From positions 1 to 64,000 of the forward strand of contig MEUE01000004.1 in the NCBI GenBank assembly GCA_001771585.1: 64,000 nucleotides of DNA, read 5' to 3'. A program made the translations under genes and the position numbers. The stretch is from a candidate division WOR-1 bacterium RIFOXYB2_FULL_46_45. GTDB taxonomy: Bacteria; Margulisbacteria; WOR-1; XYC2-FULL-46-14. Positions 1 to 64,000 of the stretch are shown here, one piece after another; the stretch's first letter is position 1; each line of letters begins with the position of its first letter. The notes below the pieces were generated by a model, which ran no database searches, had not been told where the DNA came from, and saw only the letters and a program-made list of their open reading frames with translations.

Positions 1-537
1 ATAAATATCCTTTCCAAGTAATTCTTTTGAGTAAATGTAAAGGCGAATTGGCATGTTGCCCATCGAGTGCGTGAGTATAATGTACTTGGAAGGGATTTCT
101 GATTCAGCCGGGTATCTATCATCTTTTTTCCCTGGTCCAAACCTTTTGAACCATTCCTTGTAATCCTCTCTTGCTCTCTCCAACCAACACTTTCCTTGCA
201 TTGAAATATTATTGCCACTATCATCCTTATATGAAGCATCATTATTATAGGTTCTGTCTCCAAATTCTCTGACACTTACCAAGCTACTACCATTTTTATT
301 CTTAAAGGAATAAGAATACACATAACCCTTCAATCCGAGATCGTTTTCAAGTTGTTGTTTTAGCCGTAACCCCTTATCTCTCTCATCCTGTCCATTAAAT
401 TGATGGCTCCCTCCATTTATGCCATGAACCAAGATAAAAAGATAATCCTTGTAGGTCTTTGTCCCTTCAACATTAGACGCATATGCTGTTAAAGACAAGG
501 ACAACAATAATATTGCCGAAACAAAAATCCTTTTCAT
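1..537 (-). CDS. Secreted alpha/beta-hydrolase (lipase-like), partial
   Basis: The reading frame is open from an ATG at 537 to the left edge, so the C-terminus is missing. Residues 1-20 form a signal peptide ending in TAYA. An HG pair in LVHGING (residues 38-39) matches the oxyanion-loop motif of alpha/beta hydrolases. LTHSMGN near residue 156 is a nucleophile elbow in which the usual first Gly is Thr and the presumed catalytic Ser is residue 158. It starts 7 nt after the stop of the upstream lipoprotein gene, so the two are probably co-transcribed. The His and Asp of the triad lie beyond the window. The fold assignment is fairly safe; the substrate is unknown (lipase, esterase or acyltransferase are all possible). 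Confidence 0.7.
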   Translation of the reverse strand, partial: MKRIFVSAILLLSLSLTAYASNVEGTKTYKDYLFILVHGINGGSHQFNGQDERDKGLRLKQQLENDLGLKGYVYSYSFKNKNGSSLVSVREFGDRTYNNDASYKDDSGNNISMQGKCWLERAREDYKEWFKRFGPGKKDDRYPAESEIPSKYIILTHSMGNMPIRLYIYSKELLGKDIY

Positions 538-544
538 AAAAAAT

Positions 545-1426
545 CTACTTAATCTTAATTTCTCCTGTGCCTGTGATATTAATCAAATAAATTCCTGCCA
601 AACTATAATCCGTATAAACAACTTTGTCGCCATTTTTTGAAAGTTTTGGTAAATAACCATTAAAATTATCAAATAATTTATTGAAGACTTTTGGGTTTAA
701 ACTTATATCAATATATCCGTACTCGGTTCCTTGTGTTCCATATGCCTCATTAGTATTACTGCTCAATATTTGAGGGCTTATAACCCTATCTTCTCTTTCA
801 ATATTTTCCTTGTTAGTTCCGTCCTGATTAATTGTTGCCGTAGAAGTATAAATTCCTAGTAAATACTCAAATATTATTTTTGTTCCATATTTCCATGCAA
901 CATTTTCCCCAACAGCCAAAAAGGTTAGTCCTGATCCGTCCCGATTAACTGTATAAATTTCACTTGTTGCGGAGGTTTTTATGCCATAAGCTAATTTACT
1001 CTCGTCCGGACCCCAATCTAACGAGTCCGTTGTCGCACCAGCATTGATCGAACTTACATCGTTGCCACTGGTATCTACAACTTTTACATAGTTGCCTTCG
1101 GTATATGCATAATAATTTCCAAGCGGTGAAGCGGCCACCTTCCCTCCCGCACCAATTTTTTTTATATTCGTTTCGCCTGTCCCATCATCATTCATGAGAA
1201 CAAGATAATATTCGGCTGCTATATCCGTTCCTCCACTACCCCCAGAGCCCCCGCTCACTGTTTGGACATTCTTTGTACAAAGTATCTTTCCGTTCGGAGT
1301 CCAATTGGGATTGTAGTAGTAAGTGGTCGTACTTGGATTCGCTGACAGAGTGCACCCCCCAATTACTAGCAACCCAACAAAACAAGAAACAACCAAAACC
1401 AACACTGTGATTTTCCTAATCATCAT
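545..1426 (-). CDS. Lipoprotein with TolB-like beta-propeller repeats
   Basis: 293 residues. A hydrophobic N-terminus ends in the lipobox VIGGC, with Cys25 as the predicted lipidated residue, so the product is probably membrane-anchored outside the cytoplasm. The rest shows recurring blocks of the WD40-like/PD40 type (for example ASPLGNYYAYTEG and WGPDESKLAYGI), as in TolB-like propellers that read out as paired 'aspartate/glycine-serine' strands. A strong Shine-Dalgarno (AGGAGG) lies 6 nt before the ATG at 1426. The neighbouring hydrolase follows after 7 nt. Function unknown; probably a binding or scaffold domain. Confidence 0.7.
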   Translation of the reverse strand: MMIRKITVLVLVVSCFVGLLVIGGCTLSANPSTTTYYYNPNWTPNGKILCTKNVQTVSGGSGGSGGTDIAAEYYLVLMNDDGTGETNIKKIGAGGKVAASPLGNYYAYTEGNYVKVVDTSGNDVSSINAGATTDSLDWGPDESKLAYGIKTSATSEIYTVNRDGSGLTFLAVGENVAWKYGTKIIFEYLLGIYTSTATINQDGTNKENIEREDRVISPQILSSNTNEAYGTQGTEYGYIDISLNPKVFNKLFDNFNGYLPKLSKNGDKVVYTDYSLAGIYLINITGTGEIKIK

Positions 1427-1580
1427 TTTTGTCCTCCTTTATGTTTTACTATCAACGATAGCTGGACTATCAACGGATTCTAAACGGATTAACGGATATC
1501 CTCGTGGTTCTGGTCTTTCCTTTACATGCCACTTGCCTACACATAGTATCCTCCCCTCTTTTCTCCGTTTATCTGTTATA

Positions 1581-1620
1581 TCCATTGTTTAATCCGTTCA
1601 TCCGTTATAATATCCGTTGA
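1581..1620. repeat. 40-bp direct repeat, left copy, of ATCCGTT units
   Basis: This 40-bp block is built from ATCCGTT/CATCCGTT heptamer-like units. It recurs at 2109-2148 with one mismatch, in the same orientation, so the pair brackets the GxxExxY gene. Degenerate units in both orientations continue through 1465-1500 and 1621-1655. Confidence 0.85.
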
Positions 1621-1629
1621 CTTATCCGT

Positions 1630-2091
1630 TCATCCGTTGGCCCTATCCGTTGATAGAATCCGCACCCCAAACCGCAACCCCTTCTCATTAAATTTAGATA
1701 CTTTTCTGGGAGGAAAGATCCTTTTGTACTCAAGAAACTTTCGCCCAAAATTGATCAACAATCCAATCTTATTGTCATTTGCTTTCAAATAAGTGATCAC
1801 TTGCGCCAATTCATTGTTTGTTACCGGATGGGACAGCGCCTTAAGTTCAACCACCACCAAATTTTCGACTAAAATATCTATAAAAAGCAATCCGAGCAGT
1901 CTGGTTTCATTATACACATCAACCTGCTTTTGCGGTTCAAAATTTAGTTCGGTTTTCTTCAGCGCATCTTCCATCGCCCGCTGGTACATTTCTTCTTTGA
2001 GTCCCGGCCCCAACAAATTATGAACCTCCATCGCCGAACCGATGATCTTGAAGGTTATCTCATCAAACTTTGTCTTAACCAGTTTTGTCAT
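1630..2091 (-). CDS. GxxExxY family protein (PD-(D/E)XK nuclease-like)
   Basis: 153 residues. The family-defining motif appears as GLKEEMY near residue 31, followed by a core with FIDILVE and VELKAL. Together these supply the Glu, Asp and E-x-K arrangement of the PD-(D/E)XK nuclease superfamily. The last codons and the stop lie inside the flanking ATCCGTT repeats, so the C-terminal STDRANG tail is repeat-encoded. The gene stands alone in the same direction as the envelope genes around it and looks inserted between them. Members of this family are patchily distributed and often multi-copy; biological role not established. Confidence 0.8.
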   Translation of the reverse strand: MTKLVKTKFDEITFKIIGSAMEVHNLLGPGLKEEMYQRAMEDALKKTELNFEPQKQVDVYNETRLLGLLFIDILVENLVVVELKALSHPVTNNELAQVITYLKANDNKIGLLINFGRKFLEYKRIFPPRKVSKFNEKGLRFGVRILSTDRANG

Positions 2092-2108
2092 TTTTTATCC
2101 GTTTCCCA

Positions 2109-2148
2109 TCCATTGTTTTATCCGTTCATCCGTTATAATATCCGTTGA
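2109..2148. repeat. 40-bp direct repeat, right copy, of ATCCGTT units
   Basis: Partner of the block at 1581-1620, differing at one position. It lies just upstream of the GxxExxY start codon, between that gene and the PorV-like gene. Confidence 0.85.
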
Positions 2149-2171
2149 TAGCAGACACAAGAACCTCAACA

Positions 2172-3098
2172 TCAAAACTTACACCCTAACGCAAAATAAT
2201 GTGAATCGACACTCGTTCCGTTTGATCTTCTCCACGCGTAATCAAATTGAAACCCCCTTAAAAAATCAACCCCCAATCCAACAGCTCCTGTCCCAACATA
2301 GTTTGCACTATTATCTTTTGAAAATGATTCTCCCAACCTGACCTTTAGCCACTCAACAACAGAGAACTCTCCGCCAAGCAAGAGGTTATCAATATCGATA
2401 TTTTGATCAATATTATTATCCTGCAAATCCATGGCAAGCAAAATCCTCTCTGCGATTGGCCGATAAGATACACCCAGGACAGCTCCTTTGGTTATTTTTT
2501 CGCGCAACCCGCTGGCCCAATTGAAATCGGTTGGATAAATGTTTTCCAATGTCATTCCTACTGAAAAATTCCAAATCGGACTCCACAGCAATCCCAAATC
2601 AAAGCTGTACGCTTTTTCTTCTGATATTGCAGTAAACTCTTGGGATAAACAATGGTATTTTATCCCTACTCCCAACCAATCGGTAATCTTGTTGCCGTAT
2701 GTAACTGCCATATCCCCTTTTTGATAATTGGTATTATCGGAGGAAATTAAATTACCATTTCCATCTAGTATTATTGTAGGAATATTATAAGTTCCCATAA
2801 GATTATAACCAATACCTAGCGCTCCGTAATTATTTAAATTTACGACCCCACTAAAATAATACTGATTAACATCTGACATTAGTGAAGCATAACTTCCTAA
2901 TAATTCATTTGCTTTTATAAAACCAAGGCCGCCGGGGTTTAAAAACACCGCATTAGCATCGTCCGCAATGCCAACAAAAGCACCCCCCATGGCTACAACT
3001 CGGGGTGAAGAGGAAGAAAGAAATGATGAAAAAGAAGGATTAGTAAGCAAAACGCTTAAACCGGCAATTATAAATATCAGTAAAAATTTCCCCTTCAA
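2172..3098 (-). CDS. PorV/UPF0164-like outer-membrane beta-barrel protein
   Basis: 308 residues with a hydrophobic signal sequence at the N-terminus. After it comes the signature SSPRVVAMGGAFVGIADDAN followed by NPGGLGFI, typical of PorV/PorQ and FadL-like barrels of the UPF0164 group. The remainder alternates short polar and aromatic strands, and it ends in an aromatic residue (GCKF), as barrel proteins often do. The start is TTG, overlapping the stop of the preceding barrel gene, and no other in-frame start precedes the signal peptide; translation is probably coupled. It is the last gene of a six-gene chain. Transport substrate unknown. Confidence 0.75.
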   Translation of the reverse strand: MKGKFLLIFIIAGLSVLLTNPSFSSFLSSSSPRVVAMGGAFVGIADDANAVFLNPGGLGFIKANELLGSYASLMSDVNQYYFSGVVNLNNYGALGIGYNLMGTYNIPTIILDGNGNLISSDNTNYQKGDMAVTYGNKITDWLGVGIKYHCLSQEFTAISEEKAYSFDLGLLWSPIWNFSVGMTLENIYPTDFNWASGLREKITKGAVLGVSYRPIAERILLAMDLQDNNIDQNIDIDNLLLGGEFSVVEWLKVRLGESFSKDNSANYVGTGAVGLGVDFLRGFQFDYAWRRSNGTSVDSHYFALGCKF

Positions 3099-5179
3099 AA
3101 CTCAAGCCCTCCGCTAAACTTCAATTGCGTAGCCGAAAAATTATTAGTTGGTGTTATTGTGTCCTTATTGTCGATCTTTTTCCATTCTCCTCCTAAATTT
3201 ATCAAGGACAAGATCGGATTGACCCCCGTCGTTGAAATTTTACAGGTTAACGAAATGCCTTGCTCGGCCCTATCGCCGGAAAGGCCGCCTCCCCTATTTT
3301 GCGCGACTGAATAATCGTAGAAGAGGCCTATCGTACTTTGGGCAAAAAGAGTAAATTCATACCCCAATCGGCAAAGCGGAGTTGTGGTGCGCACGGATTG
3401 GGAATTGATCTCGTCTTTGTAATTTAAAAAAACCGATCCTCCAAAATTAAACTTGTTAAGCCAACCGTATTCAAGGCTGGTCTTAACCGCTTCTTGAGTC
3501 GCGCTGTTCGTATATTTTAAGATAATATCCGAAACTTTTGCCGGTAAATAGCCGCCAATCCCGATCCTCTGGTACAACGTGACCACCTTCTCCCGGCTAT
3601 CCCGAACATCAATCCGAGACGATAAGTTTGGCGCGGGATCCCACCTGATTCCGGCATGATTAAATGAACTATTGGATTCTAAAGTGGCGCTTCCCTCTTG
3701 GGTAACCGAGAAACCGGTTCCGGCAAGCAAAGACAGTCCTTTTATAAGCGAATATTCCGCTCCCGCATAACCCTCGTTATATTTACTTTTTATCCCCAGC
3801 TTTACCCTTTTATCGGAAGCAAAGTTTGAGTCGCTGTTCAAATAGGACCCGTAAACTTTTAAATTATTGAACAGCCCCATCCCGGTGATTTTAACGGCAT
3901 TCCCGCTTTCACCGGTTACAGTTGGGGTAATCCCTTGATTTATGCTGTTTGAAAATTCGCCAATAAGATAGGCGTTTTGCCCAAAATTAATACGCTCATA
4001 AAGGCTGTAAACACTAAAATTGTGAGGATCAAAAACAGATAAAGAGGACTTATTGGCCAAAAACGAGTAGGAAAATTTGAGGGTATTCCAGTCAACCGGA
4101 TTATATTCAACCGCTCCCCCCAAAGTATCGTGTTTTTCTCTGGCATAAGAGTAGTCGTATTTAACCTTTACTCTCGCGTCTTCAGGGACAGGATCGCGCA
4201 AAACAAAGAGTCCCCGATTGTAATCCACGGAATAATCGATACCTCTCCTTATTTTTACCTCATCAATCAAAATCTCTTCGGAATAACTGAGCAGAGGCAT
4301 TCCGGGGACATAAAACGCCTGCCGCCGGGAATCGTTCTTTATATCAAAATTCAGCTCTTCCTTATTCCCATTCGGCAAAGAAAAAACGACCCGTGCGCTA
4401 TTCGATCCCTGGTAATAAGAGGAAGAAAAAAGGACAAAATCATCAAAGATAAAGTAATCAAAGTTGGGAATAAGTTTTTTTTCGTTGATGTATAATTCAA
4501 CCGTCTCCGGTAAAACATCAATTCTTTTAAGATCTAAGCTTCTATACTCTAATTTAGGATCGTCATCATAAAGACCAGGAGATTTCTCCCCATAATAATC
4601 CGGGCTCCTAAAATAGTTCCAGTTGTTGAGCGCCTCCGTAGTATAAGAGGTTGTCATACTGCCGGATGGCATTAGGCTGAATTTTAATCGATCCCATTTT
4701 CCGGAAAGTAATACCCCGGAAACAGTATAGGAATAAAGCGAATAAAAGAGGTTGGAATTGTAAAAATCGGTCTCTCCCAATAAGATTGAGTATTCCTTAT
4801 ATTTGAGCCCAACGTTAAACACCCCCCTTACAAGAGGGTTTTGATAAATTAAATAATTAACCGACAAGTCGGAAGCAAGATCGGCATTAATTAACAGGCT
4901 TAATTTTTCTGCCCATGCAAGATCACCCGTTCTGGAGGCTTCCGAGCTGGTTCGGTATAGATAGTAGTTGGATTGAGGATTAACTTGAAATTGATCGTAA
5001 AACCATTGTTTTTCACCGCTGATATCGATTTTGGGATACTGCGCCTGGCCTTCTATGACCCACTCGGAAAAAGAGGGGGATTGAAAAAAGCAGATAAGCC
5101 CCCAAGCCAATAAAAAACAACAAATCAAAAAATCTTTTTTTGTTTTCAATTTATTCCTCTTTGATAGCATCCCCTTCAA
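3095..5179 (-). CDS. Large outer-membrane beta-barrel protein, uncharacterised
   Basis: 694 residues. A signal segment lies near residues 17-38. The middle contains two related units (ETVELYINEKKLIPNFDYFI and a second beginning EILIDEVKIRRGIDY) of the kind seen in large envelope proteins, where a short beta domain precedes the barrel. The second half has many amphipathic strands and ends in FSGGLEF, a barrel-type terminus. It overlaps both neighbours by 4 nt. The likely start is TTG, sharing bases with the TGA of the metalloprotease gene; an ATG three codons later is the alternative. Not recognised as a named family; role unknown, probably in envelope assembly or export with its operon partners. 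Confidence 0.6.
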   Translation of the reverse strand: MKGMLSKRNKLKTKKDFLICCFLLAWGLICFFQSPSFSEWVIEGQAQYPKIDISGEKQWFYDQFQVNPQSNYYLYRTSSEASRTGDLAWAEKLSLLINADLASDLSVNYLIYQNPLVRGVFNVGLKYKEYSILLGETDFYNSNLFYSLYSYTVSGVLLSGKWDRLKFSLMPSGSMTTSYTTEALNNWNYFRSPDYYGEKSPGLYDDDPKLEYRSLDLKRIDVLPETVELYINEKKLIPNFDYFIFDDFVLFSSSYYQGSNSARVVFSLPNGNKEELNFDIKNDSRRQAFYVPGMPLLSYSEEILIDEVKIRRGIDYSVDYNRGLFVLRDPVPEDARVKVKYDYSYAREKHDTLGGAVEYNPVDWNTLKFSYSFLANKSSLSVFDPHNFSVYSLYERINFGQNAYLIGEFSNSINQGITPTVTGESGNAVKITGMGLFNNLKVYGSYLNSDSNFASDKRVKLGIKSKYNEGYAGAEYSLIKGLSLLAGTGFSVTQEGSATLESNSSFNHAGIRWDPAPNLSSRIDVRDSREKVVTLYQRIGIGGYLPAKVSDIILKYTNSATQEAVKTSLEYGWLNKFNFGGSVFLNYKDEINSQSVRTTTPLCRLGYEFTLFAQSTIGLFYDYSVAQNRGGGLSGDRAEQGISLTCKISTTGVNPILSLINLGGEWKKIDNKDTITPTNNFSATQLKFSGGLEF

Positions 5180-6429
5180 ATCATCAGCTTTTTCTCTTCC
5201 CAGAGATTAAGTTTTTCTTTAAGCACTTCTATCCTGTCAGCGGGTGAAGGGTGCGATTTGAAGATCGAGTAATCGGGATGCTGCTCGTCAAGCGTCTTTA
5301 ATTTCATCATTAACCTGATCATCCCCTTTGGATCGTATCCCGCCGATGACATATAAGACAATCCGGCAATGTCCGCTTCTTTTTCGATTTCCCTGCTGTA
5401 GCCGGACGAAAAAAGATTTGAGAAAAATCCGACCGATAGTTCGGTCAGCTTTGTGTTGCCCCTAAACCCACTGCTTCCAAGCAGTGCCAAACCAACAATT
5501 GTTCCCACCGTATTGGCGTTTTGGCCGGCTTCGTACTGCTTGATCTGGTGCCTTTCGCTGTAATGGCTCAACTCGTGTGAAAGCAGCCCCGCGACCTCTT
5601 CTTCCGTATCCAGGACATCAAAAAGCCCCTTGGTCATATAAAGCGTCCCGTCCGCTATTATAAAAGTGTTAAAGTCGGGAGTGTTTAAAAGGGTTAGATT
5701 GTCTTTGCGCGGAGTGATGCGGCAGATTCCGGCAAGTTTATCATAGGTTTTTATGATCATCTTCATCTTTTCTTTTTCGGCCTCGGTCCTCAAGTCCGAC
5801 TGGGGATAGACGGTAAACTTTTCTGAAGTGTAAGTCCGCCCCATTTCGGTCAACTTCTTTTCCGTTTCGGAAAGATGCTCTATTTCCGGAAAACAGATCC
5901 TGCACGGAATATAATTGGACTTTTCGGCGTACTGGCGGCTCATACAAATAGTTTCCTGCCCATAAGTGTGCCCGCTGCCGGGCTTATGAAACTGGCTGGC
6001 GGAAGCGCTTAGTTCGACTATTTGGGATCCTTTTGATTCTACGGTTTCTATCTCAATCATCTTGTTTTCTTTTGAACCCCAGCCGCTGCTGCCGAATACT
6101 TCTAGCGTGGCGGTTGTGCCGATCTTGAGCCCTTTCACCGCGGAAACAAACTCCTGCGGATTTTTTACGCTAATCCCGTTAACTTTATAAATAAGGTCCT
6201 CTTTTTTGATCTTTTCGCAATCGGAAAGCGAGACATAGACGCCGGAGGTCGATTCCAACTGCATCTTTTCCGCCAAAAACGGGTCGATCGGAGTGATTTT
6301 TATCGGAAGACTTGATTCCCGAAGCAGATTGGCAGGATCAACTTTGGCCAGGTAATCGGCAGTCTCTTCCGCAAAAGATAACGGGGAAAGCAGGAACAGG
6401 AACAGAAACGCGATGATTAAGTTTTTCAT
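5176..6429 (-). CDS. Secreted M48-family metalloprotease with N-terminal PDZ-like domain
   Basis: 417 residues. A signal peptide (residues 1-20) is followed by a PDZ-like region (KKEDLIYKVNGISVKNPQEF). Next comes a short Cys-containing stretch (CMSRQ...CRICFP) that could bind metal, then an M48 peptidase domain. The zinc motif HELSH is in LLSHELSHYSERH near residue 290, and the third ligand Glu is in EKEADIAGLSYM. This layout matches BepA/Loi-type periplasmic quality-control proteases, which act on outer-membrane proteins, consistent with barrel genes downstream in the same chain. An excellent ribosome site (AAAGGAGG) lies 5 nt before the ATG. It overlaps the next gene by 4 nt. Confidence 0.85.
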   Translation of the reverse strand: MKNLIIAFLFLFLLSPLSFAEETADYLAKVDPANLLRESSLPIKITPIDPFLAEKMQLESTSGVYVSLSDCEKIKKEDLIYKVNGISVKNPQEFVSAVKGLKIGTTATLEVFGSSGWGSKENKMIEIETVESKGSQIVELSASASQFHKPGSGHTYGQETICMSRQYAEKSNYIPCRICFPEIEHLSETEKKLTEMGRTYTSEKFTVYPQSDLRTEAEKEKMKMIIKTYDKLAGICRITPRKDNLTLLNTPDFNTFIIADGTLYMTKGLFDVLDTEEEVAGLLSHELSHYSERHQIKQYEAGQNANTVGTIVGLALLGSSGFRGNTKLTELSVGFFSNLFSSGYSREIEKEADIAGLSYMSSAGYDPKGMIRLMMKLKTLDEQHPDYSIFKSHPSPADRIEVLKEKLNLWEEKKLMI

Positions 6430-6440
6430 GGGAACCTCCT

Positions 6441-7013
6441 TTAATCAACCCTCAAATTATCCAGCGCGCAGTTTATTCCCCCCATTTGGGTGGTTGAGAT
6501 AAAGATCAGCTGAAGCTTTGCCAGCTCCCCCGATCTATTCTTCTTTGTCCCCATATTTTTAAATTCGGACAAAGGAAAAGAAACCTGCCGCCAGCCGTAC
6601 CAATTGATTTCAAGCTCTTTTACCCACAAATCGTCTTTTGTCTCTATCTCCGTATTGTTTTTATTGCCATCATAAAGTTCCACTTTTATCTTTCCGCTCC
6701 CCTCCCCATAACCATAAATATCAAGATTAAATGACCTGGCGGAAGCGGCATCAAGCCCCAAAACAACCCCTATCCCGCCGACATACCAATCTTTTGTCGC
6801 CCCCCCAACCAAAAGGGCATACGCACCGATCTTATCCGACTCGCCATCCCGCAAATCTCGGGTAGAGACGGCCCGCAGAGAGATCTTGTCGAAAGAAAAC
6901 CAGGACGGCTTATTCTTAAGCAGGCCGTCTTCAAAATCATCTATCGTATAAGCGGTTGAATTGGAAGCGATAGCCAGCAACAGGCAACTTACGGCAAAAA
7001 ACTTCCTTATCAT
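6441..7013 (-). CDS. Secreted CIA30/CBM-like beta-sandwich protein
   Basis: About 190 residues. After a signal peptide ending near NSTAYT, the sequence opens with IDDFEDG and continues with alternating strands ending ALDNLRVD. This resembles the CIA30/family-11 carbohydrate-binding beta-sandwich fold. I place the start at the ATG overlapping the TGA of the upstream gene (ATGA), rather than at a GTG three codons earlier, because that gives a clean signal peptide and coupled translation. It lies between an SLH-barrel gene and a periplasmic protease gene, so an envelope polysaccharide-binding role is plausible but not shown. Confidence 0.6.
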   Translation of the reverse strand: MIRKFFAVSCLLLAIASNSTAYTIDDFEDGLLKNKPSWFSFDKISLRAVSTRDLRDGESDKIGAYALLVGGATKDWYVGGIGVVLGLDAASARSFNLDIYGYGEGSGKIKVELYDGNKNNTEIETKDDLWVKELEINWYGWRQVSFPLSEFKNMGTKKNRSGELAKLQLIFISTTQMGGINCALDNLRVD

Positions 7014-8257
7014 AGCTTCCACCCGCTTTTTAAGACCAGCGAATTAAAATACCTGGCATACGATTGGTTAAAGAAGAGCGCGTCCCCTTCGTAATCCAGC
7101 GAAACCGTCGAATCGGGAGAGAGGGAGTAGCTGATTTCCGCTCCGTAATCCATCGCGGAAGACAACGCCCCCAAAATCGAAGGGCCGGCATCTCCCACAA
7201 CTTTACCCGCCAGCCCGGCGGTTACTTTTCCTCCCAGCTTATCGCTAAAATCCCTTAAATACTCAAGCCCTCCCCTTAAGCCCAAAAAAGTATTGTTGGA
7301 AAGATCGTTCCTTAAAAGGATTCCCCTAAACCCCAGGGCCGAAAACAAGCTTCCTCCGGCCAAATCGGAAAGGAGCGGATTTTTGTAGTTCACCATCGCG
7401 TCCAGCTTATTTTCGGTCGTCTCCTCATCTCTTATCGCCCCGGGATTAGGAATTAAATAGCGCGCGTTGTAAGAGATTCCCGAACCGACCACTTCGACCA
7501 GTCGGTTGGAATAAGCAAGTTCTCCGCCGTAGGTATAATTTGAATTGGACGAGGAGGACTGCTCGTAAAGATGCCCCATCATCCCTCCCAGTGAGACCTC
7601 GTTTTTTAATTTTGCCGCCGTTGCCGGCTCTTTCTCTTTCTTTTTTACCGCCAAAACTCTCTGTTGTTTTAGGTATTCGGCCGTTTTTACCAGCGCGGCC
7701 ATAACCTCATAGCGTTTGACCGGGCGGTTTTCTTTAAACGCCCGATCCGAAAAATTGTCCATTGCTTTCCTTTTTACGAATTTTACCGCTTCGGCCTGGT
7801 TCATTGGAAGATCGGGATCCATGGCAATCGCTCTTGCCAAAACGACCGCGAATTGGTTGATTGTAACCTTAATCTCCCCCATAAAATCCTTCGATTCGGT
7901 GCATTCCATTATTTTATACTGGTAGACCACCTTCCTGACATCGGAATAAAAAGGAGCATTAAGAGGAACATCGGAGAATCTTATATCCATCCCGGGCGAT
8001 TTTCTGGCGATCAGATTTTCTTTTTCCAGATAAGACAAATATTTTGACATTATTTCGGCCAGGTTCAATCGGGTCGTCTCTTTGTCGGCGTATTGCATCC
8101 ACCAGCCACCGATTTCCAAAGAAGCGGCCCTGGTCAGATACGGGGAATACCAGGCATCGGGCTGGATCGCCTTCTTCTGGGCGCAAAAGGCAATATTCTG
8201 TAAGCAACACAATAAGGTCGACATTAAACAAACGTACTTTAAATATTTAAACCTCAT
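7010..8257 (-). CDS. SLH-like domain protein with C-terminal beta-barrel
   Basis: About 415 residues. A signal peptide at the N-terminus ends near NIAFCA. Two S-layer-homology-like segments follow (FSDVPLNAPFYSDVRKVVYQY and FSDRAFKENRPVKRYEVMAAL), then a linker, then a strand-rich C-terminal half ending LVLKSGWKL. SLH plus barrel is the OmpM-like plan that ties the outer membrane to the cell wall in several diderm lineages outside Proteobacteria. The ATG at 8257 lies one base after the stop of the lipoprotein gene, which favours it over an in-frame ATG six codons upstream. The SLH match is moderate. Confidence 0.6.
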   Translation of the reverse strand: MRFKYLKYVCLMSTLLCCLQNIAFCAQKKAIQPDAWYSPYLTRAASLEIGGWWMQYADKETTRLNLAEIMSKYLSYLEKENLIARKSPGMDIRFSDVPLNAPFYSDVRKVVYQYKIMECTESKDFMGEIKVTINQFAVVLARAIAMDPDLPMNQAEAVKFVKRKAMDNFSDRAFKENRPVKRYEVMAALVKTAEYLKQQRVLAVKKKEKEPATAAKLKNEVSLGGMMGHLYEQSSSSNSNYTYGGELAYSNRLVEVVGSGISYNARYLIPNPGAIRDEETTENKLDAMVNYKNPLLSDLAGGSLFSALGFRGILLRNDLSNNTFLGLRGGLEYLRDFSDKLGGKVTAGLAGKVVGDAGPSILGALSSAMDYGAEISYSLSPDSTVSLDYEGDALFFNQSYARYFNSLVLKSGWKL

Positions 8258-8258
8258 T

Positions 8259-9797
8259 CTAATAAGGGTAACCATAAAAAAGCCCAGAATTATATTTTAA
8301 TTCGATTCCATTTCCTGATAAGTCTTTTACGTTTGAAGAAACCTCAACCGTTGCGATTGTGGTTGTGCCAGGAAACATAGTTAAAGCAACCTGAGCAAAA
8401 CGATAAGAAGACCCGCTATAAATATTGGTTAGTTGAGCTTTAGATATGGTTTGACCTGAGATTGAATAGTTTCCTATGGTTTCTGCACTATTTTTATCCA
8501 AAGGTTCAGTAAAAAACACATAAGCTTCTTTGGATGAATAAGTCGGAGCATAATTATAAGGGATGTAAGAGGCGGAATGAACTTGAGGTTTTTTTGTGTC
8601 TTTAATGGTTATAATATTTGACGCTGGGCTTTCCCCATTAGAATTGGCCGCAACTACCTTAAAATCAATGGCATTGCTTCCAACAAACGGCCAAACTATC
8701 CCATATCCCTTGTCTTCGGGATATGAATACCCGGTTCTGGTAAAATCGGCAAGTGAACTGTCTAAATTGTCAATTTTTATGTTCATTTCTTTATAAGCAC
8801 CCAAAGAATAACTGGAATCACTATATAATTGAAACGGTCCGTTATTGTAGCGGCAATAAAGCTTATAAGAAGTTGCTTGATCAACAGGATTCCATGATAA
8901 AGTTACATAATTATTATAATAATAAATATCACTATAATCTATTTCTGTAGTGCCATTTGCCGTTTTAAATTGAAAATTAGCCGGAGCGGCGGAAGGAGCC
9001 GGGGCAGTAGCAACAGTCGTTATCAAATTAACCATTAAACTATTTCCGGAAGTAGAATATCCGGAATAATCAAGAGAATTCCCGCTCATATCTTTTATGG
9101 AGAGGTAATCTCCTGCAGGCCCGGAAAGAAAGATTCCATAAAGAGAGCCGGAAAGAAAATTGTTTTTTGGTTTTATGGTTAAAATTTTATTGGCTGTGTC
9201 CCATGATTTTTCGGCTTCTACCACTCCTTTAGAAGACACACCATAACTACTCATCCCGGCATAGTACAAGGTGGGTATAACCGTTGTAATATCCATCGGC
9301 TCACTAAAAACAATTACCGCCGAGTTCAATGCGCTATTTGCGTCTATGGTTGCAGAAACAATTTTGGGATTGTCAACCAACAAAACATCCAATGTTAAAA
9401 CGGTATTTTCTGATGGATTTTCAGGAAACGCACCCTTAGCTACACCATCCTGAAACCCCTCCCTGGTAACAATAACAGTATAGGAACCAGGGGAAACATT
9501 TTTGATGGAATAAAAACCATTCGCATCGGTAACAACTGCAGAAGATGCTAGTCCGGGGATGCTAACTTTTGCACCTGCGATTGCATCCTTTTGTAAAAAA
9601 CTGTAAGAAACATAAGAATAACTACTCATGGTATAAGCATAAGCTCCTGTTTTTACTGTCCCCTGAATTGTTAACCCCTTCGCTGCCCCCGGAACAATGC
9701 TAACCTCCGACTTGATCCCCTGACCGCAACCAAACAATGAAACCGAAACCGCAAGCAACAAGATAACCGAAAACAAGACCGACAATTTCTTTGCCAT
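8259..9797 (-). CDS. Surface lipoprotein with carboxypeptidase-regulatory and Ig-like domains
   Basis: About 512 residues. The signal sequence ends in the lipobox SLFGC. An N-terminal carboxypeptidase-regulatory-like domain (AIAGAKVSIPGLASS to GSYTVIVTREGFQDG) is followed by a Big_5/SbsA-like Ig domain (SAVIVFSEPMDITTV), a fibronectin-III-like segment (ATSYKLYCRYNNG) and a second SbsA-like domain (AYVFFTEPLDKNSAET). AGGAGG lies 9 nt before the ATG at 9797 and only 3 nt before an ATG at 9803, so I take the former. It heads the six-gene envelope operon and is preceded by a terminator-like hairpin. Probably a surface adhesin or scaffold; ligand unknown. Confidence 0.75.
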   Translation of the reverse strand: MAKKLSVLFSVILLLAVSVSLFGCGQGIKSEVSIVPGAAKGLTIQGTVKTGAYAYTMSSYSYVSYSFLQKDAIAGAKVSIPGLASSAVVTDANGFYSIKNVSPGSYTVIVTREGFQDGVAKGAFPENPSENTVLTLDVLLVDNPKIVSATIDANSALNSAVIVFSEPMDITTVIPTLYYAGMSSYGVSSKGVVEAEKSWDTANKILTIKPKNNFLSGSLYGIFLSGPAGDYLSIKDMSGNSLDYSGYSTSGNSLMVNLITTVATAPAPSAAPANFQFKTANGTTEIDYSDIYYYNNYVTLSWNPVDQATSYKLYCRYNNGPFQLYSDSSYSLGAYKEMNIKIDNLDSSLADFTRTGYSYPEDKGYGIVWPFVGSNAIDFKVVAANSNGESPASNIITIKDTKKPQVHSASYIPYNYAPTYSSKEAYVFFTEPLDKNSAETIGNYSISGQTISKAQLTNIYSGSSYRFAQVALTMFPGTTTIATVEVSSNVKDLSGNGIELKYNSGLFYGYPY

Positions 9798-9832
9798 TTT
9801 CATTTTCCTCCTATTTTTTTTCAACAAAAAAA

Positions 9833-9874
9833 AGACACAAGGAGCATCTAATCATTTCAGATTTCCTTGTGTCT
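9833..9874 (-). terminator. Terminator-like hairpin in the leader of the lipoprotein operon
   Basis: A perfect 11-bp stem (9833-9843 with 9864-9874) with a 20-nt loop is followed on the minus strand by a run of eight T. On the plus strand it is also followed by a T-rich tract. It lies between a good minus-strand promoter and the first gene of the operon, so it is a candidate attenuator or the end of a roughly 90-nt small RNA. Confidence 0.7.
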
Positions 9875-9928
9875 TCTCTTTTTTAACCGGCCCCAAGTTC
9901 ATGTAGTTATCCCTTTGGAGCTGGCTTT

Positions 9929-9957
9929 ATTGTAGCATGGATCCACAAGAAAAACAA
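9929..9957 (-). promoter_or_regulatory. Sigma70-type promoter for the envelope operon leader
   Basis: TTGTTT (9952-9957) and TACAAT (9929-9934) are separated by exactly 17 bp on the minus strand. Transcription would start near 9922, giving a leader that runs through the hairpin at 9833-9874 before reaching the lipoprotein start. Confidence 0.65.
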
Positions 9958-9981
9958 TGAGAGTTGACTGCCCAAAAATCC

Positions 9982-10008
9982 GCCAGCTAGCCGAACCGGC
10001 TAGCTGGC
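9982..10008 (-). terminator. Rho-independent terminator after the 10.0-11.8 kb gene set
   Basis: A perfect 11-bp inverted repeat (9982-9992 with 9998-10008) with a 5-nt loop lies 14 bp after the stop of the preceding minus-strand gene. A run of five T follows on the minus strand. Confidence 0.75.
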
Positions 10009-10022
10009 TTTGTCTATGCACC

Positions 10023-10685
10023 CTACCTTGCCTCCATGGTTGTAACCACAGAAACATTTGCAGTATTTTGGCTCCTTATAAAATCTTCTTTATCAACCAA
10101 ATATTCTTCGTAGACCTTTTCAGTATCCGACTTTATAAAATAGCTTGTTGCGGCTGCCGCTACTAGCAAAGAACCTGCCAAAGGACTACTACCCAAAAGA
10201 AGTGCTGTCCCTCCTATTCCAACCAATCCTGCAGACACCATCCTTCCTTGTGTCGCATCCATAGCTCCGTTTTTTAGCGCTCCTTCTGCTGCAGCTTCTC
10301 TTGATCCTCTTTCTTCTATAGATATCCCTGACATTTTTTTGACATCAAGGTACTGTTGTTCCAATTTAGTTGGATACATAAAATTTTTAATCCCCATGAT
10401 CAACATCCCTCCACCGAGCGCATAATATACCCCTGAATAATTTGACCCGTAACCGCTCCAGGCACTTCCAAGCCCTGCAAATAAAGCCCCTCCGCCAATA
10501 TCATACATTGCGCTTTCAGTGCGCTGTTTTTCGGCTTTCAGAGCAAGGTCTTTCAACCTACTCTCTGCCGGAACAAACGATTTTTGGGCAGGAACAACCA
10601 CGTAATTATTTTCGGCCATTCCGACAGAAGCCAAAGAAAACAAAAACGAAACCATCAAAAAATAAACCATAAATAATCTAAACAT
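10023..10685 (-). CDS. Secreted/membrane protein of unknown function
   Basis: About 220 residues. A signal peptide ends near SVGMAENN. A later stretch has two Gly-rich hydrophobic segments (IGGGALFAGLGS and YALGGGMLIMG) and another pair (LVGIGGTALLLGSSPLAG and LLVAAAATSYF), so it may be membrane-associated. GGAGG lies 7 nt before the ATG at 10685; a GTG two codons earlier has no room for the ribosome site. Third gene of a set of three co-oriented genes encoding small exported proteins, followed by a terminator. Family not recognised. Confidence 0.5.
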   Translation of the reverse strand: MFRLFMVYFLMVSFLFSLASVGMAENNYVVVPAQKSFVPAESRLKDLALKAEKQRTESAMYDIGGGALFAGLGSAWSGYGSNYSGVYYALGGGMLIMGIKNFMYPTKLEQQYLDVKKMSGISIEERGSREAAAEGALKNGAMDATQGRMVSAGLVGIGGTALLLGSSPLAGSLLVAAAATSYFIKSDTEKVYEEYLVDKEDFIRSQNTANVSVVTTMEAR

Positions 10686-10699
10686 TTTCACTCCTCCTT

Positions 10700-11275
10700 T
10701 TAATCTTTTTTCTCTGCAACTTCCGCCTTTGACAGCTTCAGCCGCTTAAAGAGCAAATCGAACTGCTGGTCGTATTTTTTCTCAAGTGCCGTAATCTTGT
10801 CTTGCACATCTTTGCTCTCTGCCGCCACCTCACCCGATACAAAGCCCTCTTCCAAGAAACCATCCTCCGCAAGGCTTGTTTTTGCCGTCAAGGGAGCCCG
10901 GACATTGGGATTGCTCATTCCCGCAATCAGTTTTTGATTTGAGTCTTCTGCCGTAGAATAGGCATCTACAAATTCCCAGATCTTGGTCCCGACAAAACTA
11001 TAGGAAAGCAAGGCGCCGCTGGCTCCATAGGCCATGCTAACCGGAATGGCAAGATTGATCACCAAAAATGGCAGCCCTCGGATCCAATCGCCGGCATAAG
11101 CATGTCCAACCGAAGGAAAAAACCATGCTCCCATAACCGCCACGGTGGGATTTTTGCTCTCCGATTGATATGCCGACAATTGATATAAATCTTTTTTATC
11201 TTCCGCATGCACCATGTTTCCGGCAATTACCACTATAAAAGTCAAAAGCAAAAAAAATGTTATTTTCTTTTTCAC
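10700..11275 (-). CDS. Exported protein with small membrane domain (DUF5683-like)
   Basis: 191 residues. A signal peptide ends at MVHAED. The hydrophobic centre contains FFPSVGHAYAGDWIRG followed by LPFLVINLAIPVSMAYG, resembling the 'PG-GH-Y-G-G' pattern of TM2/DUF5683-like membrane proteins. The C-terminus is charged and probably coiled-coil. GTG start with an upstream G-rich ribosome site. Flanked within a few bases by two other small exported-protein genes, suggesting a shared role that cannot be named from sequence. Confidence 0.5.
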   Translation of the reverse strand: MKKKITFFLLLTFIVVIAGNMVHAEDKKDLYQLSAYQSESKNPTVAVMGAWFFPSVGHAYAGDWIRGLPFLVINLAIPVSMAYGASGALLSYSFVGTKIWEFVDAYSTAEDSNQKLIAGMSNPNVRAPLTAKTSLAEDGFLEEGFVSGEVAAESKDVQDKITALEKKYDQQFDLLFKRLKLSKAEVAEKKD

Positions 11276-11287
11276 TCAATACCCCCC

Positions 11288-11782
11288 CTAAAAATCAAGA
11301 TTAAATCCAAAATTCAATAAAACCGGAAGCCCAAGCCCGATCTCAAAACGAGTATTAGGATGGGGAAGCCAGCAAAACCCGGATTGAAGAACTAACGGAT
11401 AAATCAAAAAAGCCGTCCCAACCCTAAAGAAAGTAAAAGTATTCTTCTGTAATTTTTCTCTGACTTTTTTTGACAATGCCCAATTATCGGCTGCTTCAAG
11501 CGACGATTGCCGGGATGTGAGGAAGATTGTATCAACCGAATTTGCCCCATAATAGGTTGTGTAAGAAAAGCCAAGAACCGTATTTAAGGCAAAGCTGTTT
11601 TTTGGTTCGCCCATACCATTTTTAACTATTCCGCCAATCAAATCCGTAGCAATTCCCACACCAAAGGTGAAATGGGTTTTTTCTGCCGATAATTGATAGG
11701 CGACCAATTCCGGGTCCACCGATGCCCAGACACTATTTGCAAAAAAACAAACAACCAACAATGCCAAACATATTTTTCTCAT
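11288..11782 (-). CDS. Secreted protein of unknown function, possibly small barrel
   Basis: 164 residues. The signal peptide ends near NSVWAS. The mature part alternates aromatic and polar residues (FTFGVGIATDLIGG, TVLGFSYTTYYGAN) and ends LNFGFNLDF, suggesting beta-strands and possible outer-membrane association. The phrase VAYQLSAEKT near its N-terminus echoes LYQLSAYQSES in the next gene, so the two may interact or be distantly related. First of the three-gene exported set. Confidence 0.5.
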   Translation of the reverse strand: MRKICLALLVVCFFANSVWASVDPELVAYQLSAEKTHFTFGVGIATDLIGGIVKNGMGEPKNSFALNTVLGFSYTTYYGANSVDTIFLTSRQSSLEAADNWALSKKVREKLQKNTFTFFRVGTAFLIYPLVLQSGFCWLPHPNTRFEIGLGLPVLLNFGFNLDF

Positions 11783-11837
11783 CTTTTAAAAATCCCCCCA
11801 AGAAGACTCGAGGGAGCCCGCTCCAAAAGGCCCCCTC

Positions 11838-12230
11838 TCATCTTCTTTTAACCTTCTCGCCGACGGTCTTTTCCAGCAAATTGCACTGTCTCTTCAGATC
11901 GTCAATCAATTTAACTCCCGACAACTTTGTTTCCAATTCTCCCAAAATCTTCCGGCAAAAAGTGAGCTCTTCCCTGACTTCTTCCCACCAGACCGGACCG
12001 GATGAGTTGCGCGCCTTATAAACCCCCGAAGAGACCCGCAGGGCCGAATTGATCAAACAGTGCATTAAATCCCTTAAATAAACTTTCTCTTCCAAAAAAC
12101 CGGCCAGTTCAACCGCCAGACGGCTGAAATTGTGCGCTTCGCGGACAGACTCGCTCTCCTTCATCTCTTTTTCAAAAAGCTTGATAAACGAGGCCAGCGT
12201 CGATTGGTTAAATTGCGGTTCGATCATCAT
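11838..12230 (-). CDS. Small four-helix-bundle protein (23S intervening-sequence type, weak match)
   Basis: 130 residues, entirely helical in character. The section LINSALRVSSGVYKARNS and then KILGELETKLSG resembles the R-x-A-x-S-I-x-A-N-I ... G-S-L-x-E-L-E-T motif order of the four-helix-bundle proteins named after 23S rRNA intervening sequences, but the first motif is poorly kept. Upstream of the exported gene set and divergent from the NtrC-type regulator. Role unknown. Confidence 0.45.
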   Translation of the reverse strand: MMIEPQFNQSTLASFIKLFEKEMKESESVREAHNFSRLAVELAGFLEEKVYLRDLMHCLINSALRVSSGVYKARNSSGPVWWEEVREELTFCRKILGELETKLSGVKLIDDLKRQCNLLEKTVGEKVKRR

Positions 12231-12269
12231 GAATATCTTCCCAGCAATTTCCGCGCCTGAAATTGACGA

Positions 12270-12298
12270 GTGACAACCCCTTAAAACTGTCGTACAAT
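12270..12298 (+). promoter_or_regulatory. Candidate promoter for the NtrC-type regulator
   Basis: GTGACA (12270-12275) and TACAAT (12293-12298) are spaced by 17 bp in the intergenic region, leaving a leader of about 60 nt before the ATG. No sigma54 (-24/-12) site was seen here. Confidence 0.45.
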
Positions 12299-12364
12299 CA
12301 CTACAGGTGTCGAAAAAAACTACAATAAGGTGAAATTTTTAATTGTTATTAACGATAAATAGGT

Positions 12365-13723
12365 ATGGACAACAAAATGATTGAAGGCGCTCCGTATATT
12401 CTGGTGGTTGATGATGAAGCAAATATGCTTATTGCCTATAAAACTTTTCTCAAGCCCGACTATAATCCGATTTTATGCTCAAACGGAACGGAGGCTCTTC
12501 AAAAATTGACCGAATATTCTTTTTCGGCGGCGATACTTGATCTCAAAATGCCCGATATGGACGGTCTTGAACTTTTGGAAAAAATCAAGGAACACGATTC
12601 CGACCTTGGCGTCATCATGTCAACGGCGACCAACGACGTCAAATACGCGGTGCAGGCGATTAAAAAAGGAGCGTTTGAATACGTCACCAAGCCGTTCCAA
12701 TACGAAGAAATACTGGGACTGGTTGCTAAAATAGTCGAGCGGAGGGAATTGCGCAAAGAGAACTTCTACCTCAAATCGGCCCTAAAAGAACAGCAGTCCT
12801 TTTCCGATCTGATCGGACAAACCTCCGTTATGCGGAATGTGTTTATGATAATAGAAAATATGAACTCGGTCGGCAGCACTGTCTTGATAACCGGCGAATC
12901 GGGGACGGGAAAAGAGCTGGTAGCACACGCGATCCACCAAAGGAGCGATCGAAAAAACAAACCTTTTGTGGTGGTAAACTGTGCCGCTATTCCGGAAAAT
13001 CTGTTCGAATCGGAGCTCTTTGGCCACGAGCGGGGCTCTTTCACCGGCGCTTTTGAACGCAAGATCGGAAAATTCGAGCTGGCCGATACCGGGACCATTT
13101 TCTTGGACGAGATCGGCTGTTTGCCGCAATCGATGCAGGCGAAACTATTGAGGATCCTGCAGGATAATCATATTGAAAGGGTCGGCGGGAAGGGACCGAT
13201 AAAAATCTCGGTGCGGATTGTGGCGGCAACCAACACCGACCTGGAGCAGGCGCTTAAAAACAAAAGTTTCCGCGAAGATCTTTTTTACCGCTTAAACGTC
13301 ATTCCGATCAAGCTCCCCCCTTTGCGGGAGAGAAGGGCCGACCTTCCGCTTTTGATCGAATATTTTCTGAAAAAATTTAACGAGGAGCTGAAAAAACAGA
13401 TTGCGGGGATTGACCGGCAGGTCATGAACGAACTTTTGGAATACGACTGGCCGGGGAACATCCGGGAATTAAAGAATGTGATCGAGCGGGCGGTGGTTTT
13501 GACCAAAAACGGGATGATCACCGATATTTCGTTGAGAGGAAAAGCGGTGAACGGAATGCCGGAGACGCTTACGAGCTTAAAAGAGGCCTCGGCCGAATTT
13601 GAGAAAGAGTATATCAAAAAAGCGCTTGCCAAAACCGGCGGCAATCAATCGGAAACTTCACGCCTCCTTGGAATTCATAGGACTACTTTGATTTCGAAGA
13701 TGAATCTGCTCGGCCTAAAGTGA
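12365..13723 (+). CDS. Sigma54-dependent response regulator, NtrC family
   Basis: 452 residues in three parts. A receiver domain (residues about 11-125) has phosphoacceptor context AAILDLKMPDMDG and KPFQYEE at its end. An AAA+ domain has Walker A GESGTGKE and the sigma54-contact motif GSFTGAF, where GAFTGA is usual. A Fis-type helix-turn-helix at the C-terminus reads NQSETSRLLGIHRTTLISKM. It activates RNA polymerase carrying sigma54 when phosphorylated. It overlaps tail-to-tail by 9 nt with a histidine kinase gene on the other strand, its likely partner. Confidence 0.9.
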   Translation: MDNKMIEGAPYILVVDDEANMLIAYKTFLKPDYNPILCSNGTEALQKLTEYSFSAAILDLKMPDMDGLELLEKIKEHDSDLGVIMSTATNDVKYAVQAIKKGAFEYVTKPFQYEEILGLVAKIVERRELRKENFYLKSALKEQQSFSDLIGQTSVMRNVFMIIENMNSVGSTVLITGESGTGKELVAHAIHQRSDRKNKPFVVVNCAAIPENLFESELFGHERGSFTGAFERKIGKFELADTGTIFLDEIGCLPQSMQAKLLRILQDNHIERVGGKGPIKISVRIVAATNTDLEQALKNKSFREDLFYRLNVIPIKLPPLRERRADLPLLIEYFLKKFNEELKKQIAGIDRQVMNELLEYDWPGNIRELKNVIERAVVLTKNGMITDISLRGKAVNGMPETLTSLKEASAEFEKEYIKKALAKTGGNQSETSRLLGIHRTTLISKMNLLGLK

Positions 13724-14731
13724 GACCGTAAAAACGGTCCCCTGTTTTTCCTTGCTTTGAACGGTTATTGTCCCGCGGTGTTCTTCTATTATCTTGTGGG
13801 TGATCGCCAGGCCAAGGCCCGAACCTTTTTCTTTGGTCGTGAAAAAGGGATCAAAAATATTCTTGAGCTTATCTTCCGCTATGCCGGCGCCGTTGTCGGA
13901 AACTTCAACCGCAATCCCCTCCCCTTTGGGATAAGATTTTACGGTTATCTCTCCGTTTGAAGAAGAGATCGACTGCATCGCGTTTAAAATTAAATTGGTA
14001 AAGACCTGCCGCATCTGTTCGGGATCAAGTTCTTTTGGCGGCAAAGTGGCCAGCTCTTTTCTGATCTTAATATTCTTTTTGCTCAACTCCGGCTCCAGCA
14101 GTTTTATGATGTTTTCCAGTACAGCGTTTAAATTAACCGGGCTCTTTTGCGGCTTGGGGGGCTTGGAATAGGACAAAAGGTTCCGTACCAGCTTATCGAT
14201 GCGGTCAACCTCTTCCGAGACCACCTGCTTGAAGTCGGCCAAAGTTTCTTTGTCCTGTGAAAGAAAGGCTCTTTCCATCCCGTCGGCCATCCCTTTTATG
14301 GCGGCGAGGGGGTTTTTGATCTCATGCGCCATACCGGCGGCGACGGTACCGAGCGAAGCCAGCTTATCGGCTTGCAGGAGCTGTTTTTGGGCGGCAAGCG
14401 TTTCTTGATACAATCTGGCCCTTTCGATCGCGATGGCCAGCTGGTTTGAGATGGTATTTAAGAAATCTATATCTTCGTCGTCGTAGATGTCGCCGTTTTC
14501 TTTTTCTCCGAGGTTAAAGAAGCCGATCAGCCGGTTTTCGGCGAACAACGGGACGGCGACCGCGGCCTCCATTTTTTGCAGTTCTTCTTTTACCTTTTGC
14601 AGTTCACTCTCCGCGCTGCCGGACGATTCGAGATCCATTATGAGCTCTTCGAGAACGACCGGCTTTTTGGTCTTCTCAAGATAGAGGATCAATGGGGAAC
14701 TTTTGGAAACTATTTCTTCTGATTGGAGCAT
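13715..14731 (-). CDS. Histidine kinase beginning inside a GAF domain (sensor part missing)
   Basis: 338 residues. The protein starts in the second half of a GAF domain ([16 protein letters not shown] to [13 protein letters not shown]). It continues with HisKA (H-box [15 protein letters not shown]) and an HATPase domain with N box [16 protein letters not shown], and [12 protein letters not shown]. Typical relatives have seven membrane helices and a whole GAF domain ahead of this point; here they are absent and no ribosome site precedes the ATG. The missing half is present on the opposite strand immediately beyond, beginning at 14760. Probable partner of the convergent NtrC-type regulator. It may be a rearranged, possibly silent, gene. 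Confidence 0.85.
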
Positions 14732-14759
14732 GATACAATCATATGGGGGAAAGAGAAAG

Positions 14760-15800
14760 ATGTCAACCTATCAAATCGCGCCGGTTGTGACGGCGATTCT
14801 GGTGCTTTGTATTTGCATCTTTGTGGTCTTTCAAAACAGAAAATCCCAGATAAATATTGTCTTTGGATTTCTTAGCTTAAGCATATTTGTTTGGCTGGCC
14901 GGTTTCTCCGCAATGTATTTTAGCTCGAACCCGGAACAAGCACTATTTTTTGCCCGGCTGGGATTTGTTGGAGTAACTATTATCCCTTTTTTGAGTTATC
15001 ACTTTATCGCGATCTTTTTAAACAGAGCTCCTTCCGTCCGTTTTTTAATATTGTTGTACACATTGATTATCCCAATTTTATTTATGACTCCGACCCGGTT
15101 AATGTATTCGGACATTGAAAAGCATTTTTGGGGCTATTATCCGATCGCAGGCCCTTTTTATTTTATTTCTCCGATAATGTTCGTCTTGCTTATTTTGTAT
15201 GGTTTAATATTGCTTGGGTCCGGAAACAAGCAGGTTGAGGCAAGAAAGAGAGAGCAGAAAAAATATATTTTTGTTGCTTTTGTCGCGGTCATTTTGGGCT
15301 TTGTTGATTATCTTCCAAAATACGGCGTTAATATTTATCCCTTCGGTTATCTTTCGGCGTTGTCTTTTATTTCGATAATTGCCTACTCTATTACAAAGTA
15401 CCGGTTGATGGATATACGGATTGCGATAAACCGGATCATGGCGTATCTTTTGCTTATAGCCATCTATTTTTCGGCAGGAATCGCCGCAAGCTGTATTTAC
15501 GCGCAATTTTTCTCGTTTGGCCAAAACGCTCCGACATTTTTATTTCTGGGAACAATGCTGATTATTGCCGGCCTCTCCTTCCACCCCCTCCGCCTCCATT
15601 TACAGACCACCCCGGATCGATTCCTTTTCAGGAAGAAATATGAGTACGAGCAGGCGATTAGGGAGTTTGGAGAGCAAAGCAGATCGGAGATAAATACGAA
15701 CAAGCTACAAGCTGCTTTTACTGCAATTACAACAAAACTTTTAAGGACAAAACGTGCTAATTTGTTTTTGTTTGATCAACAAGGAAAACATAAAAAGTGA
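14760..15800 (+). CDS. Orphan 7TM sensor module ending in half a GAF domain (cassette 1)
   Basis: About 346 residues, starting at MSTYQIAP with GGGGGA 9 nt upstream. Seven hydrophobic helices match the histidine-kinase N-terminal 7TM domain. They are followed by the linker TTPDRFLFRKKYEYEQ and the first part of a GAF domain ending ANLFLFDQQGKHKK and a stop. No kinase domain follows. It is divergent from the kinase that lacks exactly this part; flipping this segment would place it directly upstream and in line with that kinase. More AT-rich than the kinase gene, except for a sharply bounded 96-bp block shared with cassette 2. Confidence 0.75.
   Translation: MSTYQIAPVVTAILVLCICIFVVFQNRKSQINIVFGFLSLSIFVWLAGFSAMYFSSNPEQALFFARLGFVGVTIIPFLSYHFIAIFLNRAPSVRFLILLYTLIIPILFMTPTRLMYSDIEKHFWGYYPIAGPFYFISPIMFVLLILYGLILLGSGNKQVEARKREQKKYIFVAFVAVILGFVDYLPKYGVNIYPFGYLSALSFISIIAYSITKYRLMDIRIAINRIMAYLLLIAIYFSAGIAASCIYAQFFSFGQNAPTFLFLGTMLIIAGLSFHPLRLHLQTTPDRFLFRKKYEYEQAIREFGEQSRSEINTNKLQAAFTAITTKLLRTKRANLFLFDQQGKHKK
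15579..15674 (+). repeat. 96-bp block shared by the two sensor cassettes (copy 1)
   Basis: About 93% identical to 16657-16752 (7 mismatches by eye) in direct orientation, while sequences on both sides are strongly diverged. It encodes the HPLRLHLQTTPDRFLF linker and the start of the following helix. Confidence 0.85.
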
Positions 15801-15819
15801 ATAATTTTGTTATCATATC

Positions 15820-16896
15820 ATGAGTATACCTTTATATTTTTATCAAACAGTTAATCTGATAAATGCCCTATTAAGCATCTTTTTGGCAATCATTGTTTTT
15901 AAATACAAAAGAGCTTTGATTGAAGGGACATTATTTAGCCTTTTCGCGTTTTTAGTGGCATTTTGGGCGTTTTTCTTCTACCTGGCTATTTTAACCAATA
16001 GTTACTTGTGGGCTCGATTCTTTTTTAGGACTTGCATGATTGGAGCAGCTTTAATTCCACCAGTATTTATTGAGTTCGCTTTTGCCTTAATTAAGAAAAA
16101 AATGCCCGGAATACTAAGATTTATTAACATAGGTTTGGCCATTGTAATATTATCAACAATTTATTCAAAAATTTATGCACTAGATGGCGGGCCTTTCTTA
16201 GGATTTTTATATTGGCCTGAAGTTGGTTGGACCTCTGCTCTAAGCATTTTATTGTATATCATCAATGTCGGAGTTGGACATTATTATCTTTTGTTGGCAA
16301 TTAAACAGGGAAATCCTTTTCAGAAAAAACAATTATCAATTGTTATGATAGGAACATTTTTAAGCTTTCTGGGCGCCGGCACCAATTTTCTCTTGTGGTT
16401 TCGTATCCCCTTTCCTCCGATTTTTAATATTTTAATACCTTTATATATTATTAGTGTTGCTTATGCCATAACGACGCATCGTTTTATGAATGTACGATTA
16501 GTGATTAATCGCATTGTTGCATATTCTCTTTTGATTACCATCTACGCCTTGTTAAGTTTAGCCGCCATCTATTTATATTCCAAAGTGCTGCCTTTTGGGA
16601 TAAATTCTCCAACTTTATTTTTCTTGTGCATATTAATAATAGCAGGGGGCCTGTTTTTCCACCCCCTCCGCCTCCATCTACAGACCACCCCGGACCGATT
16701 CCTTTTTAGGAAGAAATACGAGTATGAGCAGGCGATTAGGGAATTTGGCGAAGCCTGCCAGTCGGTTATTGATCCGGCGAAACTTATTGGATTATTTAAA
16801 GACAAGAACAAAAATTTGATAAAAATGAAGGCGGGGAAGGTTTATTTGATAAACAAGGGCGGGGATTTTAAATTATCCTTATTTATTCCAAAATAA
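15820..16896 (+). CDS. Orphan 7TM sensor module ending in half a GAF domain (cassette 2)
   Basis: 358 residues with the same plan as cassette 1: seven membrane helices, the DRFLFRKKYEYEQ linker, then a GAF start ending KVYLINKGGDFKL and a stop a few residues later. The membrane part shares little sequence with cassette 1, implying different stimuli. The last residues (LSLFIPK) fall at the edge of the non-coding element that follows, so an insertion may have trimmed the gene. AT-rich apart from the 96-bp block. It could be a degraded kinase, or an alternative sensor module for the kinase at 13.7-14.7 kb. Confidence 0.7.
   Translation: MSIPLYFYQTVNLINALLSIFLAIIVFKYKRALIEGTLFSLFAFLVAFWAFFFYLAILTNSYLWARFFFRTCMIGAALIPPVFIEFAFALIKKKMPGILRFINIGLAIVILSTIYSKIYALDGGPFLGFLYWPEVGWTSALSILLYIINVGVGHYYLLLAIKQGNPFQKKQLSIVMIGTFLSFLGAGTNFLLWFRIPFPPIFNILIPLYIISVAYAITTHRFMNVRLVINRIVAYSLLITIYALLSLAAIYLYSKVLPFGINSPTLFFLCILIIAGGLFFHPLRLHLQTTPDRFLFRKKYEYEQAIREFGEACQSVIDPAKLIGLFKDKNKNLIKMKAGKVYLINKGGDFKLSLFIPK
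16657..16752 (+). repeat. 96-bp block shared by the two sensor cassettes (copy 2)
   Basis: Direct-repeat partner of 15579-15674. It is noticeably richer in G+C than the surrounding gene, which fits recent gene conversion or recombination. Confidence 0.85.
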
Positions 16897-17284
16897 AATA
16901 CCCAAAGTAGTACAAAGGAGCAAGGGGTTCCGCCCCTAGCTGGTTAAGCGGCAAAAACTGGCAACCCTATTCTCTCTACCCCGGTCCATTTTCTTTTTGG
17001 TCAGCGCGCAAAAAGAAAATGGACGAAAAGAAAAACGCGCTCTCTCGCAAGCAAACACCACCCCGCGTCCCCTTCTCCACCAAAACCCCGCCTGCTTCGT
17101 CCCGCCGGAAGCGGGACTCATCAATGCCCCTACCCATCCCTCTGTGCTTGCGGAGCTGCTTTGCTTTCTCACAACCTGATCGAAAAATATACTGGGGAGG
17201 ATGGGCGTGGGTGAGGTTTTCTTACTATTTTGCGGGGTAGTTTAATTTGGGAAATTTAGGGTAAAATAATGTGGGCGGTAACAT
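16888..17284 (+). mobile_element. Non-coding repeat element, copy A (inverted relative to copy B)
   Basis: About 400 bp with no convincing gene. The left part (16890-17100) matches the reverse complement of 18880-19078 over about 200 bp. The right end (17224-17278) matches the reverse complement of 18556-18612. It includes small hairpins (for example around 16985-17025). Both ends carry a loose inverted motif around ATACCC. The interior is shorter than in copy B. It abuts the end of sensor cassette 2. Confidence 0.65.
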
Positions 17285-17322
17285 TAGGAATCAGGCTGTC
17301 GGCAAATGAGCAAGTAACTTAC

Positions 17323-18279
17323 TTATCCTCCCGGCAAAGCCGCCGATTCAAAGAAAATACCGAATTCAAAAACAGAGTAAGGAGATGTCCTATGAATCAT
17401 CGCGGTTATTCCGACATTATCTTCAAAGAACAATTGGCTGCGAGGCTTATTATACTTCGGATTAATCCCGGTATCAAAAGAAGCGCCAAAGCGCATTGTC
17501 GCTTCTTTAAGAGAAGTTAAAACGACCTTCATCCCCGGCTTATAGGCCGCTTTAATCGCCGAAAATCCCTGCGCGGCGGTGTCTACCCTGTTATAATCCC
17601 CGGCAACATCAATTGACAACAACCAATACTCATCGGTCGGATAGTGGTTTCCGTCCCTGTCCGGAACCCAGATAAAAGCTTTGCCGTCCCCTACTACGTT
17701 CGCTTGTTTCATGTCCCCGGTGTCACCGGTTCCTCCGCCGGAAAGCAACGGGACATTATCCAGATAATTGCTGGCAATCCGATATAAATTCAGATCGGCA
17801 GAAACCGCATTCAACAAGCCATTCAATTGAATTGAAAGAGTCCCGGTTCCGGTTATTTTTTTGGCCTGAAGGTCATAGGCAAAGATCATTTTAGTTGTCC
17901 AGGAGCCATAGTTGGCGCCGGCTCCGGGGACATAACCTTTGGCGCCGACAGAAACCCCATCGTCTCCCCCGTTAACCTGTAAAAGGATCGTTTTCGCCGG
18001 TTGGGCATTGGACAAAAATGGCTGGGCATAGAGAGAAGAGCCCCAGCCGTTTGGATCGATTCCGGGATGAGGGCGAATTATCGTCATCCCCTGTTTTTCG
18101 ATTACGCTCAAAAAGTGCCGCCCCTGAAATTCGACTCGATGCTCAAAGCCTTCCGTGGTTGATACTTTTTTGACACTATAAGGTTGAACCGGATCGTCCC
18201 CTCCGCCGCAGGCGCCGATTGTCCGGAGCAATGCAGCTGCCCCAAATGATGCCAAACATGTTCTTCTAGTGACAAGCAT
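17323..18279 (-). CDS. Exported protein of unknown function between two inverted elements
   Basis: 318 residues. The N-terminus TRRTCLASFGAAALLRT followed by IGACGGG looks like an export signal, with a twin-arginine-like RR and a possible lipobox Cys in IGAC; which one works cannot be decided. The mature part is rich in beta-type sequence (LSIQLNGLLNAVSADLNLY) with a Gly/Asp-rich segment GGGTGDTGDM. No family recognised. It has its own promoter, with the -10 box 8 nt before the ATG. It is the only intact gene between the two inverted elements, and so could be their passenger. Confidence 0.6.
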   Translation of the reverse strand: MLVTRRTCLASFGAAALLRTIGACGGGDDPVQPYSVKKVSTTEGFEHRVEFQGRHFLSVIEKQGMTIIRPHPGIDPNGWGSSLYAQPFLSNAQPAKTILLQVNGGDDGVSVGAKGYVPGAGANYGSWTTKMIFAYDLQAKKITGTGTLSIQLNGLLNAVSADLNLYRIASNYLDNVPLLSGGGTGDTGDMKQANVVGDGKAFIWVPDRDGNHYPTDEYWLLSIDVAGDYNRVDTAAQGFSAIKAAYKPGMKVVLTSLKEATMRFGASFDTGINPKYNKPRSQLFFEDNVGITAMIHRTSPYSVFEFGIFFESAALPGG

Positions 18280-18287
18280 ATACTCTA

Positions 18288-18316
18288 ATTTTACGCTCTA
18301 GTTGAGGAGAAAACAA
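18288..18316 (-). promoter_or_regulatory. Promoter placed for a (near-)leaderless transcript
   Basis: TTGTTT (18311-18316), a 17-bp spacer and TAAAAT (18288-18293) on the minus strand. The start codon follows 8 nt after the -10 box, leaving no room for a Shine-Dalgarno site. Confidence 0.6.
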
Positions 18317-18366
18317 GGGAAGGAAGATTAAAAAACAGGCGGGGAAATTGCTATATATAGGGACAT

Positions 18367-19175
18367 ATGATAGATCAAAGTGCAAACTGCAAAGATCAAA
18401 GCGATAGTGTAAAACTAAAACCCGCCTTAAAAGAAAGAGCGTATCGGTTTGGGCTAGATATTATCGGGATGATTGATTTGTTGGCCAAAGATATGAGTTG
18501 TAAGGTTATTGGCAACCAGCTTTTGAGGAGCGCGACAAGTATTGGGGCTAATATTATTACCATTCACATTATTTACCCTAAATTTCCCAAATTAAACCAC
18601 CTTGTAAAATAGATGAGGAAAGACAATTTTCTTTTTACTTTCTTTGTCTTGACACAAAGAAAGTAACAAATAAAAGTCAAGCGATTTCCAAATTTCACCG
18701 CCCAACCTCACCCGCACATCCCATCCCCAGCCTCACTGCGTTCGCCTATGGCCTCACCCCGCCCATCTAAATAAGGTAAATGGAAATCGCGGTACATCTT
18801 TATTCCTCCCAATCCCTCCCTCCACGCAAGCACAAAGGGAGGGGAAGGGGCATAGCGAAGGCGTACCGCCTGAGCTGGCAGGGGTTGTGGGGAAGAAGGG
18901 GATGCGGAGGAGGTGTTTGCTTGCGAGATAGCGCCTTTTTCTTTTCGTCTATTTTCTTTTTGGCGCCGCAAAAAGAAAATAGACCGGGGTAAAAAGAACA
19001 AAGATTTCCAGTTTCTACCGCTTAACCAGCTAGGGGTGGAACCCCTTGCTCCTTTGTGCTATTTTGGGTATTTTATTTCCGGAGTAATTTGGAGGAGCTG
19101 ATCAAAGAATCCAAAGAACTCGCAAATATTCTTGGTGCCAGCATTTTGACGCTTAAAGGCAAGAATAAAGCGTAA
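18367..19175 (+). pseudogene. Disrupted four-helix-bundle (23S intervening-sequence type) gene
   Basis: The 5' part encodes a typical start of this family (RAYRFGLDIIGMIDLLAKDM, then LRSATSIGANI) and then runs into unrelated sequence at about 18556. The family's C-terminal end (LEELIKESKELANILGASI, then LTLKGKNKA and TAA) reappears at 19086-19175 in the same orientation. Between them sits repeat element copy B, and about 35-40 residues of the family core are missing, so the event was insertion plus deletion. The N-terminal QSANCKDQSDSV is encoded by the CAAAG-type repeat that also recurs downstream. Confidence 0.8.
18556..19081 (-). mobile_element. Non-coding repeat element, copy B, inside the four-helix-bundle gene
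   Basis: About 525 bp inserted between the two halves of the disrupted gene. Its right part is the reverse complement of copy A's left part, sharing for example the blocks around 18905-18985 and 19020-19050. Its left end shares the TTTAATTTGGGAAATTTAGG block of copy A in inverse orientation. Ends read ATTAC...GTAAT with ACCC-containing imperfect inverted repeats. Internal hairpins occur at about 18625-18680 and 18945-18985. No transposase is encoded, so it would be non-autonomous. Confidence 0.65.
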
Positions 19176-19645
19176 ACTGCAAAGTTCAAAGATCAAAGCG
19201 ATAGCTCAAAGCGAAAAGCCTGCTTTTAAGGATCGTTTAAAGTTTTTAGCTATGGCTTTGCATTTTGACTTTTACGCTTTGCGCTAGTTTCCCCCTTTCC
19301 AAAAAACAGGCGGGAAATTGCTATATATAGGGAATATATGATAGCTCAAAGTGCAAACTGCAAAGTTCAAAGCGATAGCTCAAAGCGAAAAGCCTGCTTT
19401 TAAGGATCGTTTAAAGTTTTTAGCTATGGCTTTGCATTTTGACTTTTACGCTTTGCACTAGCTTCCCCCCTTGCTTTTTCCCCCTAAACTGCCATAATAT
19501 ACCCATTATGCTCCTCCCAACAGCAACGGCGGGAATAGATTGCAGGGGCCAAACGGTTACTTCCTCTCAACCATCCAAAATTCTTTCAAAAAAAGTGAAA
19601 TTTTTAAGCAAAAATGATTGATATATACAATGAGGATATAACAAT
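19176..19645. repeat. Tandem remnants of the four-helix-bundle gene start and CAAAG repeats
   Basis: No intact gene. Two near-identical units of about 100 bp (19198-19298 and 19372-19471) lie 174 bp apart. Between them, 19301-19378 repeats the promoter and first codons of the disrupted four-helix-bundle gene (compare 18329-18410), but the frame stops after about 21 codons. The tract is rich in CAAAGTTCAAAG-type units in both orientations and ends upstream of plsC. Confidence 0.75.
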
Positions 19646-20329
19646 ATGGAAAACACTGAAAGAGAGAACAAATTAACACCTTTTGAAAAAGCTTATTTTA
19701 CAACTGTTCAAAATATATCGTTAAGAATTTTTGATCGGTATTGCGAAGGAGAAATCAAGGGCATAGAAAACATTTTAAACCTTTCTTCTGGTTTTATTTT
19801 AGCATGTAATCATTCCAGTTATTTAGACTGGTTAATATTATATTCTGTTTTCAAAAATCGTTTTCAAAGAGAGATTGTTTTTCTGGCGAAAGAAAAACTG
19901 TTTAAAAGCCCTCTTTGGCAGAAACTAATAAAAGCGGCAAACTGTATAATGGTAACGGATACTGGAGTAAGTTTAAGCTCCCTACGTAAAATATATAAAA
20001 CAATAAGAACAAATGGAATAGTTGGAATATTTCCGGAAGGCACTCGCTCTCACAACGGAGAATTACTTCAAGCAAAAGATGGAATAGCAAAAATTGCAAT
20101 GCTCACCGGAGCCCCCGTGATTCCCGTTGGCATAATTGGACTTTATGAGGTTTGGCCTCGACACAAACTTTTCCCTTCTGGCTTTAATAAATGCGTAATA
20201 AAAATTGGCGAGCCCATTTTTATAGAAAAAATGTTAGCATCGGAAGCCACAAATTGTGGTAATATCACAAAAAACATAATGGTAAGCATTGGCAGCTTAA
20301 TTAATAAAAAATACATTCACGTCCATTAA
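19646..20329 (+). CDS. plsC: 1-acyl-sn-glycerol-3-phosphate acyltransferase
   Basis: 227 residues. The acyltransferase motif H-x4-D is NHSSYLDW (His56, Asp61). The second block FPEGTRSH binds the glycerophosphate, and a Pro-rich APVIPVGI motif follows. It transfers an acyl chain to lysophosphatidate at the inner membrane. The gene is markedly AT-rich compared with the housekeeping genes, as is the next one, suggesting that both were acquired together. It is 50 nt upstream of a HAD-IB phosphatase gene, a pairing seen often in phospholipid metabolism. Confidence 0.85.
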   Translation: MENTERENKLTPFEKAYFTTVQNISLRIFDRYCEGEIKGIENILNLSSGFILACNHSSYLDWLILYSVFKNRFQREIVFLAKEKLFKSPLWQKLIKAANCIMVTDTGVSLSSLRKIYKTIRTNGIVGIFPEGTRSHNGELLQAKDGIAKIAMLTGAPVIPVGIIGLYEVWPRHKLFPSGFNKCVIKIGEPIFIEKMLASEATNCGNITKNIMVSIGSLINKKYIHVH

Positions 20330-20379
20330 TTTCTACAACTCTTTCTTATTTCTTATTCTCTGTTATAATATGATACAAG

Positions 20380-21051
20380 ATGAATAGCGCCGCATTCTTT
20401 GATGTTGACAACACGATACTTAATGGGTATACCCAAGTAATTCTGGCTAAACATCTTTTAAGGAAGGGGGTATTCCCTTTTCGTAAATATGTAAATGTTT
20501 TAATCTGGTACTTGTTTTATAAGGCTGGGTTAATAAACAACTTTTCCGACATAAGAGATAAGTCTATAGAGATTTTGAAGGGGTGGCCAAAAGAAAAATT
20601 AAGTGAAACAATGAGGGAGTGTTTCGACTGTAGTATAAAAAAACATATCTATAAAAAGATGCTTGATCTAATTGCTCAACACAAAAAAGATTTCTTTAAG
20701 ATTATACTTGTTTCTTCTTCTTTAGATTTCTTGGTTGATGAGATTAAAAAATACTTGTCGGCAGATATCACAATTTGCTCTGAACTTGAGATTGTTGGGG
20801 GTGTTAGTTCGGGAAAAGTATTGGATTCTGGAATAAGCGGAGAAAAGAAGGCCGAAGCAATCACGCTTTTAGCAAAAAAGCTTGGGATTAACTTAAACAC
20901 CAGCTATGCTTATTCTGATCACATATCAGACCTTCCTTTTTTGGAAAAAGTGGGAATTCCTGTTGCCATTAACCCTGACAAACAACTGAGAAAGATATGT
21001 GAAAAAAAAGGCTGGGAAATATATTTTTTAAAAGAAGAAATAGGATGTTAA
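20380..21051 (+). CDS. HAD-IB family phosphatase (SerB/CicA-like)
   Basis: 223 residues. Motif I is FFDVDNTIL with the two catalytic Asp, motif II Ser is in LVSSSLDF, the Lys of motif III is in GEKKAEAI, and motif IV is SDHISDLPF. This is the subfamily holding phosphoserine phosphatase and lipid-phosphate phosphatases. Coming directly after plsC, a phospholipid-related phosphomonoester substrate is more likely than phosphoserine, but this is inference. A TATAAT (20364-20369) lies 10 nt before the ATG. AT-rich like plsC. Confidence 0.8.
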   Translation: MNSAAFFDVDNTILNGYTQVILAKHLLRKGVFPFRKYVNVLIWYLFYKAGLINNFSDIRDKSIEILKGWPKEKLSETMRECFDCSIKKHIYKKMLDLIAQHKKDFFKIILVSSSLDFLVDEIKKYLSADITICSELEIVGGVSSGKVLDSGISGEKKAEAITLLAKKLGINLNTSYAYSDHISDLPFLEKVGIPVAINPDKQLRKICEKKGWEIYFLKEEIGC

Positions 21052-21055
21052 TTAC

Positions 21056-23131
21056 GTGAACCAATACATATTGTCAACAATATTAACCAGTTTAACAACC
21101 TTTTTAATTGGTGGATATGTTGTATTTAATAATTTTAAGGCGAGTCGTAATAGGGCTCTTTGTTTTTTTGCCCTAAGTGTTTCTGCGTGGAGCCTTTTTT
21201 TATTCTTAAATATTCAAGCAAAAGATATTGCTCAGGCAATCCTCTTTGTTCGATTACTCCATGTATCTTCTACTCTTATCGCTATTTCTTTTTTACATCT
21301 AGCACTAATTCTTTCAAATAATTTGAAGCAGAAAACATTTTTGATTGCCTGCTACTTAATTGCTTTTTTTACGGCATTTTTTGACTTTAGTCCTTGGCTA
21401 GTTAGTGCGAGATATTTAAATGATTTTGGCTTTATCGTTGCTAACCCCGAAATTCTATACCCATTACATCTGCTAGTGTTTTTTGGTTTTCATATCTATG
21501 CTTTTTTATTAATTTTCTTTGAACTTATCAATGCTAAAGGGGAAAAAAAGAACGAGTTTTTCTATTTTATGCTGGCTATTTTAATTGGATATTCTGGAGG
21601 GGCGGCCAATTACTTAATTAATTTTAATATAAAGATTTTTCCTTTTTGGCCTTTTGGTAATTATACAATAGTAGCTTTTGTTGCTATCTTAGCCTACGCC
21701 ATCACAAAAACCCGCTTAATGGACATCCGAGTTGTTATCGGAAAAACATTTTCTCACCTAATAACTATCGCCATATTTGCCGGAATATATTCTGTAATGG
21801 CCGTCCTTTATATTAGCACTTACGGCCAATTCGATTGGTGGTTCTTTGCCGCCAGCGTCTGCTACGGCATTTTGGTCGGCGAATCGTTCGACCGCCTGCG
21901 ACAACATATTCAGACACCATTCGACCGGTTCTTTATAAAAAGCACCTACAACTTCTCCGAAATCACCAGAGATATGACCGTAAAATTCCGGAAATCAACC
22001 ACCAAACCGAGCATTATCGAAAATATCTTCCCGCTCCTCGACAATAAAGTCGATATCTCAAGCGTCCGCTTCTTCTTTGCCGACCAAAACGACCGGCTGG
22101 TAGAATGGGACACGAAAGAACTTAAGCCGATCTTTGAATCAACTATCCCCTCCTCCGACCCGCTGATTGTTGAACTTATGAAAAAGAAAGAAAAAGACGT
22201 TGCACCGATTCCCGAAGGATCTGCCGTAAAAGGGGCCCTCTGTATCCCCTCCTCCCACGACGATAAAATCCTGGCGGCAATCATCCTCGGCAAAAAAAGG
22301 TCCGAAGACGATTATACCGAACAGGACTTAAACCTCTTTCGCGCCATCTCCGAATATATGATGGTCTCGCTGGAATTTATCATCAAACCGTTCGAAGCCG
22401 TCACCCACCAGTTTGAAGCGTCCGAGCGGAAATTGATGCGGGCAGAGAAAGAACTGTACCGCTCCCAGCGCCTGGCTTCGATCGGAACCTTAACCGCAGG
22501 AGTGACGCATGAAATCAGGAACCCGCTGGGGGTCTTGAGATCGGGATTGGAAATTCTCCCCAAACAACTGCGCGACCAGAATTATTTAAACGAATTCCGC
22601 GATAAATACGTCAAATACGTCGACCGCATCGAGGGGATCGTTGAAAAGGTCCTCGGCCTCGCCCGCGACGAACGGGTCAAGACCGAAAGGACAATCGATC
22701 TTAACGCTTTAATCCAGGGGACCGTCAAGCTGGTCAATTTTAAAGATAACACCAGGGCCGTTTTCGACCTGCAGGCGATCCCAAAAATAAAAGGAGTGGA
22801 AGACGATCTTGAAAGAGTGATCATCAACCTGGCCGAAAATGCCGACCACGCCATGCCCGACGGAGGGACTTTGACAATCAAGACCTATACCAAAAAGGTG
22901 GATGAACAAAACAGGGTTTTTGTCGAATTGGTTGATACCGGGATCGGGATCCCCGAAGAGAATAAAGAGAAGATTTTTGATCCGTTCTTCAGTTCAAGGC
23001 ACGAAGGAACCGGACTCGGACTTTCAATCTGTTTTAGAATTATCAAAGAACACGGCGGCGATATCTCTTTCCAAAGCGAAGAAGGAAAGGGAACAACCTT
23101 TCTGCTCTCTTTTCCCCCGTTAGAAGTATGA
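21056..23131 (+). CDS. 7TM-GAF histidine kinase, full length
   Basis: 691 residues, GTG start 4 nt after the HAD gene. Seven membrane helices (about 5-225) are followed by the linker LRQHIQTPFDRFFIKSTYNF, a GAF domain (about 300-425), HisKA with SIGTLTAGVTHEIRNPLGVL and HATPase with NLAENADHAMP, DTGIGIP and GTGLGLSI. The gene serves as a template for judging the truncated relatives at 13.7-16.9 kb. Base composition changes sharply near 21.78 kb: the membrane half is AT-rich, the GAF and kinase half is not. Two receiver genes lie convergent to it and overlap its 3' end by 12 nt; they are likely targets. Confidence 0.9.
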   Translation: MNQYILSTILTSLTTFLIGGYVVFNNFKASRNRALCFFALSVSAWSLFLFLNIQAKDIAQAILFVRLLHVSSTLIAISFLHLALILSNNLKQKTFLIACYLIAFFTAFFDFSPWLVSARYLNDFGFIVANPEILYPLHLLVFFGFHIYAFLLIFFELINAKGEKKNEFFYFMLAILIGYSGGAANYLINFNIKIFPFWPFGNYTIVAFVAILAYAITKTRLMDIRVVIGKTFSHLITIAIFAGIYSVMAVLYISTYGQFDWWFFAASVCYGILVGESFDRLRQHIQTPFDRFFIKSTYNFSEITRDMTVKFRKSTTKPSIIENIFPLLDNKVDISSVRFFFADQNDRLVEWDTKELKPIFESTIPSSDPLIVELMKKKEKDVAPIPEGSAVKGALCIPSSHDDKILAAIILGKKRSEDDYTEQDLNLFRAISEYMMVSLEFIIKPFEAVTHQFEASERKLMRAEKELYRSQRLASIGTLTAGVTHEIRNPLGVLRSGLEILPKQLRDQNYLNEFRDKYVKYVDRIEGIVEKVLGLARDERVKTERTIDLNALIQGTVKLVNFKDNTRAVFDLQAIPKIKGVEDDLERVIINLAENADHAMPDGGTLTIKTYTKKVDEQNRVFVELVDTGIGIPEENKEKIFDPFFSSRHEGTGLGLSICFRIIKEHGGDISFQSEEGKGTTFLLSFPPLEV

Positions 23132-23626
23132 AGCCGGAGGGGGCGTTTCTTTCTTTTCCTCGGCGGTCTTAAGCTGGTTCTCGCGAACGATCGTGTCCCA
23201 TTTGGTCTTTTCGATCATCCAAAGATCTTTTCCTTCAAAAAAGCGGTCGATCTTGTTCATGAGGTCTTCTTCTTTGTACGGCTTCAAAATATAAGCCGCC
23301 ACCTCGCCCTTGCGCGCGTTTTGGAACTTCTCGGCATCCTCCCAGGCGGTCAACATCATCACTCCCGACTGGTGGTTGTATTTGTCGCGTAATTTTTTCA
23401 AAAGTTCTAGCCCGCTAATTCCCGGCATCTTTATATCTAGAAGAGTAAGTTTGATCCGGTTGGCAAAACCGAGCAGTTTTTTGTTGTCTTCAAAGATCTT
23501 GAAGGCGTCTTCGGCCGAATAGGCGACCAGGGTGTCGTATTTTCCGCTTGAACGGATAATCTCGCTCAAATTATCGGCAAAATCTTTTTCGTCGTCGACG
23601 ATCAATATCAGCGGCTTTTCTTTCAT
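23120..23626 (-). CDS. Receiver-domain protein with short C-terminal extension
   Basis: 168 residues. The receiver core has LIVDDEKDF, phosphoacceptor region LLDIKMPGISG, a Thr/Ser in MMLTAWED and Lys in ILKPYKEE. No DNA-binding domain follows; instead the tail FFEGKDLWMIEKTKWD is shared with the neighbouring receiver. Its start overlaps the preceding stop as ATGA, so the two are co-translated. The product probably acts by protein-protein contact, downstream of the 7TM kinase convergent to it. Confidence 0.85.
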   Translation of the reverse strand: MKEKPLILIVDDEKDFADNLSEIIRSSGKYDTLVAYSAEDAFKIFEDNKKLLGFANRIKLTLLDIKMPGISGLELLKKLRDKYNHQSGVMMLTAWEDAEKFQNARKGEVAAYILKPYKEEDLMNKIDRFFEGKDLWMIEKTKWDTIVRENQLKTAEEKKETPPPASYF

Positions 23627-24099
23627 TTGTTTGGCCCTCCTTCTTCATCTTGGTCTTTTCCCAAAAGCTCCCATTTGGTCTGTTCTATCATCCAATCTTC
23701 TTTGCCGTCGAAAAAACGTTTGACCACCGCCAAAAGTTCGGCTTCGGAAAACGGCTTCCGCAAATAAGCGGCCGCTTTCCCTTCGCGGGCTTTTGCCCTT
23801 TTTTCCCTGTCTTCAAAGGCGGTCAAAAAGAGGAACCCGATCCCCGGATATTCCAGGCGGACCTCTTTCATAAATTGCAAGCCGTCCATCTCCGGCATTT
23901 TGATGTCTGAAATGATAAGACGAATATTGTTCTTGCCAAAGCCAAGCAGGGTTTGGTTTTTCTTGATGATCTGCAAGGCGTCCGAAGCGGACAAAGAAGC
24001 TATTACCGTGTAAAGACCGGTAGAAGTGAGTATCGTGGAAACATTATCGATTATCCCCTGCTCGTCGTCCACCACCAAAATGATCGGTTTGTCTGCCAT
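23623..24099 (-). CDS. Receiver-domain protein, paralogue of the next gene
   Basis: 158 residues. Receiver motifs are LVVDDEQGI, LIISDIKMPEMDG, FLTAFED and LRKPFSEAE. The C-terminal tail FFDGKEDWMIEQTKWELL is nearly the same as in the downstream receiver and is not part of the standard domain, so it may be a shared docking segment. First gene of a two-gene unit, following a repeat-rich gap from the rRNA operon. Confidence 0.85.
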   Translation of the reverse strand: MADKPIILVVDDEQGIIDNVSTILTSTGLYTVIASLSASDALQIIKKNQTLLGFGKNNIRLIISDIKMPEMDGLQFMKEVRLEYPGIGFLFLTAFEDREKRAKAREGKAAAYLRKPFSEAELLAVVKRFFDGKEDWMIEQTKWELLGKDQDEEGGPNK

Positions 24100-24154
24100 A
24101 AGTTTTGAAATTGTAGCACAAACTCAATAAAAAGACAAAAAAAATAAGATATGT

Positions 24155-24326
24155 GGGATCTCTCAAATTTTTATCACGAATCGTTTATCTCAAATAATCC
24201 CAAATCCACCAGCTCAAATATTCTTCTCCAATCCCCGAATATGCCTGCGAATACTCCTCCCCACCCCATTTTATTCGAGACCCGGGGATTCGAGTAAATT
24301 CGAGAATTCCCTATTCGAGAGCACAA
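24155..24326. repeat. Interspersed ATTCGAGA-type repeat, copy 1 (MITE-like)
   Basis: A non-coding block that matches 50534-50690 over most of its length. Shared sub-blocks include ATCCCAAATCCACC, TCCTCCCCACCCCA and ATTCGAGACCCGGGGATT. It fills the gap between the 5S rRNA terminator and the receiver gene. The terminal inverted repeat that is perfect in copy 2 is degraded here. Confidence 0.7.
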
Positions 24327-24331
24327 AAAAA

Positions 24332-24446
<115 letters not shown>

Positions 24447-24480
24447 ATTTTTTTTAAGGTAATCGCAACCAGAACAAGTC

Positions 24481-27274
<2,794 letters not shown>

Positions 27275-27425
27275 GATCTTGTTCTCGTTGGATTACCTTA
27301 AAAAAATCTATAAATTATCAAGTTACTTTCCTATAAAAAGGATAAGAATGAAGAATTAAGGATAAATTTTGCTTAATTCTTCTTCCTTACTTCTTATCCT
27401 TAAATTTTGCGTAAGCAAAATTTAT

Positions 27426-27498
27426 TGGAGCCGAGCGGGTTCGAACCGCTGACCTCCTGAATGCAAATCAGGCGTTCTCCCAGCTGAACTACGGCCCC
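27426..27498 (-). tRNA. tRNA-Ala (TGC)
   Basis: 73 nt. Folds into a cloverleaf with anticodon TGC in CTGATTTGCATTCAG and T-loop GGTTCGAACC. CCA is not encoded. It lies in the 16S-23S spacer with tRNA-Ile. Confidence 0.95.
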
Positions 27499-27507
27499 CT
27501 TTAAGAA

Positions 27508-27581
27508 TGGGCCAAGGTGGAGTCGAACCACCGACCTCACCCTTATCAGGGGTGCGCTCTAGCCAACTGAGCTATTGGCCC
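27508..27581 (-). tRNA. tRNA-Ile (GAT)
   Basis: 74 nt. Anticodon GAT in CCCCTGATAAGGG, T-loop GGTTCGACTCC, acceptor GGGCCAA paired with TTGGCCC. CCA is not encoded. The order 16S-Ile-Ala-23S is the common bacterial one. Confidence 0.95.
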
Positions 27582-27645
27582 CCATTGCGAATTAAAAATA
27601 GGAGAAGGGCGAGTCACCGACCTAGGAAACATATAGTCTCCTTAG

Positions 27646-29147
<1,502 letters not shown>

Positions 29148-29283
29148 AGTTTGTCTGCTCTTATTACTATAAGAAACAAATAAATAAAAGAAAAATTTGG
29201 GACTCGCGCACTTCTACCTATTTTTAAATTTCAATTTTCTCGGCCATTTGTTTGCGTCCCCGATGGGACAGGCAGGAATTGTT

Positions 29284-29313
29284 ATCTTATCACAAAGAAT
29301 ATATATTTGTCAA
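29284..29313 (-). promoter_or_regulatory. rRNA operon promoter
   Basis: A consensus TTGACA (29308-29313) and TAAGAT (29284-29289) spaced by 18 bp on the minus strand, about 130 nt ahead of the 16S gene. The TGA inside TTGACA is also the stop codon of the upstream receiver gene. Confidence 0.85.
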
Positions 29314-29696
29314 TGGTCTTTTTGCGTCTTGCCGGCCAGCAGGGATTTCACGATTTTTAAAAGGTGGTCGGGCGAATACTTCTTAAAAAGATAGGCATCC
29401 GCGCCGGCCTGCCGCCCCAACTCCTTGTCCTTTACCGATACATTGGAGGTAAACATTATAACAGGTATATGCTTGAAACGGGAGTCGAATTTCAGCATCC
29501 GGCAAACCTGATGCCCGTTTAATTTCGGAAGGAGCAGGTCCAAAACAATAAGATCCGGCCTCTCTTTTCTGGCGAGATTCAAGCCTTCCAGCCCGTCCAT
29601 CGCCTCCAGGACCTCGTAGTTTTCGCTCTCAAGAATTTCCTTGATCCTTTTTATTATGACGCGGTCGTCGTCGATAACCAAAATTTTTTCCATCAT
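29310..29696 (-). CDS. Single-domain response regulator of the chemosensory cluster
   Basis: About 128 residues. Receiver motifs are LVIDDDRVI, LIVLDLLLPKLNG, IMFTSN and, at the conserved Lys position, LFKKYSPD. The frame can be extended upstream to a TTG, but the ATG pair at 29693-29696 is the better start. It follows cheA closely, so it is the likely CheY-like output of this pathway. Its stop codon lies inside the -35 box of the rRNA promoter. Confidence 0.85.
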   Translation of the reverse strand: MMEKILVIDDDRVIIKRIKEILESENYEVLEAMDGLEGLNLARKERPDLIVLDLLLPKLNGHQVCRMLKFDSRFKHIPVIMFTSNVSVKDKELGRQAGADAYLFKKYSPDHLLKIVKSLLAGKTQKDH

Positions 29697-29720
29697 ATTC
29701 TTTGATTCTAACAAATTATT

Positions 29721-31502
29721 TCACCGCTTTTCAACCCCGCCATGGGCGGGATCAATCGAAAGATTTTTTTTGTTTTCCGAAATCATTCCAAGAAGATCCA
29801 ATATCAAGACCAGGCGCGTGTCCGCCATAATTCCGACCCCGGCGACATCTTTTATTTTTCCAAGATATTTACCCAGGTCTTTTATCACAACAGGCTGTTC
29901 TCCTTCCACCGCTTCGACCGCCACCGCCACAAAACGCCCCATAAAATTGACGACAATAACCGACCGGCAGTCGCGCCGCGAAAAGCCCAACAATTCGTCA
30001 AGAAAAAAAAGAGGGACCTCTTCTTCCTGAAAAACAAAAGTCTCGTTTCTTTCCGCCGGCTCATCCAGGCTTATGACTTCAACCGATTCGGGAAGCGGAA
30101 TCGCGAAGTTGTTTTCCGCAAGCTTGAAAAGCAAAAGAGGAGTTACTGCCACCGTCATCGGCAAATCCAGAATAAATTTTGTAAAAATACCGCGCTGGGA
30201 CTCAATCTTGATCGTCCCCTGCAACTCCTGCAGGGCGTCGCGCACCACATCAAGCCCCACCCCGCGTCCCGACAAAAGGGAAACGCTTCCCCTGGTTGAA
30301 AATCCCGACCGGAACAAAAGTTCCAAAATCTGGTCATGGCTCAACCGCCGGGCTTCTTCAACGCTCACCAGGTCTTTTTTTATCGCCGCTTCCATCACTT
30401 CTTCTTTGCCGATCCCGGCGCCGTCGTCTTCCACTTCTATTATAATGCGGCTCCCTTTGGAGTAGCCGTTCAAAATTATTACCCCTTCTTCAAGCTTCCC
30501 GGCCTTTACCCTTTCCTCCGGATTTTCTATGCCGTGGTCTATGCTGTTTCTGACCAGGTGCATGATCGGATCCTGGATCCGTTCTATGACCTTGCGGTCA
30601 AGCTCGGTCTTTTCTCCGGAAAAGACCAGCTTTACTTTTTTATTTTTTTCACGGGAAAGGTCGTGGACCAGCCGCTCCATCCTTGAAAAAATTACCGAAA
30701 GCGGCAACATCCGCATCTTGATCGCCGAAGACTCCAGATCATCGGCCAGGCGGGCCACCTGAGCCGACTGGGTGTTCACGTCTTCCAAAAGAAAATTAAA
30801 ACCGTCGCGCAGTTCCCTTATTTGCAGATCGATCTTGTCCACCTCTCCCCCAAAGGCCGCGGGAAAATTGGCATCCTGCATGATCAGGCGGATGCTGCGG
30901 TGGGCCGCCTTCAAGCCGTCCAGCAGTTCTCCGATCCGGGCGGGATACTTTAAGATCCTTCCTTTGTGTACCATCAACTCGTTGACCAGCCCCATCAAGT
31001 TGTCCACCTTTGAAACGTCTATATGAAGAAAAGTGCTCAAGTCCGCCTTGAAGGCCGAAAAATCGATTCCGTCCATCGCAATCTTAACCGATTTTTTGAG
31101 CGCCCTTTTGGGCAGTTTCTTGGCCTTCAGCTCTTTTAGCTTGCGGTAAAGCTCCTTGTTGTCGACAGCCAGAATTTCTTCTCTTGAAGAAGATGCTTCC
31201 ACCATTTTTGCCAGGTTGTCAAACGAAGAAAAAACCAGGTCAAATTCCCAGGAGCTGAACTCGTATTCTTTCAGTTTTAAAAAAGCGTCTTCCAGCCGGT
31301 GGACAAACCGCCCAATTTCGGATAAGCCGATCAGTTCGGCCGCCCCTTTGAGATTGTGAAGCTTGCGCAGCATCGATTCCATGATCGAAAGGTCTTCCGG
31401 GTTTTTCTCGAATTTAAGCAGTTCTTCGTTTAGGCCTTCCAGATAGCGCTGGGCTTCGTCTTTAAACAAAAGCAGGAACTGGGTCTGCAGTTTTTTCTTC
31501 AT
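29721..31502 (-). CDS. cheA: CheA-type chemotaxis histidine kinase
   Basis: 593 residues. The N-terminal Hpt domain has the phosphoacceptor His in [10 protein letters not shown]. Then come the dimerisation region, HATPase ([37 protein letters not shown]) and a C-terminal CheW-like domain. No separate P2 domain for CheY/CheB binding is evident between Hpt and dimerisation regions. It phosphorylates a receiver protein in response to the coupled MCP. It overlaps the MCP gene by 4 nt and lies in trxB-cheW-MCP-cheA-receiver order. cheR and cheB are absent from the window. Confidence 0.93.
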
Positions 31503-33163
31503 CTTATCTCCACCCTGAAACCGGAAATGGCGTTTTTCAGGTCTTCGGCCAGCCGGTTGAGCTGTTTGGTTGAAGCGACCAGGTTGCGGGTTGAAGCCTC
31601 AAACTGCTTGGCCACTTCGGACCAGTCCTGGATCTTTGAGACGATCCCTTCGGTCAATTCTTTTTGCCTGGTGCTTGCTCCAAGGATCTGCTGTGCGGAA
31701 GAGTTGGTCTGCATGATCATCTCGTTGATCCTGCCAAGCGCCTGGGCGGTCTCCTTGATCGTCTCAACGCTTTTATGCACGCTGCCCGAAGATTCCCTGG
31801 CCACGCCTACGGTCAAATGGGTATCGGCCTGGGTTTCCGAAATGAGCGATTCGATCTCCTTGGCGGATGAACCGGTCCTCTCCGCCAGCTTTCTGATCTC
31901 CGCCGCAACCAAAGAAAACCCTTCGCTGGCCGCTCCGCTCCGCGAGGCCTCGATTGAAGCGTTGACCGCCAGCAAATTGGTCTGCCGGGTTATATCTTCG
32001 ATCATGGAGGCAATATTATTGATTTGATGGGAACGGTCTTCAAGAAAACCGATCCTCTGCACAACTTCTCCCACTTTGCCGCGAATGTTCTCCATCTCCT
32101 GCTTGATCAAAATGACCGCCTGCTGGCTGAATTGCGAAGTGGAAAGCGCTATTTGCGAATGTTCGGCCAGCCGGGTGGCCTGGGAGTGCACTTCCGAAGC
32201 CGAATTGGCCAGGTTGTGCAGGGTTGAAATAATATTGGAAAGCGTCCGCGCGGTTTCAATCGCCCCATGGGCCTGCTGTTCCTCCGAACTCCGGATATGT
32301 TGAAGGGTTGCAGCAATCTCTTCTCCCGTATATTTGGTCCGCAGGACCATCAGCTTGAGGCTGTTAACCATATAGGAAGCGGAACGGCAAAGGGAATAGA
32401 GCTCGTCCGAAGCGCCGGACAAAAGGCGGCTGGTCAAATCACCCGAAGAGATCCCCTTTAAATAAGCGGTAAGTTTTTTAAGCGGCAAAAGGCTTATTCC
32501 GGCAAAAGAGACGGAGATTAGGCCAGCCAGCGCTATCGCCAGCGCGACAAAAAACAACAGGCCGGCTCTTATGAACTGGAGCGAATAACGAAAAACGATG
32601 GAATTGTACATGAAAAGCGAAATTAAAATCACAAGGAACAAACCAAAAACGGAAAAATTCAGGAAAAGTTTTATGGAAAGGCTGATGCCGGGATAACTCA
32701 AGGAAGGAAGGGTGTTCTTCTGGTCCGCTCTCTCGCGCACCGTATACATGATCCTTTCCATCAAAGTCAGGACAAACAAGAAAGAAACCAGCGCGGCCGC
32801 CAGGCCGCACAGAAAAAAACCGGAAGAAGAAGACATGCTCCACACCAAACCGCCGACAATGAGGCCGGCCAGCAAAGGAAAATAAGAGGCGCGCCGCTGG
32901 GCGGAGATTGCCATTTCGTTGGTGATGACTATGTTTTCTTTTTCGCACGATTCCATAAAATTATCCAAAGGATAACCAAGCCATAAAACAACAAAGATCC
33001 CTAAAAAAACAAGAAAAAGATAAAACGCCCACGAATCAAAAAGAAGAGCTAACAGTAATGGAGAGTTAAAATTCAGACAAAAAAACAAGATGGCGGCAAA
33101 AGAAACAAAACCGACCAGAAAAGAAATTATCAGCAAAATAAATATTTTGGAGATTATTCTCAT
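31499..33163 (-). CDS. Methyl-accepting chemotaxis protein with six membrane helices
   Basis: 554 residues. Six hydrophobic segments occupy about the first 235 residues with only short loops, so there is no obvious periplasmic ligand domain. A HAMP-like region ([19 protein letters not shown]) and a long coiled-coil signalling domain follow; the hairpin tip is [20 protein letters not shown]. It would signal through CheW to CheA. A membrane-embedded or intracellular stimulus is likely. It overlaps cheW and cheA by 4 nt each. Confidence 0.88.
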
Positions 33164-33609
33164 TTGGCCGCCTTACTTTTTATGACGGCATCGGTATCCA
33201 GCACCCCGTACAATACATCTTCATATTTAATTTCCTGAACCATCAATCCGGAAAAGGGGCTCTCTTTTAATCCGGAAAGAGGGACAAAATCGGAAAGATC
33301 AACGGAATCTATTTTGGGGATACCGTCTATCAGAATGCCGATCTCAATTCCGTTTTTATGCATAATCAGAATATTGCCCGGTTCAAACCTGGTTTTGTGG
33401 CCGGGGACCGCAATTTTTAGAATATCCAAAACCGGCAGGACCTTTCCCTTAAAATTAATCACTCCAAGGACATGGGGAGCGACGTTTATTAACGGAAGGA
33501 TATTATGCGGCGGGGAAATTTCCGTTGCCAGCCGGAACGGAACCGCAAAACGCTGGTCGCTTACGGTAAAGAACAATACCTGCTCTTTTTCATTGTTTTT
33601 TTCTGACAT
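33160..33609 (-). CDS. cheW: CheW chemotaxis coupling protein
   Basis: 149 residues, a stand-alone CheW domain ([48 protein letters not shown]). It links the MCP encoded next to it to CheA. The 4-nt overlap with the MCP gene indicates coupled translation. It lies 45 nt downstream of trxB. Confidence 0.92.
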
Positions 33610-33654
33610 AAAGAATAATGAATCTTAACCCATCTGACGGCCATTTTCAAGGCA

Positions 33655-34557
33655 CTAATGGGTGCTAAGATACTTGAAAGCGGAGAGCGCCGCCTTGGAT
33701 CCCTCCCCTGCGGCGATGATGATCTGCTTGTCGGCAACATCGGTAACATCCCCGGCGGCAAAGAGCGCCGGATCGGAGCTTTGGCAAGCGTTATTAACCT
33801 TTATCTCGCCGGCCTCATTCTTCTCCACAAACCCGATCATCGAAGAATTCGGGACCAGCCCGATCTGGACAAAGACCCCTTCCAATTCGATCTCTTTTTT
33901 TACTCCAGAAACTTCAACCGTCAGGCCCTTGACGAATTGATCGCCGGTGACGCAAACGGTTTTCGCGTTGTTTATAAATTCCACGTTCGGCGACCGCTTT
34001 ACTTTTTCGATCATGACCAGGTCTCCCGTAAACTCGGGGCCGTTGTTTACCATATAAACCTTTGAGGCGATTTTCATCAGCGACATGGCGGCATCGAGCG
34101 CGGAGTTTCCTCCGCCGATCACGGCGACTTTTTTCCCCGCAAAAAGCGGACCGTCGCAGGTGGCACAGTAAAAGAGCCCCTTGTTTTTATATTTACTCTC
34201 TCCCGGGATATTCAACAAGCGGGGCCTTTTTCCCGAGGCGACAATGATTGTTTTGGCGGAAAAAGTTTCGTCTTTTTCGGTAGCGACCGAAAAGCCGCCG
34301 TCAATTTTTTCGATCTTTGATACCCCAACCCCTTCTTTTAATTCGAATTTATATTTCTCAAGGTGTTCGCGGAATTTTATCGCCAGTTCCGGTCCGGTGA
34401 CCAGCTGTTGTCCGGTGTAATTTTCGATCTCTCCGGCCCAGGCGGCCTGGCCGCCGACATCACGGGAGATGATTAAGAATTCGATTTTTTTCCGGGCGGC
34501 ATAGATCGCCGCGGTTATTCCGGCCGGTCCGGCGCCGATTATGATTAGGTCTAGCAT
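33655..34557 (-). CDS. trxB: Thioredoxin reductase
   Basis: About 300 residues, beginning at MLDLIIIGAGPAG with AAGGA upstream; the frame runs further back into the tRNA-Ser flank, but that part is not protein-like. FAD-binding GAGPAGITAA, redox pair CATC in FYCATCDGPL, NAD(P)H-binding GGGNSALDAA and the C-terminal FAD motif LFAAGDV. It reduces thioredoxin (or a related disulfide) with NAD(P)H in the cytoplasm. Upstream of cheW, without obvious functional connection. Confidence 0.93.
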   Translation of the reverse strand: MLDLIIIGAGPAGITAAIYAARKKIEFLIISRDVGGQAAWAGEIENYTGQQLVTGPELAIKFREHLEKYKFELKEGVGVSKIEKIDGGFSVATEKDETFSAKTIIVASGKRPRLLNIPGESKYKNKGLFYCATCDGPLFAGKKVAVIGGGNSALDAAMSLMKIASKVYMVNNGPEFTGDLVMIEKVKRSPNVEFINNAKTVCVTGDQFVKGLTVEVSGVKKEIELEGVFVQIGLVPNSSMIGFVEKNEAGEIKVNNACQSSDPALFAAGDVTDVADKQIIIAAGEGSKAALSAFKYLSTH

Positions 34558-34575
34558 ATATTCCTTATAAAAACT

Positions 34576-34663
34576 CGGAGGAGGAGAGATTCGAACTCTC
34601 GCTGGGATTGCTCCCACTAACGGTTTAGCAAACCGTCCCCTTGAACCACTTGGGTACTCCTCC
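34576..34663 (-). tRNA. tRNA-Ser (GCT)
   Basis: 88 nt with a long variable arm, anticodon GCT in GGTTTGCTAAACC, acceptor GGAGGAG paired with CTCCTCC and discriminator G. CCA is not encoded. Confidence 0.95.
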
Positions 34664-34755
34664 GCGCGAAGCGCACTTAATTCTTCGTCTTAATCCTTAT
34701 TCTTTCCTGCTTTAAGAATTAAGGATAAGAATTAAGGGATCTGCCAAAGGCAGAT

Positions 34756-34842
34756 CGGAAGGGGGAGGATTCGAACCCCCGGTGCCCGTTAGAGCACAGT
34801 AGTTTTCAAGACTACCGCCATCAACCACTCGGCCACCCTTCC
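34756..34842 (-). tRNA. tRNA-Ser (TGA)
   Basis: 87 nt with a long variable arm, anticodon TGA in AGTCTTGAAAACT, acceptor GGAAGGG with CCCTTCC, discriminator G. The gap to the other tRNA-Ser holds a palindromic AATTAAGGATAAG repeat also found in the rRNA spacer near 27.35 kb. Confidence 0.95.
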
Positions 34843-34975
34843 AACTCGCTACGCTCGTAATGACAAATTCCAAATGACAAATGTCAAATTCGCACTTTAT
34901 TATATCATTGTGTCCATGTTATAATCAATTAAGGTTTTGGGATTTTGAAATTTGGATTTTGAGATTCCGTAAGGT

Positions 34976-35048
34976 GACCGGCTAGCTCAGGTGGTAGAGC
35001 ATCTGCCTTTTAAGCAGGGGGTCCTGGGTTCGAATCCCAGGCCGGTCA
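34976..35048 (+). tRNA. tRNA-Lys (TTT)
   Basis: 73 nt, anticodon TTT in CTGCCTTTTAAGCAG, T-loop GGTTCGAATCC, acceptor GACCGGC with GCCGGTC. The upstream gap holds short AATGACAAAT and GGGATTTTG repeats and a TATAAT near 34919. Confidence 0.95.
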
Positions 35049-35062
35049 AAATTTTAAAACGG

Positions 35063-35138
35063 GGGCCCGTAGCGTAGTCTGGTTTAACGCGCCTGCCTGT
35101 CACGCAGGAGACCGAGGGTTCAAATCCCTTCGGGCCCG
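35063..35138 (+). tRNA. tRNA-Asp (GTC)
   Basis: 76 nt, anticodon GTC in CTGCCTGTCACGCAG, acceptor GGGCCCG with CGGGCCC. Directly followed by seven T, so the acceptor stem may help to terminate transcription. Confidence 0.95.
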
Positions 35139-35143
35139 TTTTT

Positions 35144-35515
35144 TTATCTTCGCGGAGAAAGAGCTTTCTTGATCTTTTCCAGCAAGACCGAATTTTCAAA
35201 CGGTTTGGTGATATAATCGGCAACCTCAAGGTCAAAAGAGCGGCTGATCGTCTCCGAATCTTTTTTGGCGGTGACAATAATGATCGGGATCATCTTTGTC
35301 TCTTCATCGTTTTTTAACCGCAACGCGACCTCATGGCCGTCCATTTTTGGCATATTGATATCCAACAAGATCACATCCGGTTTTTCTTTTTTGGCGATTT
35401 TAATCCCATCTTCCCCATTAAAGGCCTCCAGCATCTGATTACCCGCTCTTTTTAGCACCACCGACAGCATCTCAACAAACTCCCTTTCATCGTCAATCAA
35501 CAAAAGTTTTGACAT
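35144..35515 (-). CDS. Single-domain response regulator
   Basis: 123 residues: LLIDDEREF, VILLDINMPKMDG, IIVTAKKD and ITKPFENS are the receiver motifs; no output domain. It has its own promoter in the divergent region shared with tRNA-Arg, and GAGGGG 8 nt ahead of the ATG. It ends in the T run that follows tRNA-Asp. The partner kinase cannot be told from position. Confidence 0.88.
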   Translation of the reverse strand: MSKLLLIDDEREFVEMLSVVLKRAGNQMLEAFNGEDGIKIAKKEKPDVILLDINMPKMDGHEVALRLKNDEETKMIPIIIVTAKKDSETISRSFDLEVADYITKPFENSVLLEKIKKALSPRR

Positions 35516-35544
35516 AATAAAAACACCCCTCGCATCTGCCGAGC

Positions 35545-35583
35545 ATTATAACAAATCAAACCGCTTGCGGGTAGTGGTATAAT
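35545..35583. promoter_or_regulatory. Divergent -10 boxes for the receiver gene and tRNA-Arg
   Basis: On the minus strand TATAAT (35545-35550) precedes the receiver gene. On the plus strand TATAAT (35578-35583) with an upstream TGG (extended -10 style) precedes tRNA-Arg by 9 nt. The -35 boxes are weak. Confidence 0.55.
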
Positions 35584-35592
35584 TAAACAAGT

Positions 35593-35666
35593 GTGCCTGT
35601 AGCTCAGTTGGATAGAGCGTCTGTCTACGAAACAGAAGGTCGCAGGTTCGATTCCTGTCAGGCACG
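35593..35666 (+). tRNA. tRNA-Arg (ACG)
   Basis: 74 nt, anticodon ACG in CTGTCTACGAAACAG, acceptor GTGCCTG with CAGGCAC, T-loop GGTTCGATTCC. Followed at once by eight T. Confidence 0.95.
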
Positions 35667-35672
35667 TTTTTT

Positions 35673-36770
35673 TTATCTTACCAGCGTGGCTCCCTGTGCC
35701 TTCTTGTTCGCTTCCTTTTCCATCTTCTCCGCCTTCTCCGCCATCGCGCTCAAGAATTCGGGAGTGACAATGTGGGGAGTAACGATCACCATCAGATCGC
35801 GTTTTTCCGACAGGATTTGTGTTCTCCTGAAAAGCATCCCGATAAAAGGGATGTGCTGTAAGATTGGAACGCCGATGTCGGTGACCGTGTCATATCTTTT
35901 GGTCAAACCGCCGATCACAATCGACTGACCGTCTTTTACCAAAACCTTGTTCCGCGTTTCGGTCGTGTCTTCCGACGGAAGATCGTTGGTAACACTCCCT
36001 TCACTGACCGAGGGCAAAATATCCATCACAATATAACCATCGTCGTTTATGCGCGGCGTAAACTTCAGCTTGGTCCCGACCTCGAGAAACTCAACGTTCT
36101 GGGTGGTGGAAGTTTGAGTAACCGTCAGTGTCCGATAACCGTATTTGGAGCCGATTAAAATCTGCGCTTCTTCGTTGTTTAAAGCCGTTACCCAGGGTGA
36201 AGCGATCAAGTCGTAACCGATCTTCTTTTCAATCGCGTCAAGATAGGCGTTGTAATTGCCGGAGAGGACCTGGGCGTATAACCCGAGCGATGAGGCGGCC
36301 ATAGTCAGGGTCTGCGTGGTGAGCAATTGGACATAGTCGTTGACATTTCCCTTGTTCAAAAATTTCCAGCTCGGCCCCATGGTGGTCGGGTTGTTGGCAT
36401 CCCCATTGCCGTTTTTCAACATAATGATCTTGGCTTCAACATGGACCTGCAGAGGAGGAACATCCAATTGTTTAACAAGAGAAGCGACATTGGCAATCGT
36501 CTTTGCGGAAGCCCGCAAGACCAGCATATTCAGCTTTTCGTTGACCGAAACGCCCTCCCCGTCCGCCAAAAGATTGGTAAGCATGTCTCTGGCATCCTTG
36601 GCGTTGGCGTATTTTAAAGAAAACTTTTGGATCGCAAAACTGCTATTGGCCTGGGACGGTTGACCGGAAGCCGGCGGCTGGTTCTGGCTCTTTGTCTGCA
36701 AAAACAAGTCGCGGGCAAAAACCGGAACCGCCAAACATAAAACAATTAAAACCAAAATTACTTTTTTCAT
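35673..36770 (-). CDS. Secretin-like outer-membrane channel protein (PilQ/GspD type)
   Basis: 365 residues with a signal peptide ending VPVFA. A NolW/N1-type domain (FSLKYANAKDARDMLTNLL) is followed by the secretin core with VEAKIIML, VEVGTKLKFTPRIN-type block and VLVKDGQSIVIGGL. It forms the outer-membrane pore for pili or secreted proteins. It is shorter than typical PilQ or GspD: only one N-type domain is seen, there are no AMIN/STN domains, and no PilP gene is present. Last gene of the PilMN-PilO-secretin unit. Confidence 0.87.
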   Translation of the reverse strand: MKKVILVLIVLCLAVPVFARDLFLQTKSQNQPPASGQPSQANSSFAIQKFSLKYANAKDARDMLTNLLADGEGVSVNEKLNMLVLRASAKTIANVASLVKQLDVPPLQVHVEAKIIMLKNGNGDANNPTTMGPSWKFLNKGNVNDYVQLLTTQTLTMAASSLGLYAQVLSGNYNAYLDAIEKKIGYDLIASPWVTALNNEEAQILIGSKYGYRTLTVTQTSTTQNVEFLEVGTKLKFTPRINDDGYIVMDILPSVSEGSVTNDLPSEDTTETRNKVLVKDGQSIVIGGLTKRYDTVTDIGVPILQHIPFIGMLFRRTQILSEKRDLMVIVTPHIVTPEFLSAMAEKAEKMEKEANKKAQGATLVR

Positions 36771-36786
36771 CTTCTTTCTCCTTTTT

Positions 36787-37254
36787 TTATAAATATCCGC
36801 TTACTATTCTAATGTTAATATTTAAGCCCTTATCGCTCTGGGCAATATTTAAACTGTCGAGCATCAAGAAAGTGTCGGAATCCTTTATGGCATCCAAAAA
36901 GCCGACCAGATTCCGGTAGGTCCCGCGGCAAATCACGTCAACCGTCACGCGGTTGTTTTGCGCGTCCTGGCGAAAGGAGACCATTTTCAGCCCGTTCTTC
37001 TGCATGTCAACTTCTATCAGCTTGACCAGGCGGCTGATCTGCCCTTCGCGCTTATACAGCGTGATCAAGGCCCCTTTGTGGGTCGCGGTGTTCAAGACCA
37101 CGTCGGTTTGCTCCGACGACAACTCCTTTTTAACTTTTATGATCTCTCTTTCCGTGCGCCTAATGGAGCCAAGCAGCGGCCAAAGAAAAAACATCCAATA
37201 AAACAAAAACAACACAAGTGCCGCGGCAAAAAACATTTGAAGTTTTTTGTTCAT
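36787..37254 (-). CDS. pilO: PilO-like inner-membrane alignment protein
   Basis: 155 residues. One membrane helix near the N-terminus (FAAALVLFLFYWMFFLWPLL), then a coiled coil and an alpha/beta domain (TVDVICRGTYRNLVGFLDAI) typical of PilO. It joins PilN in the inner-membrane ring of the pilus machine. It overlaps the PilMN gene by 4 nt and precedes the secretin gene. Confidence 0.82.
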   Translation of the reverse strand: MNKKLQMFFAAALVLFLFYWMFFLWPLLGSIRRTEREIIKVKKELSSEQTDVVLNTATHKGALITLYKREGQISRLVKLIEVDMQKNGLKMVSFRQDAQNNRVTVDVICRGTYRNLVGFLDAIKDSDTFLMLDSLNIAQSDKGLNINIRIVSGYL

Positions 37255-38762
37255 TGTTTTTTCTCTCCGTAAAAAACCGCTTTTATGTTGAAGTGGTAAA
37301 CCGGTTCCGTATATTTGTCTTCTTCGTCCAAAGACAATAAATCGATCGAAACAAAATAACCGGTTTCGTGCAGTTTTTTCATAAAAGCGGAAATGGCGCT
37401 GTCTTTGGCCCCTTTTAAGACCACTCCGCCGATCCTAAGCTCGCGCGCTTTTTTATTGTATTTGATCGAATCGTAATAAACACTCTCCGGAACCAGGGCT
37501 TGCCCCTGTTTCAACAGGTCAAGAAAGTTATCTTCGGCGCCGAATTCTTTGATCAAATTACTGACGACATCTTCGGCGGCGGAAGGCTTCTCTACATTGA
37601 TCCCCTTGAGCCGGAGCTCGTGCTGCAGGTGGCTCAGCTCTTTTTTGATCTTTACGTTGTAGCTTGAATACGCGAAAAAGACCCAGACCATTAAAAATAA
37701 AACCGCCGCCGACACGACCCATACGTTTAAGATTTTTTTGGCCAATGTTATGAGAGGATATCTGCGGTCAGACGGCATCAGGCTTAGCCTGATGTCGGCG
37801 GGGGCTATGGCGGCAGATTCTCCCGTATAGGTCAAAAGTTCAATCTCCAGGCTAAGCATCCCGTTAAAATAGTCGACCAGGTTTTTAATTTTTGCTTCCG
37901 GTCCGGTCATATAAACCTTTTTAAATTCGGTCTCGTCTCCGGTCTGCTGGCGGTAGTATTCAAAAGTTCTCAATATTTCCGCCCCCAGCTTTTCCAAAAC
38001 CGGGCGCATCAGCGACAGGACTTCGGAAGCCGGATAATTGGTCCTTTTGCCGTATTCTTCCATATCGACCGGAATGCCGAATTCGTCTTTTATTTTGCGG
38101 GCCTGCGCTTCGTCGATTTCGATCCTCCCCCCCGCGGTGGCAACCGCTCCGATTAAGGAATGGACCAGCGCCTCCCCGCCCAAATTGATGCTTCTCGCGA
38201 AAACTATCGAGTTGTTTTTTGCCAGCGCGACAAAGGTTGAGGCGGGACCAAAATTCACCACCACGCAGGTTGGGGCTTTTTGTTTTAATACGTTGAGCAA
38301 AGCGACCGAGGCCGGAAAAATTTCTTTGACCCCGATCCCGGCCAGGTCAAAGATCTCAAAAATCCGGCCAAGCTCTTTTTTGGAAATCGAAACGACAAAA
38401 AAGTTTTGCTTGGCGGCGGGACCGGAACTTGCCAGCCGGTAGTAGCCGAGCATCGCTTCTTCAATTCGATACGGGAGCGACGCGGCGGCCTTATGTTCAA
38501 TCGCGCGCTGAACCTCGTTTTGGGGCATGAGAGGAAGCTCGATCAGCTGGTAGAATATCGCCGGTCCAAAAATTGAAACGACCGCGCTCCGGTTCCTGAT
38601 TTTATTCTTTGAGAGGGCAAGGCGAAGCCGCTGAGCCAGTTCTTTTGCCGAACCGTCTTTTTTGACCGGCTCAGCAAAAGAATTTAAGAGACGGCCGTCC
38701 TCAAGTTCGGCTATCTTGATCTCGGAGGGACTTAAATCAATCCCTAAAATTTTGTTTGGCAT
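37251..38762 (-). CDS. PilM-PilN fusion protein of the pilus platform
   Basis: 503 residues. Residues about 1-320 are an actin-like PilM domain (ILGIDLSPSEIKIAEL, VVVNFGPASTFVAL, INLGGEALVHSLI). A single membrane helix lies near 347-370 (VVSAAVLFLMVWVFFAY), then a PilN-type coiled coil and alpha/beta domain to the end. In most species these are two proteins bound through the N-terminal peptide of PilN; here they are one chain. It heads the pilMN-pilO-secretin unit and is divergent from the prepilin genes. Confidence 0.85.
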   Translation of the reverse strand: MPNKILGIDLSPSEIKIAELEDGRLLNSFAEPVKKDGSAKELAQRLRLALSKNKIRNRSAVVSIFGPAIFYQLIELPLMPQNEVQRAIEHKAAASLPYRIEEAMLGYYRLASSGPAAKQNFFVVSISKKELGRIFEIFDLAGIGVKEIFPASVALLNVLKQKAPTCVVVNFGPASTFVALAKNNSIVFARSINLGGEALVHSLIGAVATAGGRIEIDEAQARKIKDEFGIPVDMEEYGKRTNYPASEVLSLMRPVLEKLGAEILRTFEYYRQQTGDETEFKKVYMTGPEAKIKNLVDYFNGMLSLEIELLTYTGESAAIAPADIRLSLMPSDRRYPLITLAKKILNVWVVSAAVLFLMVWVFFAYSSYNVKIKKELSHLQHELRLKGINVEKPSAAEDVVSNLIKEFGAEDNFLDLLKQGQALVPESVYYDSIKYNKKARELRIGGVVLKGAKDSAISAFMKKLHETGYFVSIDLLSLDEEDKYTEPVYHFNIKAVFYGEKKQ

Positions 38763-38836
38763 AGCTCTTCGTGAGAGTAGTTTACAATACTATTCCCCTA
38801 GGCGCAAGCGTCTTTTCTGTGATAAAATCATTGGCA

Positions 38837-39655
38837 ATGAACCGACGCAAAGGATTTGCCCTTGTCCCATTGGTGCTATTGATCGTTGTGGTCGCTATTT
38901 TGATCTTTTCGACCACCTCCTTCCTCTGGCAGAGCGCGCGGTTAAACGCCATAAATTTCAGAAAACACCAGGCGCTGACGGCGGCACAGGCCGGAACAAT
39001 GAAGGCGGCCTACGAAACATTGCAAAATGGGACTTATGTAAGTTCCGAAGCCATCCTGGCCAACCAACAAGCGTATAAATATGCCTATCTTAACTTTTCC
39101 GCGAGCGGAGGACAGGCATCAAACAATGTTTATATTGACGCTTCCGGATCATTTATCGGGGCCGGAGCCAGCGACAAAAACCTTTACGGCTGGACCATTG
39201 TCAACTTGAGCACAACCAGCGCGTACACCATTACGCAAATCCAGGTGACCTGGAACAAGTCCGGAGGCCGAAGGCTGACCGCAATTAATTTAGGAGCGGG
39301 AGCGGCGGAATGGTCGGGCTCGGCCGCTTCTTCCCCATACCTGGCGGATATAACCGATTATATCCTTCCCATAAGTTCAACAACAATCGATAATACCCTG
39401 TTTTTTAGCAAGTCGCTTGATGCAAGCACCATAACGCTAGTTTTGTATTTTAGCGACGGATCAACCAGAACCGACCAGGTTTATCCGGCAGTCGCGCCAA
39501 CACCGCCCGGCGGAGGAGGAGGGGGAATAGCTCCAACCGAAATAAAATCAACCGGCAGTTCGGAATCAATCCGGCAGACCATTGTTTGTTCTTTTGAGGT
39601 CTCCTCCGGAGCGCTCAAATTTAAAAGTTACAATGAGGGGCCGCCGCACTTATGA
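38837..39655 (+). CDS. Prepilin-like protein (GspK/PilX type)
   Basis: About 272 residues from MNRRKGFALVPLVLL. The prepilin cleavage site is RRKG|FALV with a hydrophobic stretch after it. There is no Glu at mature position 5, as in GspK/PilX-type minor pilins. The C-terminal region contains a Gly-rich linker (PGGGGGG) before a final strand segment. The frame extends upstream, but the ATG at 38837 gives the correct short leader. It overlaps the next prepilin gene by 4 nt. Confidence 0.8.
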   Translation: MNRRKGFALVPLVLLIVVVAILIFSTTSFLWQSARLNAINFRKHQALTAAQAGTMKAAYETLQNGTYVSSEAILANQQAYKYAYLNFSASGGQASNNVYIDASGSFIGAGASDKNLYGWTIVNLSTTSAYTITQIQVTWNKSGGRRLTAINLGAGAAEWSGSAASSPYLADITDYILPISSTTIDNTLFFSKSLDASTITLVLYFSDGSTRTDQVYPAVAPTPPGGGGGGIAPTEIKSTGSSESIRQTIVCSFEVSSGALKFKSYNEGPPHL

Positions 39656-40044
39656 AAAAAGCCGGATTTACCTTAATTGAAATCATTATGGCAATCGTCA
39701 TTACCGGAATTATCGTCATTTCGGTCGCTTCCGCCTACCGGCAGATCGTTTTTTCGATCGGCCAGAACGCAAAAATCTCCAAAGCACTCGACCTGTCGCG
39801 GTTGGAATTTTCAATCGTCAACAGCATCGGCTACACCGACGCGACTTTAGCCGGCGGCTACAACAACCTGACTTCAAACTACCAGAGTTCCGGCTTTGAT
39901 CTGCGCAGGATGGTAACCTACGAAGCCGGCGACGCCTTGAGCGCCCAAAGCTTGAAGCATATCACCGTAACGGTTTTGAGCGGAAGCCAAACAATCTTAA
40001 GCACCGATATCTTGAGGGCAAAAAATGTCACTTACGCGCCGTAA
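39652..40044 (+). CDS. Type IV prepilin (minor pilin)
   Basis: 130 residues with the class-III signal KKAG|FTLIEIIMAIVITG, including the conserved Glu at mature position 5. The rest is short and has no Cys pair. It would be cut by a prepilin peptidase, which is not in this window, and join the pilus or pseudopilus tip. Overlaps both neighbours. Confidence 0.85.
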   Translation: MKKAGFTLIEIIMAIVITGIIVISVASAYRQIVFSIGQNAKISKALDLSRLEFSIVNSIGYTDATLAGGYNNLTSNYQSSGFDLRRMVTYEAGDALSAQSLKHITVTVLSGSQTILSTDILRAKNVTYAP

Positions 40045-40594
40045 AGGTTACACACTGGTCGAGCTGACGCTGGTGATTGTCCTTCTGGGGATAATCGCTT
40101 CGCTGGGAGCGGCTTTTTTTGTCCCGATTGTCCGGCTCTACTTTTTTACCCCGACAGAACTACGAAACGAATACGTGGCAAACCGGATCGTTGAAACAAT
40201 AATCGAGGGCGATTCGGAAATAAAGGGGCTAAGAATAATAAAAAATATTGTTTCCGCAAGTGACGCGTCGATAAGCTATGTGGATGCCGATAATGTTTCC
40301 GCATCTATTACCTGGAACAGCGGAACGAAAAAAATCAGGAGGACTATTTCTCCCCCCCCACAAACACTGCCGATCGAAGCTCCCACACATGACACTCTAA
40401 TTATTGGCACAACCGCCGGGGTAATATTTAAATACTATGACTCATCCGGACTCCCAATCAGCACTCCGGTCGCGACCCCTGCCGATATCGCCCGGATCCA
40501 GCTGGATTGGATTGCCTACACCGGATCGGGGGATGTCTTATCGGCACAAGGATATTATTTGATCCACTCCGGAGTTTTTGTTAAGCAGTTCTAG
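40025..40594 (+). CDS. Type IV prepilin (minor pilin)
   Basis: 189 residues with cleavage site RRKG|YTLVELTLVIVLLG and Glu5. The start lies 20 nt inside the preceding gene. It resembles GspJ/PilW-type minor pilins in size. It ends tail-to-tail with the pilC gene, sharing 4 nt. Confidence 0.85.
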   Translation: MSLTRRKGYTLVELTLVIVLLGIIASLGAAFFVPIVRLYFFTPTELRNEYVANRIVETIIEGDSEIKGLRIIKNIVSASDASISYVDADNVSASITWNSGTKKIRRTISPPPQTLPIEAPTHDTLIIGTTAGVIFKYYDSSGLPISTPVATPADIARIQLDWIAYTGSGDVLSAQGYYLIHSGVFVKQF

Positions 40595-41808
40595 TTCCCC
40601 ATGACCGCGCTGTTTAAATCCCACATCGGCATAAAAATACCCAGAGCCAACAGGGCAACCAGCAGAGCCATAATGAAGATCAAAAACGGCTCAAGCAGGG
40701 TCATTAAATTGGAGACGACATAGTCGGCCTCTTCGTCAAAATAAGCGGCGGTCTTGGAAAGCATTTCAGAAAGGTTTCCGGATTTTTCGCCGATCGCCGC
40801 CATGTGTACCGAGGTTCCGGGAAAAAGCCGGTGCTTTTTCATAGCCAGCGACAAACTGCCGCCGGCAATAATCTCTTTCTGGATATCGTTGATCGCGTCG
40901 GATAATATCCGGTTGTCGGCGGTATCGGCGGTAACGGAAAGAGAATAAACGATCGTGATCCCGCTGTCGAGCATCGCGGAGAGCATATTGAAAAAACGGG
41001 CCAGAGAAAGCTTGGTGTTTAACGTTCCGATAACCGGAAGAGTTAGCATCATCCGATCCCAAAAACGGCGGCCGAAGTAACTTCCCAAAAACATTTTAAA
41101 GGCGGCATACAACAAAAAGGCAAAAATTAGGATTAGCCACCAATAGACGGTGAAAACAGTATTGATTTGCAAAAGAATTTGGGTTGGAAGGGGCAAGTCG
41201 GATCCAAAAGAAGCAAAAACACCTTTAAAGTTCGGAATGATTTGCGTAACCGCGATAATGAAGCCGACCCCCAAAACAGAAAGGACCAGGATCGGATAGC
41301 GTAAAGCGCTTTTGATCTTTTGCTGAAAACTGCTCTCTTTTTCAAGAAAATTTGAAATCCTCTTTAAAACATCCCCAAGCACCCCGCCCTTTTCCCCCGC
41401 CTCCACCATGGCGACAAGAAGGTGAGAAAAAACCCTGGGATGCTTTGAAAGCGCTTGCGAAAAACTGCTCCCGCTTTCTATGTCGTCTTTAATCCGCCCG
41501 ATTACTTTTTTCAGGTTGTTATCGGTAACCTGCTCTTCAACCGCCGTCAAGGTTTCAAAAAGGGGGACTCCCGCCGAAAAGATCGTCCCGATTTGCTTGA
41601 AAAAAATCGAGAGGTCGCGGGTCTTGATCCTGTAAAAAAAATAAGAGAGGGAGGCAAAATCAAAAATCAGCCCTTTGGCTTCAACCGTGACCGGGGTCAG
41701 TTTCTTTTTGGTCAGTTCAAGCGAGGCCGCTTCGGCGGAAACGGAATTTAATTCCCCTTCCACCAATTCCCCGATCTCGTTTCGGGCCTTATAAATATAT
41801 TTATTCAA
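40591..41808 (-). CDS. pilC: Type IV pilus/type II secretion inner-membrane platform protein
   Basis: 405 residues with two GspF domains: the first with TLTAVEEQV...LKKVIGRI and VAMVEAGEKGGVLGDVL, the second with MLSAMLDSGITIVYSLSV and MAAIGEKSGNLSEML. Three membrane helices. The N-terminus has the short YIYKARNEIGELVEGEL strand region of PilC. It anchors the PilB motor. It overlaps the motor gene by 8 nt. Confidence 0.92.
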   Translation of the reverse strand: MNKYIYKARNEIGELVEGELNSVSAEAASLELTKKKLTPVTVEAKGLIFDFASLSYFFYRIKTRDLSIFFKQIGTIFSAGVPLFETLTAVEEQVTDNNLKKVIGRIKDDIESGSSFSQALSKHPRVFSHLLVAMVEAGEKGGVLGDVLKRISNFLEKESSFQQKIKSALRYPILVLSVLGVGFIIAVTQIIPNFKGVFASFGSDLPLPTQILLQINTVFTVYWWLILIFAFLLYAAFKMFLGSYFGRRFWDRMMLTLPVIGTLNTKLSLARFFNMLSAMLDSGITIVYSLSVTADTADNRILSDAINDIQKEIIAGGSLSLAMKKHRLFPGTSVHMAAIGEKSGNLSEMLSKTAAYFDEEADYVVSNLMTLLEPFLIFIMALLVALLALGIFMPMWDLNSAVMGN

Positions 41809-43300
41809 GTTCCGTTACCCTCAACACTTCGTCCAAGGTGGTAGCTCCGGCCTTAACTTTTTCCATCCCGTCCTGATAAAGCGTTTTCATCCCGTGCTCA
41901 ACCGCGTACTTTCGGATCTCATCAGATGAAGCTTTCCTGGTAATCATCTGGCGAATTTGGTCGTCTATTATAAGCAATTCAAAAATCCCGGTGCGCCCCT
42001 TGAAACCGCTCCCTTTACACGCCTTGCATCCCGTCCCTTTGGCAAGGGACTTAATTTCCGGAAAACGCTGTTTTAACTCTTCGGGGGGAGGAGCTTCGAT
42101 CTTACATTTTTTACAGATCGTCCTGACCAGCCGCTGAGCCATCACCCCTTCAAGAGAAGAAGCAATCAAAAACGGCTCTACTTTCATATCAATTAAGCGA
42201 ACAATCGCTCCGGAAGAATCATTAGTATGCAAGGTTGAAAAGACCATGTGGCCGGTCAAAGCCGCCTGGACCGCGATCGCCGCGGTTTCGCCGTCGCGGA
42301 TTTCACTGACTAAAACCACATCCGGATCCTGCCGCAAGATTGAACGGAGTGCCGAAGCAAAAGTCAGCCCGGCTTTGACGTTAATCTGCGACTGGGTAAT
42401 CCCCGGAAGTTCGTATTCAATCGGATCTTCAACGGTTGTAACATTCAGTTCTTTACTGTTTATCTCTCCCAAGGCCGCGTATAAAGTGGTAGTTTTTCCC
42501 GACCCGGTCGGACCGGTGATCAGAATTATGCCGTGCGGCTTATGGATCAACCCCAAAAACTTTTTGTAATTTTCTTCCGAAAAACCGATGTCGGTCAAAC
42601 CGTATAGCATCGAGCCCTTGTCCAAGATCCTGATCACCACTTTTTCACCGTAAGCGGAAGGGAAAGTTGAAATCCTAAAATCGATCGAGCGGCCGGATTC
42701 TTTTATTTCAAAACGTCCGTCCTGTGGAACCCGGTTTTCGGCAATGTCCATGCCGGCCAAAACCTTGATCCGGGAGACCAAAGGTGCTGACATAAACTGC
42801 GGCATTACCGATTCTTCGTGCAAAACTCCGTCAACGCGGAACCGGACCCGAACATCGTTATGTTCCGGTTCGATATGGATATCGCTCGCCCGTTCGCGCA
42901 GGGCCTGGGTTATCAGCACATTGACCAGTTTAACAATCGGGGCCGCTTCTTCTCCGATTACTTTTACTTTCTTTGCTTCACCGATCGGCTTATAGTTTTT
43001 TACTACATCCTCAATCACAGCGGAGATTCCGTAATATTCCGAAATGGCCTCTTTGATCTGCTTTTCGTTGCTTTTTACAACCGAAATTTCCATTCCGGAG
43101 GCGGTGCGCAGCTCGTCCAGCGCCAGGACATTTTTGGGATCGGACATGGCGACGGTCAAGTTTTTCCCCGCTTTAAAAAGGGGCATCAGGTTGTATTTTT
43201 CGGCCAGGGAAGCGGGAACGGAAGGAATAACCGAAGCGTCGATACTATAGCCGGCCAGGTCTACTTCGGGAACACTTCCAAAACTATCGTTTTTTGCCAC
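41801..43300 (-). CDS. pilB: Type IV pilus/type II secretion assembly ATPase
   Basis: 499 residues. N-terminal T2SSE_N domain (VPASLAEKYNLMPLF), then the RecA-like motor with Walker A GPTGSGKTTTLYA, Asp box VEDPIEYELPG, Walker B RQDPDVVLVSEIRD and His box TGHMVFSTLHTND. A four-Cys zinc element, CKKC and CKAC, is near residues 395-430, as in extension ATPases (PilB/GspE) rather than PilT. No PilT gene is present in the window. Confidence 0.93.
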   Translation of the reverse strand: MAKNDSFGSVPEVDLAGYSIDASVIPSVPASLAEKYNLMPLFKAGKNLTVAMSDPKNVLALDELRTASGMEISVVKSNEKQIKEAISEYYGISAVIEDVVKNYKPIGEAKKVKVIGEEAAPIVKLVNVLITQALRERASDIHIEPEHNDVRVRFRVDGVLHEESVMPQFMSAPLVSRIKVLAGMDIAENRVPQDGRFEIKESGRSIDFRISTFPSAYGEKVVIRILDKGSMLYGLTDIGFSEENYKKFLGLIHKPHGIILITGPTGSGKTTTLYAALGEINSKELNVTTVEDPIEYELPGITQSQINVKAGLTFASALRSILRQDPDVVLVSEIRDGETAAIAVQAALTGHMVFSTLHTNDSSGAIVRLIDMKVEPFLIASSLEGVMAQRLVRTICKKCKIEAPPPEELKQRFPEIKSLAKGTGCKACKGSGFKGRTGIFELLIIDDQIRQMITRKASSDEIRKYAVEHGMKTLYQDGMEKVKAGATTLDEVLRVTELE

Positions 43301-43305
43301 GGCTG

Positions 43306-43674
43306 TTATCCTTTTAACAATTCGTTAATCTTTGCTATGAGGGCCTGCGGTTCAAAGGGCTTAACAATATAAGCGTCCGCCCCGACATCTTTTCCGGTCG
43401 CCTTATCGGACTCCTGCGCCCTGGCCGAAAACAGAATGATCGGAATCTTGCCGGTTTTTTCTTCAAACTTCAAAAGCCGGCAGACCTCGTAACCATTCAT
43501 TTTGGGGAGCATCAGGTCAAGAATAATCAGGTCAGGTTTTTCACTCCGCGCTTTTTCAAGCCCCTCAACCCCGTCTCCGGCTGTTATTACCTCAAAGCCA
43601 TTGGCGGCAAGCCGCATCTTTACCATTTCAACCAATTCCGGTTCGTCGTCAACCAGCAGAATCTTCTTTGCCAT
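43306..43674 (-). CDS. Single-domain response regulator next to pilB
   Basis: About 122 residues from MAKKILLVDDE, with GGAGG 8 nt upstream; an ATG five codons earlier would bury that ribosome site. Receiver motifs LILDLMLPKMNG (as LIILDLML), ILFSARAQ and IVKPFEPQ. It lies between the split kinase gene and pilB on the same strand, so it may carry the kinase signal to pilus assembly. This link is inferred from order only. Confidence 0.88.
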   Translation of the reverse strand: MAKKILLVDDEPELVEMVKMRLAANGFEVITAGDGVEGLEKARSEKPDLIILDLMLPKMNGYEVCRLLKFEEKTGKIPIILFSARAQESDKATGKDVGADAYIVKPFEPQALIAKINELLKG

Positions 43675-43689
43675 TCCTTTTCCCTCCAT

Positions 43690-45432
43690 TTATTTTTTTA
43701 CTTTTGGAACAGTAAAGGTAAAAGTCGTCCCTTTTCCCAATTCGGATTCAACCCAAATTTTCCCGCCCTGCAATTCGACTAAATTCTTCGCTATGGCCAG
43801 GCCCAACCCGGTCCCCCCTTTGCTCCGATCCAGCTGTTGGAATCTTGAAAAGAGCTTGGGAATATCTTCCCCGGCAATCCCCTTCCCGGTATCCGATACC
43901 GAAATCCGGACAAAGTCGGGCTCTTCTTCCAGCTTAAGCGTTATCTGCCCCCCTTTGGGGGTAAACTTTAGGGAATTGGTAATCAAATTAATAAAAATCT
44001 GTTCCAACCGGTCGGGATCGGCGTAAACCAAAACATTTTCACCCGCAGAACAATCGGCAACCATTCTTATCCCTTCGGCATCGGCCTTGATTTTGGAGGC
44101 TTCAATCACCTTGTGCCCGATCTCGCATATTGGAAATTCTTTCGGATGGATGTCGACCCGATTCGCTTCGATCTTTGAGATATCGAGCAGATCGTTGATA
44201 ATCCGGGTCAGCCGGTCAATATTGTTTTTTGAAATATCAAGAACCTTTTTCTGGTCCGTTCCTATTTTTCCGTAAAGCTCGTCCAAAACCTGCATAATCC
44301 CTTCTTTTATAATTGTTAGAGGCGTACGAAGCTCGTGAGAAACCGTGGCGATAAAATCGGACTTCAATTTGTCCAACTCAAGCAGTTTTTTGTTTTTCTC
44401 CTCCAATTCTTTCTCCGTTTTTTTGCGCTCCGTTATGTCGCGCACAACATGCACCAGTTTTTCAAGCTCTCCCTTGCCGTCAAAAATCGGGGAAGTCGAA
44501 ATCAACAGCCAGCCATTCAGCTTTGGTTCAAAAACCTCAAGCTGTTCGTCTTTTTTTGAAATTATCGCCCTTTCCATCGGGCAGCTCCCTATCGGACAAT
44601 CGGTGTCGTGAAAAATCACGTAACATTTTTGCCCGATGATCTCCTCTTTTTTCTTGCCCAACATCTTACAAAGCGCGGCATTGGCATTTAAAATAGTATG
44701 GTCGACCGCATGGATTGAGACCCCGTCCGACATGGCATCAAAGGTTTGAGCCCACTCTTTGGCCAAGGCGGCCACACGTTCTTTTTCTTTGTGTAATTCG
44801 GTAACGTCACGGACAATCCCCTGAAGAACAGCTTCTCCTCCAATCACCATCTTAGTCAACAAGACCGTTGCCGAAAACTCTTCTCCGTTAAACTTCTTGT
44901 GCCTCCATTCAAAAGAACTGCTCCCGTCTTTCATGGCCAGTTCGATCATTTTCTTGGCTTTGACGGAAGAAAGCTGCGCGTCCGGCTGAAACTTGGGAGA
45001 GAGGTCCCACGGCCCAAGGGAAGAAAATTGGACATTATCCTTAATATTAAATAATTTTAAAGTTGCCGGATTACATTCTAAAAACTTCCAATCCGGGGGA
45101 GACAAAATCATAATCGCATCGCTTGAGGACTGGAACAATGTTCTGAATTTTTCTTCCACCAGCTTGCGTTTGTTCTCAGCTTTCTTAACCGATCTTGCCC
45201 CTAAAAACAACAAAAAGGAATAAAAAAATATGTTTGAGGCGGCGACCAAAGAAACGCCAAAAGCATTGCTGTAATGAAAAAATTGCTCGCCGGTCAACTT
45301 TAGCCAGCCCAAAAACAAAGGAAGCAAAAGAGCCATCGGAAAAAGTCTTCTTGTTATGATCCCCGCAAACCCCCGATCAAACAGCAAAGAGACAAACCCG
45401 CAATTTGGACGGGAGAGAAGAATCCCCCCCCC
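43690..45432 (-). CDS. PAS-PAS histidine kinase, 3' part of a frameshifted gene
   Basis: About 580 residues read from the G9 tract. The end of a membrane sensor (SLLFDRGFAGIITRRLFP and two helices) is followed by a PAS domain (FQSSSDAIMILSP), a second PAS with a Cys cluster (KCYVIFHDTDCPIGSC), HisKA (TVSHELRTPLTIIKEG) and HATPase (DTGKGI, GTGLGLAI). The open frame continues upstream of the tract to 45639, but that portion is the wrong frame and not protein-like. The N-terminal sensor half is in the -1/+1 frame just upstream. Whether it is expressed depends on the tract length. Confidence 0.85.
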   Translation of the reverse strand, partial: GGGILLSRPNCGFVSLLFDRGFAGIITRRLFPMALLLPLFLGWLKLTGEQFFHYSNAFGVSLVAASNIFFYSFLLFLGARSVKKAENKRKLVEEKFRTLFQSSSDAIMILSPPDWKFLECNPATLKLFNIKDNVQFSSLGPWDLSPKFQPDAQLSSVKAKKMIELAMKDGSSSFEWRHKKFNGEEFSATVLLTKMVIGGEAVLQGIVRDVTELHKEKERVAALAKEWAQTFDAMSDGVSIHAVDHTILNANAALCKMLGKKKEEIIGQKCYVIFHDTDCPIGSCPMERAIISKKDEQLEVFEPKLNGWLLISTSPIFDGKGELEKLVHVVRDITERKKTEKELEEKNKKLLELDKLKSDFIATVSHELRTPLTIIKEGIMQVLDELYGKIGTDQKKVLDISKNNIDRLTRIINDLLDISKIEANRVDIHPKEFPICEIGHKVIEASKIKADAEGIRMVADCSAGENVLVYADPDRLEQIFINLITNSLKFTPKGGQITLKLEEEPDFVRISVSDTGKGIAGEDIPKLFSRFQQLDRSKGGTGLGLAIAKNLVELQGGKIWVESELGKGTTFTFTVPKVKK

Positions 45433-46013
45433 GCAACGATAAAAACGATAGTCGTATGCAGAGCCATTGGGGTGAATAACCATATTTGACCGTAAAACTC
45501 GACCACACCGTATAAATAACCAATCAAACTGTTGGCCGAGATCAACACGGACAATACGCAGGCAAACTGAAAAAGAACGGTGCAAAGCCTTGTTTTGTAA
45601 TCCAAAAAAATAAGCGCAAAGGCAAGCAGAAAAAAACAAAGAGCGGTATTGGGGGACATCCGGCCGAGGTAAACGGTGTGGGCGGCTCCCGCCGCCTCCG
45701 GGACCAGCATTTGGTCTATCCCCAAATTTACGCCGAAAGCATACTCCGCCAAAGTCAACAGGCCAATCAGCCCGGCAATAAAAGCGGAAAGACGAGAAAT
45801 AAAAAGCTCGGCCTTATCAGGATTTTCTTTTTTCTGTAAAAACAAAGAAAGGCCGATTAAAATAAAAGCAAAAGCGGTATTGGCTTTCATGGTAACCAGG
45901 CCGGGAAGAACGCTCTTTAGCTGTGGGATATCAAGGATCCAGCCAAACGAGACAACTATTCCAACGGCAAAAACCAAAAGACCCAAAAAACCGATCCCAT
46001 CTTTCATTCGCAT
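45354..46013 (-). CDS. Membrane sensor, 5' part of the frameshifted histidine kinase gene
   Basis: About 220 residues of hydrophobic sensor sequence (GLLVFAVGIVVSFGWILDI, MKANTAFAFILIGLSLFL, SPNTALCFFLLAFALIF, MALHTTIVFIVAGGG). It belongs to the membrane sensor type found before PAS kinases. After VAGGG, encoded by a run of nine G (45424-45432), this frame loses homology and stops at 45354, while the downstream frame resumes the family sequence. One extra G would give a single protein of about 770 residues. A TATAAT lies 9 nt before the ATG at 46013. Confidence 0.8.
   Translation of the reverse strand: MRMKDGIGFLGLLVFAVGIVVSFGWILDIPQLKSVLPGLVTMKANTAFAFILIGLSLFLQKKENPDKAELFISRLSAFIAGLIGLLTLAEYAFGVNLGIDQMLVPEAAGAAHTVYLGRMSPNTALCFFLLAFALIFLDYKTRLCTVLFQFACVLSVLISANSLIGYLYGVVEFYGQIWLFTPMALHTTIVFIVAGGGFFSPVQIAGLSLCCLIGGLRGS
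45424..45432 (-). repeat. G9 homopolymer at the sensor/kinase frame break
   Basis: Nine consecutive C on the plus strand, thus G on the coding strand. Sensor frame before it and kinase frame after it differ by one base; ten G would join them. It is a candidate phase-variation tract or an assembly error. Confidence 0.8.
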
Positions 46014-46102
46014 TTGTCGAGAATTATAGCAAATTATAATCCTTGCGGATAGCACAATTTTTAGATAAGATTACGGATATTAGGCATCGGATATTACTTC
46101 TC

Positions 46103-47659
46103 CTACTCTTTAAGGAACTCTCTGATCTTCTCCTGCCCCTTTTTGGTCTTTGAAAGGATCTCCGCCGCTTCGGCGCGGGTAAATATTTTCCCGGGATTAA
46201 AATCGGCGGTCCCAAGATATTCCAGGAACCCGGCCTTCTTGGCCGCCGCCGCGGTTGGAGGATTTAAACCGGCAAACTTGGCAAAAATTATGACTGCTTC
46301 TCCCCGGGTCAACACTTGGTCTTTGCTCCGTGAAGCTTCTTTGGTCGCGACCGTAAGCCCCTTCGCCCGCGCCAGGACCGCGTTTAACTGGCCGCGGGTG
46401 ATCGCGTCATCGGGCCGAAAGGTCCGGTCCGGATAACCGTCGATAATCCCAAGGGTCGCAAAATATTCAATCGGCTCCGCCGCCCAATAATACGAATTTA
46501 TGTCGGTAAACTGCTTCAACCTCGGCTTTTTCTTTAAAATCGGAAAAAGCCCTCCCTTATCTTTTTCTCCGATCCGCAAGTCGTCGCGGAAATCCTCGTC
46601 GTAACCGATATAGCCGATCGAAAAGAAATGCGAGGTGTTGCTCTTTATTTCCCCAAATTGATGGTAGGCGTAATCAAAGGTGAACCCGGCCGCCTTGAGG
46701 CCGACCCCGCAAGTAATGTTGCTGTCAATTCCGGTCCCTCCCGATTCGGTCGCCTTATAATCCTGATCGATACCAAGCCGCAAAGCAAACCCACGGGTGA
46801 CCCACCATTCCGACCCGAGCTTAAAAAGAAGCGGACGGGAAAGATTGGGATAATTTTGCAGTTCGGCCATGACGGAAACATTCTGGTTGTTAAACTGCCT
46901 GAAACCGGAAGCGCCAAAAAGTTTAAGATATGCGCCCAAATTAACCAGAAGCGGCATCCCCTCTTCCCGGTTATTTTTCTGCCAGGTAAATTTGCCGCCC
47001 ATGGAAGTTGGAAGGGCGTTTTTGGCCAGACAGCCAATGCTTAAAAAACCGCGCGGCTTCCACTTTAATCCGAGATCGGCCTCCATTCCGGTTCCGGCCG
47101 CTCCCGCCATCGCCCCCGAATTCAAAGAAAAAGTCTGGACAAAATATTTCAGGTTCAAACCGAGCGCAAAAACCGGATTAAACTTGCGGCTGTAGGAAAG
47201 ATAATAGATCCCCGAAGTGTAATCGGTATAAGCGTACGGATCGGAAATAACGTCCCCGGTCGGAGTGTGGGTTAGGGTCGTGAGCGGAATGCTCTGCAAG
47301 CCGGCCGACATGTAGCCGAAGCCGAGCGAGCCGAAAGGAAAAGTATCGGCAATTCCGAGAGAAAGATAATTGACATCCTCCATCAAACGTCCCATCATCG
47401 AGACGATTTTTAGTTTTGGAAAATCGGAGAGCCCGGCCGGGTTCGTAAAAATGCCGGAGCCGTCGGACGACAAGGCGGCATAGGCCTTACCGAGAGCCAA
47501 TGGGCGGGCGCCGATGCCGATCTCCGATAAATCAGTGAAGGCGTAGGCAACTTGCGGGAAAATCCAAAATCCCAATATCAAAATCCCAATAAATCCTAAA
47601 ATCTTTAAATATTTAAATTTTCCCGATTCATTTGGATTTGGGATTTTGTCATTTGTCAT
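46103..47659 (-). CDS. PorV-like barrel with C-terminal SLH domains
   Basis: 518 residues. The signal peptide (residues 1-40) is followed by the PorV/UPF0164 signature IGARPLALGKAYAALSSDG and NPAGLSDF. A barrel of about 330 residues follows, then SLH-type repeats: FTDINSYYWAAEPIEYFATL then GIIDGYPDRTFRPDDAITRG, a weaker second, and FNPGKIFTRAEAAEIL. SLH domains would bind the cell wall while the barrel sits in the outer membrane. The signal peptide region is encoded by GGGATTTTG-type repeats also found at 34.93 kb. Divergent from lepA. Confidence 0.8.
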   Translation of the reverse strand: MTNDKIPNPNESGKFKYLKILGFIGILILGFWIFPQVAYAFTDLSEIGIGARPLALGKAYAALSSDGSGIFTNPAGLSDFPKLKIVSMMGRLMEDVNYLSLGIADTFPFGSLGFGYMSAGLQSIPLTTLTHTPTGDVISDPYAYTDYTSGIYYLSYSRKFNPVFALGLNLKYFVQTFSLNSGAMAGAAGTGMEADLGLKWKPRGFLSIGCLAKNALPTSMGGKFTWQKNNREEGMPLLVNLGAYLKLFGASGFRQFNNQNVSVMAELQNYPNLSRPLLFKLGSEWWVTRGFALRLGIDQDYKATESGGTGIDSNITCGVGLKAAGFTFDYAYHQFGEIKSNTSHFFSIGYIGYDEDFRDDLRIGEKDKGGLFPILKKKPRLKQFTDINSYYWAAEPIEYFATLGIIDGYPDRTFRPDDAITRGQLNAVLARAKGLTVATKEASRSKDQVLTRGEAVIIFAKFAGLNPPTAAAAKKAGFLEYLGTADFNPGKIFTRAEAAEILSKTKKGQEKIREFLKE

Positions 47660-47692
47660 TAGTATAGTTGATTATATTTTCTTTATGATAGT

Positions 47693-47721
47693 TTGTCAAC
47701 GAAGGGAAATATTGATAAGAT
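47693..47721 (+). promoter_or_regulatory. lepA promoter, apparently leaderless
   Basis: TTGTCA (47693-47698), 17-bp spacer, TAAGAT (47716-47721). The ATG starts 6 nt after the -10 box, at the expected transcription start. Confidence 0.7.
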
Positions 47722-47727
47722 TAAAGA

Positions 47728-49512
47728 ATGGACCCTCAAAAAATCCGTAATTTTTGCATCGTTGCCCACATCGACCACGGAAAATCGACCCTGGCCGACC
47801 GACTGCTTGAATTTACCGGAACAATTTCTAAACGGGAAATGAGAGCCCAGGTCCTGGACACCATGGACCTTGAACGCGAACGCGGGATCACCATCAAAGC
47901 GCAGGCGATCCGAATGCAGTATAAAGAATATACCCTGAACTTAATCGATACTCCCGGACATGTCGACTTCAGTTACGAAGTTTCAAGATCGCTGGCAGCG
48001 TGCGAAGGGGCTTTGCTCTTAATCGATGCCAGCCAGGGGATTGAAGCGCAAACCTTAGCCAACGCGTATCTCGCGATCAATAATAACCTGGTCATCATTC
48101 CGGTGATCAACAAGATCGATCTTCCCAACGCCGAAGTTGAGAAAACCCTGATAGAGCTCAAAAACGCTTTTGGCATCGAAAAAGAAGAAGTGATCCTGGC
48201 CAGCGCCAAAGAAGGAAAAGGGATGATTGAGATTATTGAAGCGATCATCAAAAAAATACCGGCGCCCACGGGAGACCCGAACAAGCCGCTCCAGGGATTG
48301 ATCTTTGATTCCCACTACGACAGCTACCGCGGAGTGATCGCCTATGTCCGGATCGTGAACGGGACGCTTAAAGCGGGCGGCAAAATAAAAATGATGGGGA
48401 CCGGAAGCGAATATGAAGCGTTGGAAGTCGGGACTTTGAAGCTGGGGCTCCAAAAAAAAGAAGAGCTTGGGATTGGCGAAGTCGGCTATCTGATTTCGGG
48501 AGTAAAGAACGTGCGGGAATGCCGGGTCGGAGATACCGTAACCGATACCAAAAATCCGGCGGAAGCCCCCCTCCCCGGCTACCAACCGATCAAGCCGATG
48601 GTCTTTTGCGGCTTCTATCCGGTCAATGCCGGCGACTTTGAACATTTGAAAGAGGCGCTTGAAAAATTACAACTAAACGATGCCGCACTCTTTTATGAGC
48701 CGGAAAGTTCCGCCGCCCTTGGACTTGGTTTCCGCTGCGGCTTTTTGGGGCTTTTGCATCTTGAAATTATCCAGGAGCGGCTGGAGCGGGAATATAACAT
48801 AGATTTAGTGGCGACCGCCCCCAACGTGATTTATAAGATCATCAAGACCGACGGAAGCGAACTTTTTATCGACAACCCGGCCAGCTTTCCCAATCCGACC
48901 CAAATTACGCAAATTGAAGAGCCGTTCATGAAGCTGACCGTTTTTTCTCCGAGCGATTATGTCGGAAAAATTATGGAGCTGGCGATGGACAAGCGGGCAG
49001 AATTTAAGGGAATGGAATATCTCGATCCGACCCGGGTAATGATGACTTTTCAAATTCCACTTTCGGAAGTGATCTCCGAATTCCATGACATGCTCAAGTC
49101 CTGTTCGCGCGGCTACGCTTCGATGGATTATGAGCTGATCGGCTACAAGCCCTCCGATCTGGTAAAGATGGACATTATGCTTAACCAGGAAAGCGTTGAC
49201 GCCCTTTCCATCATCGTCCACCGCGAAAAGGCCTACCACAAAGGAAAACTGCTGGCCGAAAAATTAAAAGAGGTGATCCCCAGGCACCAGTTTGAAATCC
49301 CGATCCAGGCAACGATCGGATCAAAAGTTATTGCCAGAGAAACGGTCCGCGCGATTAAAAAGGATGTTTTGCAAAAATGCTACGGCGGAGATATTTCCCG
49401 CAAGCGCAAACTGCTGGAAAAACAAAAAGCCGGAAAGAAGCGGATGAAGCGGATCGGCTCGGTTGATGTGCCACAAGAGGCGTTTCTAGCGGTTCTGCGC
49501 CTTGGCAAATGA
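47728..49512 (+). CDS. lepA: Elongation factor 4 (back-translocating GTPase)
   Basis: 594 residues, the usual length. G motifs are [21 protein letters not shown] and NKIDLP. The EF-G-like domains follow, and the LepA-specific C-terminal domain ends [20 protein letters not shown]. It acts on stalled ribosomes. It is first in a two-gene unit with hemW, overlapping by 4 nt; this pairing is common in bacteria. Confidence 0.96.
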
Positions 49513-50528
49513 TCGAACATTTATATATCCACATTCCATTCTGCAAGAAGAAGTGCCCATATTGTAACTTTTTGTCGTATGAGGGAAGGGAAGACCAATT
49601 AGATGCTTACGCCAACTACCTGTCTAATACACTTACTACTTACATGTACGGGCAGGTCAATGACCTGCCCCTACAATTACCACTTACAACTATCTATTTT
49701 GGAGGCGGAACGCCATCTCTTTTAACGCCAAAGCAACTGGAAAAAATTCTGTGCGGGCAGGTCTATGACCCGCCCCTACCGGAAATCTCTCTCGAAGCCA
49801 ACCCGGCAACCGCGGACTATGTGAAGCTAAAAGGGTTTAGAGAAGCCGGCGTTAACCGCCTTTCAATCGGAGCGCAATCGTTTAACGACCGGCATTTAAA
49901 GACGCTCGGAAGGATCCATTCCTCCGAAGACGTTTACCGGATTTTTGACGACGCCCGCCGGGCCGGCTTTGACAACATCGGGATTGATATAATGTACGCC
50001 CTCCCCGGACAGACCTTTGACGAATTCAAAGAAGATATCAATGCCGTCTTGAAGCTAAACCCGGAGCATATTTCTCTTTACAATCTGGAAGTACAGGCGC
50101 AAAATTTTGCGCCTCTCCCCGACAACGACACCGAGGCCGATATGTACCAATACGCCATCGACAAATTCAAAGAAGTCGGCTACAAGCACTACGAGATTTC
50201 CAATTTCGCCAAGCCGGAGAGAGAATGCCAACATAATATCGCCTATTGGTTGAATAAGAATTATCTCGGCATTGGAGAGGGAGCGCATTCGCATGTGGAT
50301 GGCTACCGCTGGGTCGCTGGCGGCGAGAAGGAAGCGGAGCACGGTTGTGAAAAAATTATTATGGGCTTGCGCTTGCTGGAGGGAATTGCCAAAGATAATT
50401 TTATCGGCTTTGAGAACGAGGTGAAAGAGCTGAAGGAACAAGGATTGCTCGAAGAGACCGCGGAGAATATCAAATTGACCCACCGGGGATTATTTTTGGC
50501 AAATTTGGTGTTTGAGAAGTTCGTGTAA
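49509..50528 (+). CDS. hemW: HemW-like radical SAM protein
   Basis: 339 residues. The radical SAM cluster motif is [10 protein letters not shown], followed by [11 protein letters not shown] and the substrate region [17 protein letters not shown], and [12 protein letters not shown]. HemW proteins resemble oxygen-independent coproporphyrinogen oxidase but act as heme chaperones. Two palindromic repeats sit in frame (49645-49675 and 49751-49780), encoding [12 protein letters not shown] and [10 protein letters not shown] in what are usually variable surface segments; the second spot is shorter than in typical members. The core motifs are intact, so function is likely retained. Confidence 0.9.
49645..49675. 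repeat. In-frame palindromic repeat in hemW (copy 1)
   Basis: Perfect 10-bp arms GGGCAGGTCA/TGACCTGCCC around one central base, extended by TGTAC and CTACA with one mismatch. It lies wholly inside the coding frame. Confidence 0.85.
49751..49780. repeat. In-frame palindromic repeat in hemW (copy 2)
   Basis: Arms GGGCAGGTC/GACCCGCCC with one mismatch and a 3-base centre, flanked by GTGC and CTACC. Same family as the copy about 100 bp upstream. Confidence 0.8.
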
Positions 50529-50533
50529 AAAAT

Positions 50534-50750
50534 AGTCCCGAATTTTTATCGCGAATCTTCCGTCCCAAATAATCCCAAATCCACCGACTCCAATCTACAT
50601 TCTCAAATCCTCGAATACGCCCGCGAATATCTCCTCCCCACCCCAGGGATGGGCATTTCGAGAATATATTGGAGTATTTGGGACAGATAATTCGAGACCC
50701 GGGGATTAGTGATCATTCGAGATGTTGATTTGAGATAAAAATTCGGGACT
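50534..50750. repeat. MITE-like element, copy 2, with perfect 17-bp terminal inverted repeats
   Basis: 217 bp. The ends AGTCCCGAATTTTTATC (50534-50550) and its exact complement (50734-50750) form perfect inverted repeats. Internal sequence matches the repeat at 24155-24326. It occupies the whole gap between the convergent hemW and M50 protease genes and holds no gene. Confidence 0.8.
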
Positions 50751-50756
50751 CTTCCC

Positions 50757-51335
50757 CTATCCCACCAAAATACCAAACAGAAAATTAATCGCGTAGAAAA
50801 GGAGTTCTTGGGTCGGCGGGAAGATTAGAATCCCGATCAGAATAAAAAAGCCGTAGCGTTCAAGAGTGATCTGCCAGTTTAAAGGTAAAAAGCGGGTATA
50901 GATCCGGGATCCGTCCAGGGGCGGAACCGGCAAAAGATTAAAGATCATAAGCGCCAGATTCAGCCAGATGGTCGACTGCAAAAGATTGATCCAAAATAAA
51001 TTATTGAGCGGGACATTGCGCAAAATAACCGCCAAAAACCAGGCAAGCATAAAATTCGCCGCCGGTCCGGCAATGCCGACAATCATCATCCCCCGCTCCG
51101 GGTTACGGAAATTATACGGATTGATCGGAACCGGTTTGGCCCAGCCGATCCGAAATAAAATAAGGGCCAAAAAACCCAAAGGATCGATATGGCTGATCGG
51201 GTTCAAGGTCAATCTGCCGGCGTAACGGGCGGTCGGATCACCCAGTATGTCCGCCGCTTTGGCGTGGGCAAATTCGTGGATTGTGATGCTGATCAAAAGG
51301 ATCGGGAGGAAGATTATAAAAAATTCAAGGCCCAT
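50757..51335 (-). CDS. Site-2-protease-like M50 membrane metalloprotease
   Basis: 192 residues. Zinc motif HEFAH in TIHEFAHAKAADILG and the second motif LLPVPPLDGSRI with the third ligand Asp. Several membrane helices. It belongs to the short rhomboid-sized M50 group (YwhC/SpoIVFB-like), which cleaves membrane proteins within the bilayer. It begins 3 nt after uvrA ends and so is likely co-transcribed with it. Substrate unknown. Confidence 0.88.
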   Translation of the reverse strand: MGLEFFIIFLPILLISITIHEFAHAKAADILGDPTARYAGRLTLNPISHIDPLGFLALILFRIGWAKPVPINPYNFRNPERGMMIVGIAGPAANFMLAWFLAVILRNVPLNNLFWINLLQSTIWLNLALMIFNLLPVPPLDGSRIYTRFLPLNWQITLERYGFFILIGILIFPPTQELLFYAINFLFGILVG

Positions 51336-51338
51336 GGT

Positions 51339-54164
51339 TTATTTTAGAACCTTTTTCAAATAGTGTCCAGTATAGCTCTGTGTGTTTTTCGCAATCTGTT
51401 CTGGAGTTCCCTCCGCCACAATCTCCCCCCCCATATCGCCGCCGTCCGGGCCAAGATCGATTATATGGTCAACGGTCTTGATGACATCGAGATTGTGCTC
51501 GATAACAATAACCGTATTGCCGGTGTCAACCAGCCGATCAAGTACCGTCAAAAGTTTTTTGATATCGTCAAAATGCAGGCCGGTGGTCGGCTCGTCCAAA
51601 AGATAAAGGGTGCGGCCGGTGGAGCGCAAAGACAATTCGGTCGCCAATTTGACCCTCTGCGCCTCTCCGCCGGAGAGCGTGTTGGCCGACTGCCCCAGCT
51701 TGATATAATCGAGCCCGACATCGTGGAGCGTTTGCAGTTTTCGGTAAATCTGCGGGATATTCTCAAAAAGCCGCATTGCCTCTTCAACCGTTGAATCCAA
51801 AACCTCAAAGATATTTTTTCCTTTGTAGCGAACCTCCAAAGTTTCACGGTTATATCTTTTTCCTTTACAAACGTCGCAGGTTACGTAAACATCCGGCAGA
51901 AAATGCATTTCGATCTTATTGTAGCCGTCCCCTCCGCACGCCTCGCACCGCCCCCCTTTGACATTAAAAGAAAAACGTCCCGGCTGGTAGCCGCGCGCTT
52001 TTGCCTCCGGGGTCATCGAAAAAAGGTCGCGGATGTGGTTAAAAACCCCGGTGTAGGTCGCCGGATTTGATCTAGGGGTCCGGCCGATCGGCGACTGGTC
52101 GATGATAATTATCTTGTCGATATGCTCGGCCCCTAAAATCTTATCGTGTTTCCCTTCTTTCTCAATCGAACGGTAAAACTTCTTCGCCAAAGCGTTATAA
52201 AGGATATCGTTGATCAGCGAGCTTTTGCCCGAACCGGAGACCCCAGTCACACCGATAAATTTACTAAGCGGAAATTTTACGTCAACATCTTTCAGATTGT
52301 GATGCTTTGCCCCTTTTATCTCGATAAAATTCCCGTTCCCTTCCCTTCTCTTTATTGGGACCGGGATACAATCGGCTCCGCTCAAGTATCTTCCGGTTAT
52401 TGATTTCTTATTTTTTATGACCTGCTCGATGCTCCCCGCCTCCACAATATGTCCGCCATGTATCCCCGCCCCGGAACCGATATCAACCAGATAATCGGCG
52501 GCACGCATCGTCTCTTCGTCATGTTCAACGACAATCATGGTGTTTCCCAGGTCACGCAGTTTTTTTAGTGTTTTGATTAGCTGTTGGTTGTCTTTTTGAT
52601 GCAGGCCGATCGATGGTTCATCGAGAATATATAAGACCCCGACCAAGCCGGAGCCGATCTGGGTTGCCAAACGGGTCCGCTGTGATTCTCCTCCGGACAA
52701 AGTGCTCGATTGGCGATCCAAAGTTATATAATTCAAGCCGACATCGTCCAAAAATTTCAGGCGCGCCTTGATTTCTTTTAATATCCCCTTCGCGATCAAC
52801 TCTTCGCGCTCGGTCAGTTTTAATCCGTCAAGAAAAGAGATCAGTTTCCCAACCGACAAATTGGAAATTTCGGCGATCGATTTGCCGTCTATTTTGACGG
52901 CCAAAGATTCGGGCTTCAAACGCTGCCCCTTACATTTTGGGCACGGGACCGAGCTCATGAAGCGGTAGAGATAATAGCGCATATTTTCGGACTTGGTTTC
53001 GTAATAGCGGCGCTTTAAGTTGTTGATCACCCCTTCAAACTCGCTCTCGTGTTCCCAATAGCCCTTTTGCATCTGATATTTAAATTTTAACGGCTGGTCG
53101 GTCCCGTATAAAATCGCATTCAATTGTTTTTTGGTCAGATCTTTAATCGGCGTATCCATGGTAAAACCGAATTTCCCGCCGACCGCTTCCAGCCGAACCA
53201 TATAAAAACTGGCCGATTCGCCCCATGGGACGATCGCCCCTTCGGAGAGCGACAGGTTTTTATCGGGGATCACGAGATCCGGGTCAAACTCCAACTTATC
53301 CCCCAAACCGGTGCATTCCGGACAGGCGCCATAGGGGCTATTGAAAGAAAAGATCCTCGGGGTTATTTCATCTAAACTAATCCCGCAATAAGGGCAGGAA
53401 AACTTTTCGGAGAAAAGTTCCTCTTTAGCTTTTTTGCCCTCTCCAAAAACAACCAGAACCAACCCGCTCCCGTAACGCAGGGCGGTTTCAACCGATTCGG
53501 CCAAACGTTTCTTGGCGGATTCTTTTAAAATAATCCTGTCGACGACAATTTCGATATTATGTTTTTTCTTTTTGTCCACCGAGGGGATATCAGGAAACTC
53601 GTGGGTTTTATTATCAATCCTGACCCGAAGGAAGCCGTCTTTTTCTATGTCTTTAAATAAATCTTTATACTCCCCTTTTCTTCCACGCACTACCGGCGAC
53701 AGAATCTGTACGGACAGGTCGCGACCTGTCCGTACCATCATAATCTGATCCACAATCTGCTCCACCGTTTGTTTTTCAATTTTTCTTCCGCATTGCGGGC
53801 AATGCGGGATGCCGACGTGGGCAAAAAGGAGGCGCAGGTAATCGTAAATTTCGGTAACCGTGCCGACAGTGGAACGGGGGTTGCGGGAGGAGGTTTTTTG
53901 GTCGATTGAGATTGCCGGCGATAGCCCTTCGATCGAATCGACATCCGGTTTTTGCATCTGCTCCAAAAACTGGCGGGCGTAGGCGGAAAGAGATTCAACG
54001 TATCTTCTCTGCCCTTCGGCGTAGATGGTATCGAATGCCAGCGATGATTTACCGGAGCCGGAAAGGCCGGTAAAAACAATCAGCTGGTTGCGGGGAATTT
54101 CAAGGTTGACGTTTTTTAAATTGTGTTCCCGTGCACCTTTGATTATGATTTTGTCGGAAGGCAT
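51339..54164 (-). CDS. uvrA: Excinuclease ABC subunit A
   Basis: 941 residues. Two ABC ATPase halves with Walker [15 protein letters not shown] and [14 protein letters not shown] and signatures [13 protein letters not shown] and [13 protein letters not shown]. Zinc modules are CPYCG...CPECTG and CEACGG...CDVCKG. It recognises DNA damage with UvrB. A perfect 28-bp palindrome (53708-53735) encodes part of [11 protein letters not shown] just before [10 protein letters not shown], where most UvrA proteins have a segment of similar or slightly shorter length. A TATAAT lies 6 nt before the ATG. Confidence 0.96.
53708..53735. repeat. Perfect 28-bp palindrome inside uvrA
   Basis: The half-site GTACGGACAGGTCG is followed at once by its exact complement. 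It is in frame and of the same general design as the hemW and folK repeats. Confidence 0.9.
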
Positions 54165-54178
54165 TATATAATTATAAC
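54165..54178. promoter_or_regulatory. Overlapping divergent -10 boxes for uvrA and mnmA
   Basis: Only 14 bp separate the two start codons. On the plus strand TATAAT is at 54167-54172, 6 nt before the mnmA ATG. On the minus strand TATAAT is at 54171-54176, 6 nt before the uvrA ATG. The boxes overlap, both transcripts would be leaderless, and only one could be bound at a time. No clear -35 boxes. Confidence 0.6.
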
Positions 54179-55210
54179 ATGAAGGTCTTATGCGCCATGT
54201 CGGGGGGGGTCGATTCGTCGGTCTCCGCCGCTTTATTAAAAGAACAGGGTTATGATGTCTTAGGGATCACCATGCAAATCTGGCCCGGTAAAAAAGATTT
54301 TGGCGGCTGCTGCGGATTAAAAGAGATTGAAGATGCCAAAGAGGTCTGCCGCGTACTTGGCATCCCCCACTACACCGTCAATTACCGCGAAGAATTTAAA
54401 AAATACGTAATCCAAAACTTTATCGAAGAATATAAGAACGGCCGCACGCCGAACCCATGCATTCGCTGCAATGAGTTCCTCAAGTTTAAATTATTGCTCA
54501 AGAAGGCCGAGGAACTTGGGTGCACCAAAATCGCGACCGGCCATTACGCCCAAATAAAAGACGGACGGCTCTTTAAGGGCGTGGATCAGCGCAAAGATCA
54601 ATCCTATGTCTTATATATGATGAACCGAGAGAGTTTAAGAAAAACGCTCTTCCCAATGGGAGAATACACGAAAGAGGAAGGAAGAAAGCTGGCCAAAAAG
54701 TTTAAGCTGCCGGTAGCCGAAAAGAAAGAGAGCCAGGAGATTTGTTTTATTGATGATGATAATTATGGCCGGTTCTTAAAAGAAAATATTCCTGAAGCAA
54801 TCAATCCGGGAGACATTATAGATCAATCCGGGATCGTGGTCGGAAAACATAAAGGGATAATTTTCTACACCATCGGGCAGAAGAAAGGGATCGGCGCCTA
54901 TGGAGCCAGAAAGTTTGTGACAAAAATTGATGTTTTGAAGAATACAATTACCATCGGAAACGACAACGATTTGATGGGCAACACTTTAACCGCCGACCAT
55001 GTGACCTTTACCTCCGGACAGGCACCGGAGGGCGAAATAGAAGTTGCCGCCAAAATCAGATATAATAGTAAAGAATCACCGGCAATATTGTCCGCAAACG
55101 ATAATATCGTTCGCCTGAATTTCAAAGAGAACCAGCGGGCAATCACACCCGGACAGTCGGTGGTATTTTATAAGGGGGATGAGGTAATTGGCGGCGGAAT
55201 CATTAACTGA
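54179..55210 (+). CDS. mnmA: tRNA-specific 2-thiouridylase
   Basis: 343 residues. PP-loop [13 protein letters not shown] at the N-terminus, catalytic Cys pair in [12 protein letters not shown] and SQEICFIDD, tRNA-binding motif ATGHYAQI and DQSYVLYM. It makes the 2-thio modification at U34 of tRNAs for Lys, Glu and Gln. The nadA gene starts inside its 3' end. Confidence 0.95.
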
Positions 55211-56111
55211 CAAGATCCACAAATTAAAAAAAGAACGCAACGCGGTGATTCTGGCCCATAACTATCAATTGCCCGAAGTGCAGGATATCGCCGATTATAC
55301 CGGCGATTCCCTCGGATTGTCCATTGAAGCGTCAAAGACCAGGGCGGACTTGATCGTTTTTTGCGGCGTCCATTTTATGGCGGAGACCGCCGCGATCATC
55401 TGCCCCGAAAAAACGGTGCTGATGCCCGACATTAAAGCCGGTTGCCCGATGGCCGACATGATAACCGTACCGCAACTTCAAAGTTTAAAGCTCAAAAATC
55501 AAAGCGCAAAAGTAGTGTGCTATATAAATTCCTCGGCGGCAATAAAAGCCAAATCGGATATCTGCTGTACCTCCGCCAATTCAATTGAGGTCTGCCGGTC
55601 GCTTGATTGCAACGAGATAATTTTTGTACCGGATAAATATTTGGGCATGTATACGGAAAAGAAGATCAAGGACAACAACAAGGACAAGAAATTCATACTA
55701 TGGAACGGCTACTGCCCCACCCATGCCAAAATCCTCCCCGAACATATCAGGGAAGCAAAGAAAAAACATCCGGGAGCGATGGTGATGGTCCATCCGGAAT
55801 GCCGCCCGGAAACAATCGCCGAAGCCGACCGGGTCTTCTCAACCGGAGGGATGTGGACCTTCGCGAAAGAAAGCACGGCAAAAGAATTTATCGTCGGAAC
55901 AGAAATAGGGATGGTCTACCGTCTGCAAAAAGATAATCCGGAAAAAAAGTTCTATCCGGCAACTGAAATCGCGGTCTGTCCCAACATGAAAAAAACGACG
56001 CTTGAAAAAGTGCTCTGGTCCCTGGAGGATTTGAAAGAAAAAATCGTGGTGGATCAAAAAACCGCCGAAGCCGCGCGCCTCACAATCACTAGAATGCTTG
56101 GTCTCTCCTAG
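55188..56111 (+). CDS. nadA: Quinolinate synthase
   Basis: 307 residues from a TTG start that overlaps mnmA by 23 nt; GAGG lies just upstream. Conserved blocks are AHNYQLPEVQDIADYTGDSL, FCGVHFMAETAAI, GCPMADMI, CTSANSIEVC and CPNMKKTTLEK, with Cys for the 4Fe-4S cluster. It makes quinolinate for NAD from iminoaspartate and dihydroxyacetone phosphate. The segment LQSLKLKNQSAK (55476-55510) is encoded by a CAAAG-type repeat tract, although overall length is normal. It overlaps a receiver gene tail-to-tail. Confidence 0.94.
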   Translation: MAAESLTDKIHKLKKERNAVILAHNYQLPEVQDIADYTGDSLGLSIEASKTRADLIVFCGVHFMAETAAIICPEKTVLMPDIKAGCPMADMITVPQLQSLKLKNQSAKVVCYINSSAAIKAKSDICCTSANSIEVCRSLDCNEIIFVPDKYLGMYTEKKIKDNNKDKKFILWNGYCPTHAKILPEHIREAKKKHPGAMVMVHPECRPETIAEADRVFSTGGMWTFAKESTAKEFIVGTEIGMVYRLQKDNPEKKFYPATEIAVCPNMKKTTLEKVLWSLEDLKEKIVVDQKTAEAARLTITRMLGLS

Positions 56112-56484
56112 CCATCCGCCGGCGAATCCCGCGGCTGACCAGCTCATAAATCTCTTCCATCAAAAACGGTTTGCGTAAATATTCCAAAGCACCCAAATCA
56201 ATCGCCCGGGCATGGGAATGCTCGTCTCCATAAGCGGTTACCATCGCCACCTCTATCTCCGGATCCTTCTCTTTAAACTGCCGCAAAAGCTCCAGCCCAT
56301 CCACCTTGGGCATCTTAATATCGACAAAGGCGACATCGTATTTCCCCTTGGCAAAGGTTTTGAGCGCTTCGGTGCTGTCCTCAAAAAGGTCAACGTTGTA
56401 ATTTTTAATACTCAAGATCATCTTGAAAGACTCAAGAACCGACGGCTCATCGTCAACAACAATGATCCTGGCGTTATCGCTCAT
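56089..56484 (-). CDS. Single-domain response regulator, tandem copy 3
   Basis: 131 residues: IVVDDEPSV, AFVDIKMPKVDG, MVTAYGDE and LRKPFLMEEIYELV. The last block is almost identical in the three tandem genes, down to the DNA level. Starts as ATGA overlapping the preceding stop, with GAGAGG upstream. No output domain. Confidence 0.9.
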   Translation of the reverse strand: MSDNARIIVVDDEPSVLESFKMILSIKNYNVDLFEDSTEALKTFAKGKYDVAFVDIKMPKVDGLELLRQFKEKDPEIEVAMVTAYGDEHSHARAIDLGALEYLRKPFLMEEIYELVSRGIRRRMARRDQAF

Positions 56485-56867
56485 TTATTATCCTCTCTCA
56501 ACTTCAGACCGCGCTCAACCAGCTCATAGATCTCTTCCATTAAAAATGGTTTGCGCAAATATTCGATCACACCCAGTTTGCGGGCGGTGGTTTCGGAGGC
56601 CTTGGTATCATACGCGGTCATGATTATTACCTGCAAGCGCGGATCGGTTTTTTTCATCTCCCTTAAAATTTCGATCCCGTCGATCTGGTCGGGGAGCTTG
56701 AGGTCGATAAAGGCAACATCGTATTTGTCTTTTTGAAAATTCGCGAGAGCGGAATGGCCGTCGGCAAAGACTTCAACTCCGTAATCTTTGTACTTTAAGG
56801 TCATTTTAAACGCTTCGAGGATACTGGTTTCGTCGTCGATCACCAGAACATTGGCTTTAACGCTCAA
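56481..56867 (-). CDS. Single-domain response regulator, tandem copy 2
   Basis: 128 residues from a TTG that overlaps the TGA of the first copy. LVIDDETSI, AFIDLKLPDQIDG (one residue longer than its neighbours in this loop), IMTAYDTK and LRKPFLMEEIYELV. Middle gene of three co-translated receivers. Confidence 0.9.
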   Translation of the reverse strand: MSVKANVLVIDDETSILEAFKMTLKYKDYGVEVFADGHSALANFQKDKYDVAFIDLKLPDQIDGIEILREMKKTDPRLQVIIMTAYDTKASETTARKLGVIEYLRKPFLMEEIYELVERGLKLREDNK

Positions 56868-57292
56868 TGTATCCCTTCGGGCGGCTTCGGGGTGGCCGAT
56901 TCTTTTGGGGTTTTTACTCTGCGGCGGCGGCGCAGGCCGCGATCAACCAGTTCATAAATCTCTTCCATCAAAAACGGTTTGCGTAAATATTCCAGCGCTC
57001 CCATATTGATGGCGTTGGCATGTGAAGCGTCGGTGGCATAGGCGGTAACAATTACGACTTCAAGTTCGGAGTCGGCTTCTTTTAATTTTTTCAGCACTTC
57101 CAGGCCGTCCATCTTGGGGAGCTTCATGTCGATAAAGGCGATATCGTATTTCCCTTTTTCTATTTTTTCGAGGGCGGAGGGGCCGTCAAGAAAAGCGTCA
57201 ACGTCATAATCTTTGATTTTGAGGATCATCTTGAAGGATTCCAAAACCGTCGGCTCGTCGTCAACTACCAGGATTTTTATATTTTCTGACAC
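56864..57292 (-). CDS. Single-domain response regulator, tandem copy 1
   Basis: About 142 residues. I choose the GTG at 57292 (VSENIKILVVDDE) because AGAGGTG lies 5 nt ahead; the frame extends 13 codons further to another GTG without a better site. AFIDMKLPKMDG, IVTAYATD and LRKPFLMEEIYELV. The C-terminal tail is basic (RRRRRVK). First gene of the receiver trio. Confidence 0.88.
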   Translation of the reverse strand: MSENIKILVVDDEPTVLESFKMILKIKDYDVDAFLDGPSALEKIEKGKYDIAFIDMKLPKMDGLEVLKKLKEADSELEVVIVTAYATDASHANAINMGALEYLRKPFLMEEIYELVDRGLRRRRRVKTPKESATPKPPEGIH

Positions 57293-57332
57293 TTTGCACC
57301 TCTTTCGGAATTTTATCAATTCACCCTCCACT

Positions 57333-57360
57333 TTGCAAGCGGGTATTTGTGTTATATAAT
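57333..57360 (+). promoter_or_regulatory. tRNA-Met promoter
   Basis: TTGCAA (57333-57338), 16-bp spacer, TATAAT (57355-57360), 14 nt before the tRNA. Confidence 0.6.
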
Positions 57361-57374
57361 GAATTTGGAAACAA

Positions 57375-57448
57375 GCCGGGATAGCTCAGTTGGCTAGAGC
57401 GAGGGACTCATAAGCCCTAGGTCGTCGGTTCAATCCCGACTCCCGGCA
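57375..57448 (+). tRNA. tRNA-Met (CAT), elongator type
   Basis: 74 nt, anticodon CAT in GGGACTCATAAGCCC, acceptor GCCGGGA with TCCCGGC, T-loop GGTTCAATCC. The first acceptor pair is G-C, so it is not an initiator. A tRNA-Ile decoding AUA (also CAT) cannot be fully excluded. CCA is not encoded. Confidence 0.9.
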
Positions 57449-57460
57449 AACAAAAATCCT

Positions 57461-57730
57461 ATGAAAAAAACATTGGTCTTGTCCGCTTATCTTTTTTTTG
57501 TGCCGTCGCTTTATATTATTTTGACTTCAAGACGTTTGGATAAGGACTGCTCCTTCCACGCGGCACAGGCTTTTCTCCTCTGGCTTATCTTCCTGGCGGT
57601 TTACACCATCCTAGTTCCGATCCGCGATTCGCACTTTGCGATCCTGCTGCCCTGGGGAGCAATCGCCGCGATCGGGATCACTAAAATTAAAGTACCGGTC
57701 CTCTCCGGCTGGGCGGAAGCGTTATGTTAA
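57461..57730 (+). CDS. Small membrane protein (DUF4870/Tic20-like)
   Basis: 89 residues, mostly two or three hydrophobic helices, with the phrase CSFHAAQAFLLWLIF similar to the 'FHAKQ' motif of DUF4870-type proteins. It starts 12 nt after tRNA-Met, probably on the same transcript, and overlaps tilS by 7 nt. No ribosome site is obvious. Function unknown. Confidence 0.6.
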   Translation: MKKTLVLSAYLFFVPSLYIILTSRRLDKDCSFHAAQAFLLWLIFLAVYTILVPIRDSHFAILLPWGAIAAIGITKIKVPVLSGWAEALC

Positions 57731-59115
57731 AAGAACGATTTCTGCAAACGATCAAAGAATACAAGATGATCAAGCCCAAGGACATTGTTTTGGCCGGAGT
57801 TTCGGGAGGCGCCGATTCGGTTTCCCTTCTTCATCTTTTAAATGAAGCAAAAGAAGAATTGGATTTTACCCTCTATGTGGCCCACTTAAATCATCTCTTG
57901 CGGCCGGACGCGGAGATCGACCAGCGTTTTGTTGAGGGGCTCTCCAAAAACCTGGGATTAACCTGCATCTCCGATTCGGTAAACGTTGCCGCCTACGCCG
58001 AAACCGAAAAAATGAACATCGAAAACGCCGCCCGCAAACTGCGCTACGAATTCTACCGCAACACCGCGCAAAAGATCGGGGCAAACAAGATCGCTCTGGG
58101 GCACAACGCCGACGACAACGTTGAAACTTTTTTAATGCACCTGTTGAGGGGAGCGGGACTGAAGGGGTTGACCGGGATCCCCCCTGTCAGAAAAAACATT
58201 GTCCGCCCGCTGATCAAAATCTGGCGGCGGGACATCGACAAATATATCGCCACGCTTAAGCTGGTTCCCAGAATCGATCACACCAACTACGAGTCCAAAT
58301 ACCTGCGCAACCGCGTTCGCTTAAAATTGATCCCGCAGCTTAAAATTTATAATTTAAACATCAAGGATATCCTTTTGCAAACGATCCTTCTCTTAACCGA
58401 AGATTCGCTTTATCTGGAGAGAGAGGTCAAGCAAGCCCTGCAGGAGATCATCACCCGCCAGAGCGACTATGAGCTGGAACTTAATCTTGAAAAACTCCGC
58501 GCGCTTGACCCTCCGGTGCAGGGGCATTTTATCCGCGCGGCGATCGAACGGGTGAAAGGGAACCTGTCGGAACTGGCCTTCTCGCATATTCATGATATCT
58601 TAAAAAATCTTTATTCGAACGAAAGCTGGGAGTTGAACCTTCCGGAAAAGATTTTTGTGATCGGGACTCGCAGCAAGCTGACCATCACCAAAGAGAAGCC
58701 TCCTCTTCCCCAAAAAATTTCTTTCCGTTATAAACTGCCGATACCAGGCAAAGTTCTGATCGAAGAGATCGGAATGGAGATCATGGCCGAAATCGAAAGC
58801 AAAAAATCTTTCCAGGAGACCGAACCTTCCGCCGACACCGTCTATGTCGATTTTGACGAAGCGGGCAAAGAACTGCTGGTCAGGTCGCGCCGCGACGGCG
58901 ACCGCTTCTATCCGCTCGGCATGAAGGGGGCAAAAAAGCTGCAGGACTTTTTTGTCGACAACAAAATAAATAAAGAGGATCGGGACCGGATTCCGATTGT
59001 TGAGGCGGAGGGACGCATCATCTGGGTAGCCGGACTGCGGATCGACGAAAGGGTCAAAGTCACCCGCAAGACCTCAAAAGTCATAAAACTACATGCGAAT
59101 CATAGAAATCCATAA
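57724..59115 (+). CDS. tilS: tRNA(Ile)-lysidine synthetase
   Basis: 463 residues. PP-loop GVSGGADSVSLLHLL, then GHNADDNVETFLMHLLRGAG and the TilS-specific RPLIKIWRRDIDKYI, and a C-terminal domain with RSRRDGDRFYPLGMKG and KKLQDFFVD. It converts C34 of the AUA-reading tRNA-Ile to lysidine. Overlaps folP by 23 nt, in an operon with folate and tRNA-modification genes. Confidence 0.94.
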   Translation: MLKERFLQTIKEYKMIKPKDIVLAGVSGGADSVSLLHLLNEAKEELDFTLYVAHLNHLLRPDAEIDQRFVEGLSKNLGLTCISDSVNVAAYAETEKMNIENAARKLRYEFYRNTAQKIGANKIALGHNADDNVETFLMHLLRGAGLKGLTGIPPVRKNIVRPLIKIWRRDIDKYIATLKLVPRIDHTNYESKYLRNRVRLKLIPQLKIYNLNIKDILLQTILLLTEDSLYLEREVKQALQEIITRQSDYELELNLEKLRALDPPVQGHFIRAAIERVKGNLSELAFSHIHDILKNLYSNESWELNLPEKIFVIGTRSKLTITKEKPPLPQKISFRYKLPIPGKVLIEEIGMEIMAEIESKKSFQETEPSADTVYVDFDEAGKELLVRSRRDGDRFYPLGMKGAKKLQDFFVDNKINKEDRDRIPIVEAEGRIIWVAGLRIDERVKVTRKTSKVIKLHANHRNP

Positions 59116-60262
59116 CCTTCCGGAAGCCGAGGCCGAACTCCTAAAAATCAAAGCCGATCGACAGGGAATAAAAATAATGGCTCCCAAAGCGGTTTTTCGC
59201 GCGGTTAAAATCGAAAAGCTCTCTCCGACCCAAAGCAACATTATTAAACAGGAAATGCTGGCTCTGGGGGGAGAAGCGGCGGTCAGCCGCGGCTCAATCA
59301 ACCATTCGGAAAAAGAGGGAGGAGCGCTTCTTCTGGGAACGCTCCAACAATTTGAGGATTTAATAAAAAAGCTCCGGCAACATTGTTTTAGGCTCCCGGA
59401 TATGGCTAAAGAGCTTGAGACGGTCCTGAAAAACTATACAGCTCCCCTCTCTTTAAAAATCGGAGGAAAAACTTGGCCGCTCGGCAAGAAAACTTATATC
59501 ATGGGGATCCTAAATGTAACCCCCGATTCTTTTTCCGACGGCGGCTTGTTTTTTGACCATGAAAAAGCGATCGCGCATGGCATGAAAATGATCGAAGAAG
59601 GGGCGGATATAATCGACATAGGCGGAGAATCGACCCGCCCCGGAGCAACTCCGGTTTCAATCAAAGAAGAGGTCAGAAGGATTGTGCCGGTAGTAAAAAA
59701 ACTGGCAAAAGAGCTCCCGGTTTCAATAGACACCAGCAAATCCATCGTTACCCAAGCCGCCTTGGAAGCCGGAGCGGTGATGGTGAACGATGTCAGCGGG
59801 TTCCATCGTGATCCCAAAATGGCAAAGATAGCGGCAAAATTCAACGCGACTGTTACCATTATGCATATGCAAAAACATCCACATTATTTTGACCTGATCG
59901 GCAACATAATTTCCTATCTAAAAGAAGGGCTTGCAATTGCCCGAAATGCTGGTATACTAAATAACCAAATAATAGTTGACCCGGGATTCGGCTTCGGGAA
60001 GAGCGTCGAAGGCAACCTTGAGATTTTAAGGCGGCTTAAGGAATTAAAAGTTCTGGGGCATCCTCTCTTGGTTGGAACCTCTCGCAAGTCATTTATCGGT
60101 AAAACGCTTAATCTGCCGGTTGAGGAGAGGATAGAAGGGACGATCGCGACGGTAGTCCTGGCGATCCAAAACGGGGCGGATATTATCCGAATCCATGACG
60201 TTAAAGAGATGAAACGATCCGCCAAAATGGCGGATAAAATTATACGAAGGAGGAGAATCTGA
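59093..60262 (+). CDS. folP: Dihydropteroate synthase with N-terminal extension
   Basis: 389 residues. The synthase domain starts near residue 135 with MGILNVTPDSFSDGG. It continues with GGESTRPGA, MVNDVSGF, DPGFGFGKSVEGNL and GTSRKSFIG, all substrate-binding blocks. The first 130 residues form an extra domain not present in the E. coli enzyme, of a kind seen in some other bacterial lineages. The enzyme joins p-aminobenzoate to the pterin. Its TGA overlaps the folK ATG by one base. Confidence 0.93.
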   Translation: MRIIEIHNLPEAEAELLKIKADRQGIKIMAPKAVFRAVKIEKLSPTQSNIIKQEMLALGGEAAVSRGSINHSEKEGGALLLGTLQQFEDLIKKLRQHCFRLPDMAKELETVLKNYTAPLSLKIGGKTWPLGKKTYIMGILNVTPDSFSDGGLFFDHEKAIAHGMKMIEEGADIIDIGGESTRPGATPVSIKEEVRRIVPVVKKLAKELPVSIDTSKSIVTQAALEAGAVMVNDVSGFHRDPKMAKIAAKFNATVTIMHMQKHPHYFDLIGNIISYLKEGLAIARNAGILNNQIIVDPGFGFGKSVEGNLEILRRLKELKVLGHPLLVGTSRKSFIGKTLNLPVEERIEGTIATVVLAIQNGADIIRIHDVKEMKRSAKMADKIIRRRRI

Positions 60263-60924
60263 TGGCGAAGAAAAAAAAGAAAGCAGGGACAGGCCTTAGA
60301 CCTGTCCGTTCCAACAAAAAAGGCCTTAGGCCTGTCCAAAAGGCAAAAAAAGTTGATGGAAAACACCCAAAAATAAAAGGTCCGCAAAGGGTTTTTTTGG
60401 CGTTGGGAAGCAATGTCGGCGACCGGGAAGAATATATAGAGCAGGCGGTTTTTTTAATCAGTAAGATTAAGGGGGTCGAGGTTCTGAAAAGGTCAACCAA
60501 CCACGAAACCGAACCGGAAGGAGACACCGACCAGCCCTCTTTCATCAACGCCGCCCTTGAGATCAAGACCGAGCTCCCTCCGCAAAAACTGCTCAACGAA
60601 TTTACCACCATTGAAAACGCCCTTGGGCGGGAAAGGGAGACCGAATGGGGACCGCGCACAATCGATATTGATCTCCTTTTCTACGGAAAAATGATTGTAA
60701 GCGAAGACAATCTACAGATCCCCCACCCCCTGATCCATGAGCGGACTTTTGTCTTGGAACCGATGAAAGAGATCGCTCCCGAATTTACCCATCCGGTGCT
60801 GGAAAAAACTATTGAAGAACTTTTTGAAGAAAGAAAAGTTGAAAGCGGGCATACATACGATGACGATCTACCGGGATTCAAAAAAATCAAAGGGGCCATC
60901 TACGACGACTACGAACGTTGGTGA
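60262..60924 (+). CDS. folK: HPPK (6-hydroxymethyl-7,8-dihydropterin pyrophosphokinase) with repeat-encoded N-terminus
   Basis: 220 residues. The HPPK domain begins at VFLALGSNVGDREEY (about residue 43), with GPRTIDIDLLFYG and PHPLIHERTFVLEPM as catalytic and binding motifs. The first 40 residues are Lys-rich and encoded by two copies of a GGACAGGCCT-type palindrome (60287-60337), a feature absent from normal HPPK. It makes the pyrophosphoryl pterin used by FolP. tsaE starts inside its 3' end. Confidence 0.92.
   Translation: MAKKKKKAGTGLRPVRSNKKGLRPVQKAKKVDGKHPKIKGPQRVFLALGSNVGDREEYIEQAVFLISKIKGVEVLKRSTNHETEPEGDTDQPSFINAALEIKTELPPQKLLNEFTTIENALGRERETEWGPRTIDIDLLFYGKMIVSEDNLQIPHPLIHERTFVLEPMKEIAPEFTHPVLEKTIEELFEERKVESGHTYDDDLPGFKKIKGAIYDDYERW
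60287..60337. repeat. Palindromic repeats encoding the FolK N-terminal extension
   Basis: A 21-bp palindrome (60287-60307, arms GGACAGGCCT/AGACCTGTCC with one mismatch) and a second partial copy (60320-60337) with the GGCCTTAGGCCTGTCC core. They encode GTGLRPVRS and KGLRPVQ. Confidence 0.8.
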
Positions 60925-61303
60925 GACAAAAAGGCTTGGAAAAGAACTGGCGAAGACCTTAAAAAATCACGACATTCTAGCTTTGTCCGGAGATCTGGGC
61001 GCGGGAAAAACGACGCTGATTCAGGGAATCTGCGAAGGGCTGGGAATTAAAGATTACGTCACCTCCCCTTCTTTTACCATTATCAATGAGTACAATGGGA
61101 AATTACCCGTCTTCCACATCGACCTTTACCGACTGGAAGAGATTGAAAGCATCAAAGACCTCGGAATCGAAGAATATTTTCAAAAAGATGGTATTATTAT
61201 AATTGAATGGGCGGAGCGGATGTTCGATCTTCTACCCAAAAAAGCGCTAAAAATTAAAATAGAGGTAATTGATGAAAATACTCGGAATATCGTCCGCGAC
61301 TAA
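60860..61303 (+). CDS. tsaE: tRNA threonylcarbamoyladenosine biosynthesis ATPase TsaE
   Basis: About 147 residues from MTIYRDSKK; earlier in-frame starts lie deeper in folK. Walker A SGDLGAGKTTLIQGI, SPSFTIINEYNG and HIDLYRLEEIE, and the closing IIIEWAERM. Works with TsaB and TsaD in making t6A37 on tRNAs reading ANN codons. It overlaps folK by 65 nt and tsaB by 32 nt, an unusually tight packing. Confidence 0.9.
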   Translation: MTIYRDSKKSKGPSTTTTNVGETKRLGKELAKTLKNHDILALSGDLGAGKTTLIQGICEGLGIKDYVTSPSFTIINEYNGKLPVFHIDLYRLEEIESIKDLGIEEYFQKDGIIIIEWAERMFDLLPKKALKIKIEVIDENTRNIVRD

Positions 61304-61850
61304 AACAATCAGTGTTGGCTTGGTGGATCAAGACAAGTTATTGGCCGAACTTACATTCTCAGGCCTTGAAGCTTTTACCGAAGACCTGATCGTTTATATA
61401 AAAAAGATAATTGATGAATCGGGAGTAAAACCGGAATGTATTGCGGTAACAGAGGGACCGGGAGCGTATTCGGGTCTGCGCGGCGGGATGGCGACGGCAA
61501 AAACATTGGCACAGGTTATGAAAATTCCGGTAGTCGGCGTTTCCACCCTTGAAGCGATTGCTTATAATATGATTGATGTTGACGGAACCGTAGCGGCAGT
61601 GACCCACGCCAAGTCCGACGATTATAATTTTGCCTTGTTTGGAATAGCAAATAGAGAGATAAAACGACTAACCGATGATCTGTTGGTTTCAAAAGACCGG
61701 CTTGAAAAAAAACTGGCCCACATCAAAAGATGCGACGGCTTACCACGCGGCAGCTCGGTTGCTTTTCTGGCGCAAGGGAAAGAAAAGGTTGATCTTCTAA
61801 AACTTCACCCCAAATATTCGCATAAGCCGAATATCAGGGAGTATAAATGA
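61272..61850 (+). CDS. tsaB: tRNA threonylcarbamoyladenosine biosynthesis protein TsaB
   Basis: About 192 residues from MKILGISSATKTISVGL, with GAGGT 5 nt ahead. EGPGAYSGLRGGMATAKTLA is the family signature. A scaffold for the t6A complex. It ends with a 4-nt overlap with the rimI-like gene, the usual neighbour. Confidence 0.92.
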   Translation: MKILGISSATKTISVGLVDQDKLLAELTFSGLEAFTEDLIVYIKKIIDESGVKPECIAVTEGPGAYSGLRGGMATAKTLAQVMKIPVVGVSTLEAIAYNMIDVDGTVAAVTHAKSDDYNFALFGIANREIKRLTDDLLVSKDRLEKKLAHIKRCDGLPRGSSVAFLAQGKEKVDLLKLHPKYSHKPNIREYK

Positions 61851-62269
61851 TCAAAATATTCCTGCTGACAGAAAAGGAGCTCCCCGAAGTTATCGCGATC
61901 GAAAATCTCTCTTTTCCTTTCCCCTGGAAACCGGAACAGTTCAGCAAAAACCTGCCGCAGTTTTATTGCGCTAAAATCGACGATAAAGTCGTCGGCTTTA
62001 TCGGGATAGAAAAAATCCACGATGAAGCGCATATTCTGCACATGGCGGTTGATCCGGCCTTTAGGCGCCAGGGGATCGGAAAATTGATGCTTGAGGAAGC
62101 GCTAAAAACAGATGCTTCCAAATTTATTCTTGAAGTGCGTGAATCAAACTCCCCCGCCCGCTCGCTTTATGAGAGCTTCGGATTTAAAGAGGCGTACCGG
62201 CGGAAAAAATACTATAATGATAACGACGAAGACGCGCTGGTGATGATTTATGAAAAAAAACCTGCTTGA
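61847..62269 (+). CDS. rimI: Ribosomal-protein-alanine N-acetyltransferase (RimI-like GNAT)
   Basis: 140 residues. GNAT fold with acetyl-CoA loop MAVDPAFRRQGIGKLML and C-terminal LEVRESNSPARSLYESFGF, the RimI pattern. Acetylates N-terminal residues of ribosomal protein S18 in E. coli; substrate here inferred. Next to tsaB as in many genomes, and overlapping metH by 20 nt. Confidence 0.9.
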   Translation: MIKIFLLTEKELPEVIAIENLSFPFPWKPEQFSKNLPQFYCAKIDDKVVGFIGIEKIHDEAHILHMAVDPAFRRQGIGKLMLEEALKTDASKFILEVRESNSPARSLYESFGFKEAYRRKKYYNDNDEDALVMIYEKKPA

Positions 62270-64000
62270 AGAATTAAAAAACCGAATATTGGTTATCGAC
62301 GGAGCGATGGGTACCATGCTGATGCAAAACGGCATCCGCCCCGACGAAAACTTTGACCTCCAAAACATTAAAAATCCGGAAATAGTAAAGTCCGTGCATA
62401 AGGCCTATGTCGATGCCGGAGCGGATATAATAGAAACGAATACTTTCGGCGCAAACCGCCTAAAAGTCGGCGACAAAGTAAAAGAGATCAACCAGGTCGC
62501 AGTGAAACTGGCAAAGGAGGCCGGAGCACTTTTTGTCTGCGGATCGGTCGGACCTTTGGGAAAACTGCTCCAACCGTATGGGGAAGTAAGTTTTGATGAG
62601 GCCCACAGCATCTTCAAGGAACACATCGCCGCTTTGGCGGAAGCCGGAGCCGATTGCATATCGATTGAAACAATTTCCGATATACAGGAGATGCGGGCGG
62701 CGTTGATCGCGGCCAAAGAAGCAACGACCATCCCGATTATCGCCAGCATGACCTATGAAAAGGACGGCCGGACAATTTTTGGAACACCGATTGAAGCGGC
62801 GGCGGTAACGCTCGAAGCCCTTGGAGCCGATATTATCTCCCTAAACTGCTCAACCGGACCGGAAGATATGCTGGCCATAAGTGCAAAGCTCAAAGCTCAA
62901 AGTTCAAAGCCGATCATGGTGATGCCGAACGCCGGAATGCCGGATTTGGTTGACGGGAAAGCGGTCTATAAGATGACGCCGGAAACCTTTGCCAAACACG
63001 CGGCTAAGTTTGTTGAATTGGGAGTCGCTATTGTGGGCGGTTGTTGCGGTACTTCACCTAAACATATCAAAGAGGTCGCAAAAACAGTTAAGTCCATGGA
63101 ACCGCGAATTTATTCGCAGGTTCCACAACCAAATTCAAAATTCTCTTCTAGAACAAAGGTAGTGGAAATAAAAGAAGGAAAGCTTTTTGTCGTCGGTGAG
63201 AGGATCAATCCGACCGGAAGAAAAGCGTTGCGGGAAGAGATAAAAGCGGGAAAGTTCCACACGATCCGGCAGGAGGCGGTTGAACAGACCAAAGCCCGGG
63301 CCGATCTTTTGGATATAAATATCAGCATTCCGATGGGAGACGACGCGGCAATCATGCAAAAAGCGGTGGAGACGGTCGTCTCCGCCAGCGACCTGCCGCT
63401 GTCGATCGATTCACCAAACACAAACGCGATTGAAAGCGGATTGAAAAACTTCCCCGGGCGGGCATTACTCAATTCGGTAAATGGCAAAAAAGAAAGTTTG
63501 GAGAAAGTTCTCCCTCTGGTAAAAAAATACGGGGCAATGGTCATCGGACTCTGCCTTGACGAGAACGGGATCCCCAAAACCGTGCAGGAGAAAGTTGCAA
63601 TTGCCAAAAAGATTATCGCAGCGGCGGAAAAACAAGGGATTTCTAAAGATCGGATGTTCATCGATACGCTGGTCATGACCGCGGCGGTCTCTGTTGACGA
63701 AGCGCTTGAAACGTTAAAAGCTATTCCTGAAGTAAAAAAACTGGGGGTTCGGACAATCCTGGGCGTCAGCAATTGCTCCCACGGCCTCCCCCACCGGGCA
63801 ATCGTAAACGGTATTTACCTCAAACTGGCCAGAATTTTTGGACTTGATGCCGGCATCATTGATCCACTCGACCCCGAAATTAATAAGGCCCTGGCATATA
63901 CGCCGAAAGAAAACGATAAGGACCGGTTAATTGAGGAATTAAAGAACGAAGTAAAAAAATCTTTCAAACTGCCAAAAACCGGAACAACCGCGTTAAAAAG
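62250..64000 (+). CDS. metH: Methionine synthase (cobalamin-type), partial
   Basis: 583 codons visible, open to the right edge. The homocysteine S-methyltransferase domain starts LLEELKNRILVIDGAMGTML and has the zinc Cys in SLNCSTGP and GGCCGTSPKHI. A pterin-binding domain follows (VVGERINPTGRKALREEI, DINISIPMGDDA, GVSNCSHGLPHRAIVN). Any cobalamin-binding domain would lie beyond the window; some bacteria encode it separately. A CAAAG-type repeat (62881-62911) encodes AKLKAQSSKP in a helix of the first domain. It follows the folate genes in the same direction. Confidence 0.9.
   Translation, partial: MKKNLLEELKNRILVIDGAMGTMLMQNGIRPDENFDLQNIKNPEIVKSVHKAYVDAGADIIETNTFGANRLKVGDKVKEINQVAVKLAKEAGALFVCGSVGPLGKLLQPYGEVSFDEAHSIFKEHIAALAEAGADCISIETISDIQEMRAALIAAKEATTIPIIASMTYEKDGRTIFGTPIEAAAVTLEALGADIISLNCSTGPEDMLAISAKLKAQSSKPIMVMPNAGMPDLVDGKAVYKMTPETFAKHAAKFVELGVAIVGGCCGTSPKHIKEVAKTVKSMEPRIYSQVPQPNSKFSSRTKVVEIKEGKLFVVGERINPTGRKALREEIKAGKFHTIRQEAVEQTKARADLLDINISIPMGDDAAIMQKAVETVVSASDLPLSIDSPNTNAIESGLKNFPGRALLNSVNGKKESLEKVLPLVKKYGAMVIGLCLDENGIPKTVQEKVAIAKKIIAAAEKQGISKDRMFIDTLVMTAAVSVDEALETLKAIPEVKKLGVRTILGVSNCSHGLPHRAIVNGIYLKLARIFGLDAGIIDPLDPEINKALAYTPKENDKDRLIEELKNEVKKSFKLPKTGTTALK

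Follow-up and report, generated by a model that had tools for sequence, protein, structure and literature searches.

A probable split 7TM-GAF histidine kinase with mosaic sensor genes in Margulisiibacteriota

Why does a minus-strand histidine kinase gene begin in the middle of a GAF domain when two plus-strand genes beside it each encode a 7TM sensor that stops inside that same domain? The locus that raises this question lies in a 64,000-nucleotide stretch (the window) of contig C4 of genome G000 (1.70-Mb, 99% complete). The first-pass annotation of the window read it as a kinase split by inversion, either in a past rearrangement or in a shufflon-like system that swaps sensors. We compared the locus with related genomes, among them G001 (same family, different genus) and G010 (another family); all but one or two of the assemblies compared are fragmented metagenome assemblies. 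The features are collected in Table 1. Window sensors 1 and 2 are also called W1 and W2, C1a and C1b are the pair on contig C1 of G000, C3 is the lone sensor on contig C3, G1a and G1b are two sensors of G001, and G10b and G10d are the second and fourth sensors of an array in G010.

Table 1. Features of the split kinase locus, in window positions
Feature	Position	Strand	Basis
Small conserved protein (probably helical), divergent from regulator	11838..12230	-	
NtrC-family sigma54-dependent response regulator, REC-AAA+-HTH_8	12365..13723	+	Pfam
Short soluble histidine kinase, 338 aa: C-terminal half of GAF + HisKA + HATPase_c	13715..14731	-	
HATPase_c catalytic domain	13718..14026	-	Pfam + fold match
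HisKA dimerisation/phosphoacceptor domain, H136-E-I-K-N motif	14162..14353	-	Pfam
C-terminal GAF half in kinase; three helices and two strands	14480..14695	-	AlphaFold2, Pfam
Divergent intergenic region between kinase start and sensor 1 start, 28 bp	14732..14759	.	sequence
Sensor 1, 346 aa: HisKA_7TM + two more TM helices + constant linker + GAF alpha1-beta1	14760..15800	+	
Constant linker of sensor 1, residues 273-305, SFHPLRLHLQTTPDRFLFRKKYEYEQAIREFGE	15576..15674	+	
Sensor 2, 358 aa: HisKA_7TM + two more TM helices + constant linker + GAF alpha1-beta1-beta2	15820..16896	+	
Constant linker of sensor 2	16654..16752	+	97% protein identity to sensor 1 linker

The kinase gene (ATG at 14731, with 12 more open codons upstream in an open frame of 350) does begin in mid-GAF, as first read. 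Pfam matched only the C-terminal part of that domain (profile positions 59-133 of PF01590 and 83-136 of PF13185), followed by HisKA and HATPase_c. The AlphaFold2 model (mean pLDDT 87.5, and 84-97 in the half-GAF part) places H13-21, H27-36 and H42-53 before only two GAF strands, E58-64 and E67-74, and then a long signalling helix. H136 and E137 are invariant among the five short kinases that were found, the homologues being 330, 329, 330 and 340 aa long, and the catalytic motifs are intact. Fold matches to the kinase were ZraS, WalK and HK853; this comparison spanned mainly HisKA-HATPase and, therefore, says little on the half-GAF.

Both sensors scored above the cut-off for HisKA_7TM (PF16927), and Pfam found no domain 3' of it in either sensor and no kinase domain. 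With the 7TM on one strand and HisKA/HATPase_c on the other, the halves are separate, oppositely oriented genes, homologous part by part to the 7TM-GAF histidine kinase family but not joined in one polypeptide. The C-terminus of the sensor 2 model (mean pLDDT 86.2) consists of H319-334, E340-344 and E350-355. In the predicted structures, each half by itself is without part of the GAF sheet. The 7TM of sensor 2 (model residues 1-232) also superposes on GPCR folds: all 50 chains listed were GPCR or GPCR-like 7TM receptors (Z 13.4-15.0, rmsd about 4, 190-255 residues, 5-12% identity), with weak Foldseek E-values of 0.01 and above. This likeness of the model may reflect only the common 7-helix arrangement.

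The break was mapped on an intact kinase of genome G028, G028kinA. The tails of 13 sensors extend to about positions 122-138, and the short kinases take over from about 141-146, so that sensor ends and kinase starts are complementary almost without overlap. A few terminal residues of W2, C3, G1K1 and G1K2 are misplaced in this alignment, which is an artefact of the aligner. Most sensors stop after GAF beta1, and sensor 2, G1a, G1b and C3 after beta2; alignment on intact relatives shows the short kinases beginning at the next helix, 'SPLvkYLkktkrPvvLeEl'. The open reading frames and the G028kinA alignment thus agree with the first-pass annotation that both sensor genes stop at the GAF position where the kinase starts, and its description of one kinase and, divergent from it, a pair of sensor cassettes that look interchangeable also stands.

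The same layout, RR>kinase<sensor>sensor> in the same orientations, was found at four loci: the window, a second locus of G000 (L009, contig C1) and twice in G001 (L042). At L009, the regulator lies at 3853-5193 (+), the kinase at 5185-6177 (-) and the sensors at 6216/6234-7295 (+) and 7302-8348 (+). The regulator and kinase stops converge with an overlap of exactly 9 bp at all four loci, the window included. The gaps from kinase to first sensor are 28, 56, 60 and 58 bp, the paired sensors are spaced 3-19 bp apart, and the kinases of the other loci are 52-62% identical to that of the window. A fifth sensor of G000 stands alone (L010:3216-4295, contig C3). G010 carries four tandem sensor-only genes (L139: 7850-8911, 8936-9973, 10015-11040 and 11061-12086) in an array that reaches the contig end, and its short kinase (340 aa, L043:4955-5977) is on a different contig.

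In a census of the class (31 genomes, Candidatus Margulisiibacteriota/Saganbacteria, WOR-1), the short sensors numbered 13 (5 in G000, 4 in G001 and 4 in G010) and the short kinases 5, all of them confined to the same three genomes. Almost all remaining 7TM kinases of the class in these 31 genomes are full length, five of them in G000 itself. Short hits in G025, G027 and G066 were considered as further split cases and rejected, these being genes cut by contig ends. No additional cases were found besides G010 in the best 80 loci matched on genome contigs, or beyond the three genomes among 74 genomes of the phylum. An annotation or frameshift artefact was rejected, since the two halves are encoded on opposite strands and are present in three genomes.

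The divergent region of the window holds overlapping -10-like elements, TACAAT (+) and TATGAT (-), which we infer to act as promoters. The minus-strand element stops 6 nt short of the kinase ATG and would give a leaderless kinase transcript. Just 5' of the first sensor, GTCAA...GTGTATAAT is present in three of the four divergent regions (L009 about 6195-6233; L042 about 4289-4325 and 13008-13040), the window copy being without it; it is likely to be a conserved sensor promoter. Sites for sigma54 promoters were no more frequent near the locus than expected by chance. Upstream of the regulator, the protein encoded at 11838-12230 had no NCBIfam match. Homologues with 32-43% identity are encoded at L009:3260-3808 and L042:15436-15990, three of the four loci have a protein of this type next to the regulator, and it is possibly part of the pathway.

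The sensors are mosaics of a 7TM part (sensor 1 residues 1-214) and a module of two TM helices, linker and GAF start (217-338). The 7TM parts of W1 and W2 share 20% identity, compared with 44% for W1 and G10d and 51% for W2 and G10b; the W2 7TM is 54-57% identical to a full-length G028 kinase. By contrast, the linker core (33 residues) follows lineage. It is 67-97% identical among the nine G000 and G001 sensors and 94-100% among the four of G010, versus 18-33% between these groups. Linker identity reached at least 60% in 31/31 same-lineage sensor pairs with 7TM identity below 26%, compared with 8/178 pairs of full-length kinases.

Trees of the two parts disagree. In the 7TM tree, the sensors are scattered among full-length kinases, and a single clade was rejected both for the four G010 sensors (lnL 265 lower, p-AU 3e-6) and for the nine G000/G001 sensors (lnL 234 lower, p-AU 1e-112). 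The module tree, for its part, rejects the clades W2+G10b+L044 (lnL 223 lower, p 2e-4) and W1+G10d (lnL 111 lower, p 2e-31). By these trees, the 7TM part and the module are without a single common history. Over evolutionary time, sensors seem to have been exchanged by joining differing 7TM domains to a lineage-specific constant linker.

The first-pass annotation had taken the kinase at 21056-23131 as the intact relative. It is a real one (7TM, weak GAF, HisKA and HATPase_c by Pfam), though remote, with 29% identity to sensor 1. A nearer intact counterpart, L044:2229-4190 of G028, shares 48% identity with sensor 2 along 311 residues and has a kinase domain that the kinase tree places as sister of the short kinases. 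It is one of two tandem full-length kinases on G028:C77 (L044:2-1453 and 2229-4190) and is itself a mosaic, combining a sensor-2-type 7TM and an LQTT-type linker with a kinase domain close to that of L044:2-1453. The G010 module clusters with the linkers of two full-length kinases, G028kinA and G016 (88/83, module tree), and the kinase tree likewise places both near the short kinases. A single clade of the five short kinases was neither supported nor rejected (p 0.13), nor was a single clade of the sensor modules (linker and GAF start) rejected (p 0.13). The split may have arisen either once or twice in Margulisiibacteriota.

We conclude that the locus is probably a fixed, ancient split 7TM-GAF histidine kinase, whose sensors would share the kinase through a common plug. 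The front half, consisting of a 7TM receptor, two more TM helices, linker and GAF alpha1-beta1(-beta2), is encoded by one gene, and the back half, consisting of the rest of GAF, HisKA and HATPase, by another. We infer from the alignments and models that the halves rebuild the GAF domain in trans: the sensor strand or strands would complete the half-GAF of the kinase at the membrane. Several sensors with different 7TM domains would then share one soluble kinase, which would phosphorylate the adjacent sigma54 regulator. New sensors would arise by recombination of a different 7TM domain onto the constant plug and not by programmed inversion. Complementarity of the break points, recurrence, fixed orientation, mosaic build and purifying selection (see below) are the observed parts of this explanation. 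Against it count the absence of beta2 from most sensors, the separation of the short kinase of G010 from its sensor array, the lack of clear support for a single origin of the five short kinases (neither supported nor rejected) and the fragmented state of nearly all the assemblies. For the more general idea of receptor exchange by split-domain complementation, in which diverse 7TM receptors complete one half-GAF kinase, foreign 7TMs join a lineage-specific plug and the arrangement may go back to two origins within Margulisiibacteriota, we lean only slightly towards acceptance.

The alternative that survives best is that the two kinds of gene act separately. The sensors would modulate full-length 7TM kinases as mixed dimers, being decoys or co-receptors, and the short kinase would be a cytosolic protein with an input of its own. 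This would fit the distance between short kinase and array in G010, the full-length 7TM kinase directly upstream of that array (L139:4376-6517) and the five full-length 7TM kinases of G000. However, the kinase adjoins the sensors at all four G000 and G001 loci, the 3 of 31 genomes that have one part also have the other, and the G010 linker groups with G028kinA and G016 instead of the neighbouring L139:4376-6517. We therefore regard separate action as unlikely, while still giving it some weight.

Could the likeness of linkers within a genome be due to recent gene conversion, without any functional plug? The W1 and W2 linkers do have the lowest dS among G000 pairs (0.65), and old conversion events may have occurred in the linker. 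Nevertheless, most linker pairs have dS of at least 1 or saturated, at a dN of only 0.01-0.23, and the linker is therefore held by selection and not by recent conversion. In the GAF tail of G1a and G1b, dN/dS is about 0.13. These substitution rates indicate that linker and tail are under purifying selection and are not debris. Recent conversion as the sole cause of linker identity is not supported by this pattern and is very improbable.

An active site-specific inversion, linking the kinase to one or the other sensor and making it phase-variable, would account for divergent halves with complementary break points and for two cassettes. Shufflons and phase-variable cassettes likewise have variable parts beside one constant part. 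However, the comparison with related genomes that the first-pass annotation had suggested gave a single orientation at four loci in two genera. Another of its suggestions, a search for a nearby recombinase, found none within about 83 kb of the locus, the closest serine and tyrosine recombinases being those at C4:99333 and C4:106875, more than 80 kb away. No inverted repeats of at least 14 nt pair the segment borders. The motif CATGATA/TATCATG is present at 14729-14735 and 15816-15822, the latter one base from where it had been placed, but it is not special, with 6 copies in 64 kb compared to 5.0 expected. Each sensor has its own stop codon, most others being shorter still, and therefore an inversion would line up two genes instead of fusing them into one frame. 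Also, the variable part here is N-terminal and every cassette is a complete gene, in contrast to shufflons. Inversion was thus rejected, and we give it almost no credence.

Outside the window, towards its end, C4 carries a 512-aa serine recombinase (99333-99782) and, not far from it, a 492-aa tyrosine recombinase frame (106875-107360), a pair that is possibly a mobile element.

The past rearrangement that had been offered as the other option remains plausible as the event that split the halves, but it would be ancient and its product has been kept as a functional gene set. That the pieces of a broken ancestral full-length kinase are now decaying is scarcely believable: every piece does lack half a domain and nearly all other 7TM kinases of the class are full length, but all frames are intact at four loci in two genera and in a four-gene array of another family, the catalytic motifs are intact, and linker dN and GAF-tail dN/dS are low.

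Two-component kinases normally hold sensor and kinase in one chain and, therefore, a new input requires a whole new kinase. If the proposed system is real, it would represent a modular interface between receptors and kinase that occurs naturally outside chemotaxis, taking inputs from several plug-in receptors via a split GAF. Complementation in trans would then permit a direct test of GAF signal passing, and the system would be a template for sensor building. The mosaic sensor genes also record the recruitment of new receptors. A search of the open-licence literature, with subscription journals outside its range, found no paper on 'split GAF' together with a histidine kinase.

Full-length 7TM-GAF histidine kinases (PF16927 + GAF + HisKA + HATPase_c; PrsK-like, TIGR02916) have the same domain order end to end, whereas at these loci a break within GAF divides the chain between two genes and the sensor half has been multiplied and diversified. 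The kinase scored 135 of the 300 bits required for TIGR02916 and the regulator 417 of 502.6 for TIGR02915; the nearest NCBIfam models of the regulator, AtoC/NtrC/PrsR, all stayed under their cut-offs. By these scores, the parts are relatives of HisKA_7TM-GAF-HisKA kinases and not PrsK/PrsR.

Single histidine kinases made from two gene products are known from Rhodobacter CheA3/CheA4 (PMC3591291) and Synechocystis Hik36/Hik43 (PMC7656254). Those are split inside a CheA kinase, between a phosphotransfer part and a dimerisation/catalytic part (PMC3591291; PMC7656254). In contrast, a single chain here carries the whole HisKA-HATPase core, phosphoacceptor domain as well as catalytic domain, and it is the GAF domain on the sensor side that is cut.

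MCPs combine variable input domains with a conserved cytoplasmic module, so that many sensors act on one soluble CheA. The proposed system would be like them in serving many sensors with one soluble kinase. These loci yielded no MCP signalling domain, no CheW and no CheA, and the contact proposed here, unlike that of MCPs, would be a split GAF fold.
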